Positions 1-36,025 of a stretch of 36,025 bases of DNA are shown one piece after another; within the stretch, counting starts at the first letter, position 1; each line of letters begins with the position of its first letter. Source of the DNA: Archaeoglobus sp. (GTDB taxonomy: Archaea; Halobacteriota; Archaeoglobi; Archaeoglobales; Archaeoglobaceae). Position numbers and translations under genes: made by a program. Location of the stretch: positions 1-36,025 of the forward strand of contig JACDNU010000026.1 of NCBI GenBank assembly GCA_017656505.1, read 5' to 3'. A model generated the notes under the pieces. The model worked only from the letters and a program-made list of their open reading frames with translations, was not told where the DNA came from and made no database searches.

Positions 1-53
1 GGAGAAGAAGGTGTTGCAGAGGTTAGCTGAGAGCTAGTTTGGTAAGGACCCTA
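1..53 (+). mobile_element. 3' end of an IS4-type insertion sequence (partial, second copy)
   Basis: Bases 2-37 read in frame as the last eleven residues of a transposase (EKKVLQRLAES) and a stop. This is nearly the C-terminus of the intact transposase ending at 33439 (EKKVLQRLAKG). The stretch aligns without gaps to 33403-33455 with seven differences, all transitions, and ends in the same terminal repeat AAGGACCCTA at 44-53. It is therefore the right end of a related but not recent copy whose body lies left of the window, in the same orientation as the 32222-33455 copy. Confidence 0.85.
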
Positions 54-151
54 AACCTATTACAAATGGCTAACTCTGGTTGCTTCTCTTTTTGCTTTTT
101 GAAGCTTAAAAACTGCTGGAAACAGTCCTTCCCATAGTGCCCACCTTTTAG

Positions 152-721
152 CTAAAACACTTCCAAGGTAGTCTGACCCTTGGGCAGAAATCGATGATAG
201 AGTCTTCTGTGTCTATTCTTGTAACCTTCAGAATCCACTATGAAGTATCCGTTAGGCTCCTTCTCGAAGATCAGAACTCTGTCTGAGTTTTTTGCTATGA
301 GGTTGAAGAATGGATCGTTAAATGGTGAATAGTAGATTATGAGTCTTCCTTTCGCAACATCTCTGATGGCGAGAGATAGGTTTTCTGCTAAGCTGTAATC
401 CGCATTAACATTGCTTCCATTTTCATCTCCATTTTTTCCTCTGCCAAAAACATCAAAAAGCAAGGGATCATGCTCGATGAACACGACATCCTGATAGACA
501 TCCTCAAGGATGCTGAAAAGCTGGTAAGCAGTAAAGGCTCTTCTCACATCGAAGTCTCTATCCAAATGATCTAACACCCTTGAGTAATTCCCGCAGATGT
601 AGAGCATCGAGAATGGATGGATTTCCAAATAATTCCTTACAGCCACCACCGCTACTTCTACCGGACTTCTTAAAGCAGTTAAGCCCCCTCTTATTGTGAC
701 TGAGAGGATGTCGATGTGCAT
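152..721 (-). CDS. Uncharacterised protein, 189 residues
   Basis: I do not recognise the family. The protein has no signal peptide or membrane segment and has hydrophobic beta-type strands alternating with helices. A segment VVFIEHDPLLFD (about residues 79-90) resembles a Walker B strand, but no Walker A loop is seen, so an ATPase role is only a guess. It starts at an ATG at 721 and sits in the block linked to the tRNA-Leu integrase. Its upstream region is unusually structured: a 14-bp motif shared with the gene at 4546-4914 lies 37 nt before the ATG, and a perfect 11-bp inverted repeat encloses a TATA-like box. That suggests tight regulation. Real gene likely; function unknown. Confidence 0.65.
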   Translation of the reverse strand: MHIDILSVTIRGGLTALRSPVEVAVVAVRNYLEIHPFSMLYICGNYSRVLDHLDRDFDVRRAFTAYQLFSILEDVYQDVVFIEHDPLLFDVFGRGKNGDENGSNVNADYSLAENLSLAIRDVAKGRLIIYYSPFNDPFFNLIAKNSDRVLIFEKEPNGYFIVDSEGYKNRHRRLYHRFLPKGQTTLEVF

Positions 722-758
722 AGAGCAAGATTGACTTTGAAGGTTATCATCTTTGCCA

Positions 759-822
759 GTGGTGTGAAAGTGGTGTAATGTTAAGAAAACTTATAGCCAG
801 TTTAAAATTAGCTTAACATTAC
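759..822 (-). promoter_or_regulatory. Structured promoter of the 152-721 gene
   Basis: Read on the minus strand, a TATA-like box (CTATAAGT, 790-797) lies inside a perfect 11-bp inverted repeat, GTAATGTTAAG at 775-785 and CTTAACATTAC at 812-822. A smaller repeat, AAACT/AGTTT (787-791, 799-803), is nested in it. About 28 nt downstream of the TATA centre, where transcription should start, lies the motif CACTTTCACACCAC (759-772). The same motif at the same TATA spacing precedes the 4546-4914 gene. Repressor or activator binding is inferred. Confidence 0.5.
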
Positions 823-838
823 TTCTTTTCTACTCACC

Positions 839-1015
839 TCACTCATCCTCGCCTTCATAAATTGGTAATAGCCTCTCATCAAGTTTGAATTCATCGCAGT
901 AGTCAATTGGAGTGGTGATTCCATCCTTGATCTCGCAATAACCCTCATCGATTTGAACCTCGAAGAAGTACTGGCAGAGATAACAGCAACACCTTAGCTT
1001 CAGGATAGGTCTCAT
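839..1015 (-). CDS. Small Cys-rich protein, 58 residues
   Basis: An ATG at 1015 opens a 58-codon frame ending in TGA at 839-841. The product begins MRPILKLRCCCYLCQYFFEV and continues with two more YC pairs and an acidic tail (YEGEDE). Six cysteines in 58 residues, four of them in CCCYLC (9-14) and single ones at 27 and 40, suggest a small metal-binding (zinc-ribbon-like) or disulphide protein. It lies between the unknown gene at 152-721 (same strand, gap 117 nt) and the divergent nuclease lipoprotein gene. The only support for coding is the sensible composition and the lack of any other gene in this 400-nt gap; no strong ribosome site is seen. Family not recognised. Confidence 0.5.
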   Translation of the reverse strand: MRPILKLRCCCYLCQYFFEVQIDEGYCEIKDGITTPIDYCDEFKLDERLLPIYEGEDE

Positions 1016-1129
1016 GCAAATACTGTAAAATCTTCCAAAATATCGTTTTCTCGGTATTGACAGGTTAAATCCAATTTATCCTTAGTGAGGTTACGCAATC
1101 GATATATCTCACAAATAGAACCTTGAGGT

Positions 1130-2176
1130 ATGAAGAAATTAATTCTCCTTGTCGTGCTAACAGTCTTTCTCGTTGGATGTTCCGGGAGTGAGCAGATTAA
1201 GCAATCAACACCAACTCCAACTCCTACTGTTACCCCTTTACCCGCTCCAACGGGTGTTTCTCCGCAACCAACTCCAGCCATTCCATCTCCAACACTTACT
1301 CCAACTGCCACAACTCAAACACCTAGTCCTACTCCCTTCCAGCCCTCTCCAACTCCAACGCCCTTGATGTTTGGAGTCAAATACAAAGTGACAGTCGTAA
1401 AAGTGATTGATGGAGATACGATCGATGTTAGATTTGAGAACGGGGAAATTGAGAGGGTGAGAATGCTCGGAATTGACACTCCTGAAACAACTGCCGATAA
1501 GAACAAAGTGGGAGAATACGATGGAATAACAGATCTGGACTGCCTTGCCGCATGGGGAAAGAAAGCCAAGCAATTCAGCAAGCAGCTTGAAGGAAAGCAA
1601 GCATACATCGAATTCGACAGCACAGCTGGGTTGAGAGGATATTATGGAAGATTGCTGGCTTACGTTTACACAGACTCAGTAGACTTCACCGCCGAACTCG
1701 TAAAGCTGGGATATGCGAGAGTTTACGAAGAGGGAGAATGCAAGAAGGAAGCTGAATATCTGAAGTATCAGGAGCAGGCTTATAATGAAAAAAGAGGATT
1801 GTGGAGCTGTTTAACTTCGAGTAGCCCTAAACCAACACCCACATCCACTGCTGTAGTCATTAAAACAGCTCATTACGATGCTTGCGGCGATAAGAGCGAC
1901 AGCGAATGCCTAAACGATGAATTTGTTGTGTTAGAGAACAAAGGTGACACCGTGAACCTGCAAGACTGGATTCTAAGCGATGAAGCAAACCATCGCTACA
2001 CCTTCCCGAATTTTAACTTTGAAAGTGGAGCTACTGTTACCATCCACACCGGCTTTGGAGTGGATAATCAAACAGACCTTTACTGGAACTCTGGAAAGCC
2101 AATCTGGAATAATGACCACGACACGGCTTACCTCTATGATCCCCAAGGGAATCTTGTTGACGAGTTCAGCTGGTAG
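1130..2176 (+). CDS. Secreted thermonuclease-like lipoprotein with lamin-tail domain
   Basis: The N-terminus is a lipoprotein signal (MKKLILLVVLTVFLVGC, lipobox Cys17), followed by a Pro/Thr linker (about 26-79). A staphylococcal-nuclease fold covers about 83-228: VIDGDTIDV (92-100), RMLGIDTPE (111-119) and YGRLLAYVY (172-180) carry the Asp, Glu and Arg expected for a Ca-dependent active nuclease. After a second short Pro/Thr linker, residues about 242-348 look like a lamin-tail (LTD) domain (DEFVVLENKG, NLQDWILSDEANHRYTF). The protein should sit on the outer face of the cell membrane and cleave extracellular DNA or RNA; the LTD may bind nucleic acid or surface polymers. A TATA-like GATATATC at 1101-1108 fits leaderless transcription from the ATG. 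Confidence 0.85.
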   Translation: MKKLILLVVLTVFLVGCSGSEQIKQSTPTPTPTVTPLPAPTGVSPQPTPAIPSPTLTPTATTQTPSPTPFQPSPTPTPLMFGVKYKVTVVKVIDGDTIDVRFENGEIERVRMLGIDTPETTADKNKVGEYDGITDLDCLAAWGKKAKQFSKQLEGKQAYIEFDSTAGLRGYYGRLLAYVYTDSVDFTAELVKLGYARVYEEGECKKEAEYLKYQEQAYNEKRGLWSCLTSSSPKPTPTSTAVVIKTAHYDACGDKSDSECLNDEFVVLENKGDTVNLQDWILSDEANHRYTFPNFNFESGATVTIHTGFGVDNQTDLYWNSGKPIWNNDHDTAYLYDPQGNLVDEFSW

Positions 2177-2228
2177 TTCTTTTCTTTTTTTCTTAGTTTT
2201 GTATCTTAATGCTGTTTCCGAAACAGTT

Positions 2229-2411
2229 TTACTCTAACTCGTCTAACTCCTTTTTTAGTTCCTCCAGCAACTCTCCGTCCGTCAAACAATCCAACATCGA
2301 CAATGCAACAGCCTTTGCAATTGGAGAGCCAAATACGAGCAATTTTTTTAGTATTTCTAAGTCAATGTTTTCCAACTCTTTTAGCTTTGCAGCATTCATC
2401 TTCGCTTTCAT
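2229..2411 (-). CDS. Small acidic helical protein, 60 residues
   Basis: The 60-residue product is rich in Leu, Glu and Lys and predicted almost wholly helical, with a hydrophobic centre (LLVFGSPIAKAVALSMLDCL) and an acidic end (LLEELKKELDELE). An AT-rich box (TTAAAAAC) about 30 nt before the ATG fits a leaderless archaeal gene. It converges on the nuclease gene, ending 52 nt from it. No family recognised; small helical proteins like this are common in integrated elements and can be regulators or antitoxins, but nothing here shows which. Confidence 0.5.
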   Translation of the reverse strand: MKAKMNAAKLKELENIDLEILKKLLVFGSPIAKAVALSMLDCLTDGELLEELKKELDELE

Positions 2412-2619
2412 ATCAATACTTATCTGAGAGTTTTTAAGGCTAAGGTTGATTTAAAACCTTCAGACCATTTACTTCTACAGCGTAAGTTGGGTTAAGACAA
2501 AAATAATCGAGATAGCACTTTCACAACATCCAGAAATGTTATCTTTTTTCTCCCCCTGAAAGAACTAGAGCTATCAATTCAAACTCTGCAAGTAATCGTA
2601 TTGAATCGGAGGTAGAGAA

Positions 2620-4308
2620 TTGAAGGATTTGGTTGAGCAATCAAATACTAGATGGAGGTTGTTTGACGCTAAAAAGAATGTTATGATTCCTCCACGCCAG
2701 TATTCCTCAAAAAGTCAGATCGAATTGGTTGAGGAAGTACTCGACTCCCTTAAAAAGCATGACATCGTTTTCATCCAAGGAGCTGTAGGAACCGGGAAAA
2801 GCGTCGTAGCATTGCATTTGATTGCAGAATATGGAAGAGGAATCATTCAAACGCCGACTAAGTCCCTCGAAATGCAATACCAAAAGGACTATCATGACGG
2901 AGACATCCGAATTGTAGGTAAAGATGGTAGATTTCTTGACATCAAGCAGATTAAGGGCAGGGATAACTTCCCATGCCCGTATTATGATGCTCAAGTAAAA
3001 TGCAGCCACAAGAACCTCCCATGCAAAAGACCTCTCAGATATGAGTACGATGAAACGAGGTTAGATGTTGCAAGGGAGTGTCCCTTTTGGACACCTGTTG
3101 TTAGATTGGAGATTGGAAAATACTACGCAGAGAAGCTTAAAACCGATTTCATTCCCTACACGGCAGTCGAAGGAAAGTTCTGCTTTGTCTTCAACGAGAA
3201 AATGTGTCCCTACTTCTCGCAATACCTAGCTTACACGAGAGACAACACAGCAATCATAATGAACTCAGCAATCTGGGAGATCGAGACCTTTTCAGGAAGA
3301 AAGGCTAGCGTGCCAATCGAGATCATCGACGAGGGAGATGCATACTTGGATAGCCTTTGCTTCAGGGTAACCGTCAGCAAAAGACATCTGGAGTACATTT
3401 TAAGAAAACACAGAGAGCATCTTCCGAGCATCCTAATAAAATGGATAGTCAACGAGTTTTCTAATGCTTTAGAGACTGCTAAAAAGATAAAGCCTGCAGA
3501 AGAACTTCCAGAGCTGCTGTCATCTCTTGCAGAGCTGAGTTATCGTACAGGGGAGCTACACAAAATTACGGTAATAGCAAAATACATGGACAGAGCTTTC
3601 GTATTTGGCAAAGACGACAGGCTGACCTTCTATTTCCCCGAACCCTCTTTCATCCTTGAAAAGCTCAAGAGTAAATCTGGGAAGCTCGTCTTCATGTCTG
3701 CCACTTTCCAAAGGCGTGAGATACTGGAAGAAGTGTTCGGCATTAAAGACTATAAGTTCTGTTTTGGAGAAACAAAATTCCCCGGAACCGTTATTCTGAG
3801 AAGGAGTGGCGAAGAAGTCAACGTGAACTATAAAAACTGGAAAAAAGGGAGGTTTAGAAGGAGGTATTTTGAGCTTAGAGATGACATTATACTCCAAGCT
3901 AAGCAACCCAAGCTCGTTCTGGTCTGGGGAAAGAAGTACGCGGAAGGATACGATTTCGACCTTAACGACCTTAAAAGTATTCATATTCTGGAAGACGGTG
4001 ATGAAGACTGGAGCACAGTCGCCAACCGAGGCATAGACCTTCCCGACGATAAATGCCGTGCATTAATCCTGCTCAAATGCCCCTATCCAGATTTAAACGA
4101 TCCTATCCTGAAGACGATGAGAATGAAAATTGGGGAATCAGCTTTCTGGAAATATTACCGTGATATGATGGAAAGAAACCTTATCCAGCAAGTGGGCAGA
4201 GGTGTTAGGCATAAAGAGGACTGGGTTGAGGTCTGGAGCCCGGATAACAATGTTCACAGGGTTCTACCAAATATTTGGAATGGAAAAATGGTTGTAGAAG
4301 TGGTATAA
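2620..4308 (+). CDS. XPD/DinG-like SF2 DNA helicase with putative Fe-S cysteines
   Basis: A 562-residue superfamily 2 helicase. Walker A is GAVGTGKS (54-61); motif II is written IIDEGD (235-240), DEGD instead of DEAH; a SATF motif follows (VFMSATFQRR), and motif VI is QQVGRGVRH (523-531). Between motifs I and II lie Cys119, Cys128, Cys135 and Cys154, placed like the 4Fe-4S cluster ligands of XPD/Rad3 and DinG, with Cys188 and Cys196 further on. The family unwinds DNA 5' to 3'. The start is a TTG, chosen because GGAGGT at 2608-2613 lies six bases upstream. The low similarity to chromosomal XPD and the setting next to an integrase suggest a mobile-element helicase for replication or repair of the element. 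Confidence 0.85.
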   Translation: MKDLVEQSNTRWRLFDAKKNVMIPPRQYSSKSQIELVEEVLDSLKKHDIVFIQGAVGTGKSVVALHLIAEYGRGIIQTPTKSLEMQYQKDYHDGDIRIVGKDGRFLDIKQIKGRDNFPCPYYDAQVKCSHKNLPCKRPLRYEYDETRLDVARECPFWTPVVRLEIGKYYAEKLKTDFIPYTAVEGKFCFVFNEKMCPYFSQYLAYTRDNTAIIMNSAIWEIETFSGRKASVPIEIIDEGDAYLDSLCFRVTVSKRHLEYILRKHREHLPSILIKWIVNEFSNALETAKKIKPAEELPELLSSLAELSYRTGELHKITVIAKYMDRAFVFGKDDRLTFYFPEPSFILEKLKSKSGKLVFMSATFQRREILEEVFGIKDYKFCFGETKFPGTVILRRSGEEVNVNYKNWKKGRFRRRYFELRDDIILQAKQPKLVLVWGKKYAEGYDFDLNDLKSIHILEDGDEDWSTVANRGIDLPDDKCRALILLKCPYPDLNDPILKTMRMKIGESAFWKYYRDMMERNLIQQVGRGVRHKEDWVEVWSPDNNVHRVLPNIWNGKMVVEVV

Positions 4309-4405
4309 TCCTGTAATCCTATATTCCCATCTCCGTCTTTCCTTCGAAAATTTATCATGTTTCAACTGGGGATATAAGCGAGTGGGCTGTTGGAACTGTT
4401 TGTTG

Positions 4406-4476
4406 TTTTTTTTCGGTTGGGCATAGATAGTTATTTCCTCAAATTATTGCCTAGTCGTCTGAGTCCGTTTTTTTTT
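4406..4476 (+). terminator. Oligo-T terminators after the helicase gene
   Basis: Two T-runs, T8 at 4406-4413 and T9 at 4468-4476, lie 98 and 160 nt past the helicase stop on the coding strand. Archaeal RNA polymerase terminates at such runs without a hairpin. The rest of 4309-4545 shows no gene. Confidence 0.5.
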
Positions 4477-4545
4477 GATAGGTGAATTTGTTGCTAATAG
4501 TTTGTTGTGCGATCAATCATAGAGATCAACCATACATCGAATCAA

Positions 4546-4914
4546 TTATACATTTTTCAAAATTAAATTTCCAATATCAGCATGCTCCAGCATCATCCCC
4601 ATGTCGTGAAGCAAGTTTATGGCTTCCAAGAGTTCGGGATTGTATTTGTTCTTGAAAGAAGACAGCAGATCTTGTTCGGTTCTCTCTCTGATCAGGTATC
4701 CCTGCTCCGTTCTCAGAATTGCTATCTTCTTTCCGATCATCCTCTCGTTTATTAATTCTGCTGGAATTCCAGAAATCTCCAGAACGCCTTTATCGAGGTG
4801 GAGGGTGATAATATCATCATGAATCTTGTAATCCCACAAAGTGGCTATAAGCTCCTGCCAGCTTTTCAAGGTTATCTTCTTTATTTTCTTGCTTTCTCCG
4901 GCAGGCTTTTCCAT
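4546..4914 (-). CDS. Uncharacterised protein, 122 residues
   Basis: A soluble 122-residue protein of unknown family. It has a Lys-rich start (SKKIKKITLKSW), a beta-rich middle (DDIITLHLDKGVLEISGIP), a stretch IGKKIAILRTEQGYLIRER reminiscent of short beta-barrel regulators, and a helical C-terminus. It lies between the helicase and the integrase, on the integrase strand, with 129 nt separating it from the integrase stop. The promoter region shares a 14-bp motif with the 152-721 gene at nearly the same spacing, so both may belong to one element-specific regulon. No catalytic motif is visible. Confidence 0.6.
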   Translation of the reverse strand: MEKPAGESKKIKKITLKSWQELIATLWDYKIHDDIITLHLDKGVLEISGIPAELINERMIGKKIAILRTEQGYLIRERTEQDLLSSFKNKYNPELLEAINLLHDMGMMLEHADIGNLILKNV

Positions 4915-4932
4915 GACAAATCTAATAAAAGA

Positions 4933-5047
4933 GTTGAGATAAGCTTTGCGGTGGTGTGAAAGTGCTGGAAAAGGGTGAAGCTAAAAACAGCAAACAATTG
5001 CCATTAACTTTTACTTTATCTCATCAACTTCACCATCTCAACTTCAC
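4933..5047 (-). promoter_or_regulatory. Promoter of the 4546-4914 gene with shared motif and repeats
   Basis: On the minus strand CACTTTCACACCAC (4951-4964) starts its 3' side 36 nt before the ATG and about 28 nt after a TATA-like GTTTTTAG centred near 4985. Two inverted repeats surround it: GTTGAGAT 4933-4940 with ATCTCAAC 5035-5042, and GGTGAAG 4974-4980 with CTTCACC 5028-5034. On the right the arms are contiguous and overlap two direct copies of CAACTTCAC (5025-5033, 5039-5047). Functions are inferred. Confidence 0.45.
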
Positions 5048-6012
5048 TCAACACCCAGCTTGGGAATATGGCTCAAATAAGCCAGTCTTAATTCCTCTTT
5101 GTCTATGTGATCATAGATGTCAATGGCATCTCTCCTCGCATCCCCTCTAAGCTCCTGAATGAACTCCCTTCTCATCCCGCTCCTCCTCAGCCAAGTTGTG
5201 AAGCAGTGCCTGCATGAATGCGGGGAGAAACGATCTTTCGGATTCGGAGAGGAAGGATCATGGAAGCCGAGCTTTGCAGCCCACTTCGTTACAGCATTGT
5301 AAACGCCGTTCCTGTTGAGCCTTCCTCCCAATTCGTTGACGAACAAAGCCTTGGTCTTGGGATTCATCTTCTCTCTTATTTTAAGCCATTTCTTTAAAAT
5401 CCTCCCCGTTTCATCGTCGAAGAAGACTGTTCTGTTTGATCTTTTCGCTTTCTGCTTCAGGATTATGGATTGTTCCTCGAAATCTATGTCATCGATGTCG
5501 ATGGAGATGAGCTCTCCCCTCCTTATTCCGGTTTTTAGCAGAAGCAGAAGTATGGCTTTGTCTCTGATGTAAGGAATCGAGTTGACTAAGAGGCTCGCTT
5601 CCTCCACACTCAGCACCCTCTTCTCAGAGTTGTTGTTATTCTTCTTGTAGCTGCTGAGATATCTCTTTCTCACGGGAATGACTGGGTTGGATGAAACCAC
5701 CCCTTCGTACTGCAGAAACTCGAAGAAGCTTGATATCGCTGAAAAATAGTTCTCCAGAGTTTTCTGCTTTAAGCCTCTCTGCCTTAGCTCGGAGAGGAAA
5801 TCTCTCAGCAGGAATTTGTCAACTTCTTTTACATCTGCTCCTCTAGCTTCCAGCCACCTCAGAAAGATTCTAAGGCAGGAGATGTATCGCCTAGTGCTCT
5901 CAGCCGTCATTCCCCGCTGATAGCAATCCTCTTTGAAAGCCTCGATATAGCTTTGCCTCAGAGTTTTACTCAGAGCTTGCCTCCGAGCTTGCTTTAAAGC
6001 TTCCATCTCCAC
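5044..6012 (-). CDS. Tyrosine recombinase/integrase of the tRNA-Leu element
   Basis: A 322-residue phage-type integrase. The N-terminal SAM-like core-binding domain spans about 20-110 and the catalytic domain about 132-315. Catalytic residues visible are Arg164 (TGIRRGE), a Lys near 190 (KAKRSNR), the His265-x-x-Arg268 box (PHSCRH) and the nucleophile Tyr300 (AIDIYDH). The usual LGH box is LRGDARRDAIDIY, the form I recall from haloarchaeal and other euryarchaeal integrases. Its start overlaps the end of the upstream gene by 19 nt, so the two are translated together. The pair lies directly beside the 3' end of tRNA-Leu, the expected place for the integrase of an element inserted there. The gene is not split, unlike SSV-type integrases. 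Confidence 0.9.
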   Translation of the reverse strand: MEMEALKQARRQALSKTLRQSYIEAFKEDCYQRGMTAESTRRYISCLRIFLRWLEARGADVKEVDKFLLRDFLSELRQRGLKQKTLENYFSAISSFFEFLQYEGVVSSNPVIPVRKRYLSSYKKNNNNSEKRVLSVEEASLLVNSIPYIRDKAILLLLLKTGIRRGELISIDIDDIDFEEQSIILKQKAKRSNRTVFFDDETGRILKKWLKIREKMNPKTKALFVNELGGRLNRNGVYNAVTKWAAKLGFHDPSSPNPKDRFSPHSCRHCFTTWLRRSGMRREFIQELRGDARRDAIDIYDHIDKEELRLAYLSHIPKLGVE

Positions 6013-6530
6013 CCCCTCGGTCCGGCTTCGATTATGCCGTAATCTTGAAGGATTTCCAGCTGCCTGAGATAGCTCTTCACAAGCTCAGGAGTTTTTCTCG
6101 GATCGATATTGAGCAAAGAATAGAGTTCATCGTACTCCACGAACTTCCTCTTCTTGAAGAGGTCGATCAGCTCTTTCGAGTACTCTCTCACACCTTCAAA
6201 TCGATCCTGCAGGAATGGCTTGGAACGGTAGATTCTCAGCTCCTCATCAAGCTTCTCAGCCAGATTTCTCAGCATCCTGTTCTCCCTTCTAAGCTCTGAG
6301 TTTTCTTCTTCCAGCCTCTTCAGCCTTTCAAGGAGTTCCTTTCTTGAGATAAAATCGCTATCATCCTTCGTCAAAACTTCCTGAATGCATTCAATAACGA
6401 ACTTCGATATGGAAATCCCTCTCTGCTTCGCTATTCTCTTGAGTTCATCTGCCATATCTTCAGATGGCAGGTAAACAAAGATCGATCTCTTCCTTAATGT
6501 TTTAGTTTTGCCTTTATTTGGTCTTGCCAC
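5994..6530 (-). CDS. Putative ribbon-helix-helix/coiled-coil DNA-binding protein
   Basis: A 178-residue protein with three parts: a basic start and a CopG/RHH-like segment (about 1-52: FVYLPSEDMADELKRIAKQR, then ISISKFVIECI), a long charged coiled coil (about 62-100: ERLKRLEEENSELRREN), and a C-terminal winged-helix-like part (about 118-178). It probably dimerises and binds DNA, either as the regulator of the integrase or as an excision/architectural partner. Start is GTG at 6530; an A/T-rich box 20-30 nt upstream fits a leaderless mRNA, and a 12-bp palindrome (6561-6572) lies just beyond that box as a candidate operator. It overlaps the integrase start by 19 nt. Confidence 0.7.
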   Translation of the reverse strand: MARPNKGKTKTLRKRSIFVYLPSEDMADELKRIAKQRGISISKFVIECIQEVLTKDDSDFISRKELLERLKRLEEENSELRRENRMLRNLAEKLDEELRIYRSKPFLQDRFEGVREYSKELIDLFKKRKFVEYDELYSLLNIDPRKTPELVKSYLRQLEILQDYGIIEAGPRGWRWKL

Positions 6531-6560
6531 GAAAATAGTATGCTCTCATCCTTTTTATTT

Positions 6561-6572
6561 TTTACTAGTAAA
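6561..6572. promoter_or_regulatory. 12-bp palindrome between tRNA-Leu and the integrase operon
   Basis: TTTACTAGTAAA is a perfect palindrome, 5 nt from the tRNA 3' end and 30 nt upstream of the GTG start at 6530, next to the TATA-like region. A self-regulating operator for the ribbon-helix-helix protein or an integrase arm site are both possible. Confidence 0.4.
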
Positions 6573-6576
6573 TTAG

Positions 6577-6660
6577 TGCGGGGGGAGGGATTTGAACCCT
6601 CGGACCCCTACGGGACAAGGTCTTAAGCCTTGCGCCTTTTCCTGACTCGGCAACCCCCGC
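6577..6660 (-). tRNA. tRNA-Leu (anticodon UAA)
   Basis: Read on the minus strand the gene begins GCGGGGG and ends with the pairing CCCCCGC plus discriminator A. The anticodon stem CAAGG/CCTTG holds the loop CTTAAGA, giving anticodon TAA. There is an extended variable arm, typical of leucine tRNAs, and a T arm GAGGG-TTCAAAT-CCCTC. CCA is not encoded. Its 3' end faces the integrase operon 47 nt away, so it is the likely attB of the left element. I found no partial copy of its 3' end elsewhere in the window. Confidence 0.95.
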
Positions 6661-6780
6661 TTAAGATCTGATAGCTTAGGATCTGATAACAGTAATTTGT
6701 TTATCAATATTGTGGTTCTGGATTGATATTCACCGGTTTAGATCATAAGATATCAAAAAACTGATGCCAAAAACCATTGA

Positions 6781-6839
6781 GCAATTAAAAAACGTAAAAA
6801 AACTAAAAAATGTTATTAAAATTATTAAAAATTTTAAAA
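6781..6839 (-). terminator. Oligo-T terminator region of the aqpM operon
   Basis: Directly after the aqpM stop the minus strand carries several T-runs, including T6 and T7, within 60 nt of almost pure A/T. This fits archaeal T-rich termination. The rest of 6661-6839 shows only the imperfect direct repeat GATCTGATA beside the tRNA 5' end. Confidence 0.55.
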
Positions 6840-7577
6840 CTATTCGGATGCAAGGTAGTCATAGAGAAAGGCAGCAAATACCGCTCCAATTATAGGCCCA
6901 ACTACGTATATCGGGAAGTATTGCCAGAGATTGACCCCTCCAATGACCGAATCACCTAAATATGGCCCAAATGTTCTCGCCGGGTTGAGGGATGATCCTG
7001 TGATATTACCGATCGTTATGATTATGCCTCCCACCGTCAATCCGATCACTATACCCGCGAATCCAGGCGGGGCTTTTTCATCAACCGCAACACCCATTAT
7101 GACGAGCATCAGAAGGAAAGTTCCAATCGCCTCTGCAATTATGGCTTGACTATAACTTATCCCCGGGAAAGGTGCTGTTGCACCAAGACCGCCAACCGTT
7201 ATTGCTTCGATTCCAACACAGGCCACAAAAAGAAAGCTACCGAGAGCGGCTCCTATAAGCTGGGCAAAGATATAGGGTACAACTTCTTTTGAGGGAAACC
7301 TTTTCGTTGCCCATAAAGCTATGGTTACAGCAGGATTGATATGCGCGCCTGAAACCCTTCCTAGAGAATATATCACGGCTGAAATTGCAAGGGCGAATGC
7401 CATACCAATTGCAATCCAGTCTCCAAGTCCACCAAGAGTTCCAATTCCTATATTGAATGGATTAGGGGGAGTTGAACCTTTAGCAATCATCAGTGTAATG
7501 GCCGCAGCTCCTGGCCCGAAAAAGACCAGGATAAACGTTCCAACTACCTCAGCCAAACATCTTTTGAATAGTGCCAT
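6840..7577 (-). CDS. aqpM: Aquaporin/aquaglyceroporin AqpM (MIP family)
   Basis: A 245-residue membrane channel with six membrane helices and both half-helix NPA boxes: HINPAVT (NPA 81-83) and SLNPARTFGP (NPA 198-200), the second followed by the selectivity-filter Arg201. Such channels pass water and small neutral solutes such as glycerol; for archaeal AqpM, H2S and CO2 have also been discussed. It is the last gene of an operon with the DUF2180 gene (gap 16 nt) and the DUF2193 gene. It could therefore supply or release a small neutral compound used by the DUF2193 protein; this is inference from the operon only. Confidence 0.95.
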   Translation of the reverse strand: MALFKRCLAEVVGTFILVFFGPGAAAITLMIAKGSTPPNPFNIGIGTLGGLGDWIAIGMAFALAISAVIYSLGRVSGAHINPAVTIALWATKRFPSKEVVPYIFAQLIGAALGSFLFVACVGIEAITVGGLGATAPFPGISYSQAIIAEAIGTFLLMLVIMGVAVDEKAPPGFAGIVIGLTVGGIIITIGNITGSSLNPARTFGPYLGDSVIGGVNLWQYFPIYVVGPIIGAVFAAFLYDYLASE

Positions 7578-7593
7578 TTTTTACCTCAACCCC

Positions 7594-7800
7594 TTATTTC
7601 TTATAGGTCTCGTAGCACATGGGACAGAGAATTCTTGGAATCGTCTTTTCCAGTTTCCTAGCTGGAAATGGATATCCGCCTTCCCATATTTCAATCTCTT
7701 CTCTCACCAGATGGTTCACACACAAGCCCATACCACAAACAATACAAATTGCTACTGCATCGGTATCTTTGCCCTGCTCCTTACAAATATAGCATTTCAT
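7594..7800 (-). CDS. DUF2180-type small zinc-binding protein
   Basis: A 68-residue protein with four Cys/His clusters: C3-x2-C6, C19-x2-C22, C27-x2-H30 and C59-x2-C62, which resembles a B-box-like double zinc site. The strings DTDAVAICIVCGMGLC and GGYPFPARKL match what I recall of the archaeal DUF2180 family, whose function is unknown. It lies between the DUF2193 gene (26 nt upstream) and aqpM (16 nt downstream), so it is translated from the same mRNA and probably helps the same process, as an adaptor or metal-binding partner. Confidence 0.8.
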   Translation of the reverse strand: MKCYICKEQGKDTDAVAICIVCGMGLCVNHLVREEIEIWEGGYPFPARKLEKTIPRILCPMCYETYKK

Positions 7801-7826
7801 ATCTGTTCACCAAAAAAAGAAAAAAA

Positions 7827-9326
7827 TTAAACGGCCTCTTTCCACTGGCACCACTGATGTCTGAAATCAACCAAGCAGGCTGTTCCGCACTCCTTGCAAA
7901 CCCTTGCCGGAGCGCCAGGAGTTTCTTTGTGCATAGCTATTACGTTTGTCATCATCGTTGCCGTTACGGGCTCGCTTGTGAGCAAACATGGATAGTCGGC
8001 CAACCTCATAAGAGCTGAATATCTCACGGTTATCGCACATCCCGGATAGGTGTAGCGCTGCGGATTCATTATTACCTCATTTTCGTGTATCGGCTTTAGG
8101 TCTACATCAAATCCTGCAACTTTTGGAACGAGTTCAGCCCCCATTCCGTTTACGCTTCTTCTTGCCTCATCAAGATACCTCCATCCCCTATAGATCATGT
8201 CCATAAAGTCGTGGTTGTGAAGCTCCGCCGCAGCACTCCTTGTTGGATAAAGCTGCACATAGTTATGGAATCTCTTTGTCAGCAAGTCGACGACCATCGG
8301 AGCATTGAATCCGTCTAACTCAAGTATGTACTCAACAGCACAGGCTGTAGAACCTGTAGCAAGTGAAAGAGGCTGATATACATTCTTGAATCCATCAATC
8401 GCATTCCTCAGAGTTGAATCCATGACCTCTGTTGTAGCCTCTATTATAGCCATAACCACATCATCCTTGCACATGTTGAAGGTTGACTGAGCTATGTGGT
8501 GGGAGATATCTCCAACACAGTATGCTGGAACCGTAACTATGTTTCCGTAATGAACTCCATCATCCACCGCTTCCTTTATCGCTCCCTCAATTCTCTTTCT
8601 ATATTCTGCCATATACTTTCTGACGTCAAAGGATGTGTGTCCTGCCGAGTCCATCAGCTTTGCCTGAGCCTCAACGGGGCTTTCGTAGATGAATTTCACC
8701 ATTTCAACTTCTTTTTTAACCGCATCCGCCACGGTTGAACCTTTCTCAACTTCGTTTGCAAAAACATCTCCGATACCATAGGAGGTGTTCATACCCCACG
8801 ATTTCGCAGCTAGAATAGCCTGCTTATGCTCCTTTGGCATGTCTGTTTCTTTTAAAATTCTATTTACAACATTGCTCGTGCTTCCCGGAATCAAAGCGAA
8901 GTCTACAACGCAAGTAGGGCCATAAAATCCACCATACCTCCTTACAGACTCCCTACCAATCAAAGCCTCTGCCTTACCGATTGCCTGGATAAATATCTCC
9001 ATGCTTTTCTTGAACTTCTCATCCTCATCGTAGAGGATTTCCAGTATTACTGGAGTTTGATAGTGCTCCACAAATGGATCGTCTTCGGGGCGAACTGTCT
9101 TTGTTAGACTTTTCAGTATTTCATAGTGGGCATTTATTGAATCTACATGAAGCCTGAAAACAGCTTTGCTTTGATCCCCCATGGCTTTCATTTTGTTTGC
9201 AGCGTCTACGTACGCCTTTGTGTCTTCAATTACGAATTCTTGACCTCTCTTTCTCTTAACGGTCTCCACATCAGCCCTCTGGGCTGCCATTGCTTCATCA
9301 ATCATTTTTTCATACAACTCTTTCAT
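7827..9326 (-). CDS. DUF2193-type archaeal protein, 499 residues
   Basis: A soluble 499-residue protein that I recognise as the archaeal DUF2193 family, with less certainty than the neighbours. It is mostly helical, with Gly-rich loops (YGGFYGPTCVVDFALIPGST), a His/Cys segment (YCVGDISHHIAQSTFNMC) and a C-terminal cysteine group C477-x2-C480-x3-C484 then C493, which may bind zinc or an iron-sulphur cluster. No nucleotide-binding loop or signal peptide is seen. It is the first gene of the DUF2193-DUF2180-aqpM operon, and a Bat-like regulator is transcribed divergently 69 nt away. The function is unknown. Conserved Cys and His residues and the channel partner suggest an enzyme acting on a small molecule; this is inference. 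Confidence 0.8.
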   Translation of the reverse strand: MKELYEKMIDEAMAAQRADVETVKRKRGQEFVIEDTKAYVDAANKMKAMGDQSKAVFRLHVDSINAHYEILKSLTKTVRPEDDPFVEHYQTPVILEILYDEDEKFKKSMEIFIQAIGKAEALIGRESVRRYGGFYGPTCVVDFALIPGSTSNVVNRILKETDMPKEHKQAILAAKSWGMNTSYGIGDVFANEVEKGSTVADAVKKEVEMVKFIYESPVEAQAKLMDSAGHTSFDVRKYMAEYRKRIEGAIKEAVDDGVHYGNIVTVPAYCVGDISHHIAQSTFNMCKDDVVMAIIEATTEVMDSTLRNAIDGFKNVYQPLSLATGSTACAVEYILELDGFNAPMVVDLLTKRFHNYVQLYPTRSAAAELHNHDFMDMIYRGWRYLDEARRSVNGMGAELVPKVAGFDVDLKPIHENEVIMNPQRYTYPGCAITVRYSALMRLADYPCLLTSEPVTATMMTNVIAMHKETPGAPARVCKECGTACLVDFRHQWCQWKEAV

Positions 9327-9395
9327 TTAATCACCGAATTATTATTATCTCTAATCTGTTAAATATCATTTGGAGGATATTTTTAAATAAAAAAC
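9327..9395. promoter_or_regulatory. Divergent promoter region, DUF2193 operon and HTH_10 regulator
   Basis: The 69-nt gap is A/T-rich. TTTAAATA (about 9382-9389) read on the minus strand lies where a TATA box should be for a start about 30 nt before the DUF2193 ATG. TTAAATAT (about 9359-9366) on the plus strand fits a start just before the regulator. The two promoters would overlap, so one bound protein could control both directions. Confidence 0.45.
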
Positions 9396-10097
9396 TTGGA
9401 TATGTCTACCAAAAACTATATCCTGAAGGTGGAACATATCCTACACATGTACGTTGCAAAAATTAAATTGAATCAATCAAGCTGTTCTCTTGCCTATGCC
9501 ACACAGGATGGAAAATTCTCAATGCAGATAATGGAATACATCCTCCTCAACGATCAGGATGCAGTCTTTCTTTGCAGAATAGATGATGTTGATGGTGATC
9601 TCAACAAATATTTTGAGATTATGGAACGGCACGAGTCCACGAAATTCCTCCAGATTCTAGAGAAAACCCCTACAAATCTTGATTTTATCGCCGTCGTCAG
9701 GGATACAACCGGAATAAAGGCTTTTGAAGAATGTTATTGCTTTATAAAGCCACCAATCAAAATCAGAAATGGCAATAAGTATTACACAGTCTTTGCCCCG
9801 GATATAGTGCATTTGAAAAGGGCATATGAGAAGCTTAAAAAGATAGGAAGATGGGAAGTTCTAGAGGTAAAGGCTAAGGATTCTGTTAAATCACCATTAA
9901 CTAATTCTCAAAAGAGAGTTCTTGAAATAGCCTATAAGATGGGATACTTTTCGAAGAGAAGGGGGGTTAACATCCAACAAATTGCCGATGCACTCGGTTT
10001 GTCGAAGAGCACCGTTCACAAGCATCTAAAGGATGCTCTTAGCAGAATAGTCGATGACTTCATCGAGCGACATGTTGAGCCTCCTGAAATATACTGA
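9396..10097 (+). CDS. Bat-like HTH_10 transcription regulator
   Basis: A 233-residue protein with an unassigned sensor-type N-terminal part (about 1-160) and a C-terminal HTH_10 domain (about 168-222: LTNSQKRVLEIAYKMGYF then IQQIADALGLSKSTVHKHL), the domain of bacterio-opsin activator Bat and many archaeal regulators. It is divergent from the DUF2193-DUF2180-aqpM operon and separated by a shared short promoter region, so it is the obvious candidate regulator of that operon. The listed start is a TTG; an ATG two codons later (9402) is equally good. The N-terminal part holds scattered Cys residues (30, 60, 113, 115) that could sense redox state or metal; this is inference. Confidence 0.85.
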   Translation: MDMSTKNYILKVEHILHMYVAKIKLNQSSCSLAYATQDGKFSMQIMEYILLNDQDAVFLCRIDDVDGDLNKYFEIMERHESTKFLQILEKTPTNLDFIAVVRDTTGIKAFEECYCFIKPPIKIRNGNKYYTVFAPDIVHLKRAYEKLKKIGRWEVLEVKAKDSVKSPLTNSQKRVLEIAYKMGYFSKRRGVNIQQIADALGLSKSTVHKHLKDALSRIVDDFIERHVEPPEIY

Positions 10098-10205
10098 TCG
10101 CAACGCTTGTGATTCCTATTGCACAACCTCGATATTTTAATTAAATAGTATGCAACGATTATGTTGAAGTATAGAAAAGTATATTAAGGAGAAAGGCTTA
10201 AATAT

Positions 10206-10577
10206 ATGATTGAGAACAAAAATAAAAAATTTTCGCAAGTCTTAAATAAAGGTGATGGATTGCTACGGGAGGCGGGAATAGTTAGGCATGTTACGAGCAG
10301 GTTCGTAGTCGTCTCTGCGAACCCTGAGTCCTTACCGAAGGTGGGGTCTCAGGTTTTTACGCGGAGAATGGAAAAAGTTGGAGTTGTGTATGACATAATC
10401 GGGCCTGTGAAGTCCCCTTTCCTTCTGATTAAACCTGAGAAGGGGATGAGGTTGAATCTGTCATCAGAGAAATTGTTTGTCAAATCTGGAAAGGGTGATG
10501 ATAATGGCGGAAGTAGAAAAGGTAAAGGAAGTAGAAAGGAAAGAAGTAGAAAAAGAGGTAGAAAGAAAGGAAATTGA
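10206..10577 (+). CDS. gar1: H/ACA RNA-protein component Gar1
   Basis: A 123-residue Gar1-like protein. The beta-barrel core (about 15-90) contains [33 protein letters not shown] and SPFLLIKP, typical of archaeal Gar1, which with Cbf5, Nop10 and L7Ae guides pseudouridylation of rRNA. The C-terminus (about 95-123) is a Gly/Arg/Lys/Ser tail of about 29 residues, longer than I expect for archaeal Gar1 and reminiscent of the eukaryotic basic tail. Those tail codons overlap the start of tfb in another frame. The upstream region GGAGAAAGG with a TTAAATAT box supports the ATG at 10206. Confidence 0.9.
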
Positions 10578-11493
10578 GAGGGAGGATGCTTTAGAAGTCT
10601 GTCCCGAGTGTGGAAGTCCTCGCTTGATTAGAGATTATAGGAGAGGAGAGTTCATCTGTCAGGATTGCGGGCTTGTGCTGGAAGACACCTACATCGATGC
10701 TGGCCCAGAATGGAGGGCCTTTGACAGCGAGCAGAAAGAAAAGAGGAGCAGAGTAGGTGCGCCTGTCACATATACAATCCACGACAAAGGCCTTTCGACA
10801 ATCATCGACTGGAGCAACAAGGATTTCTATGGCAAATCGATCTCTGTCAGGAACAGAGCGCAGCTCTTCAGGCTGAGGAAGTGGCAGAGAAGGATCAGGA
10901 TCAGCAACGCTACCGAGAGAAATCTTGCATTCGCTTTAAGCGAACTCGACAGGATGGCTTCAGCTTTAGGCCTGCCGAAGAGCGTTAGGGAGACGGCAGC
11001 GGTAGTTTACAGAAAGGCCGTTGATAAGAACCTGATAAGGGGAAGGAGTATTGAAGGAGTTGTTGCAGCTGCCTTGTATGCTGCCTGCAGGCAGGCAGGA
11101 GTGCCGAGAACTTTGGATGAGATTGCTACCTACTCTAGAGTTGACAGGAAGGAGATCGGAAGAACCTATAGGTTCATAGCAAGGGAACTCGGCTTGAAGC
11201 TCATGCCAACAAGCCCATCAGACTACGTGCCGAGATTCTGTGCAGCTTTAAGCTTGAGCGGTGATGTACAGAAAAAGGCGATCGAGATCATAAAAAAGGC
11301 CGAAGAGAAGGAGCTCACATCGGGCAGAGGTCCTACGGGAGTTGCTGCAGCGGCAATCTATATTGCGTCAATTCTTGGCGGAGAGAGGAGAACCCAGAGA
11401 GAGGTTGCGGAAGTTGCAGGAGTGACTGAGGTAACCATCAGGAACAGGTACAAGGAGCTGGCTGAGAAGCTTGGGATAGAGATAATCCTTTAG
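10504..11493 (+). CDS. tfb: Transcription initiation factor B (TFB)
   Basis: The archaeal TFIIB homologue bridges TBP-bound TATA/BRE DNA and RNA polymerase. From the ATG at 10504 the protein is 329 residues. The order is an unusual charged N-terminal extension of Lys/Glu/Val repeats (about 2-27), a zinc ribbon (CPECG and CQDCG), the B-reader/linker region ([19 protein letters not shown]) and two cyclin repeats. The ATG at 10504 is chosen over an upstream TTG at 10477 because GGTGAT at 10494-10499 complements the 16S rRNA end four bases before it. The gene overlaps gar1 by 74 nt, and the two probably share a transcript. Confidence 0.95.
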
Positions 11494-11644
11494 AGATAAT
11501 CCGATAAATTTGGATTTTTTTCCTATTTTTTGACTTTTTGCTTTAATTCGGAATTCCCGAGTTAATCGAAGTTTTCTATCGCAGAAATTCCATTGGTCAC
11601 AAAGACCCAAAGAAAATTTAAACGCAGGTGTAGAGGGAAGAAGG

Positions 11645-12811
11645 ATGATCAGCCTGACAAAGATGCTGACAGGAAAAGCGACCGTTTCGCAGGAAATAAC
11701 CTATTGCAACGACGAAAGTTTCATTCCTGAAAGACTCAAAACTCTGAGGAAGAGACTTGCAGTCGTTGTTCTGAATTTAACAGCGAGATGCAATTTGAGG
11801 TGCGTTCATTGCTATGCTAATGCGGGAAAAGGATTGGAAAATGAGCTTAGAACTGAGGAAATCGAGAAGCTTATAGATGAACTTGCTAAAATGAGGGTTC
11901 CTGTACTGCTTTTCAGCGGAGGAGAGCCTTTGCTGAGGGAGGATATTTTCGAAATTGCTTCGTATGCATCCAAAAAAGGAGTTAGATGCTCTCTTTCAAC
12001 CAATGGGACGCTGATAACTGAAGATGTAGCAGATAAGATTCGAAAGGCAGGATTTGACTACGTTGGAGTCAGCATTGACGGCCTCAAAAGTACGAACGAT
12101 CGCTTTCGCGGAAAGGCTGGAGCTTTCGAAAGTGCTTTCGAAGGCTTGCTCAACGCAAAGGAAGCGGGATTGCTCACTGGAATTCGATTCACGGTTACTA
12201 AGTATAACCTGAAAGATGTTGAGGGAGTTCTGGATGTCTTGGTTGAGAACGAAATCCCGAGGTTCTGTTTGTACCATTTGGTACCGTCGGGGAGGGCGGA
12301 TTTTGCCGACGATATAAGCAATGCCGAAAGAAGAAACCTCATTGAGTGGTTAATGAAAAGGTCTGTGGAACTCGTAGATGAGGGACATGATATTGAAATT
12401 CTGACCGTAGATAACCCGGCTGATGCGATATTCGCTTATCTGAAGCTTAAGGAGGAGGACCCCGAGAAAGCTGAAAAACTCCTCGAATTCGTGAGGTATA
12501 GAGGAGGAGATGGAAGTGGTGAGAGGATCGCAAATATAGATATGGTTGGGGATGTTCATCCAAATCAGTTCTGGTGGGATCATGTATGCGGGAATATAAG
12601 AAAGGAGAGCTTCGAGGATATATGGCTAAAACCGAGAGATAATCTTCTCTTAAAGCTGAGAATGAAGAGCAAACTTATCAGGGGAGAAAAATGCGGAATT
12701 TGCAGGTTTAAAGAACTATGCGGAGGTTTCAGGCTGAGAGCTTTAAGAGCGGGCGATCTGTGGGGTGACGATCCGGATTGCTATCTTTCGAAGGAGGAAA
12801 TTTCGGGTTGA
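11645..12811 (+). CDS. Radical SAM/SPASM protein, AhbC/NirJ-like (haem biosynthesis)
   Basis: A 388-residue radical SAM enzyme. The SAM cluster motif is C49-x3-C53-x2-C56 (TARCNLRCVHCY), with the GGEP box at 92-95. A SPASM-type C-terminus carries cysteines at 350, 353, 359 and 379 (EKCGICRFKELCGG). The N-terminal pattern (MISLTKMLTGKATVSQEITY) and the VHPNQFWWDHVCGNI segment resemble the AhbC/NirJ group, which in archaea without classical haem synthesis removes acetate groups from didecarboxysiroheme. AhbD (Fe-coproporphyrin decarboxylase) or another SPASM enzyme remain possible. It stands alone, with no other haem genes in the window. A TATA-like AATTTAAAC lies about 26 nt before the expected start. 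Confidence 0.7.
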   Translation: MISLTKMLTGKATVSQEITYCNDESFIPERLKTLRKRLAVVVLNLTARCNLRCVHCYANAGKGLENELRTEEIEKLIDELAKMRVPVLLFSGGEPLLREDIFEIASYASKKGVRCSLSTNGTLITEDVADKIRKAGFDYVGVSIDGLKSTNDRFRGKAGAFESAFEGLLNAKEAGLLTGIRFTVTKYNLKDVEGVLDVLVENEIPRFCLYHLVPSGRADFADDISNAERRNLIEWLMKRSVELVDEGHDIEILTVDNPADAIFAYLKLKEEDPEKAEKLLEFVRYRGGDGSGERIANIDMVGDVHPNQFWWDHVCGNIRKESFEDIWLKPRDNLLLKLRMKSKLIRGEKCGICRFKELCGGFRLRALRAGDLWGDDPDCYLSKEEISG

Positions 12812-12897
12812 TTTTTATTTTGATTGAATTTTGATCGATTTATCTCCTTTCTATCGTTTCATTATTGAATTGCTATTCAAACCTATTCAAAGCTAAT

Positions 12898-13857
12898 TTA
12901 ACAAGACGAGAAGTAGTGGATGCCATCTTCTTCAACTTCCCTTGCTTTTCCATCGAAAACGAGCCTTTTCAGAAATGCGAGGGTTTCGCTGATAGCCATA
13001 ATCCTACCCCAGCCTTTGAGTTCCTCAAAACTTCCCGTACTCCATGAAACTTTCGAGGCAATCTCCACAACTCTCGTAGGCTTGTCGAGAATCGAGCGAA
13101 TTTCTTCCATTCTCTGCTCGTAATGCCGTATGAGTTCGTAAATTCTTTCATGGGGCTTTTTTATAACTTCCTCGTGGGCGGGATAAATCGTGTCTATTTC
13201 GTAGTTCAGCAACTTCTTCAAACTTTTGATCTGATCACCAACGGGGTCCGTGCTGTAGCCAGGATAGTATCCGATGTGGGTTGTTGTTACACTCAGTACC
13301 AAATCCCCTGCGAACATAGCCTTTTCTTCCGGCAAATAAAAGCATAGATGCCCGGGAGAATGGCCTGGGGTATGGATAACCCTCAACCCATTTTTCCTCT
13401 CCCCATCCTCCAGAGGCAAGATTTTACCTTTCACCTCGATTTTCACACCTGTGGTGTAAGCTGTCGAGCCTTTTTTGGTTAAAAAGAGGGATGTGAGGGG
13501 TTTTACGGTATCGTAATCTATATCGTACTTCCTCATCCATTCCATGTAGGGTTTGGCGAAATAGAGGGGGTCGGTGTACAGCTTCAGAAAGGGGATCTCG
13601 AGGGGATGCATCCAAGCGTTAACCTTTTTCCAAATCGTGATTCCAACGTGATCGATATGGTGGTGAGTGATGAGAAATCTCGAATCTCGAAGGGAGACAT
13701 CCAACTTTTCAAGTCCATCTACCACCTCGTTTACCGATCTTCGGCTGATATATCCGCCATCTATAACGTAGGTATCTGATTCATTTTTTAAGACGTAAAT
13801 GGTGGAGAAATCGGGCATGTCGGGAGGGAGCTTGAGCCTGAGCATTTCGATTTCCAT
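12898..13857 (-). CDS. Metallo-beta-lactamase-fold hydrolase
   Basis: A 319-residue MBL-fold protein. The metal ligands are in HHHIDH (65-70), TPGHSPGH (163-170), AGD (183-185) and PAHEE near residue 232. This two-metal set is shared by glyoxalase II-like, LACTB2-like and related hydrolases. The C-terminal part (about 270-319) looks like a winged helix, as in LACTB2-type thioesterases or nucleases. The substrate cannot be read from the sequence. It is divergent from hjc, with about 96 nt between the starts, and convergent with the radical SAM gene. Confidence 0.85.
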   Translation of the reverse strand: MEIEMLRLKLPPDMPDFSTIYVLKNESDTYVIDGGYISRRSVNEVVDGLEKLDVSLRDSRFLITHHHIDHVGITIWKKVNAWMHPLEIPFLKLYTDPLYFAKPYMEWMRKYDIDYDTVKPLTSLFLTKKGSTAYTTGVKIEVKGKILPLEDGERKNGLRVIHTPGHSPGHLCFYLPEEKAMFAGDLVLSVTTTHIGYYPGYSTDPVGDQIKSLKKLLNYEIDTIYPAHEEVIKKPHERIYELIRHYEQRMEEIRSILDKPTRVVEIASKVSWSTGSFEELKGWGRIMAISETLAFLKRLVFDGKAREVEEDGIHYFSSC

Positions 13858-13953
13858 GACCGGAGGTTGGCGGGAGGGTAATTAACTTTAGCGATGGAAA
13901 AGGGCATCTTTTTAAATGTTCGTTGCACAACTTTCAACAGCAAGAGTGAGAAA

Positions 13954-14361
13954 ATGAAGAAGAAAGGAACGAGATTTGAGAGGGAGCTCATTCACATCCT
14001 CTGGGAGAATGGGTTCGCAGCTGTAAGAACTCCAACGAGCGGAGGAGGAATAAGCTACCCGATGCCGGACATAATAGCCGGAAATGGAAAGAAGTACATA
14101 GCCATCGAAGTCAAGATGCGAAATGAGCTCCCCCTCTACATCAGCGAGCAGCAGATTAAAGACTTGGCGATGTTCTCCAACCTTTTTGGAGCTGAGGCTG
14201 TGATTGGGCTCAAGCTTCCTCGTAAGAAGTGGAAATTTTTCGAGATAAAGCAGCTGAAAAGAACGAAGAATGGTTACAAGGTGGATTCGGAAGTTTTTGC
14301 TTTGGGCTTCGACATTTACGAGCTGATCGGAAAGCTGAAGCAGTTGAGATTTGAACTTTAA
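13954..14361 (+). CDS. hjc: Archaeal Holliday junction resolvase Hjc
   Basis: Hjc cuts four-way DNA junctions during recombination and repair. The 135-residue protein shows the nuclease motifs of the family: RFERE (Glu9/Glu11), PDI (Asp39) and EVK (Glu52, Lys54), within the conserved stretch VRTPTSGGGISYPMPDI. The frame is open 60 nt further upstream (ATG 13894), but a TATA-like TTTTTAAATG at about 13910-13919 would place transcription start near 13940, downstream of that ATG. The start at 13954 also gives the normal family length and N-terminus (MKKKGTRFERELI). Confidence 0.92.
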   Translation: MKKKGTRFERELIHILWENGFAAVRTPTSGGGISYPMPDIIAGNGKKYIAIEVKMRNELPLYISEQQIKDLAMFSNLFGAEAVIGLKLPRKKWKFFEIKQLKRTKNGYKVDSEVFALGFDIYELIGKLKQLRFEL

Positions 14362-14467
14362 TCCTAGTGGATAGAACTTGTAGTATGAGCTAAAAGACAC
14401 TTTTGTTCTTTAAATGTTTATCTCGGTGATAGAAAATCTTATCATTCCTTTTAGATGCTTTACTATT

Positions 14468-14698
14468 ATGCAAGGTGTCACACTGGAAGAACTCGCTAAA
14501 GAAGTTGAAAAATTGAAAAAAAAGATTGACCACCTCGAGATGCAAATGCTTACTAAAGAAGATATAATAGAGATCGAAAGTTTTCTCGTGAGAATGAAAA
14601 AAGGGGAACTTGAATTGCTCGATTTTGATGAAGCACTGAAGGAGCTCGGTATTAATGAAAATGAAATTCGAGAGGAGATTTCTAAAGAAATTGAGTAA
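14468..14698 (+). CDS. Putative RelB-like antitoxin
   Basis: From ATG 14468 the product has 76 residues. A coiled-coil-like start (LEELAKEVEKLKKKIDHLEMQM) is followed by an acidic tail (ELGINENEIREEISKEIE), the usual layout of an antitoxin whose tail wraps its toxin. Its 3' end overlaps the start of a RelE-like toxin gene by 44 nt, so the two are translationally coupled. The frame is open to ATG 14414, but the 14468 start better fits antitoxin length. The pair should be autoregulated by the complex. Confidence 0.7.
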   Translation: MQGVTLEELAKEVEKLKKKIDHLEMQMLTKEDIIEIESFLVRMKKGELELLDFDEALKELGINENEIREEISKEIE

Positions 14699-14897
14699 AC
14701 TTGATCACCAAAACCAGATAAGAATCATGGCTAAATTGAGGACTTTTGAGGAAACTGGTCGTGGAGATTTGGTAAAACTTAAAGGATATGATAAGATATT
14801 TCGATTAAGGATTGGTGATTTTAGAATCAAAATGTGGTTTGAAAAAGACAACTGTATTGTCTTCGACCTTGAAAGAAGGGAAAAAGCTTACAAGTAG
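14655..14897 (+). CDS. relE: RelE/ParE-family toxin
   Basis: An 80-residue basic protein with the RelE fold signature: an N-terminal helix (FERRFLKKLSKLD), then beta strands with GDLVKLKGYDKIFRLRIGDFRIKM and the C-terminal CIVFDLERREKAYK. RelE toxins cleave mRNA in the ribosome; ParE toxins hit gyrase. The KIFRLRIGDFRI stretch and ERREKAY end favour the RelE side. It overlaps the upstream antitoxin gene by 44 nt; GGAG at 14641-14644 serves the ATG at 14655, with 14661 as an alternative. It lies inside the conserved core region, not in the mobile flanks. Confidence 0.8.
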   Translation: MKMKFERRFLKKLSKLDHQNQIRIMAKLRTFEETGRGDLVKLKGYDKIFRLRIGDFRIKMWFEKDNCIVFDLERREKAYK

Positions 14898-14951
14898 CTA
14901 TTTGTTCTAGAATAATCTTCTTCGTGCTTTAAATCAAAACTTAAATACAAG

Positions 14952-14980
14952 AAGTCAACCGGAATTATTATGGTTTACAG
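14952..14980. promoter_or_regulatory. BirA-operator-like inverted repeat at the bioY start
   Basis: AAGTCAACC (14952-14960) and GGTTTACAG (14972-14980) form an imperfect inverted repeat across the bioY start codon, just after a TATA-like CTTAAATAC (14939-14947). The right arm matches the known biotin repressor half-site GGTTTACAA at eight of nine bases. The left arm is weaker, and the spacer of 11 nt is shorter than the usual 14-16. BirA control is inferred. Confidence 0.45.
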
Positions 14981-15593
14981 TAAATGGAATGAACTCAATA
15001 TCGTTCTGGCATCGACCATGGCCATTTTCACAGGCTTGACAGCTCAGCTCAGCTTTAAGATTGGTATGATTCCATATACGATGCAGAATCTCGGTGTTGT
15101 GCTTTCGGGATTACTACTCGGCCCATACTGGGGATTTTTGTCGCAGGTAATCTATCTCTTGCTCATTGCAATCGGCTTGAACCTCGCAAGCGGATTTATT
15201 GGAGGTATCGGAGTGTTCTTCGGCCCGACTGCCGGCTATCTGATAACCTTTCCTTTAGCAGCATTTCTCTGCGGTTATTTTCGAAAGTTGTTAAATCCAA
15301 AAAGCAAATTCTTGCTCTGGTTTTCAACGGTGATCGCTTTCCTGCCAGTTTATCTGGTGGGCTTCCTCGTTTTTTACAGATACGCCACTCTCAATTCTGC
15401 TGCCTTTAGCTTTGCAACCCAGGCGACATCATTTTTAGACTCTGTAAGCCCGATCGTAGCCGTTTTCGTCGCAACTACGGTGATCTTCATGCCCCAGGAC
15501 TTCTTCATCGACCATGCTTTGGCAGTGGGTGTGTACTTATACATCAGAGATCTTCTGGAGAAGAAGGGTGTCAGACTGGAAACGGGATTTTGA
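14970..15593 (+). CDS. bioY: Biotin ECF transporter substrate-binding protein BioY
   Basis: A 207-residue membrane protein with about six helices. The BioY hallmarks IPYTMQNLGVVLSGLLLG and FFGPTAGYLITFPLAAF are clear. BioY binds biotin and works with an EcfT coupling protein and ABC ATPases, which follow directly downstream (two-domain ATPase 75 nt later, EcfT next), so the operon encodes a complete group I-type biotin importer. A short inverted repeat like a BirA operator covers its start. Confidence 0.92.
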   Translation: MVYSKWNELNIVLASTMAIFTGLTAQLSFKIGMIPYTMQNLGVVLSGLLLGPYWGFLSQVIYLLLIAIGLNLASGFIGGIGVFFGPTAGYLITFPLAAFLCGYFRKLLNPKSKFLLWFSTVIAFLPVYLVGFLVFYRYATLNSAAFSFATQATSFLDSVSPIVAVFVATTVIFMPQDFFIDHALAVGVYLYIRDLLEKKGVRLETGF

Positions 15594-15668
15594 GATGCAG
15601 AGTTGAAAAAAGATGAGAAGAGTCGAGAAGGGTAGAAAAGAATCGGAAAAGGAGAAGTTGAAGTAGAG

Positions 15669-16940
15669 ATGCCAGTTGAGGTAAAAGGTTTGAGGGTGAA
15701 AATCTCGGGAGAGAGAATTGTCGATGGATTGGACGTCAACGCCTCTTACGGCGACAAGATATTCGTAAAAGGCAACGTCGGATCGGGGAAAACCAGCTTT
15801 TTTAAAACACTCGCCGGTTTAATCCCGGTTTTTTACAAGGCAGAAGTTGAGGGAATCCTTAGAGTCTTCGGGGAAAGAAAACCAGAGAACTTCAGAAAGC
15901 ACGTCCATCTTGTGATGCAAGTTCCAGAGGAACAGATAGTTTTTGAGGACGTTAGGGATGAAATCTTTTCCTATGGAAAAGTGGATATTGGAGAGGTCGT
16001 GGAAAAAGCTAAAAGTCTCGGTGTTGAAGGATTGCTGGATAAAAAGACTTCTCAGCTATCAGATGGAGAAAAGCAGCTTATCGTGATTTTAGCTTCTCTT
16101 GTCAGCCCGAAAGAATGCCTCATTTTCGATGAGGCATTCTCCCACCTCCACCCATCGAGAGTAGATGAACTTTACAAGCCCATATTCAAGTCGGAGAAGA
16201 CCGTATTCTTCGCAGACAAGAGATTCGTGCAAACGAATTTCGATTTCAGGATTCTCGAAATGGGGTCGAATACTTCGAATTATCTAAGTTATCCAACCGA
16301 TAAACTTCAGTCGCTTGCTAATCTCAGCTTCAATGGCGAAAAAGAGGCAACGAAAGAGGTGTTAATAGCTGAAGGCATAAACTTCTCATACGAAAATGGT
16401 CGTGAACTTTTGAGGGGTGTGGATTTCGTTTTAAACGAGGGGGAAATAGCGGTCATAACGGGCGATAACGGATCGGGGAAAACAACCCTTTTGAAGATCC
16501 TGTGTGGGATATTGAAGGCTGATGGAGAGGTGAAGCGATATGCGAGTCCGAAAATCAGTCTGCAGTACCCTAACTATTCTTTCACAGAGACCACGGTTGA
16601 TGGGGAGCTGAGAGGGTTGGAGCTTAAAGAACTGAAGTGGGCGAGCAACTTTTTCATCGGCAAACTTTCGAGGCATCCCCACACCCTAAGCGCTGGAGAG
16701 GCGAAGCTTCTGTCAGTTTTAAAGGCTTTAACTTCGGAACTCGTTCTGCTCGATGAGCCTACCGCATACCAAAGCAGCGAACTCATTCCAATGCTCATCG
16801 AATTTTTAAGAAAGAACAGAAAATCTGCTGTAATAGCCAGCCACGATTCGGAGCTTGAAAAATTCGCCGACAGCGTTTACGAGTTGAAGAATGGCAGGTT
16901 AAAGCTTAAGGGAGGATTAAGCAGGAAAAGAGGGGGTTAG
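15669..16940 (+). CDS. Two-domain ECF transporter ATPase (EcfA1A2-type fusion)
   Basis: A single 423-residue protein holds both ABC ATPase domains of an ECF transporter. Domain 1 has Walker A GNVGSGKT (35-42), signature LSDGE (130-134) and Walker B LIFDEAF (151-157). Domain 2 has Walker A GDNGSGKT (265-272), signature LSAGE (340-344), Walker B LVLLDEP (358-364) and the switch His392 (ASHDS). Domain 1 lacks an obvious switch His: the matching position reads VFFADKR. It may therefore be catalytically asymmetric. It drives biotin uptake with BioY and the EcfT protein that starts one base after its stop codon. Confidence 0.9.
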   Translation: MPVEVKGLRVKISGERIVDGLDVNASYGDKIFVKGNVGSGKTSFFKTLAGLIPVFYKAEVEGILRVFGERKPENFRKHVHLVMQVPEEQIVFEDVRDEIFSYGKVDIGEVVEKAKSLGVEGLLDKKTSQLSDGEKQLIVILASLVSPKECLIFDEAFSHLHPSRVDELYKPIFKSEKTVFFADKRFVQTNFDFRILEMGSNTSNYLSYPTDKLQSLANLSFNGEKEATKEVLIAEGINFSYENGRELLRGVDFVLNEGEIAVITGDNGSGKTTLLKILCGILKADGEVKRYASPKISLQYPNYSFTETTVDGELRGLELKELKWASNFFIGKLSRHPHTLSAGEAKLLSVLKALTSELVLLDEPTAYQSSELIPMLIEFLRKNRKSAVIASHDSELEKFADSVYELKNGRLKLKGGLSRKRGG

Positions 16941-17696
16941 ATGCTTAGAGAGATAAGGCTGGCCGCCTTTTTCAGGAATGCCGAGAAATTTACCACCTCC
17001 GGAACCGACGACGCTGACCCCAGATTCGTTTTTTCGTATGTTTTGCTGAGTTTTATCCTCATAAATCTTTCATCGTTCGATTTAAAACTCATGCTGGCCG
17101 TGGTGGCGATCTCCTTAGCGTACTCAGCCCTAACGAATAATCTGAGAAGGGTTAAAAGCAGCATAATCGTTGCAACCCCGTTTATTATTTTCTTCTCAGC
17201 TTCCAGCTTTGTTTTGACCTCATCTTACACAAACATGCTTAGATCATCGATTTTTTTGCTTACAATCATTTTCCTCGGCTCTTTAATGCTCAATCTAATA
17301 TTTAGCAACCTGATATCCCGCCTTTTTTCTCTCCATTTCCTCAGAGTTCCCTTAAAGATAGCTCTCGCACTTTTGATAGCTTTGAGGATGCTGAACGTAT
17401 ATTCGAGAGACCTTGCCAACATAATCGAGATCCACGCGATCAACGAAAGAAGGAGAATGGAGTTCTACCGAAAGATTCTAAAGGCTGGGGTTTCTGTGAT
17501 TATGCTGAGGGCGATAAGCTTGGCTGAAAACCTGTATCTGAGGGATGTACATGGTTATATATCCAACTATCCTCCAAATTTTTCCTCTGATTCTCACCTG
17601 AAATTAGGGCCAAAAGAGATTTACTTCATTCTGGCCTCGATCGGTATCGTGATCTTTTATCTGTTCTTATACCTTTCTTTTTATAGCCAGCTGTAA
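16941..17696 (+). CDS. ECF transporter transmembrane protein EcfT
   Basis: A 251-residue integral membrane protein with about five or six hydrophobic helices. A cytosolic stretch near the end (NERRRMEFYRKILKAG, then AENLYLRDVHGY) stands where EcfT/BioN/CbiQ proteins have their coupling helices with short Ala-Arg-type motifs. It begins directly after the ATPase stop, so translation is coupled. It links BioY to the ATPase in the membrane. The family call rests on operon context and topology more than on sharp motifs. Confidence 0.85.
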   Translation: MLREIRLAAFFRNAEKFTTSGTDDADPRFVFSYVLLSFILINLSSFDLKLMLAVVAISLAYSALTNNLRRVKSSIIVATPFIIFFSASSFVLTSSYTNMLRSSIFLLTIIFLGSLMLNLIFSNLISRLFSLHFLRVPLKIALALLIALRMLNVYSRDLANIIEIHAINERRRMEFYRKILKAGVSVIMLRAISLAENLYLRDVHGYISNYPPNFSSDSHLKLGPKEIYFILASIGIVIFYLFLYLSFYSQL

Positions 17697-17796
17697 CTAA
17701 TTTTTCAGAAATTTTACAGAAATTCAAAACTCAATCTGGAAAACTTATGAGGAATCAGAGAAAAAGGTTTTTAATTCAGCTGCAAGTTTTCTACCA

Positions 17797-19110
17797 ATGG
17801 CACTCGAATCTCTCAAAGAAGTTGTAAGGAAGATCACAACCTCTTCATCCGTTGATAAGTACTTGGTTGAGGAGATCGTTAAGGACATTCAAAGGGCTTT
17901 GCTGAGAGCAGACGTAAATGTTAGACTTGTCAAGAAGATCAGCGATTCGATAAAAAAGAGGGCGTTGAGCGAGGATGTCTTGCCAACTTTCAACGTCAGG
18001 GAGCACATAATCAAGATCGTTTACGAAGAGCTGATGGCGGGAATCGGCGAAGGCCTGGACATTCCGCTAAAGAAGTCCAAGATAATGCTCGTCGGATTGC
18101 AGGGGAGTGGAAAAACAACAACGACAGCAAAGATGGCGAAGTACTTCAAAGATAAGGGACTGAAGACCGCTGTTGTAGCAGCAGACACCTGGAGGCCTGC
18201 TGCATACGATCAGCTTAAGCAGTTGGCAGAAGGTTACGGAATCGGTTTTTACGGGAAGAAGGATGAGAAAAATGCTGTCAAAATCGTTAAAAACGCCCTT
18301 AAGGAGCTGAAGGATTACGACATGGTAATCGTCGACACCGCCGGAAGACATGCTTTGGAAGAAGAGTTGATCGAGGAGATGGTCCAGATCAGCAAAGCTC
18401 TGGATCCGGATTACAAGCTTTTAATTCTTGACGCTGCCATAGGACAGCTTGCGAGCAGCCAAGCGAAAAAGTTCCATGAAGCTATAGGGATCGATGGGAT
18501 AGTTATTACGAAGTTCGACGGCACTGCCAAAGGCGGGGGAGCTCTGTCCGCTGCAAGGGAGATAGGGATTCCCATCGCGTTCATAGGAAGCGGAGAGAAG
18601 GTTGAAGACTTCGAGAGGTTCGATCCTGCAGGCTTCGTTTCCAGATTGCTCGGGATGGGAGACATTAAGGCTTTGCTCGAGAAGGTTGAGAGGGTTGTTG
18701 CTGAAGAGGAACTCGATCCAGAGGCTTTTCTGAAGGGAACGTTCACTCTCAAAGACGTCTACAAGCAAATCGAAGCGATGAAGAAGATGGGGCCCTTAAC
18801 GAAAATAATAGACATGCTCCCCTTTGGCGGTTTGGGATTGAAGCTCGATGACGAAATGATGGAGACCACGCAGGAAAAAATGCAGAAGTTCAAGTACATA
18901 ATGGACTCGATGACGGAAGAGGAGATAACGAATCCGGCAATAATCGACTCATCGAGGATAAGAAGGATAGCGATAGGCTCAGGAACCTCTCCGCAGGAGG
19001 TTAAGGAGCTGCTGAAGTACTACCGAACGATGAAGAATCTGATGAAGAGAATGAAGAAGGGCAAGATGGGGAAGCTCCCCATTAAGGGATTTCCTAAACT
19101 CGGTTTCTGA
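17797..19110 (+). CDS. srp54: Signal recognition particle protein SRP54
   Basis: The GTPase subunit of the signal recognition particle; with 7S RNA and SRP19 it delivers ribosomes making membrane and secreted proteins to FtsY. An N-terminal helical bundle (about 1-90) precedes the G domain: GLQGSGKTT (100-108), DTWRPAAYDQL (130-140), DTAGR (180-184) and TKFDGTAKGG (238-247). The methionine-rich M domain follows (about 300-437), ending in GMRKGK-like basic residues. Length 437 is normal for archaea. A TATA-like TTTTTAATT about 26 nt before the ATG suggests a leaderless mRNA. Confidence 0.97.
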   Translation: MALESLKEVVRKITTSSSVDKYLVEEIVKDIQRALLRADVNVRLVKKISDSIKKRALSEDVLPTFNVREHIIKIVYEELMAGIGEGLDIPLKKSKIMLVGLQGSGKTTTTAKMAKYFKDKGLKTAVVAADTWRPAAYDQLKQLAEGYGIGFYGKKDEKNAVKIVKNALKELKDYDMVIVDTAGRHALEEELIEEMVQISKALDPDYKLLILDAAIGQLASSQAKKFHEAIGIDGIVITKFDGTAKGGGALSAAREIGIPIAFIGSGEKVEDFERFDPAGFVSRLLGMGDIKALLEKVERVVAEEELDPEAFLKGTFTLKDVYKQIEAMKKMGPLTKIIDMLPFGGLGLKLDDEMMETTQEKMQKFKYIMDSMTEEEITNPAIIDSSRIRRIAIGSGTSPQEVKELLKYYRTMKNLMKRMKKGKMGKLPIKGFPKLGF

Positions 19111-19154
19111 ATCAGTTGTGAAAGGTTTGCGAAGGTTGTGGATAAGGTTGTGAG

Positions 19155-19784
19155 ATGAAAAGAATAGCTGGAATAGATGAAGCAGGGAAGGGGCCGGTGA
19201 TAGGGCCACTCGTTATCTGCGGTTTTGCTACTAGTGATGATAAGCTCGAAGAACTGGTACAATTCGGAATCAAGGATTCCAAGAAGCTTAGCAAAAATAG
19301 AAGGGAGGAGCTATTGGATTTGCTGCTGAAGAATGGAGAATGTGAAATTGTCGTTATCCATCCCGATGAGCTCGATCAGCAGTTGGCGAAAAAAACGATC
19401 AATGAAGTCCTCTACGAAAGCTTTGAGAGAATAATAGACAGACTTAAACCGGAAGTAGCATACATAGACAGCCCTGATGTAAAACCTGATCGGCTGAAAG
19501 AGAGGTTGGAGAGAAAGGGGACAAAGGTTATCTCAGAACATAAAGCAGATGAAAAGTATCCAATCGTTGCAGCAGCTTCGATAATTGCGAAGGTTACCAG
19601 AGACAACGAAATAGAGAAACTAAAGAAAAAATATGGGGATTTCGGCAGCGGGTATGCGAGCGATGAAAGAACAAGGAAATTTTTAAAAAGCTACCTCGAA
19701 AAGAACGGATGCTTTCCTCCCTGCGTAAGAAAAAGCTGGAAAACCCTCGGCAGAATAGCACAGAGATCGCTGGATGAGTTTTGA
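19155..19784 (+). CDS. rnhB: Ribonuclease HII
   Basis: A 209-residue RNase HII, which removes RNA from RNA/DNA hybrids and single ribonucleotides from DNA. The active-site acids are Asp8 and Glu9 (GIDEAGKGPVIGP), Asp105 (YIDSPD) and Asp132 (HKADEKYPIVAAASI). The usual GRG motif is GKG here, a conservative change also seen in other members. It lies 44 nt after srp54 on the same strand and may be cotranscribed. Confidence 0.95.
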   Translation: MKRIAGIDEAGKGPVIGPLVICGFATSDDKLEELVQFGIKDSKKLSKNRREELLDLLLKNGECEIVVIHPDELDQQLAKKTINEVLYESFERIIDRLKPEVAYIDSPDVKPDRLKERLERKGTKVISEHKADEKYPIVAAASIIAKVTRDNEIEKLKKKYGDFGSGYASDERTRKFLKSYLEKNGCFPPCVRKSWKTLGRIAQRSLDEF

Positions 19785-19877
19785 TTGTTGATATTCCTAT
19801 TAACGCAGTTCAAGGGCAATCATTGTTCTAAAAGCGATTTTTCGTTTGAATGTTCCGGTTATCTGCCCTCAAAATTT

Positions 19878-19904
19878 TGATTATTTAACCATATTGAATA
19901 ATCA
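19878..19904. terminator. Hairpin between convergent genes
   Basis: TGATTATT (19878-19885) and AATAATCA (19897-19904) form a perfect 8-bp stem with an 11-nt loop, preceded by T4. It lies between the convergent rnhB and LLM genes and could act as a bidirectional terminator. Confidence 0.4.
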
Positions 19905-19914
19905 TCTCCAAAGC

Positions 19915-20985
19915 TTACACTTCTCCAACTTCTTTAAAGTAAGGCAACACTTTCTCGGCGAGCCGCCTGATAGTTGGGATGTAATCACTGTGCCTAACTA
20001 ACGGTGTAAAAACGAAATGCTCCGCTCCGGCTTTTGAAAACTCCTCAATTTTCTGAATGACATCATCAGCGGTGCCGAAAACGAATCTATGCTTGACCGC
20101 ATCGAAGGGAATCTGCTTCGCCAGCTCAACCGCCCTTTTAACTTTATCTTCACTGAAAGTAAAACCAAAAAGATCAGGGATGCCTAACTTATCCAGCTTT
20201 TCCACATCTATTCCGGCAGCAGAAAGAAACTGCTTTCTGGCAGGGGACATTAATGCTAAAAACTTTGCAGGAAGCTCAATTTTCTTTATTGCCTCATCGT
20301 AGCTTTCCTCAATTACGATGTAAGCGAACACTCCTGCCTCGATATCTTGCTCTCTCCCAAACTTCTTTGCAAGCTCTCTTATCTTCTTCAGGTTTTCGCC
20401 GTACTTCTTCGCTCCCATTCCAGCGGTTGGAATCCAGCCATCACCGAATATCGCTGTCAGCTCCATCGTTCTTGGTGAGTTGCCAGCGACCCATATTGGA
20501 ACCCGTCTCCTTGGCATAATAAATGCGTTGGAGAGCTTGAAGTATTTTCCTGCAAAATCGACTTTCTCCTCCTCAAAAAGCCTTTTTATAACTTTCAACC
20601 CTTCTTCGAGTTTTGAAACCAACCTTTCACTTTCTATTCCGTAAGGTATGAGGTTCATGCCCTCCCCCGCTCCCAGCCCTAAGATGGCACGCCCATTCGA
20701 GAAGTCTTGCAATGTTACTGCAAACTGAGCAACAACAGCTGGATGTCTCCTTAAAACATCGCTAACGCATGTTCCAAGTTTAACCTTAGTAGTTACCTGG
20801 GATATAGCTCCAAGAAGTGTGAAAGCTTCATATGAGCTCCAGTTTTTGATTCCTATTCCTACAAGATGGTCTGGTGTGAAAACCGAATCGAAACCGTTTC
20901 TGTCTGCGAAAATCGATGCCCTCAGAATTAGATCTTTTGGATCATGGGGAAGCTGGATTCCAAATCGTAGATATGAGCGTGTCAT
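19915..20985 (-). CDS. Luciferase-like (LLM) F420- or flavin-dependent oxidoreductase
   Basis: A 356-residue TIM-barrel protein of the LLM family. Typical parts are the N-terminal FGIQLPHDPKDL, DSVFTPDHLVG, VKLGTCVSDVLRRHPAVVAQ, GRAILGLGAGEGMN and PIWVAGNSPRTMELT. Archaeal members use coenzyme F420; they include methylene-tetrahydromethanopterin reductase (Mer) and F420-dependent alcohol and sugar-phosphate dehydrogenases. It is longer than typical Mer, so I would not call it Mer. No pathway neighbour points to the substrate. The promoter looks leaderless (TTTAAATT at about 21005-21012), and a perfect inverted repeat lies just upstream of it. Confidence 0.85.
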   Translation of the reverse strand: MTRSYLRFGIQLPHDPKDLILRASIFADRNGFDSVFTPDHLVGIGIKNWSSYEAFTLLGAISQVTTKVKLGTCVSDVLRRHPAVVAQFAVTLQDFSNGRAILGLGAGEGMNLIPYGIESERLVSKLEEGLKVIKRLFEEEKVDFAGKYFKLSNAFIMPRRRVPIWVAGNSPRTMELTAIFGDGWIPTAGMGAKKYGENLKKIRELAKKFGREQDIEAGVFAYIVIEESYDEAIKKIELPAKFLALMSPARKQFLSAAGIDVEKLDKLGIPDLFGFTFSEDKVKRAVELAKQIPFDAVKHRFVFGTADDVIQKIEEFSKAGAEHFVFTPLVRHSDYIPTIRRLAEKVLPYFKEVGEV

Positions 20986-21030
20986 AATCCAAATACTACA
21001 TTGAATTTAAATCAGTTTTTGCTTTTTGGG

Positions 21031-21050
21031 GATATTATTGGGATAATATC
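21031..21050. promoter_or_regulatory. 20-bp inverted repeat upstream of the LLM gene
   Basis: GATATTAT (21031-21038) and ATAATATC (21043-21050) are perfect inverted copies four bases apart. They lie about 46 nt before the LLM start and just upstream of its TATA-like box, in the gap shared with the divergent hydrolase gene. An operator is inferred. Confidence 0.45.
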
Positions 21051-21141
21051 ATTGGAGTAAGACGATAAAAACAGATAAGACAATAAGATAGTTTAGGTAG
21101 TTGAGGTAATCACTTATTAAATAAGCAAAAAAAGAAAGAAT

Positions 21142-21879
21142 ATGGAAATTGGCAAACTTGAATTTGAAAGTACAGATAGCAAAAGGGTACCGGCTTTCTT
21201 TATCGATGCAAAAAGCTCAAAGGCTGCCCTAGTTATTCACGGCTACTCTTCATCAAAAAACGAGATGCTTGGATTTGCATATGAGGTTGCTGAGAAGGGC
21301 TACGATGTTTGTGTGATAGATCTAAGGGGACACGGAGAGAACGAGAATTTGTTCGATGAAGGCGTTATTAACGATGTTGAGGGGGTTTTGAGAAATCTCA
21401 AAGGGAGGTACAGCCATACCCTAACGATCGGTCACAGCTTGGGTGGTTTGCTAAGTTTGAAAAGCTCTTCAGATTTTGCAATAGCAATTTCACCACCCCT
21501 GATGCCTAAAGTCGTGGACGTGGCGGAATTCATGCTCAGGGCTAACTCCTGTAAAGTCAACGAGAAAGATAGGGGCGTTCTATTCAGGATTCTCGAGAAA
21601 TACAACCCGCCCGAAAGAAAAGACAGAGCTTTAGTTATTTACGGGTTAGGGGAGTCAAAAGGGATAGAAATTGGGATTAAAAAGTGGGTTGAAGGCAGGA
21701 ATGTGCATGTCATTGCGATTGATGAAAAACAGGCTACTATGCCCGAAGTGGAGGTGGATGCTGAGAATCTTAAGGCATACATTCCAAACTTCATCAGTCA
21801 TCTCTCGATAGTGCATGCAAAAAAGATAATCGAGAGTATAGAGAGTATCGAAAATATCGGAAGTGTCGAAAGCATCTAA
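21142..21879 (+). CDS. Alpha/beta hydrolase with tandem ESI tail
   Basis: A 245-residue serine hydrolase. The oxyanion motif HGYSSSK (33-39), an RGHG loop and the nucleophile elbow GHSLGG (Ser99) are clear. The acid and histidine of the triad are not obvious: the usual positions read YGLGES and a late ISHLS. The last 15 residues are five copies of a three-residue unit (ESI, ESI, ENI, GSV, ESI). It lies 72 nt before an ABC transporter operon on the same strand. A link to the solute imported by that transporter is possible but unproven. Confidence 0.8.
   Translation: MEIGKLEFESTDSKRVPAFFIDAKSSKAALVIHGYSSSKNEMLGFAYEVAEKGYDVCVIDLRGHGENENLFDEGVINDVEGVLRNLKGRYSHTLTIGHSLGGLLSLKSSSDFAIAISPPLMPKVVDVAEFMLRANSCKVNEKDRGVLFRILEKYNPPERKDRALVIYGLGESKGIEIGIKKWVEGRNVHVIAIDEKQATMPEVEVDAENLKAYIPNFISHLSIVHAKKIIESIESIENIGSVESI
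21832..21876 (+). repeat. Five tandem 9-bp units at the end of the hydrolase gene
   Basis: The DNA reads GAGAGTATA, GAGAGTATC, GAAAATATC, GGAAGTGTC, GAAAGCATC, in frame, just before the stop codon. Units differ mainly by transitions, so this looks like an old slippage expansion. Confidence 0.8.
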
Positions 21880-21951
21880 AACGAGGAAATCAAAAAAGCT
21901 TGATGAATAAAAAACGAAATTTTAATATTCCAAAATTCCAAGTGGAAATTT

Positions 21952-23241
21952 ATGAGGAGATTTAACGGATTTAAAGGTCTCACTTGGCTGTTAAGCCTGT
22001 TAGGCATAATATTAATAGTATCGTTAGTAGGTTGCATTCAACCAGAGAAACCAACCGCAACTCCCACTCCTACAGTCACACCTACAGCCATGCCTACAGC
22101 CACGCCCGCTACGCCAACTCCAAGCCCGACCCCAGAAAAGATTAAATTAAAAATCGGAGTTCTCGTGCCAATAACGGGCAAATTCCAGACTTCCGGCATA
22201 TTTATGAAAAATGCAGCGTTACTTGCTGAGAAGCATTTAGAGGAAGGGGGGAAGCTGGACATCGAGCTGGAAATCGTCGACTGCGGGGATTCTGCTGAGA
22301 AAACTAAGGCGGCTTTTCTAGATCTGGCGAATCGTGGAGTTGTTGCGGTTGTTGGAGCTTATGCAAGCCCTCAAGCCATTGCTGCGGCAGATGCAGCCAA
22401 AGAGACAAAAACGATTTACATCGTTAGCGTCGGATCTGCCGGAATAATTGAGAAGAAGGTAGCTGAAGGGAACATTTACGTTTTCAGGAACGCTTACAAC
22501 ACCACCTATTGGGGCATTCTTGCTTCTGAGTTCTTGAAGCTTTCAAAGGCTGAAGCATACTATTTCCAGGGATTCCAGCCTCTTAGCACTTTCAACAAAG
22601 GTGTACTCAACATCATCCAGCAAAAATCTGATCTTGAACTTATAGGCGAGGTTTACTATAACCCGGCTGTAGATCCGAAGGATGTTCAGAACAAAGCGAT
22701 TGAGGCGGCTAAGAAGGTTGGAGAGAGGGATGTTTTGGTTCTGGGCGATCCGGGGGGACTTTCCATTCCATTTCTGAAAACTTACAGGGCCAACGGAGGT
22801 AAAGGGATAGTATATTCAGTTGGAGGATTTCTTGCTCTACCTCAAACGCTGAAAAGCCTAAACAAAACGGCAGATTACACTGCATTTCAAGCTGCGGCTC
22901 TTGAGAAGATTCCTTCTACCGAATATACCAAGAAATACTTCGAAGGATATCGCAACGAATATGGCGAGGAAGCAAACAACTATGCCGGAGTGCTAACCTA
23001 CGATGCGATACTGATTCTGGGGCAAGCGGCTGAAAAAGCTGGAAATGACAAGAACGCGCTAATAGAGGAGCTTGAGAAAGGAGAGTTCAAGGGAGCATGC
23101 GGGATTTACAAGTTCAATGATAAACATCAGGCCCTATGGGGAAGTGAGAAACTCGTTGGAAAAATAGCTGAATGGGTTAATGGAGAGGCTCTGATCCTTT
23201 ACCCATCAAGCTATGCAGAATCCGAGGTTCTATGGCCATAG
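21952..23241 (+). CDS. livK: ABC transporter solute-binding lipoprotein (LivK type)
   Basis: A 429-residue extracellular solute-binding protein of the branched-chain amino-acid (Leu/Ile/Val) family. The lipoprotein signal ends in LVGC (Cys28), a Pro/Thr linker spans about 31-62, and the two-lobed periplasmic-binding fold starts with KIGVLVPITGKFQTSG. It anchors outside the membrane and passes the solute to the permeases and ATPases encoded directly downstream. The true ligand is not shown by sequence: members bind Leu/Ile/Val, amides, urea or aromatic acids. A TATA-like TTTTAATATT at about 21916-21925 lies 27-36 nt before the ATG. Confidence 0.88.
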   Translation: MRRFNGFKGLTWLLSLLGIILIVSLVGCIQPEKPTATPTPTVTPTAMPTATPATPTPSPTPEKIKLKIGVLVPITGKFQTSGIFMKNAALLAEKHLEEGGKLDIELEIVDCGDSAEKTKAAFLDLANRGVVAVVGAYASPQAIAAADAAKETKTIYIVSVGSAGIIEKKVAEGNIYVFRNAYNTTYWGILASEFLKLSKAEAYYFQGFQPLSTFNKGVLNIIQQKSDLELIGEVYYNPAVDPKDVQNKAIEAAKKVGERDVLVLGDPGGLSIPFLKTYRANGGKGIVYSVGGFLALPQTLKSLNKTADYTAFQAAALEKIPSTEYTKKYFEGYRNEYGEEANNYAGVLTYDAILILGQAAEKAGNDKNALIEELEKGEFKGACGIYKFNDKHQALWGSEKLVGKIAEWVNGEALILYPSSYAESEVLWP

Positions 23242-23993
23242 ACTTTCCAGCGTCCCTAGCATTTCCAGCATTTCCACTTTTTTCAGTGCTCTCCTCCACA
23301 ATTTTTTTATCCATATTCGCCATTGCAATCAGCCTTAATTTTAGAATTTCCAAGTTTTTGAACCTGTCACACGGATCGATTTTTGCCATGGGGGCCTACT
23401 TCGCTTACTACACCTTAGAATCAAACGTTGCTCTGGGAGTCGTAGCAGCGATTATTACAGCTTTTTTTCTCGGGGCCATACTTTATCTTTTAATTAAAAA
23501 AATAGGAAACGGAATTTTCGAGGCAACGATAATTAGCTTGGGTTTTGCGATTGGTTTAGAAGAGACGCTAAGAATAATACATGGCAAGGGATACTATCTG
23601 ATTGTTGAATCAACAATTACAGACTGGGAAGCTATGCAGGCTCTACTGCTTGTGGTGTTGCTTTCATCCATCTTCGCTGCTTACAGCTCGCGAATTGGGA
23701 TAAGAATAAAGTTTGTTGAGGATGACGAATTCTTGGCCAAAATCTATGGAGTGAACTACGACAAGTACTCTTTCCTCTGCATAACCCTCACTTCCTCAGC
23801 TATTGCTCTGCTCGGATTCCTCTCTTCAACATCCCAAGCTCTTTATCCTGGAATAGGCTGGATACCGCTCATAGCAGGGATCATAATCGCCGCTTTTACG
23901 GCCCTATTCAGAAGTGTGGGGTTCATGCATTACGGTAAGATAGTCTTGCTGTCTTTTGCCTACTCATCCTTAGTTGCACTGCTGTTTGGATAA
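23232..23993 (+). CDS. livH: Branched-chain amino-acid-type ABC permease (LivH)
   Basis: A 253-residue membrane protein with about seven to eight helices. It matches the LivH side of the permease pair: the early NLSHGSIFAMGAYFAYY segment and the cytosolic coupling loop near VEDDEFLAKIYGVNYDKY. It overlaps the end of the binding-protein gene by 10 nt, so it is translated in tandem. With LivM it forms the membrane channel. Confidence 0.85.
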   Translation: MAIDFPASLAFPAFPLFSVLSSTIFLSIFAIAISLNFRISKFLNLSHGSIFAMGAYFAYYTLESNVALGVVAAIITAFFLGAILYLLIKKIGNGIFEATIISLGFAIGLEETLRIIHGKGYYLIVESTITDWEAMQALLLVVLLSSIFAAYSSRIGIRIKFVEDDEFLAKIYGVNYDKYSFLCITLTSSAIALLGFLSSTSQALYPGIGWIPLIAGIIIAAFTALFRSVGFMHYGKIVLLSFAYSSLVALLFG

Positions 23994-24110
23994 TTTTTGG
24001 ATAATTGGATGACAAATATGGGAAACGGGAATTGGGAGATGGAAAAATAGGGAAATAGGAGAAAATACGGGAATTAAACAAGGAAAAACAAAGAAGGAAA
24101 TGAGGGAAAT
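23994..24110 (+). repeat. Purine-rich degenerate short repeat in the liv operon gap
   Basis: The 106-nt gap between the two permease genes is made of units like GGGAAA, GGGAAT and GGAGAA with almost no pyrimidine runs; it continues into the first codons of livM. No promoter or hairpin stands out. It resembles the purine-rich spacer between bioY and the ECF ATPase. Confidence 0.5.
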
Positions 24111-25110
24111 GGAAGAAGTTAAAGAAATTAAAGTGGTCTCAAGCTACCGAGAATACGTAAAAAGGGAGAGAAAATTCATATTCATAGAGTTCTCCATCCT
24201 GACTTTCCTATTCATAATCATACCTTCCATTAGTGGGTTTTACCTCCTCTGGCTCGTCACCCTCGGAATCATATATTCCATCTACACTCTCGCTTGGAAC
24301 TGCATGGAAACCATGCTGGGCAGAACAAGCCTTGGACATGCGATTCCTTTTGGTTTAGCGGGTTATCTTTCCGCTATTGTGTTCCTTTACACCCAGAACA
24401 GCATTTTTCTTCCAGTAGCTTGGATTTTTGCTGGAATTGCCTCTGCATTACTGCTCTTTATGCTCTCCCTCTCGAAAGATAGAATTGCGTTTGTTTTCAT
24501 AACATTCCTTATCGGTGCTGCAATCTGGATTCTCTCCCCACTTTTAACCCTCACAAAGGAGGGAAGCATTTACGGGGGTGAAGAAGGCTTCTCTCTTCCT
24601 CCAGTCCAGGTCTCCACGGTTTACGGAATCGCAGCACTCATGCTGCTTGCAAGTTTTTTATTCTTCGGAATTTTCAGAACATCCCTAACAGGCCTGAAAT
24701 TTAAAACCGTCAGAGATGACGAAAAAGCTGCTAAGATAGTTGGAGTAAAGGTTAGCAGGGTTAAAGCCTTTTGCTCATTGATTTCTGCGGTAATAGCTGC
24801 CCTTGCGGGTGGGCTGTATTCCCTGCATTTTTCCCACGTTAGCCCAGAGGTATTTTCAGTTCATATAGCCCTTTTCCCATTCATCGCGACCGTGTTCTTC
24901 AGAAATTCAGAGATTGGAGGTATTGCTGGTAGTTTCATTCTGGTTTTTGCATCTAACTATCTCAATTCGATATTTCCCCAGCTCTATCTTCTTCTTTATG
25001 CTGCACTCCTAATACTCTCACCCCTAATGCGTAGAGGGGGGCTGATTAGACTGCTGATTAGACAGAGAAGTTTGAAAAGGGAGGAAAGGGTAAAAACGAA
25101 AGAGGGGTAA
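24100..25110 (+). CDS. livM: Branched-chain amino-acid-type ABC permease (LivM)
   Basis: A 336-residue membrane protein with about nine helices after a charged start. It carries the LivM-type region GRTSLGHAIPFGLAGYLSAI and the coupling loop VRDDEKAAKIVGVKVSRVKAF, and ends in a basic tail (about 310-336). It pairs with LivH. The start could also be the ATG at 24109. It is followed 25 nt later by livG. Confidence 0.85.
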   Translation: MREMEEVKEIKVVSSYREYVKRERKFIFIEFSILTFLFIIIPSISGFYLLWLVTLGIIYSIYTLAWNCMETMLGRTSLGHAIPFGLAGYLSAIVFLYTQNSIFLPVAWIFAGIASALLLFMLSLSKDRIAFVFITFLIGAAIWILSPLLTLTKEGSIYGGEEGFSLPPVQVSTVYGIAALMLLASFLFFGIFRTSLTGLKFKTVRDDEKAAKIVGVKVSRVKAFCSLISAVIAALAGGLYSLHFSHVSPEVFSVHIALFPFIATVFFRNSEIGGIAGSFILVFASNYLNSIFPQLYLLLYAALLILSPLMRRGGLIRLLIRQRSLKREERVKTKEG

Positions 25111-25135
25111 GGATGAAACTTGAGGGTGAAACCTG

Positions 25136-25798
25136 ATGCTTAAGCTCAAAAGAATCTCGAAGCAGTTCAACAGTCTTGTAGTGCTCAAAGATGTCAGCCT
25201 TAGCCTGCAGAAAGGAGAAGCAATCGGACTCTGCGGGCCGAACGGGAGCGGCAAGTCCACTTTGCTCAAGATTATCTCTGGTTTTGAAAAACCGACATGC
25301 GGAAAGGTTTTCCTAAACGACAGAGATATAACCAAGTTTGCGGTTGAAAAAAGGGTGGAGCTTGGACTTAGCTTCGCCTTTCAGATACCAAGGCCATTTG
25401 CGAAGCTGAGCGTTTATGAAAATGTCCTCTCCGGCTGTTTGCTGAGGTACGAAAAGGAGGAGGCCATGCTAAAGGCCGAGGAGTTGCTGAAAACTTTCCA
25501 TCTGGAGAGCCTTGCGGACAGAAAAGCCGAGAATCTTTCCCAGGGAGAGTTGAAGCTGCTCGAGTTATGCAGGAGTCTGTCAACGGAACCGGACTACGTT
25601 TTACTCGATGAGCCCTATGCGGCCCTTGACAAGGAGAATACGCGAAAGGTGAGAAGGATGCTCAGGAAGATGAAAAGGATGGAGGTTGGAATGCTAATTA
25701 CAGCCCATCGGACGAAAATACTTGAAGGGTTTGCAGATGAGGTTTTCTGGATAGAATTGGGAAGGATAAGCAGAGTTGATAAAGGAGAAAAATTATGA
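25136..25798 (+). CDS. livG: ABC ATPase, LivG type
   Basis: A 220-residue ABC ATPase. Walker A is GPNGSGKST (about 34-42), the signature is LSQGE, Walker B is YVLLDEP and the switch His is in ITAHR. It is shorter than bacterial LivG (about 250 residues) because the loop after Walker A and the C-terminal tail are trimmed. Its stop overlaps the livF start by four bases (ATGA), the tight coupling usual for subunits made in equal amounts. Confidence 0.88.
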   Translation: MLKLKRISKQFNSLVVLKDVSLSLQKGEAIGLCGPNGSGKSTLLKIISGFEKPTCGKVFLNDRDITKFAVEKRVELGLSFAFQIPRPFAKLSVYENVLSGCLLRYEKEEAMLKAEELLKTFHLESLADRKAENLSQGELKLLELCRSLSTEPDYVLLDEPYAALDKENTRKVRRMLRKMKRMEVGMLITAHRTKILEGFADEVFWIELGRISRVDKGEKL

Positions 25799-26484
25799 CC
25801 CTCAAACTGCTAAATGGGAGTTTTGTAAGAAAGGGGAGAAAGATAATAGATGATGTGAGCTTAGAGATTAGAAAAGGAGAGGTGACACTCCTGTTTGGCC
25901 CGAACGGGAGTGGTAAGTCGACAGTTTTCCACTCGGTGATAGGAATTCTGAAGTTAACCTCAGGGGAGGTTTTGATAGAAGAGGAGAATATAACCAGCCT
26001 TCCTGTTTACGAAAGATTCAGACGAGGAATCGTTCTTGCTCCGGAGAAGATGAGGGTGGCCCCTAATCTTACAGTTGAGGAGAATTTGCTCATCGGTTGC
26101 AGCTCTGGAGCAAAACTTTCAGAAGTTTATGAGCTTTTTCCTGTTCTCAAAAAGTTGAGGAGGCAAAAGGCATCGACTATCAGCGGGGGAGAAAGGCAGA
26201 TGACAGTTTTTGGAAGAGCTTTGCTTTCTGATCCGAAATACTTGCTGCTGGATGAGCCTTTCCAAGGATTGCAGAAAGAAGCTGGGGACAGAATTTTGGA
26301 AACTATTGAAAGGCTGAAAGAAGAAAACGTTGGAGTTGCGGTGATTTCCCACGAAAGAGTGAATGAGCTAATCGAGATAGCGGACAGATTTTACATAATG
26401 ATAGCCGGCAAAGTTGCTTACGAGGAGGAAATAGAATCAGTAGAAGAAACGCTTGAAAAGCTCGGTGAGTTTATGCTGGTATGA
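25795..26484 (+). CDS. livF: ABC ATPase, LivF type
   Basis: A 229-residue ABC ATPase with Walker A GPNGSGKST (about 35-43), signature ISGGERQM, Walker B YLLLDEPFQGL and switch His in VISHERV. The MRVAPNLTVEENLLIG stretch and the GGERQM signature are typical of LivF. It is the last gene of the operon livKHMGF; the next feature is tRNA-Arg, 134 nt downstream. Confidence 0.88.
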   Translation: MTLKLLNGSFVRKGRKIIDDVSLEIRKGEVTLLFGPNGSGKSTVFHSVIGILKLTSGEVLIEEENITSLPVYERFRRGIVLAPEKMRVAPNLTVEENLLIGCSSGAKLSEVYELFPVLKKLRRQKASTISGGERQMTVFGRALLSDPKYLLLDEPFQGLQKEAGDRILETIERLKEENVGVAVISHERVNELIEIADRFYIMIAGKVAYEEEIESVEETLEKLGEFMLV

Positions 26485-26618
26485 AGTTTCAAAACGAAAT
26501 CAAACAACTACTGAAACACTTGAAACACCAAAACTTTCAAATATTCATCCATGGTTGATTAGAATACCTGATTTGGATTTGATTTAGGGCTGAGCTAAAG
26601 TTAAAACTGCAAACCCGA

Positions 26619-26693
26619 GGGCCCGTAGCCTAGCATGGATAAGGCGACGGCCTCCTAAGCCGTAGATCGCGGGTTCAAATCCCGCCGGGTCCG
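26619..26693 (+). tRNA. tRNA-Arg (anticodon CCU)
   Basis: A 75-nt cloverleaf: acceptor GGGCCCG pairs with CGGGTCC (one G-U), discriminator G. The anticodon stem ACGGC/GCCGT holds the loop CTCCTAA, giving anticodon CCT. The T arm is GCGGG-TTCAAAT-CCCGC. CCA is not encoded. The second integrase gene begins 83 nt downstream of its 3' end, so this tRNA is the likely attB of the right-hand element. No second copy of its 3' end is visible in the window. Confidence 0.95.
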
Positions 26694-26743
26694 TATAGCA
26701 CACCGAGCGGATACCAAAAACCAAGCTCAACCGTTAATTTTTT

Positions 26744-26775
26744 ATCCCTTTAAAGGGATATCCCTTGAGAGGGAT
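26744..26775. promoter_or_regulatory. Two abutting 16-bp palindromes before the integrase start
   Basis: ATCCCTTTAAAGGGAT (26744-26759) is a perfect palindrome. The next 16 bases, ATCCCTTGAGAGGGAT (26760-26775), have the same arms with a four-base centre. The ATG of the integrase follows at once. The pair covers the place where the TATA box and start of a leaderless mRNA should lie. Repression by a dimeric regulator or the integrase itself is inferred. Confidence 0.6.
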
Positions 26776-27972
26776 ATGAAAGCATTTGGAAAATTCGATC
26801 CTCATGCAAGGCTACCGCTGAGAAGGTTTGAAGTTTACTTTGGAATAAAAGCGAGGGATGGAGCTGAGGGGTGGAAAAGCAGCTATGAAAGCGTGCAAAA
26901 GCTTTTGAACCACCTCGCTAGGTATACAAGGAGCGACGGTTCCAGAGAGAAGTATCTCGATCTTCTGAGAAGATTCTGCGAGTGGTCAGGTTACAATCCC
27001 AACGAGCTTTCTCAACTTCCAAAAGAAAAGGTTGAAAGCTTAATTCAAAGCTTCGCAGATGAGCTTGCAGCTATGGACAGAAGCAAAGCATATGTTAATT
27101 CTGTGATAAAGAAGCTGAAAACCTTCTTTCGCTCCAACGGATACAAAGATCTCGATATAGCTACGCACTTCGTGCCTACTCGCTATAGAAAGAGGCCAGA
27201 GTATGTTCCTACAAAGGAGGAAGTGTATGCAATGGCCGATGCTGCAGGAAGCTTGAGGAACAGGGCGATAATACTCTTTTTATGGAGCAGCGGGCTGAGA
27301 GTAAGCACTCTATGTGCCTTAAACTATGGAGATGTGGCAGATGAGGTTGAGGGAGGGGAAACCCATATTATGGTGCCGGTCTATCCGGAGATGAAGGGTA
27401 GAGTTGCTGATGCGTGCAAGGGAAACATTCCTTACTACACTTTCATTTGCATGGAGGCTGGCGAGGCTTTAAGGAGTTATCTGCGAGAAAGAGAGGAAAA
27501 GTATGGGATAGCTCGTGAAGAGCCCCTCTTCAGTTCAGCCTGGACTCTTTGGCAAAGAGATGAAAGGCCGAGCAAGAGGCTTGGAAGAAGGGGGGTTTTG
27601 CTTATCGTTAAGAGAGCGGCAAAGCTTGCAGGAATAGAGAAGTGGAGGTATGTTTCACCACACTGTCTGCGAAAGGCCTTTGAAAGCGTTTTAGTAAGTC
27701 CAACCATTGATGGAGGAAGGCTTGACAAGGCAACACAGGAGTTCTTCATGGGCCACATACTTCCCGGAACGCAGGATGTTTACTACGACAAAACAAAGGT
27801 TGATTTTCACCGCAAGGAGTATGCAAAGCTCGATTTTTCAAGGAGCAAAGCTGCAAGAACAACCGACAAGCTCATCGATATCGAGGAATTGGAGGCTCAT
27901 TTCAGCGAGGGCTGGACTTTCGTTGCGAAGGTTAGCGATAGCAAAGTTGTTGTGAGGAGGAAGTTTCTTTAA
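26776..27972 (+). CDS. Tyrosine recombinase/integrase of the tRNA-Arg element
   Basis: A 398-residue integrase, not closely like the one at 5044-6012. A core-binding domain covers about 35-135 and the catalytic domain about 145-350. Catalytic residues are Arg175 (SSGLRVSTL), the His296-x-x-Arg299 box (SPHCLRK), His327 (FFMGHILPG) and the nucleophile Tyr336 in DVYYDK. A C-terminal extension (about 355-398) follows. The gene lies just past tRNA-Arg and begins directly after two operator-like palindromes. The gene is unbroken and could be active. Downstream lies only insertion-sequence debris, so the cargo of this element has been lost or lies beyond the window. Confidence 0.9.
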   Translation: MKAFGKFDPHARLPLRRFEVYFGIKARDGAEGWKSSYESVQKLLNHLARYTRSDGSREKYLDLLRRFCEWSGYNPNELSQLPKEKVESLIQSFADELAAMDRSKAYVNSVIKKLKTFFRSNGYKDLDIATHFVPTRYRKRPEYVPTKEEVYAMADAAGSLRNRAIILFLWSSGLRVSTLCALNYGDVADEVEGGETHIMVPVYPEMKGRVADACKGNIPYYTFICMEAGEALRSYLREREEKYGIAREEPLFSSAWTLWQRDERPSKRLGRRGVLLIVKRAAKLAGIEKWRYVSPHCLRKAFESVLVSPTIDGGRLDKATQEFFMGHILPGTQDVYYDKTKVDFHRKEYAKLDFSRSKAARTTDKLIDIEELEAHFSEGWTFVAKVSDSKVVVRRKFL

Positions 27973-28370
27973 ACGCTGAATAAGGGACTGTAACCAAACG
28001 CCTTCAAACTTTGTACCTTCAATGCTTGAGGTATAAAAGGATGGTTAAGGAGTTAGTAAGATCCGGGTCTTTTCAGGGTTGTGGGTAATTGAAAGAATTT
28101 CGATACTAACTTTTTGATTCTTTACTTTTTACTTTTATTAACTAAACGAGGATGTACAATTTCACCCCAGCATCACAGATTTATGCCTTGCGGAAATAAT
28201 AAAGGATGTAACAGCAATAACGGCAGTAACGTTAACTCAAACTCCTATATAGGCTTCCGCTAAGTAGAAATTCTCTATTCGACACACCCCTATTCGGGCT
28301 TTATAGCCCACTTTAACGAGTCGTTCGGTGAGGAGTTAACCAAAACATAAGCAAGAAATCCCTAAGCTTC
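27973..28370. other. Intergenic stretch between the integrase and the IS1182-like element
   Basis: No convincing gene is seen in these 398 bases. T-rich runs at about 28106-28140 could terminate the integrase mRNA. A small hairpin GGGCT-TTAT-AGCCC lies at 28296-28309, inside an 8-bp inverted repeat GTTAACTC (28231-28238)/GAGTTAAC (28333-28340). CGGTGAGGAGT at 28326-28336 recurs inverted at 30688-30698 beyond the IS110 remnant, which suggests leftover IS ends. Confidence 0.35.
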
Positions 28371-30060
28371 AGAGGCTGTCCGATAATTCCCAATTTTTGA
28401 TTGCTTCACCCCAACATACAAACCATTCTCTTTAAACCATAATCCATATATCTATAATCAAAAAATTGATAAATAAGGTGATAATATGGTCTTCTACAGA
28501 GATATGAGAAACCAGAACTGGCTCTTCCCGCCGAGCATTCTCGATATGATTCCTGAGAACCATATCTGCTTCTGGTTGATGAGGTTGTAGAGTCGATTGA
28601 TTTTTCAGAAATCGAGAAAAGGTATCAGGGTCCGGGACATCCAGCTTACCATCCCAGGATAATACTGAAACTTCTTATCATGGGAACAATAGATGGATTA
28701 AGATCTTCAAGAAGGATTGCAAGAGCAGCAAGAGAGAACGTCGTTTACATGTTTCTGGCTGGAATGCTCAAGCCAGATTTCAGAACTATAAGCGATTTCC
28801 GCAAGAACAACGCAGATCTGATATCTCAGGTTTTCAAGAGAGTTGTTGAGCATGCAAGAGATGCCGGATTAATCAAGCTGGGCCATGTTTCAATAGATGG
28901 TACAAAGATCAGAGCTAACGCTTCAAACGAGAAGTATCTGACGAGGGATGAAGTAAAACTACTAGAGGAAATTCTCAAGGAGATAAAAGAAGGCATAAGG
29001 GTTGATGAAGAGGAAGACAGAGAGTACGGTGAAAGCGATGGATACGAGATGGATGAAAAGGCGATGGAGAAGCTCAGAGAGCTGAGGAGGAAGAGAAAGG
29101 GAAGGCTGGAAAAGATGTTCAAAGGTGATGTGGATAAGCTTGAAGAGAAAATCGAGAAGATGAAAGGCAGTAAGGCAAGCAAGGTAAGCATTACAGATTC
29201 TGAATGCAGGTTCATGCGTCTAAAAGGATTCGAATTCTGCTACAACGCCCAGATAAGCATCGATTCTGAATCCGGCATCATAATAGCCAGAGATGTTGTT
29301 AACGATAACGTTGACTTTTTCAGCTCATCCCCCAATTAGAGCAGGTTAAAGCCAGCCTAGGATATCCTGCTGAGATATCAGCTGATAATGGCTACTACAC
29401 AGTTGAAAATCTCATTTATCTTGCTGAGAAGGGAATAGAAGCTTACATTCCAGACAAAAATACTGCAATTGAAATGAAGGGTGGAAATAAAAGGAGCTAC
29501 AAAAAAGAAGAATTGAGGTATAACGCTGAAAAAGACTACTTTGAATGCGAGTACAGCAGAATAACCTTCAGGTACAGAACCTATGACAAAAGCAAGAAGA
29601 GGCATCTGGATTTACAAGGGTGAGAACTGCAAAGGCTGTCCTGTCCAGAAGGGATGTGTTAAGAACAGGCAGGGGATAAAGATAATCAAATGCTACTTTC
29701 CCGAAAGGATAAGGGTTGAAATGGTTGAGAAGATGAGGAGTGAGGAGGGAAAGAAGAAGTACGGGCTCAGAAAGAAGCTTGAGAAAGTATTTGAGCACAT
29801 CAAGCACAACATGGGCTTGAGGCAGTTCCTCACGAGGGGACTTGAGAGGGTAAGAATTGAGTTCGATTTAGCGTGCATAGCATACAATTTAAGGAGAATA
29901 TGGAACATAACAGGAGGTTGAGGGGTAAGAGATGAGGAAAATGAGAGGAAAATAGAATAATATCTGGAATTTTAGACTAATTTTTTTGTTTTTTGTAGAG
30001 CTATGAGGGAGTTTCTTGCTAAATTGGTTGTGGTAGGGGCTTAATTGCCGGACAGCCTCT
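28371..30060 (+). mobile_element. IS1182-like insertion sequence, inactivated
   Basis: The ends are the inverted repeats AGAGGCTGTCCG at 28371-28382 and CGGACAGCCTCT at 30049-30060, with AATT also matching two bases further in. The 1690-bp body holds one transposase gene broken by three frameshifts. I could not identify a target duplication; AGCTT occurs close to both ends but not at equal distance. Confidence 0.75.
28486..29921 (+). pseudogene. IS1182-family transposase, three frameshifts
   Basis: Reading across frames gives one transposase: MVFYRDMRNQNWLFPPSILD, then ILKLLIMGTIDGLRSSRRIA, HVSIDGTKIRANAS (the first catalytic Asp region), QISIDSESGIIIARDVV, EISADNGYYTVENLIYL (second Asp), GENCKGCPVQKGC (a Cys cluster) and QFLTRGLERVRIEFDLACIA. 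Frame breaks fall near 28573 (after HICF), near 29317 in a T-run (DFF to FQLIPQLEQ) and near 29598 (KKR to GIWIYKGE). Each is repaired by adding one base, or two at the last. An intact product would be about 475 residues. The element is dead unless the shifts are sequencing errors. Confidence 0.85.
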
Positions 30061-30094
30061 TCAGCTTGCGGGATGAATTGCGTTAGAAAAATGA

Positions 30095-30648
30095 CTGGGT
30101 GGGGCTTTTTGCTTTGCGCTCCGCGCAAGCGCGCTCTAATCAGAATTCCCACCCAGGAGGTAAAGCATGTTAGTTAGCGGAAGCCATCACATCGGTCAAA
30201 CAATCTACCATCTTGAGTGGTGCCCCAAATATCGTTACAAGATGTTTAGGAAAAACAAGAATAAAAAGCTTTGCGAAGAAATCCTCAAAGAAATTGCAGA
30301 AAGACACAGAATAAAGATTCTAGAGCTTAGTGTTATGCCGATCACATACATGCAGTTGTCTCAATCCCACCAACAATGAGCCTATCAAAAGCATTTCAGT
30401 TGCTAAAGGGAGCCTCATCCTACGAACTCTTCAAGCAAGAACCTAAATTCAGACTTAGTTATCCAAAAGGAAACTTCTGAGCATGCGAATTCTATCGAAG
30501 CGTTGGAGATGTTGATTTAGAGACAACAAAAGATTATGTAAAAAGGCAAAAAGAAATTCATTGCAAAGCTCTCTCAATTCTAGGAAGCCACAGGCTAAAG
30601 CCTGTGGAGGATGTCACTTGGTTCCCCAATCTAAAAATCGGGCTTTAG
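30095..30648 (+). mobile_element. IS200/IS605-type insertion sequence, tnpA only, decayed
   Basis: The left end has a long-range stem CTGGGTGGG (30095-30103) with CCCACCCAG (30148-30156), enclosing smaller GC-rich hairpins. The right end has a perfect hairpin CCACAGGCT-AA-AGCCTGTGG (30588-30607). Subterminal hairpins like these are the cleavage-recognition structures of this family, which lacks terminal inverted repeats. No tnpB (TnpB/Fanzor-like nuclease) gene is present. Outer boundaries are approximate. Confidence 0.65.
30167..30648 (+). pseudogene. IS200/IS605 TnpA (HUH transposase), frameshift and stop
   Basis: The frame opens MLVSGSHHIGQTIYHLEWCP and matches the Y1/HUH transposases. 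At about 30336 a lost G changes the expected MPDHIHAV (the HUH metal-binding motif) to MPITYMQL. Restoring it gives VSIPPTMSLSKAFQLLKGAS and on to YPKGNF, where a TGA at 30478-30480 replaces the expected Trp. The frame then runs ACEFYRSVGDVDLETTKDYV (including the region of the catalytic Tyr) to TAG at 30648. GGAGG eight bases before the ATG is a good ribosome site. Two lesions make it inactive. Confidence 0.85.
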
Positions 30649-30731
30649 ATTGAGGTTAAACCCTAGCCCAGTTAATTACCAGGGTACACTCCTCACCGTA
30701 ATAAGGTTGATTATAGCTTATATAAGGCTTT

Positions 30732-31286
30732 TTATCCCTCAGCTGCATAGATTACAGTTAGAAGCTTTCTTGCTGTGGCAACTATAGCTTTTTGAAATCC
30801 TTCCCTCTGTTTTATTCTCTCATAGAAGTTCCTGAATTTCTCATCGCTTCTCATCGCTACGAAGGCACACTGAACATGAACCCACCTAAGTAGCTTGTTT
30901 TCTTCCTTGGTTACCTTAATCACTTTGTTTCCAGATTGCCTTAGTGAGGGAACTAATCCTGCATAGCTTGCAAAGATTCTTTGAGTTCGGAAACCGCTTT
31001 ATGTCACCAATTTCAGCGTAAATAAGTAAAGCTGAGGAGAATCCTATTCCTGGTATGGTTGTTAAAAGTATAGCTTCCGTTTCCAAGTACTTCTGTTTTA
31101 TTTCTCTGTCTATCTCTTTTACTTCATTCTCGATTGATAAAAGGATTCTTAGAAAACGATCTATCCATTTTGTTTAGCGAATAAAGAAATTTCCTCCCTT
31201 CTGAATTGAATAGATTCCCATCGTATTTTATTCCGTTTTTTGCAAGAATTGAATGAATCCTGTTCTTTGTTGAAGTTGTGGTATCC
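30732..31286 (-). pseudogene. IS110-family transposase remnant (C-terminal part)
   Basis: On the minus strand the frames piece together as KNRIHSILAKNG, KYDGNLFNSEGRKFLYSLNK, IDRFLRILLS, AILLTTIPGIGFSSALLIYA, SYAGLVPSLRQSGNK, then KLLRWVHVQCAFVAMRSDEK and ATARKLLTVIYAAEG before the stop. These match residues about 145-325 of the IS110 transposase at 33590-34690. Two frameshifts are needed, near 31170 and near 30975, and the N-terminal RuvC-like half is missing. The left end of the IS481-like element begins where the remnant stops. Confidence 0.85.
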
Positions 31287-31296
31287 CAAATTATTT

Positions 31297-32202
31297 TTAC
31301 ACTTTCTCATCCCACCACCTCACAAACCACATAACTCTCTCCGGAGGAAGCTTATACCTAAACACATTGCATGGCTCATCCCAATCCAAACTTCTGTGAG
31401 GCTTAATCTCATTATGCCATCTTACAACAGCCTCAACCGAACCAAACTTTCCTACTCTTCTCTCAACTTCCCCAAAGAATCTCTCTATCTTTCCGTTTGT
31501 TTGTGGATGCTTTATCCTCGCAACCACATGCTTTATTCTATGTTCAGCTAAAAACTGCTTGAATTTGTGCTTAGCTTCATCTCTTTTCCTTGAAGGAACG
31601 AATTGCGTACCATGATCCGTCAATATTTCATCTGGAATGCCATATTCAGCAAATCCCTCTTTAAGAACTTTAATCGTGTTCTCAGTTGTAGCTGAATCAA
31701 AAACACCAAAGCAGGTTATAATTCTGCTTGCATCGTCCATGAAAGCAATCATCCATTTCTCCTCTCCATTAAGGTGAATCATTTTCCAGTCTCCCTGCCA
31801 TAGAGACATTGAATGCTCTCTTTCGTATCTAACCCACTTCCTTTGCTTCTTCTTTTCCATGTTCTCCTCCACCAGACCATGGTTTAGTAGGACTTTGTGG
31901 ATGGTGTTGTGTGGGATGTGCTCTCCATAGATTTCTTCTATCTTTCTTTCTAAGTGGACTGGTCCTAAGTTGAATTCTCCGTGAGCCTCAAGAATTATTC
32001 TCTCCGTCTCTTCATCTATCTGTTTGGGTTTTCTTCCTAGTTTTTGCAGGAAAGGAATTTTTCTGGTTTCTTTGAACTTATTGATGATCTGATGGATTCT
32101 CTGCCTCGTTACTTGAAAGAATTCCGCTATCTTTGTTATTGGCTTTCCTTTAAGCCACTGTTTCACTATTCTTGCTATGTCCTTGTTCGTTAGCTTTCTC
32201 AC
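31297..32202 (-). CDS. IS481-like DDE transposase
   Basis: From the GTG at 32202 the protein has 301 residues: an N-terminal helix-turn-helix (ITKIAEFFQVTRQRIHQII, about 22-40), then an rve-type catalytic domain with Asp138 (WQGDWKMIHL), Asp196 (ILTDHGTQF) and Glu240 (NGKIERFFGE). All three catalytic residues are kept and there is no frameshift. The frame is open to a GTG at 32262, but those extra codons come from the IS4-type element that inserted just upstream. That insertion separates the gene from its original TATA-like box, so the protein is intact but the gene is probably silent. Confidence 0.85.
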   Translation of the reverse strand: MRKLTNKDIARIVKQWLKGKPITKIAEFFQVTRQRIHQIINKFKETRKIPFLQKLGRKPKQIDEETERIILEAHGEFNLGPVHLERKIEEIYGEHIPHNTIHKVLLNHGLVEENMEKKKQRKWVRYEREHSMSLWQGDWKMIHLNGEEKWMIAFMDDASRIITCFGVFDSATTENTIKVLKEGFAEYGIPDEILTDHGTQFVPSRKRDEAKHKFKQFLAEHRIKHVVARIKHPQTNGKIERFFGEVERRVGKFGSVEAVVRWHNEIKPHRSLDWDEPCNVFRYKLPPERVMWFVRWWDEKV

Positions 32203-32370
32203 AAGAGTTGGACTAAGGTTATAGGGTCCTTGCAGAATCAACAACCTAATCCCTTGTATCACACTTCTAAACCCTCAACAAACAATCATCCAACTCCCCC
32301 ATCCAAAGAGACATCTTAAAATTCCTTTCCAGACGAAACAAACCAATAAAAAACCGAAAAGATTATGTAG

Positions 32371-32390
32371 GAGGAGGCATAAGCCTCCTC
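32371..32390 (+). promoter_or_regulatory. Hairpin covering a ribosome-site-like sequence before the IS4-type transposase
   Basis: GAGGAGGC (32371-32378) and GCCTCCTC (32383-32390) form a perfect 8-bp stem with loop ATAA, 11 bases before the ATG at 32402. In transcripts reading in from outside, the stem would hide GGAGG. Several insertion sequences limit transposase translation this way; here it is inferred. Confidence 0.45.
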
Positions 32391-32401
32391 TGGTGGTTTC
32401 A

Positions 32402-33439
32402 ATGCATATACCGCTTGTAGTCTGCCAAAGCGACTACAGATGGCAATTATTGTCAAAAATACTTAAGGTTTTCGATTTGAGAAAAGTGAAGAAGATAATA
32501 GCAAGGTACACCTTGAAATCCATTCCTGTTTTAAAGATCGTTACAACATCCATGTTCTTTTCCACGAGGATAAGCCACGTTATAGCTGAATTGAGGAATA
32601 AAAAGGAATTAAGGAAGTTTCTGAGAATAAACAAGGAGGAAATACCCAAAGTAAGTTACGTTTACTCCTTCTTTTCAAAGTTCAGCCTTAACGACTTTAC
32701 AAACATGATTCTTAGAATTCTGAACTCAATTACGAAGAAAAGACAGAGAAATAGCAAACTCATTGTGGATTGCACGGATGTAAGCGTTGATTTGAACTGG
32801 TTCAGAAAGCCTTTGAAGCAGAAGAATTTACGAGGAAAGGACTACAGATGGGGGTACTCAGCCAAAGGTAAATTCATAGGAATGAGGCTGACTCTAGTCT
32901 TAGAACACCCTTGCAAGCCCTTACTGTTTCTCTTGCATCCAGCAAACAGGCATGAAGCAAAGATCTATCATCAAATCATGGAAGAGCTAAAGCGAAGAAG
33001 GATTCTAAGGCAGAGGGATATAATTTTGATGGATAAAGGGTTCTATGCCTACAGAAACTATTTGATTGGCTTAAACAGATACAGAATAATTCCTCTAATC
33101 TTTCCTAGGAGGAATTTCAAGCTTGAAAGATTAAATGGTTTGTTAAGCTATCCTTTGAGCATTTTCAATTCAAAGAACTTAGTGAGGGATAGAAAGCTAT
33201 TCAAGGCTTTGAAAGCTAAGCTGCTTAATTTACTTGAGAATTGGCAGAGTTTCAAGTCTGAGAGATCTTTAATCGAGGATGTATTCAAACTCGCTAAATC
33301 TATGAGCTTGCGAAGATTGCACCGCTATACCATGCGTTCTGTTTCAAAGTTCGCTGCTTTGAATGTCCTTTTGGTTGGCGTTATTGTAGCTTTGGGATTC
33401 AAGGAAAAGAAGGTGTTGCAAAGGTTGGCTAAGGGTTAG
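32402..33439 (+). CDS. IS4-type DDE transposase
   Basis: From ATG 32402 (GGTGGT three bases before) the transposase has 345 residues; an in-frame GTG lies three codons earlier. The catalytic triad is Asp123 (LIVDCTDVS), Asp211 (IILMDKGFYAY) and Glu292 in RSLIEDVFKLAK, which fits the R(3)E(6)K signature of IS4-superfamily DDE transposases. The gene is complete within an element that has perfect ends, so it may be active. Its C-terminus matches the partial copy at the start of the window. Confidence 0.88.
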   Translation: MHIPLVVCQSDYRWQLLSKILKVFDLRKVKKIIARYTLKSIPVLKIVTTSMFFSTRISHVIAELRNKKELRKFLRINKEEIPKVSYVYSFFSKFSLNDFTNMILRILNSITKKRQRNSKLIVDCTDVSVDLNWFRKPLKQKNLRGKDYRWGYSAKGKFIGMRLTLVLEHPCKPLLFLLHPANRHEAKIYHQIMEELKRRRILRQRDIILMDKGFYAYRNYLIGLNRYRIIPLIFPRRNFKLERLNGLLSYPLSIFNSKNLVRDRKLFKALKAKLLNLLENWQSFKSERSLIEDVFKLAKSMSLRRLHRYTMRSVSKFAALNVLLVGVIVALGFKEKKVLQRLAKG

Positions 33440-33511
33440 TTTAGTAAGGACCCTATAAGGTTAGTGAAATAATTTTGACAACATGTTGGAACCCTTTTCA
33501 GCAGACCGAGC

Positions 33512-33589
33512 TAAAAGCCTGCAGTTAGATGTATCTTTGCGCTATAAGCGCGAAATTTTGACTTAACAGGCGAAAAGGATGGTGGTAGT
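33512..33589 (+). ncRNA. Candidate bridge-RNA region of the IS110 element
   Basis: The non-coding stretch between the IS481 end and the IS110 transposase start holds nested stems: GCCTG (33517-33521) with CAGGC (33567-33571), and inside it GCGCT-ATA-AGCGC (33539-33551). IS110 elements encode a structured guide (bridge) RNA in their non-coding end, which makes this the place to look. The element's true left end was not defined, and the stretch is shorter than I would expect. Confidence 0.3.
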
Positions 33590-34690
33590 GTGATAGAAGC
33601 ACGAATAGGTGAGTATCCGGTCTGCATTGGAATTGATGTGCACAAAAGGTATACCTATGTAACCGTGGTAGATGAATTGGGAGAAATAAAAGAAGAAGCC
33701 AAAATAGAGAACTCCAGAGAAAGCTTAGAGCAGTTTGCATCAAAATACAAAGGATTTAAAGCAGTAATAGAGGCAACATCCAACTACAGATTCATCTACG
33801 ATATCCTGGAAAACTACATGAATGTCAAACTAGCCCATCCGTACAAAACAAGAGCAATTGCTGAAGCAAGAATAAAGAACGATCGTCTGGATGCTAAGAT
33901 GCTTGCTCATCTGTTAAGAGCAAACTTAATAGCAGAATCATATGTACCGCCTAAAGAAGTGAGAGAATTAAGAGATCTTACAAGAACAAGAAAAGCCTTG
34001 GTAGAAGACAGAAATAGATTGAAGAATAGAGTGCATGCAATCCTTGCTAAGAATGGGGTAATAGACTATCCCAACCCCTTCACAAAGAAAGGAAGAGAAT
34101 TCCTTGATGAAATTGAATTACAGGAGATTGACAGGAAAATTCTGAAATCCTACTTATCGATAATCGACAGAATAAACGAGGAGATTAAGAAAATAGACTG
34201 TATAATTACAGAAAAAGCCAGGCAGAACGATGACACAATCCTCCTAACAACAATTCCAGGAATAAGCTACTATTCCGCCCTATTAATCAAAGCAGAAATA
34301 GGAGATGTAAATCGTTTCCCGAACAAGTTCAAACTCATAAGCTATGCCGGATTATGTCCCTCAATAAAACAATCCGGAAATAAAGAAATCAGAGGCCATA
34401 TAACAAAGCAGGGCTCAAGAATGCTTAGATGGATTCTTATCCAATGCGCCAACGTAGCAATAAGGCACGATGAGTACCTTCGCAATTTCTATTTAAGAAT
34501 CAAGAGGAGGAGAGGACACAACATAGCTATTGTAGCTACAGCAAGAAAAATGCTGGTACATGTTAAAGAGAAGGGAGGCGTACAACCCAAGGTAACCCAA
34601 ACTTTATCAATCTGCCGACCAATTACCCATGAAGGGTTCCACATAGGTGGGATACTACACAACTACAATATAGGCTTTAAAAAAGTATAA
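33590..34690 (+). CDS. IS110-family transposase (DEDD/RuvC-like)
   Basis: A 366-residue transposase. The N-terminal RuvC-like domain carries Asp16 (GIDVHKR), Glu61 (VIEATSNY), Asp98 and Asp101 (NDRLDAKML). A coiled-coil region is followed by the C-terminal transposase domain with a helix-hairpin-helix (TIPGISYYSALLIKAEIGD, about 221-239) and the probable catalytic Ser262 (KQSGNK). After about residue 324 the sequence departs from the usual short end: 40-odd residues (VKEKGGVQPKVTQTL...) replace the VIYAAEG-like end of the remnant copy, perhaps because the original 3' end was lost. Start is GTG with GGTGGT just before it. Confidence 0.88.
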   Translation: MIEARIGEYPVCIGIDVHKRYTYVTVVDELGEIKEEAKIENSRESLEQFASKYKGFKAVIEATSNYRFIYDILENYMNVKLAHPYKTRAIAEARIKNDRLDAKMLAHLLRANLIAESYVPPKEVRELRDLTRTRKALVEDRNRLKNRVHAILAKNGVIDYPNPFTKKGREFLDEIELQEIDRKILKSYLSIIDRINEEIKKIDCIITEKARQNDDTILLTTIPGISYYSALLIKAEIGDVNRFPNKFKLISYAGLCPSIKQSGNKEIRGHITKQGSRMLRWILIQCANVAIRHDEYLRNFYLRIKRRRGHNIAIVATARKMLVHVKEKGGVQPKVTQTLSICRPITHEGFHIGGILHNYNIGFKKV

Positions 34691-34834
34691 GATAAATTCC
34701 TGTAATCTGGTTGAAAGAAAACGTGAGTTTGAGCAAGGTTTTAAGCCTCATCTCAACTCCTCTAACTTATTTCATTGAAAATAAAATGAGAGCTTTCACT
34801 CTTCAAAAAGCTCGTAAGAATTCTTATTAGCTAT

Positions 34835-35071
34835 TTGAAGAGAGTAGATGAGCTAAAAGCTGAGAGATTGGAAGTGGAAGAGATTTTTAAATTAGAGAAG
34901 TGTGGCCTCTTTATGGAAAAAATACACAGGTTTACGAGGAAGGCTGTAGCTAAATTCGTCTATGCTAACGTAATTATCATAGCAATCCTCATAAGACTGG
35001 GATTCATGGAGAGGGTTTTGCAGAGGTTGGTTGAGTGGTGTCTTTGCAGATACCCTAAGAGTTTTTTGTAA
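34835..35071 (+). pseudogene. C-terminal remnant of an IS4-type transposase
   Basis: The 78-codon open frame (ELKAERLEVEEIFKLEKCGL, then HRFTRKAVAKFVYANV and GFMERVLQRLVEW) matches the last 60 residues of the intact IS4-type transposase (SERSLIEDVFKLAK to EKKVLQRLAKG). The E(6)K part of the catalytic signature is still readable. Upstream, 34691-34834 has stops in all relevant frames. It is a decayed copy, more distant from the intact one than the copy at 1-53. Confidence 0.75.
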
Positions 35072-35223
35072 TGTCCGCGAGCTTCAGGTATTTCTCTGTC
35101 CAGCATGCGGGCATTTCATTAACTTCTTTTAACTTCTTGATCTGATAGTAAGGTGTTCCTAGCTCGAGGTGTAAAAATCCCTTGGAGGTGAAAACAAAAA
35201 CACCAAAATGATGGCAAAGATGT

Positions 35224-35350
35224 TACGATATCAGGATATAAGGATATAAAGATAAAGGATGTAGGGTGTCAGGATGTTCAGTCAGTTGCCGGATGTCAGA
35301 TATCAGATATTAGGATATCAAGATATCAGGCTGTCAGGATGTAAGGATGT
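35224..35350. repeat. Degenerate short repeats of an AGGATATCA-like unit
   Basis: About a dozen imperfect copies of a unit near AGGATATCA/AGGATGTCA stand in loose tandem, for example ATATCAGGATATAAGGATAT and GATATCAAGATATCAGG. The tract lies between the IS remnant and the coiled-coil gene and runs into the last codons of that gene. No gene is seen in 35072-35333. Confidence 0.65.
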
Positions 35351-36025
35351 TGTATCCCACTGCCGCAAGTATGTCTCTCACGCTGATGTAACTCACAAAA
35401 CCACACCAACTGCACTGTACTGGATACATTGCCCCCCTCCTTAGCTCTTGAAGTAGCATGTTTTCAGGAGGTAGATATACGAAGATTAACGATCCGCAGG
35501 AAGCGCACGAGATTGCCGTTCGCTTAGTTTTGATGATGATGCTTGCAGTTAGGAGTTTCCTGTTGTTCTCTACAATCTCAAGTTCCTCCTTAAAATGCCT
35601 CTCTTTTTCCTTCTTTAACGCATTAATTTCATTCCTAAGAAATCTCACTTCCTCCTCAAGGGAGTTTCTCTCTTCAACCAGTTTTAAGAGCTCGACTAGC
35701 TTCTCAACGTTATATCCAAGCTTTTCGCACTCCTTTGCAAATGATGATAGCTTGCTTATCTTGTCCACGCCCAAACTCTCTAAGCCTCTCTTTCCATCTA
35801 CCAGCTCTGCTAACTCCTTCTTTCTGGATTTGCATTTTTCCTCCAGCTCTTCCAGCTCTCTCTCCACCTTCTCTCTTTTTCTCTCCAACCCATCAACTCT
35901 GGATTTTAACTCCTCAAGCAAGGATGATTTCTTATTGAGCTCATCTTCCACTTCCTTAATCGCTTCATCGTAGGGCTTTCCAAGTCGCTCTTCGAGCTTG
36001 CATAGGCTGATGGCTGAGTTAACGA
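35334..36025 (-). CDS. Coiled-coil protein with C-terminal zinc site (5' end outside window)
   Basis: The frame stays open to the window edge, so the start is missing; the GTG at 35951 is only an internal candidate. The visible upstream part reads SAISLCKLEERLGKPYDEAI. A long charged coiled coil follows (VDGLERKREKVERELEELEE; later LVEERNSLEEEVRFLRNEIN). The C-terminus has CASCG and CSWCG, a four-cysteine zinc-ribbon-like site. No family recognised. Similar coiled-coil plus zinc layouts occur in proteins of archaeal plasmids and integrated elements, so it may be cargo of the tRNA-Arg element; that is inference. Confidence 0.7.
   Translation of the reverse strand, partial: VNSAISLCKLEERLGKPYDEAIKEVEDELNKKSSLLEELKSRVDGLERKREKVERELEELEEKCKSRKKELAELVDGKRGLESLGVDKISKLSSFAKECEKLGYNVEKLVELLKLVEERNSLEEEVRFLRNEINALKKEKERHFKEELEIVENNRKLLTASIIIKTKRTAISCASCGSLIFVYLPPENMLLQELRRGAMYPVQCSWCGFVSYISVRDILAAVGYNILTS

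Follow-up and report, generated by a model that had tools for sequence, protein, structure and literature searches.

The genes for DUF2193, DUF2180 and the channel AqpM form a conserved channel-plus-enzyme module, contiguous and on the same strand across methanogens and Archaeoglobales, with DUF2180 as the member most prone to loss. In Archaeoglobales, the gene for an HTH_10 protein lies next to the operon, and the DNA that separates the two holds paired palindromic operators. The main clue to the role of DUF2193 appears to lie in the gene context of its paralogues, which are linked to MtrH, Mer and an aldehyde oxidoreductase (AOR). Our best explanation overall, to be taken as tentative, is that the operon would encode a one-carbon (C1) channel-enzyme module in which formaldehyde passes AqpM, placed under HTH_10 control in Archaeoglobales.

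Many methanogens carry DUF2193, a large protein of extreme conservation without a solved relative. No published function for it or for DUF2180 was found in the literature searched, where a single paper names DUF2193 and none names DUF2180, in keeping with the preliminary description of this DNA. The fixed pairing with DUF2193 gives AqpM, to which the literature assigns no physiological role (PMC6912568), a metabolic partner. While each of the families was already catalogued, no report of the operon, the paired operator or the MtrH/AOR-linked paralogue was found in the literature searched.

The operon and its protein families

The window is the whole stretch of DNA analysed, 36,025 nt from an Archaeoglobus sp. 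contig. Within it, the genes follow one another on the minus strand in the order DUF2193-DUF2180-AqpM (9326-6840), and the ORF coordinates bear out both the positions and the gaps of 26 and 16 nt reported at the outset (Table 1). All four families exceed their Pfam cut-offs (PF09959, PF09947, MIP and HTH_10, the last with E 5e-17). DUF2193 is matched over its full length (residues 2-499) with 923.6 bits against a gathering cut-off of 25 for PF09959, and DUF2180 with 133 bits against a cut-off of 22.2 for PF09947.

Table 1. Coordinates of the operon, its regulator and the predicted sites within the window
Feature	Position	Strand	Basis
AqpM channel, last operon gene	6840..7577	-	MIP E 2.4e-47 (Pfam); closest structures 3NE2, 2EVU/2F2B
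DUF2180, 68 aa, two predicted zinc sites	7594..7800	-	PF09947 E 3.6e-39; AF2 pLDDT 92
DUF2193 protein, 499 aa, first operon gene	7827..9326	-	PF09959 E 3.2e-278; AF2 pLDDT 91.8, pTM 0.91
DUF2193 C-terminal CX2CX9[H/C]X2C site (C477, C480, H490, C493), zinc-ribbon-like	7830..7898	-	homologue alignment, n=187
HTH_10 regulator, divergent	9447..10097	+	probable start ATG 9447, ORF opens TTG 9396; PF04967 62 bits
Promoter region between the operon and its divergent regulator, holding the palindromic operator pair	9327..9446	.	GGAYATRTCC-like sites in 16 homologous regions
Putative operator copy 1, GGATATGTTC	9432..9441	-	9/10 to GGAYATRTCC
Putative operator copy 2, AGACATATCC	9398..9407	-	9/10 to GGAYATRTCC; 34 bp from copy 1

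Conservation of gene order

Among 393 genomes from the phylum of the window, 123 carry DUF2193, as do 82 of 152 genomes from a second phylum, that of a Methanobacteriaceae genome. Across the main-clade loci of the two locus samples, AqpM lies directly downstream of DUF2193 in 65/67 and 76/80, and DUF2180 stands between them in 54/67 and 76/80; the linkage of the operon genes is far above chance. The pairing of DUF2193 with AqpM was found in Archaeoglobales, Methanothrix, Methanomicrobiales, Methanosarcinales and Methanobacteriales, and the gene order recurs in Archaeoglobus, Geoglobus, Methanothrix, Methanoregula, Methanoculleus, Methanocalculus, Methanosarcinales and Methanobacteriaceae, with the Methanobacteriales loci reading either DUF2193-DUF2180-AqpM or DUF2193-AqpM. 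The preliminary description had proposed an enzyme-channel operon and had named routine separation of the genes in other genomes as what would speak against it; gene order across methanogens and Archaeoglobales supports the proposal, and the genes are not routinely apart.

The member most often lost is DUF2180, which is absent from the operon in Methanobrevibacter-like and Methanosarcinaceae genomes that keep DUF2193-AqpM. In a few Methanomicrobiales it is DUF2193 that has decayed while DUF2180-AqpM is retained, and one genome (G383), which we take to be M. acetivorans-like, has DUF2193 without AqpM; the parts of the operon are thus separable. A search for a replacement enzyme in the genomes with a lost DUF2193 found remnants only. 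That DUF2180-AqpM can outlast DUF2193, together with the measured water-channel activity of AqpM (PMC6912568), would suit a plain water/osmotic or CO2 channel whose neighbouring enzyme was kept for unrelated historical reasons. We regard that account as improbable, since contiguity over several orders of two phyla, with short median gaps of 26-29 nt, is unexpected without functional coupling.

AqpM and its possible solute

The channel in the window is AqpM itself (E 3e-124 to A. fulgidus 3NE2; E 1e-114 to M. marburgensis AqpM, 2EVU/2F2B), an orthologue of 245 aa with the same F-I-R filter. Its filter residues F61, I186 and R201 are at least 97% conserved among AqpM orthologues and are of the published F62/I187/R202 type (PMC3287591). 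AqpM has been described as a stand-alone water/glycerol channel, and an operon with DUF2193 and DUF2180 is not discussed in the papers found. Glycerol and H2S had been suggested as the molecule handled by this system, and both candidates are weakened by published data, glycerol by the low permeability of AqpM to it and H2S by the report that AqpM is not an H2S transporter (PMC3287591, PMC6912568). With a filter of 1.4 Å, poor passage of glycerol and, as reported, none of H2S, AqpM leaves room only for very small neutral molecules, and in our analysis formaldehyde would most plausibly be that partner.

The module resembles glpF-glpK type operons, which pair a channel with a trapping enzyme, in joining a small neutral-solute channel to a predicted enzyme with a local regulator, the latter only in Archaeoglobales here. 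It differs from those operons in that its enzyme candidate has no relation to kinases and an all-helical fold that matches nothing in the PDB, and in that its channel conducts glycerol poorly.

DUF2180

A double zinc-like site had been noted on the small protein, and its eight near-invariant ligands (C3, C6, C19, C22, C27, H30, C59 and C62) are conserved in 143-145 of 145 distinct sequences. A likeness to ribosomal protein eS26 was rejected, the fold-search resemblance being weak and partial. In Methanosarcina, an oxidative-stress cluster (AhpD-like, superoxide-reductase-like, rubrerythrin and FprA-like genes) begins with DUF2180 genes in tandem pairs; in ANME-like genomes such pairs lie beside McrC/OFOR/ferritin-like genes, and from these redox-stress and McrC loci we suggest that DUF2180 may be a two-zinc accessory or sensor protein.

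The same loci could point to a peroxide or redox-stress module, with AqpM as a peroxiporin or water channel, DUF2180 as a zinc redox switch and DUF2193 as a detoxifying or repair enzyme. The narrow, water-type pore of AqpM (PMC3287591) and the existence of peroxiporins (PMC6912568) are consistent with such a function. However, DUF2193 paralogues occur in C1 operons rather than stress clusters, and DUF2193-AqpM persists where DUF2180, the putative switch, is missing from the operon; we consider this module rather unlikely.

DUF2193

DUF2193 is not a membrane protein by hydropathy and is predicted with high confidence to be all-helical (Table 1). Searches against the PDB by sequence and profile returned nothing meaningful, and comparison of its model with the PDB and viral models (Foldseek) gave no match at E<=0.001, with TM about 0.2 or lower. 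Pfam searches found neither a Fae nor a B12-binding domain. In the alignment, 49 positions never vary within the main clade and keep the same residue in at least 95% of the paralogues, among them H67, E87, Q90, R129, D142, H276, H277, D288, R363, H370, D373, D376, D444, C447 and E452, a pattern that hints at a catalytic pocket both large and polar.

The C-terminal Cys group described for the large protein holds across the family: C477-x2-C480-x9-[H/C]490-x2-C493 is invariant in 187 distinct homologues, save for the H/C swap (rarely Q/Y) at position 490, where 156 main-clade sequences have His, 11 have Cys, and the paralogues have Cys. For Mvol_0354, which shares the family over its full length, the available part of a published study reports higher abundance on pyrite than on sulfide growth and suggests the C-terminal Cys motif as an Fe-S ligand (PMC9431491). 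This is the sole prior lead on the family, and the same part of that study contains no link to an operon or to MtrH. The lead would accord with a role in iron/sulfur acquisition, in which DUF2193 would hold iron or a labile Fe-S cluster and sulfide would pass through AqpM. Checked against a four-Cys Fe-S motif, the site offers three invariant cysteines with His or Cys at the fourth place; such His/Cys alternation is expected of a zinc-ribbon-like site and, at the level of the alignment, favours zinc over the proposed cluster. Considering also that sulfide is reportedly not carried by AqpM and that the paralogues keep C1 rather than Fe-S assembly genes as neighbours, we find the iron/sulfur role very improbable, the least likely of the accounts weighed here.

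Sister clade and proposed mechanism

The paralogues form a monophyletic sister clade (FastTree support 1.0), are 32-41% identical to the window's DUF2193 and never lie beside AqpM. In Archaeoglobales, the paralogue makes up a two-gene unit with an MtrH homologue, the two genes overlapping by 4 or 17 nt or standing 4 nt apart, and is by this arrangement translationally coupled to it. In two ANME-like genomes and in Ca. Ethanoperedens thermophilum it is built into mtr-mer-aor-DUF2193 orders, namely mtrB-mtrA-mtrH-mer-aor-DUF2193 (L098, L103) and mtrH-mer-aor-DUF2193 (L108), and locus L099 reads mtrH-MtaA-like-aor-DUF2193-mer. The Ca. Ethanoperedens thermophilum genome (G388, locus L103) was identified by a McrA identical to ethyl-CoM reductase 7B1S over 595/595 residues; its mer and mtrH pass NCBIfam equivalog cut-offs, and the linked AOR resembles tungsten aldehyde oxidoreductases. 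The paralogue thus shares an operon with authentic mtrH and mer, genes of the mtr/mer operons of methanogens and alkane oxidisers. Compared with the canonical mtr operon, aor and DUF2193 are both extra genes.

We propose for DUF2193 an enzymatic role in one-carbon (or alkyl) chemistry linked to tetrahydromethanopterin (H4MPT), a class inferred from the translational coupling of the sister clade to MtrH and from its place in the mtr-mer-aor operon. Its step could be the reversible release of an aldehyde from, or its capture into, an alkylidene-H4MPT adduct, the exact reaction being a guess. In the operon clade the reaction would be methylene-H4MPT + H2O <-> HCHO + H4MPT, and AqpM would allow formaldehyde, free or hydrated, to equilibrate between the two sides of the membrane. 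In the sister clade, DUF2193 would act between Mer and AOR. First, Mtr would transfer the alkyl group from alkyl-CoM to give alkyl-H4MPT; second, Mer would convert alkyl-H4MPT to alkylidene-H4MPT; third, DUF2193 would interconvert alkylidene-H4MPT with aldehyde and H4MPT; and finally, AOR would turn the aldehyde into the acid with ferredoxin. The proposed reaction of formaldehyde with H4MPT resembles that of Fae by functional analogy only, as DUF2193 has no Pfam match to Fae. It counts against the formaldehyde role that many archaea already have Fae to capture this aldehyde.

Taken to its full extent, this proposal makes DUF2193 a new all-helical fold that interconverts alkylidene-H4MPT and free aldehyde, with formaldehyde as the aldehyde of the AqpM clade, while the AOR-linked clade of Ethanoperedens bridges ethyl-CoM, through Mtr and Mer acting on ethyl groups, to acetyl units; we put this specific version forward as a long shot. 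It would be categorically new if fold and reaction prove unique. The available parts of the publications on the ethane route state the path from ethyl-CoM to acetyl-CoA as unknown and suspect an AOR (PMC7175092, PMC11493965), the step being described as uncharacterised as late as 2024 (PMC11493965), and in those parts no mention was found of the DUF2193 protein of the Ethanoperedens operon. The sister clade thus shares an operon with one AOR suspected in a stated gap of anaerobic ethane oxidation, and its place among core one-carbon genes of an ethane-eating archaeon makes the job of DUF2193 testable.

The same context could be explained by methyl transfer. DUF2193 would then be a partner of MtrH that holds a methyl group or hands it on, from H4MPT to another acceptor or from another donor to H4MPT, either as a new all-helical methyltransferase or as a corrinoid-binding component, and AqpM would pass a small product carrying a methyl or hydroxyl group, methanol for example. 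Enzymes of the MtrH family as a rule require a partner protein, MtrH is the paralogue's sole constant partner in Archaeoglobales, with overlapping genes and without mer or aor, and third among the NCBIfam matches is the model for corrinoid-dependent MtgA. Yet no corrinoid-binding signature was recognised by eye, DUF2193 lacks a Pfam B12 domain, its all-helical fold has no PDB match, and MtrA already serves as the corrinoid protein in the aor-linked versions. We judge methyl transfer unlikely, if the strongest of the competing accounts.

With respect to aldehyde chemistry in the AqpM-linked clade itself, no C1 gene recurs beside the operon. A phyletic profile with MCH, the H4MPT cyclohydrolase, as reference was non-discriminating, as MCH occurs in 381/393 genomes, including lineages without DUF2193. 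At only 32-41% identity, the sister-clade paralogues may catalyse a different reaction.

The regulator and its putative operator

The Bat-like regulator of the preliminary description retains its C-terminal HTH_10 domain (PF04967, 62 bits against a cut-off of 23.1) but not the Bat-like N terminus, as PAS/GAF sensory domains are absent from the 25 Pfam matches listed, which hold only a sub-threshold HVO_A0563_N for this region. By its predicted domains, the protein is an HTH_10 regulator and not Bat proper. Its start is probably ATG 9447 and not TTG 9396, since most divergent relatives have stops or a shift in the frame ahead of the Met that corresponds to codon 18, and their proteins begin at that Met. 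The divergent spacer, given earlier as 69 nt, would therefore probably be 120 nt.

The stretch between regulator and operon was compared in 16 non-redundant cases. The palindrome GGAYATRTCC is typically paired in it, with copies 34-38 bp apart, and 35 sites (at least 8/10) were counted there against 3.1 expected and a maximum of 10 in 300 shuffles. The 124 operons without the regulator show no excess (57 sites vs 55.6 expected). We infer that the HTH_10 protein binds the paired palindromes, and since both copies in the window are upstream of the operon and close in front of the probable start codon of the regulator, operon activation with autoregulation is most likely. A search of 14 Archaeoglobales genomes for a wider regulon of the operator pair gave few matches beyond the operon; one extra site inspected, recurring in two genomes, lies inside an ORF, and no wider regulon emerged from this search.

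An HTH_10 gene adjoins the operon in 17 of the 67 main-clade loci of the first sample (13 divergent, 4 same-strand), all Archaeoglobales apart from one Methanosarcinaceae copy (L105). The regulator is thus an Archaeoglobales addition, plus that single copy, and the idea of a dedicated divergent regulator stands for Archaeoglobales, where it has its own putative operator, but elsewhere extends to the one Methanosarcinaceae locus only. Palindrome sites are present too at L105 and at the four same-strand loci, which presumably belong to the A. fulgidus group.

In Candidatus Ethanoperedens thermophilum (G388), the DUF2193 paralogue immediately follows genes in the order mtrB-mtrA-mtrH-mer-aor, all within one operon (comparison locus L103:5592-12536), and is a candidate for the route from ethyl-CoM to acetyl-CoA. 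At a Methanosarcinaceae locus (L105:4037-8449, genome G266), the second DUF2193 copy of the genome is accompanied by a divergent HTH_10 gene, by the same TAGGACATGTCCTA palindrome as in Archaeoglobales regulator-operon regions, and by a divergent MIP gene and an FrhB-like gene.

Beside the operon, positions 5044-6660 of the window possibly represent an integrated element, for which no attachment repeat of the adjoining tRNA-Leu was found.

Features of the possible integrated element in the window
Feature	Position
Tyrosine recombinase	5044-6012
Ribbon-helix-helix-like coiled-coil protein	5994-6530
tRNA-Leu, beside these genes	6576-6660

In some Methanomicrobiales (L210-L214), DUF2180-AqpM is retained, with DUF2193 absent or reduced to short remnants. 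In one Archaeoglobales genome, an additional DUF2180 gene (L046:7978-8223; approximately 40% identical) separates DUF2193 from the HTH_10 gene. Tandem DUF2180 pairs occur at further loci. One begins an oxidative-stress cluster in the M. acetivorans-like genome G383 (L199:8674-15156), whose members are AhpD-like, superoxide-reductase-like, multihaem cytochrome, Fe-S flavoprotein, rubrerythrin and FprA-like; in ANME-like genomes (L203, L206 and L209), such pairs directly follow a gene judged by eye to be McrC-like and precede 2-oxoacid:ferredoxin oxidoreductase-like subunits.
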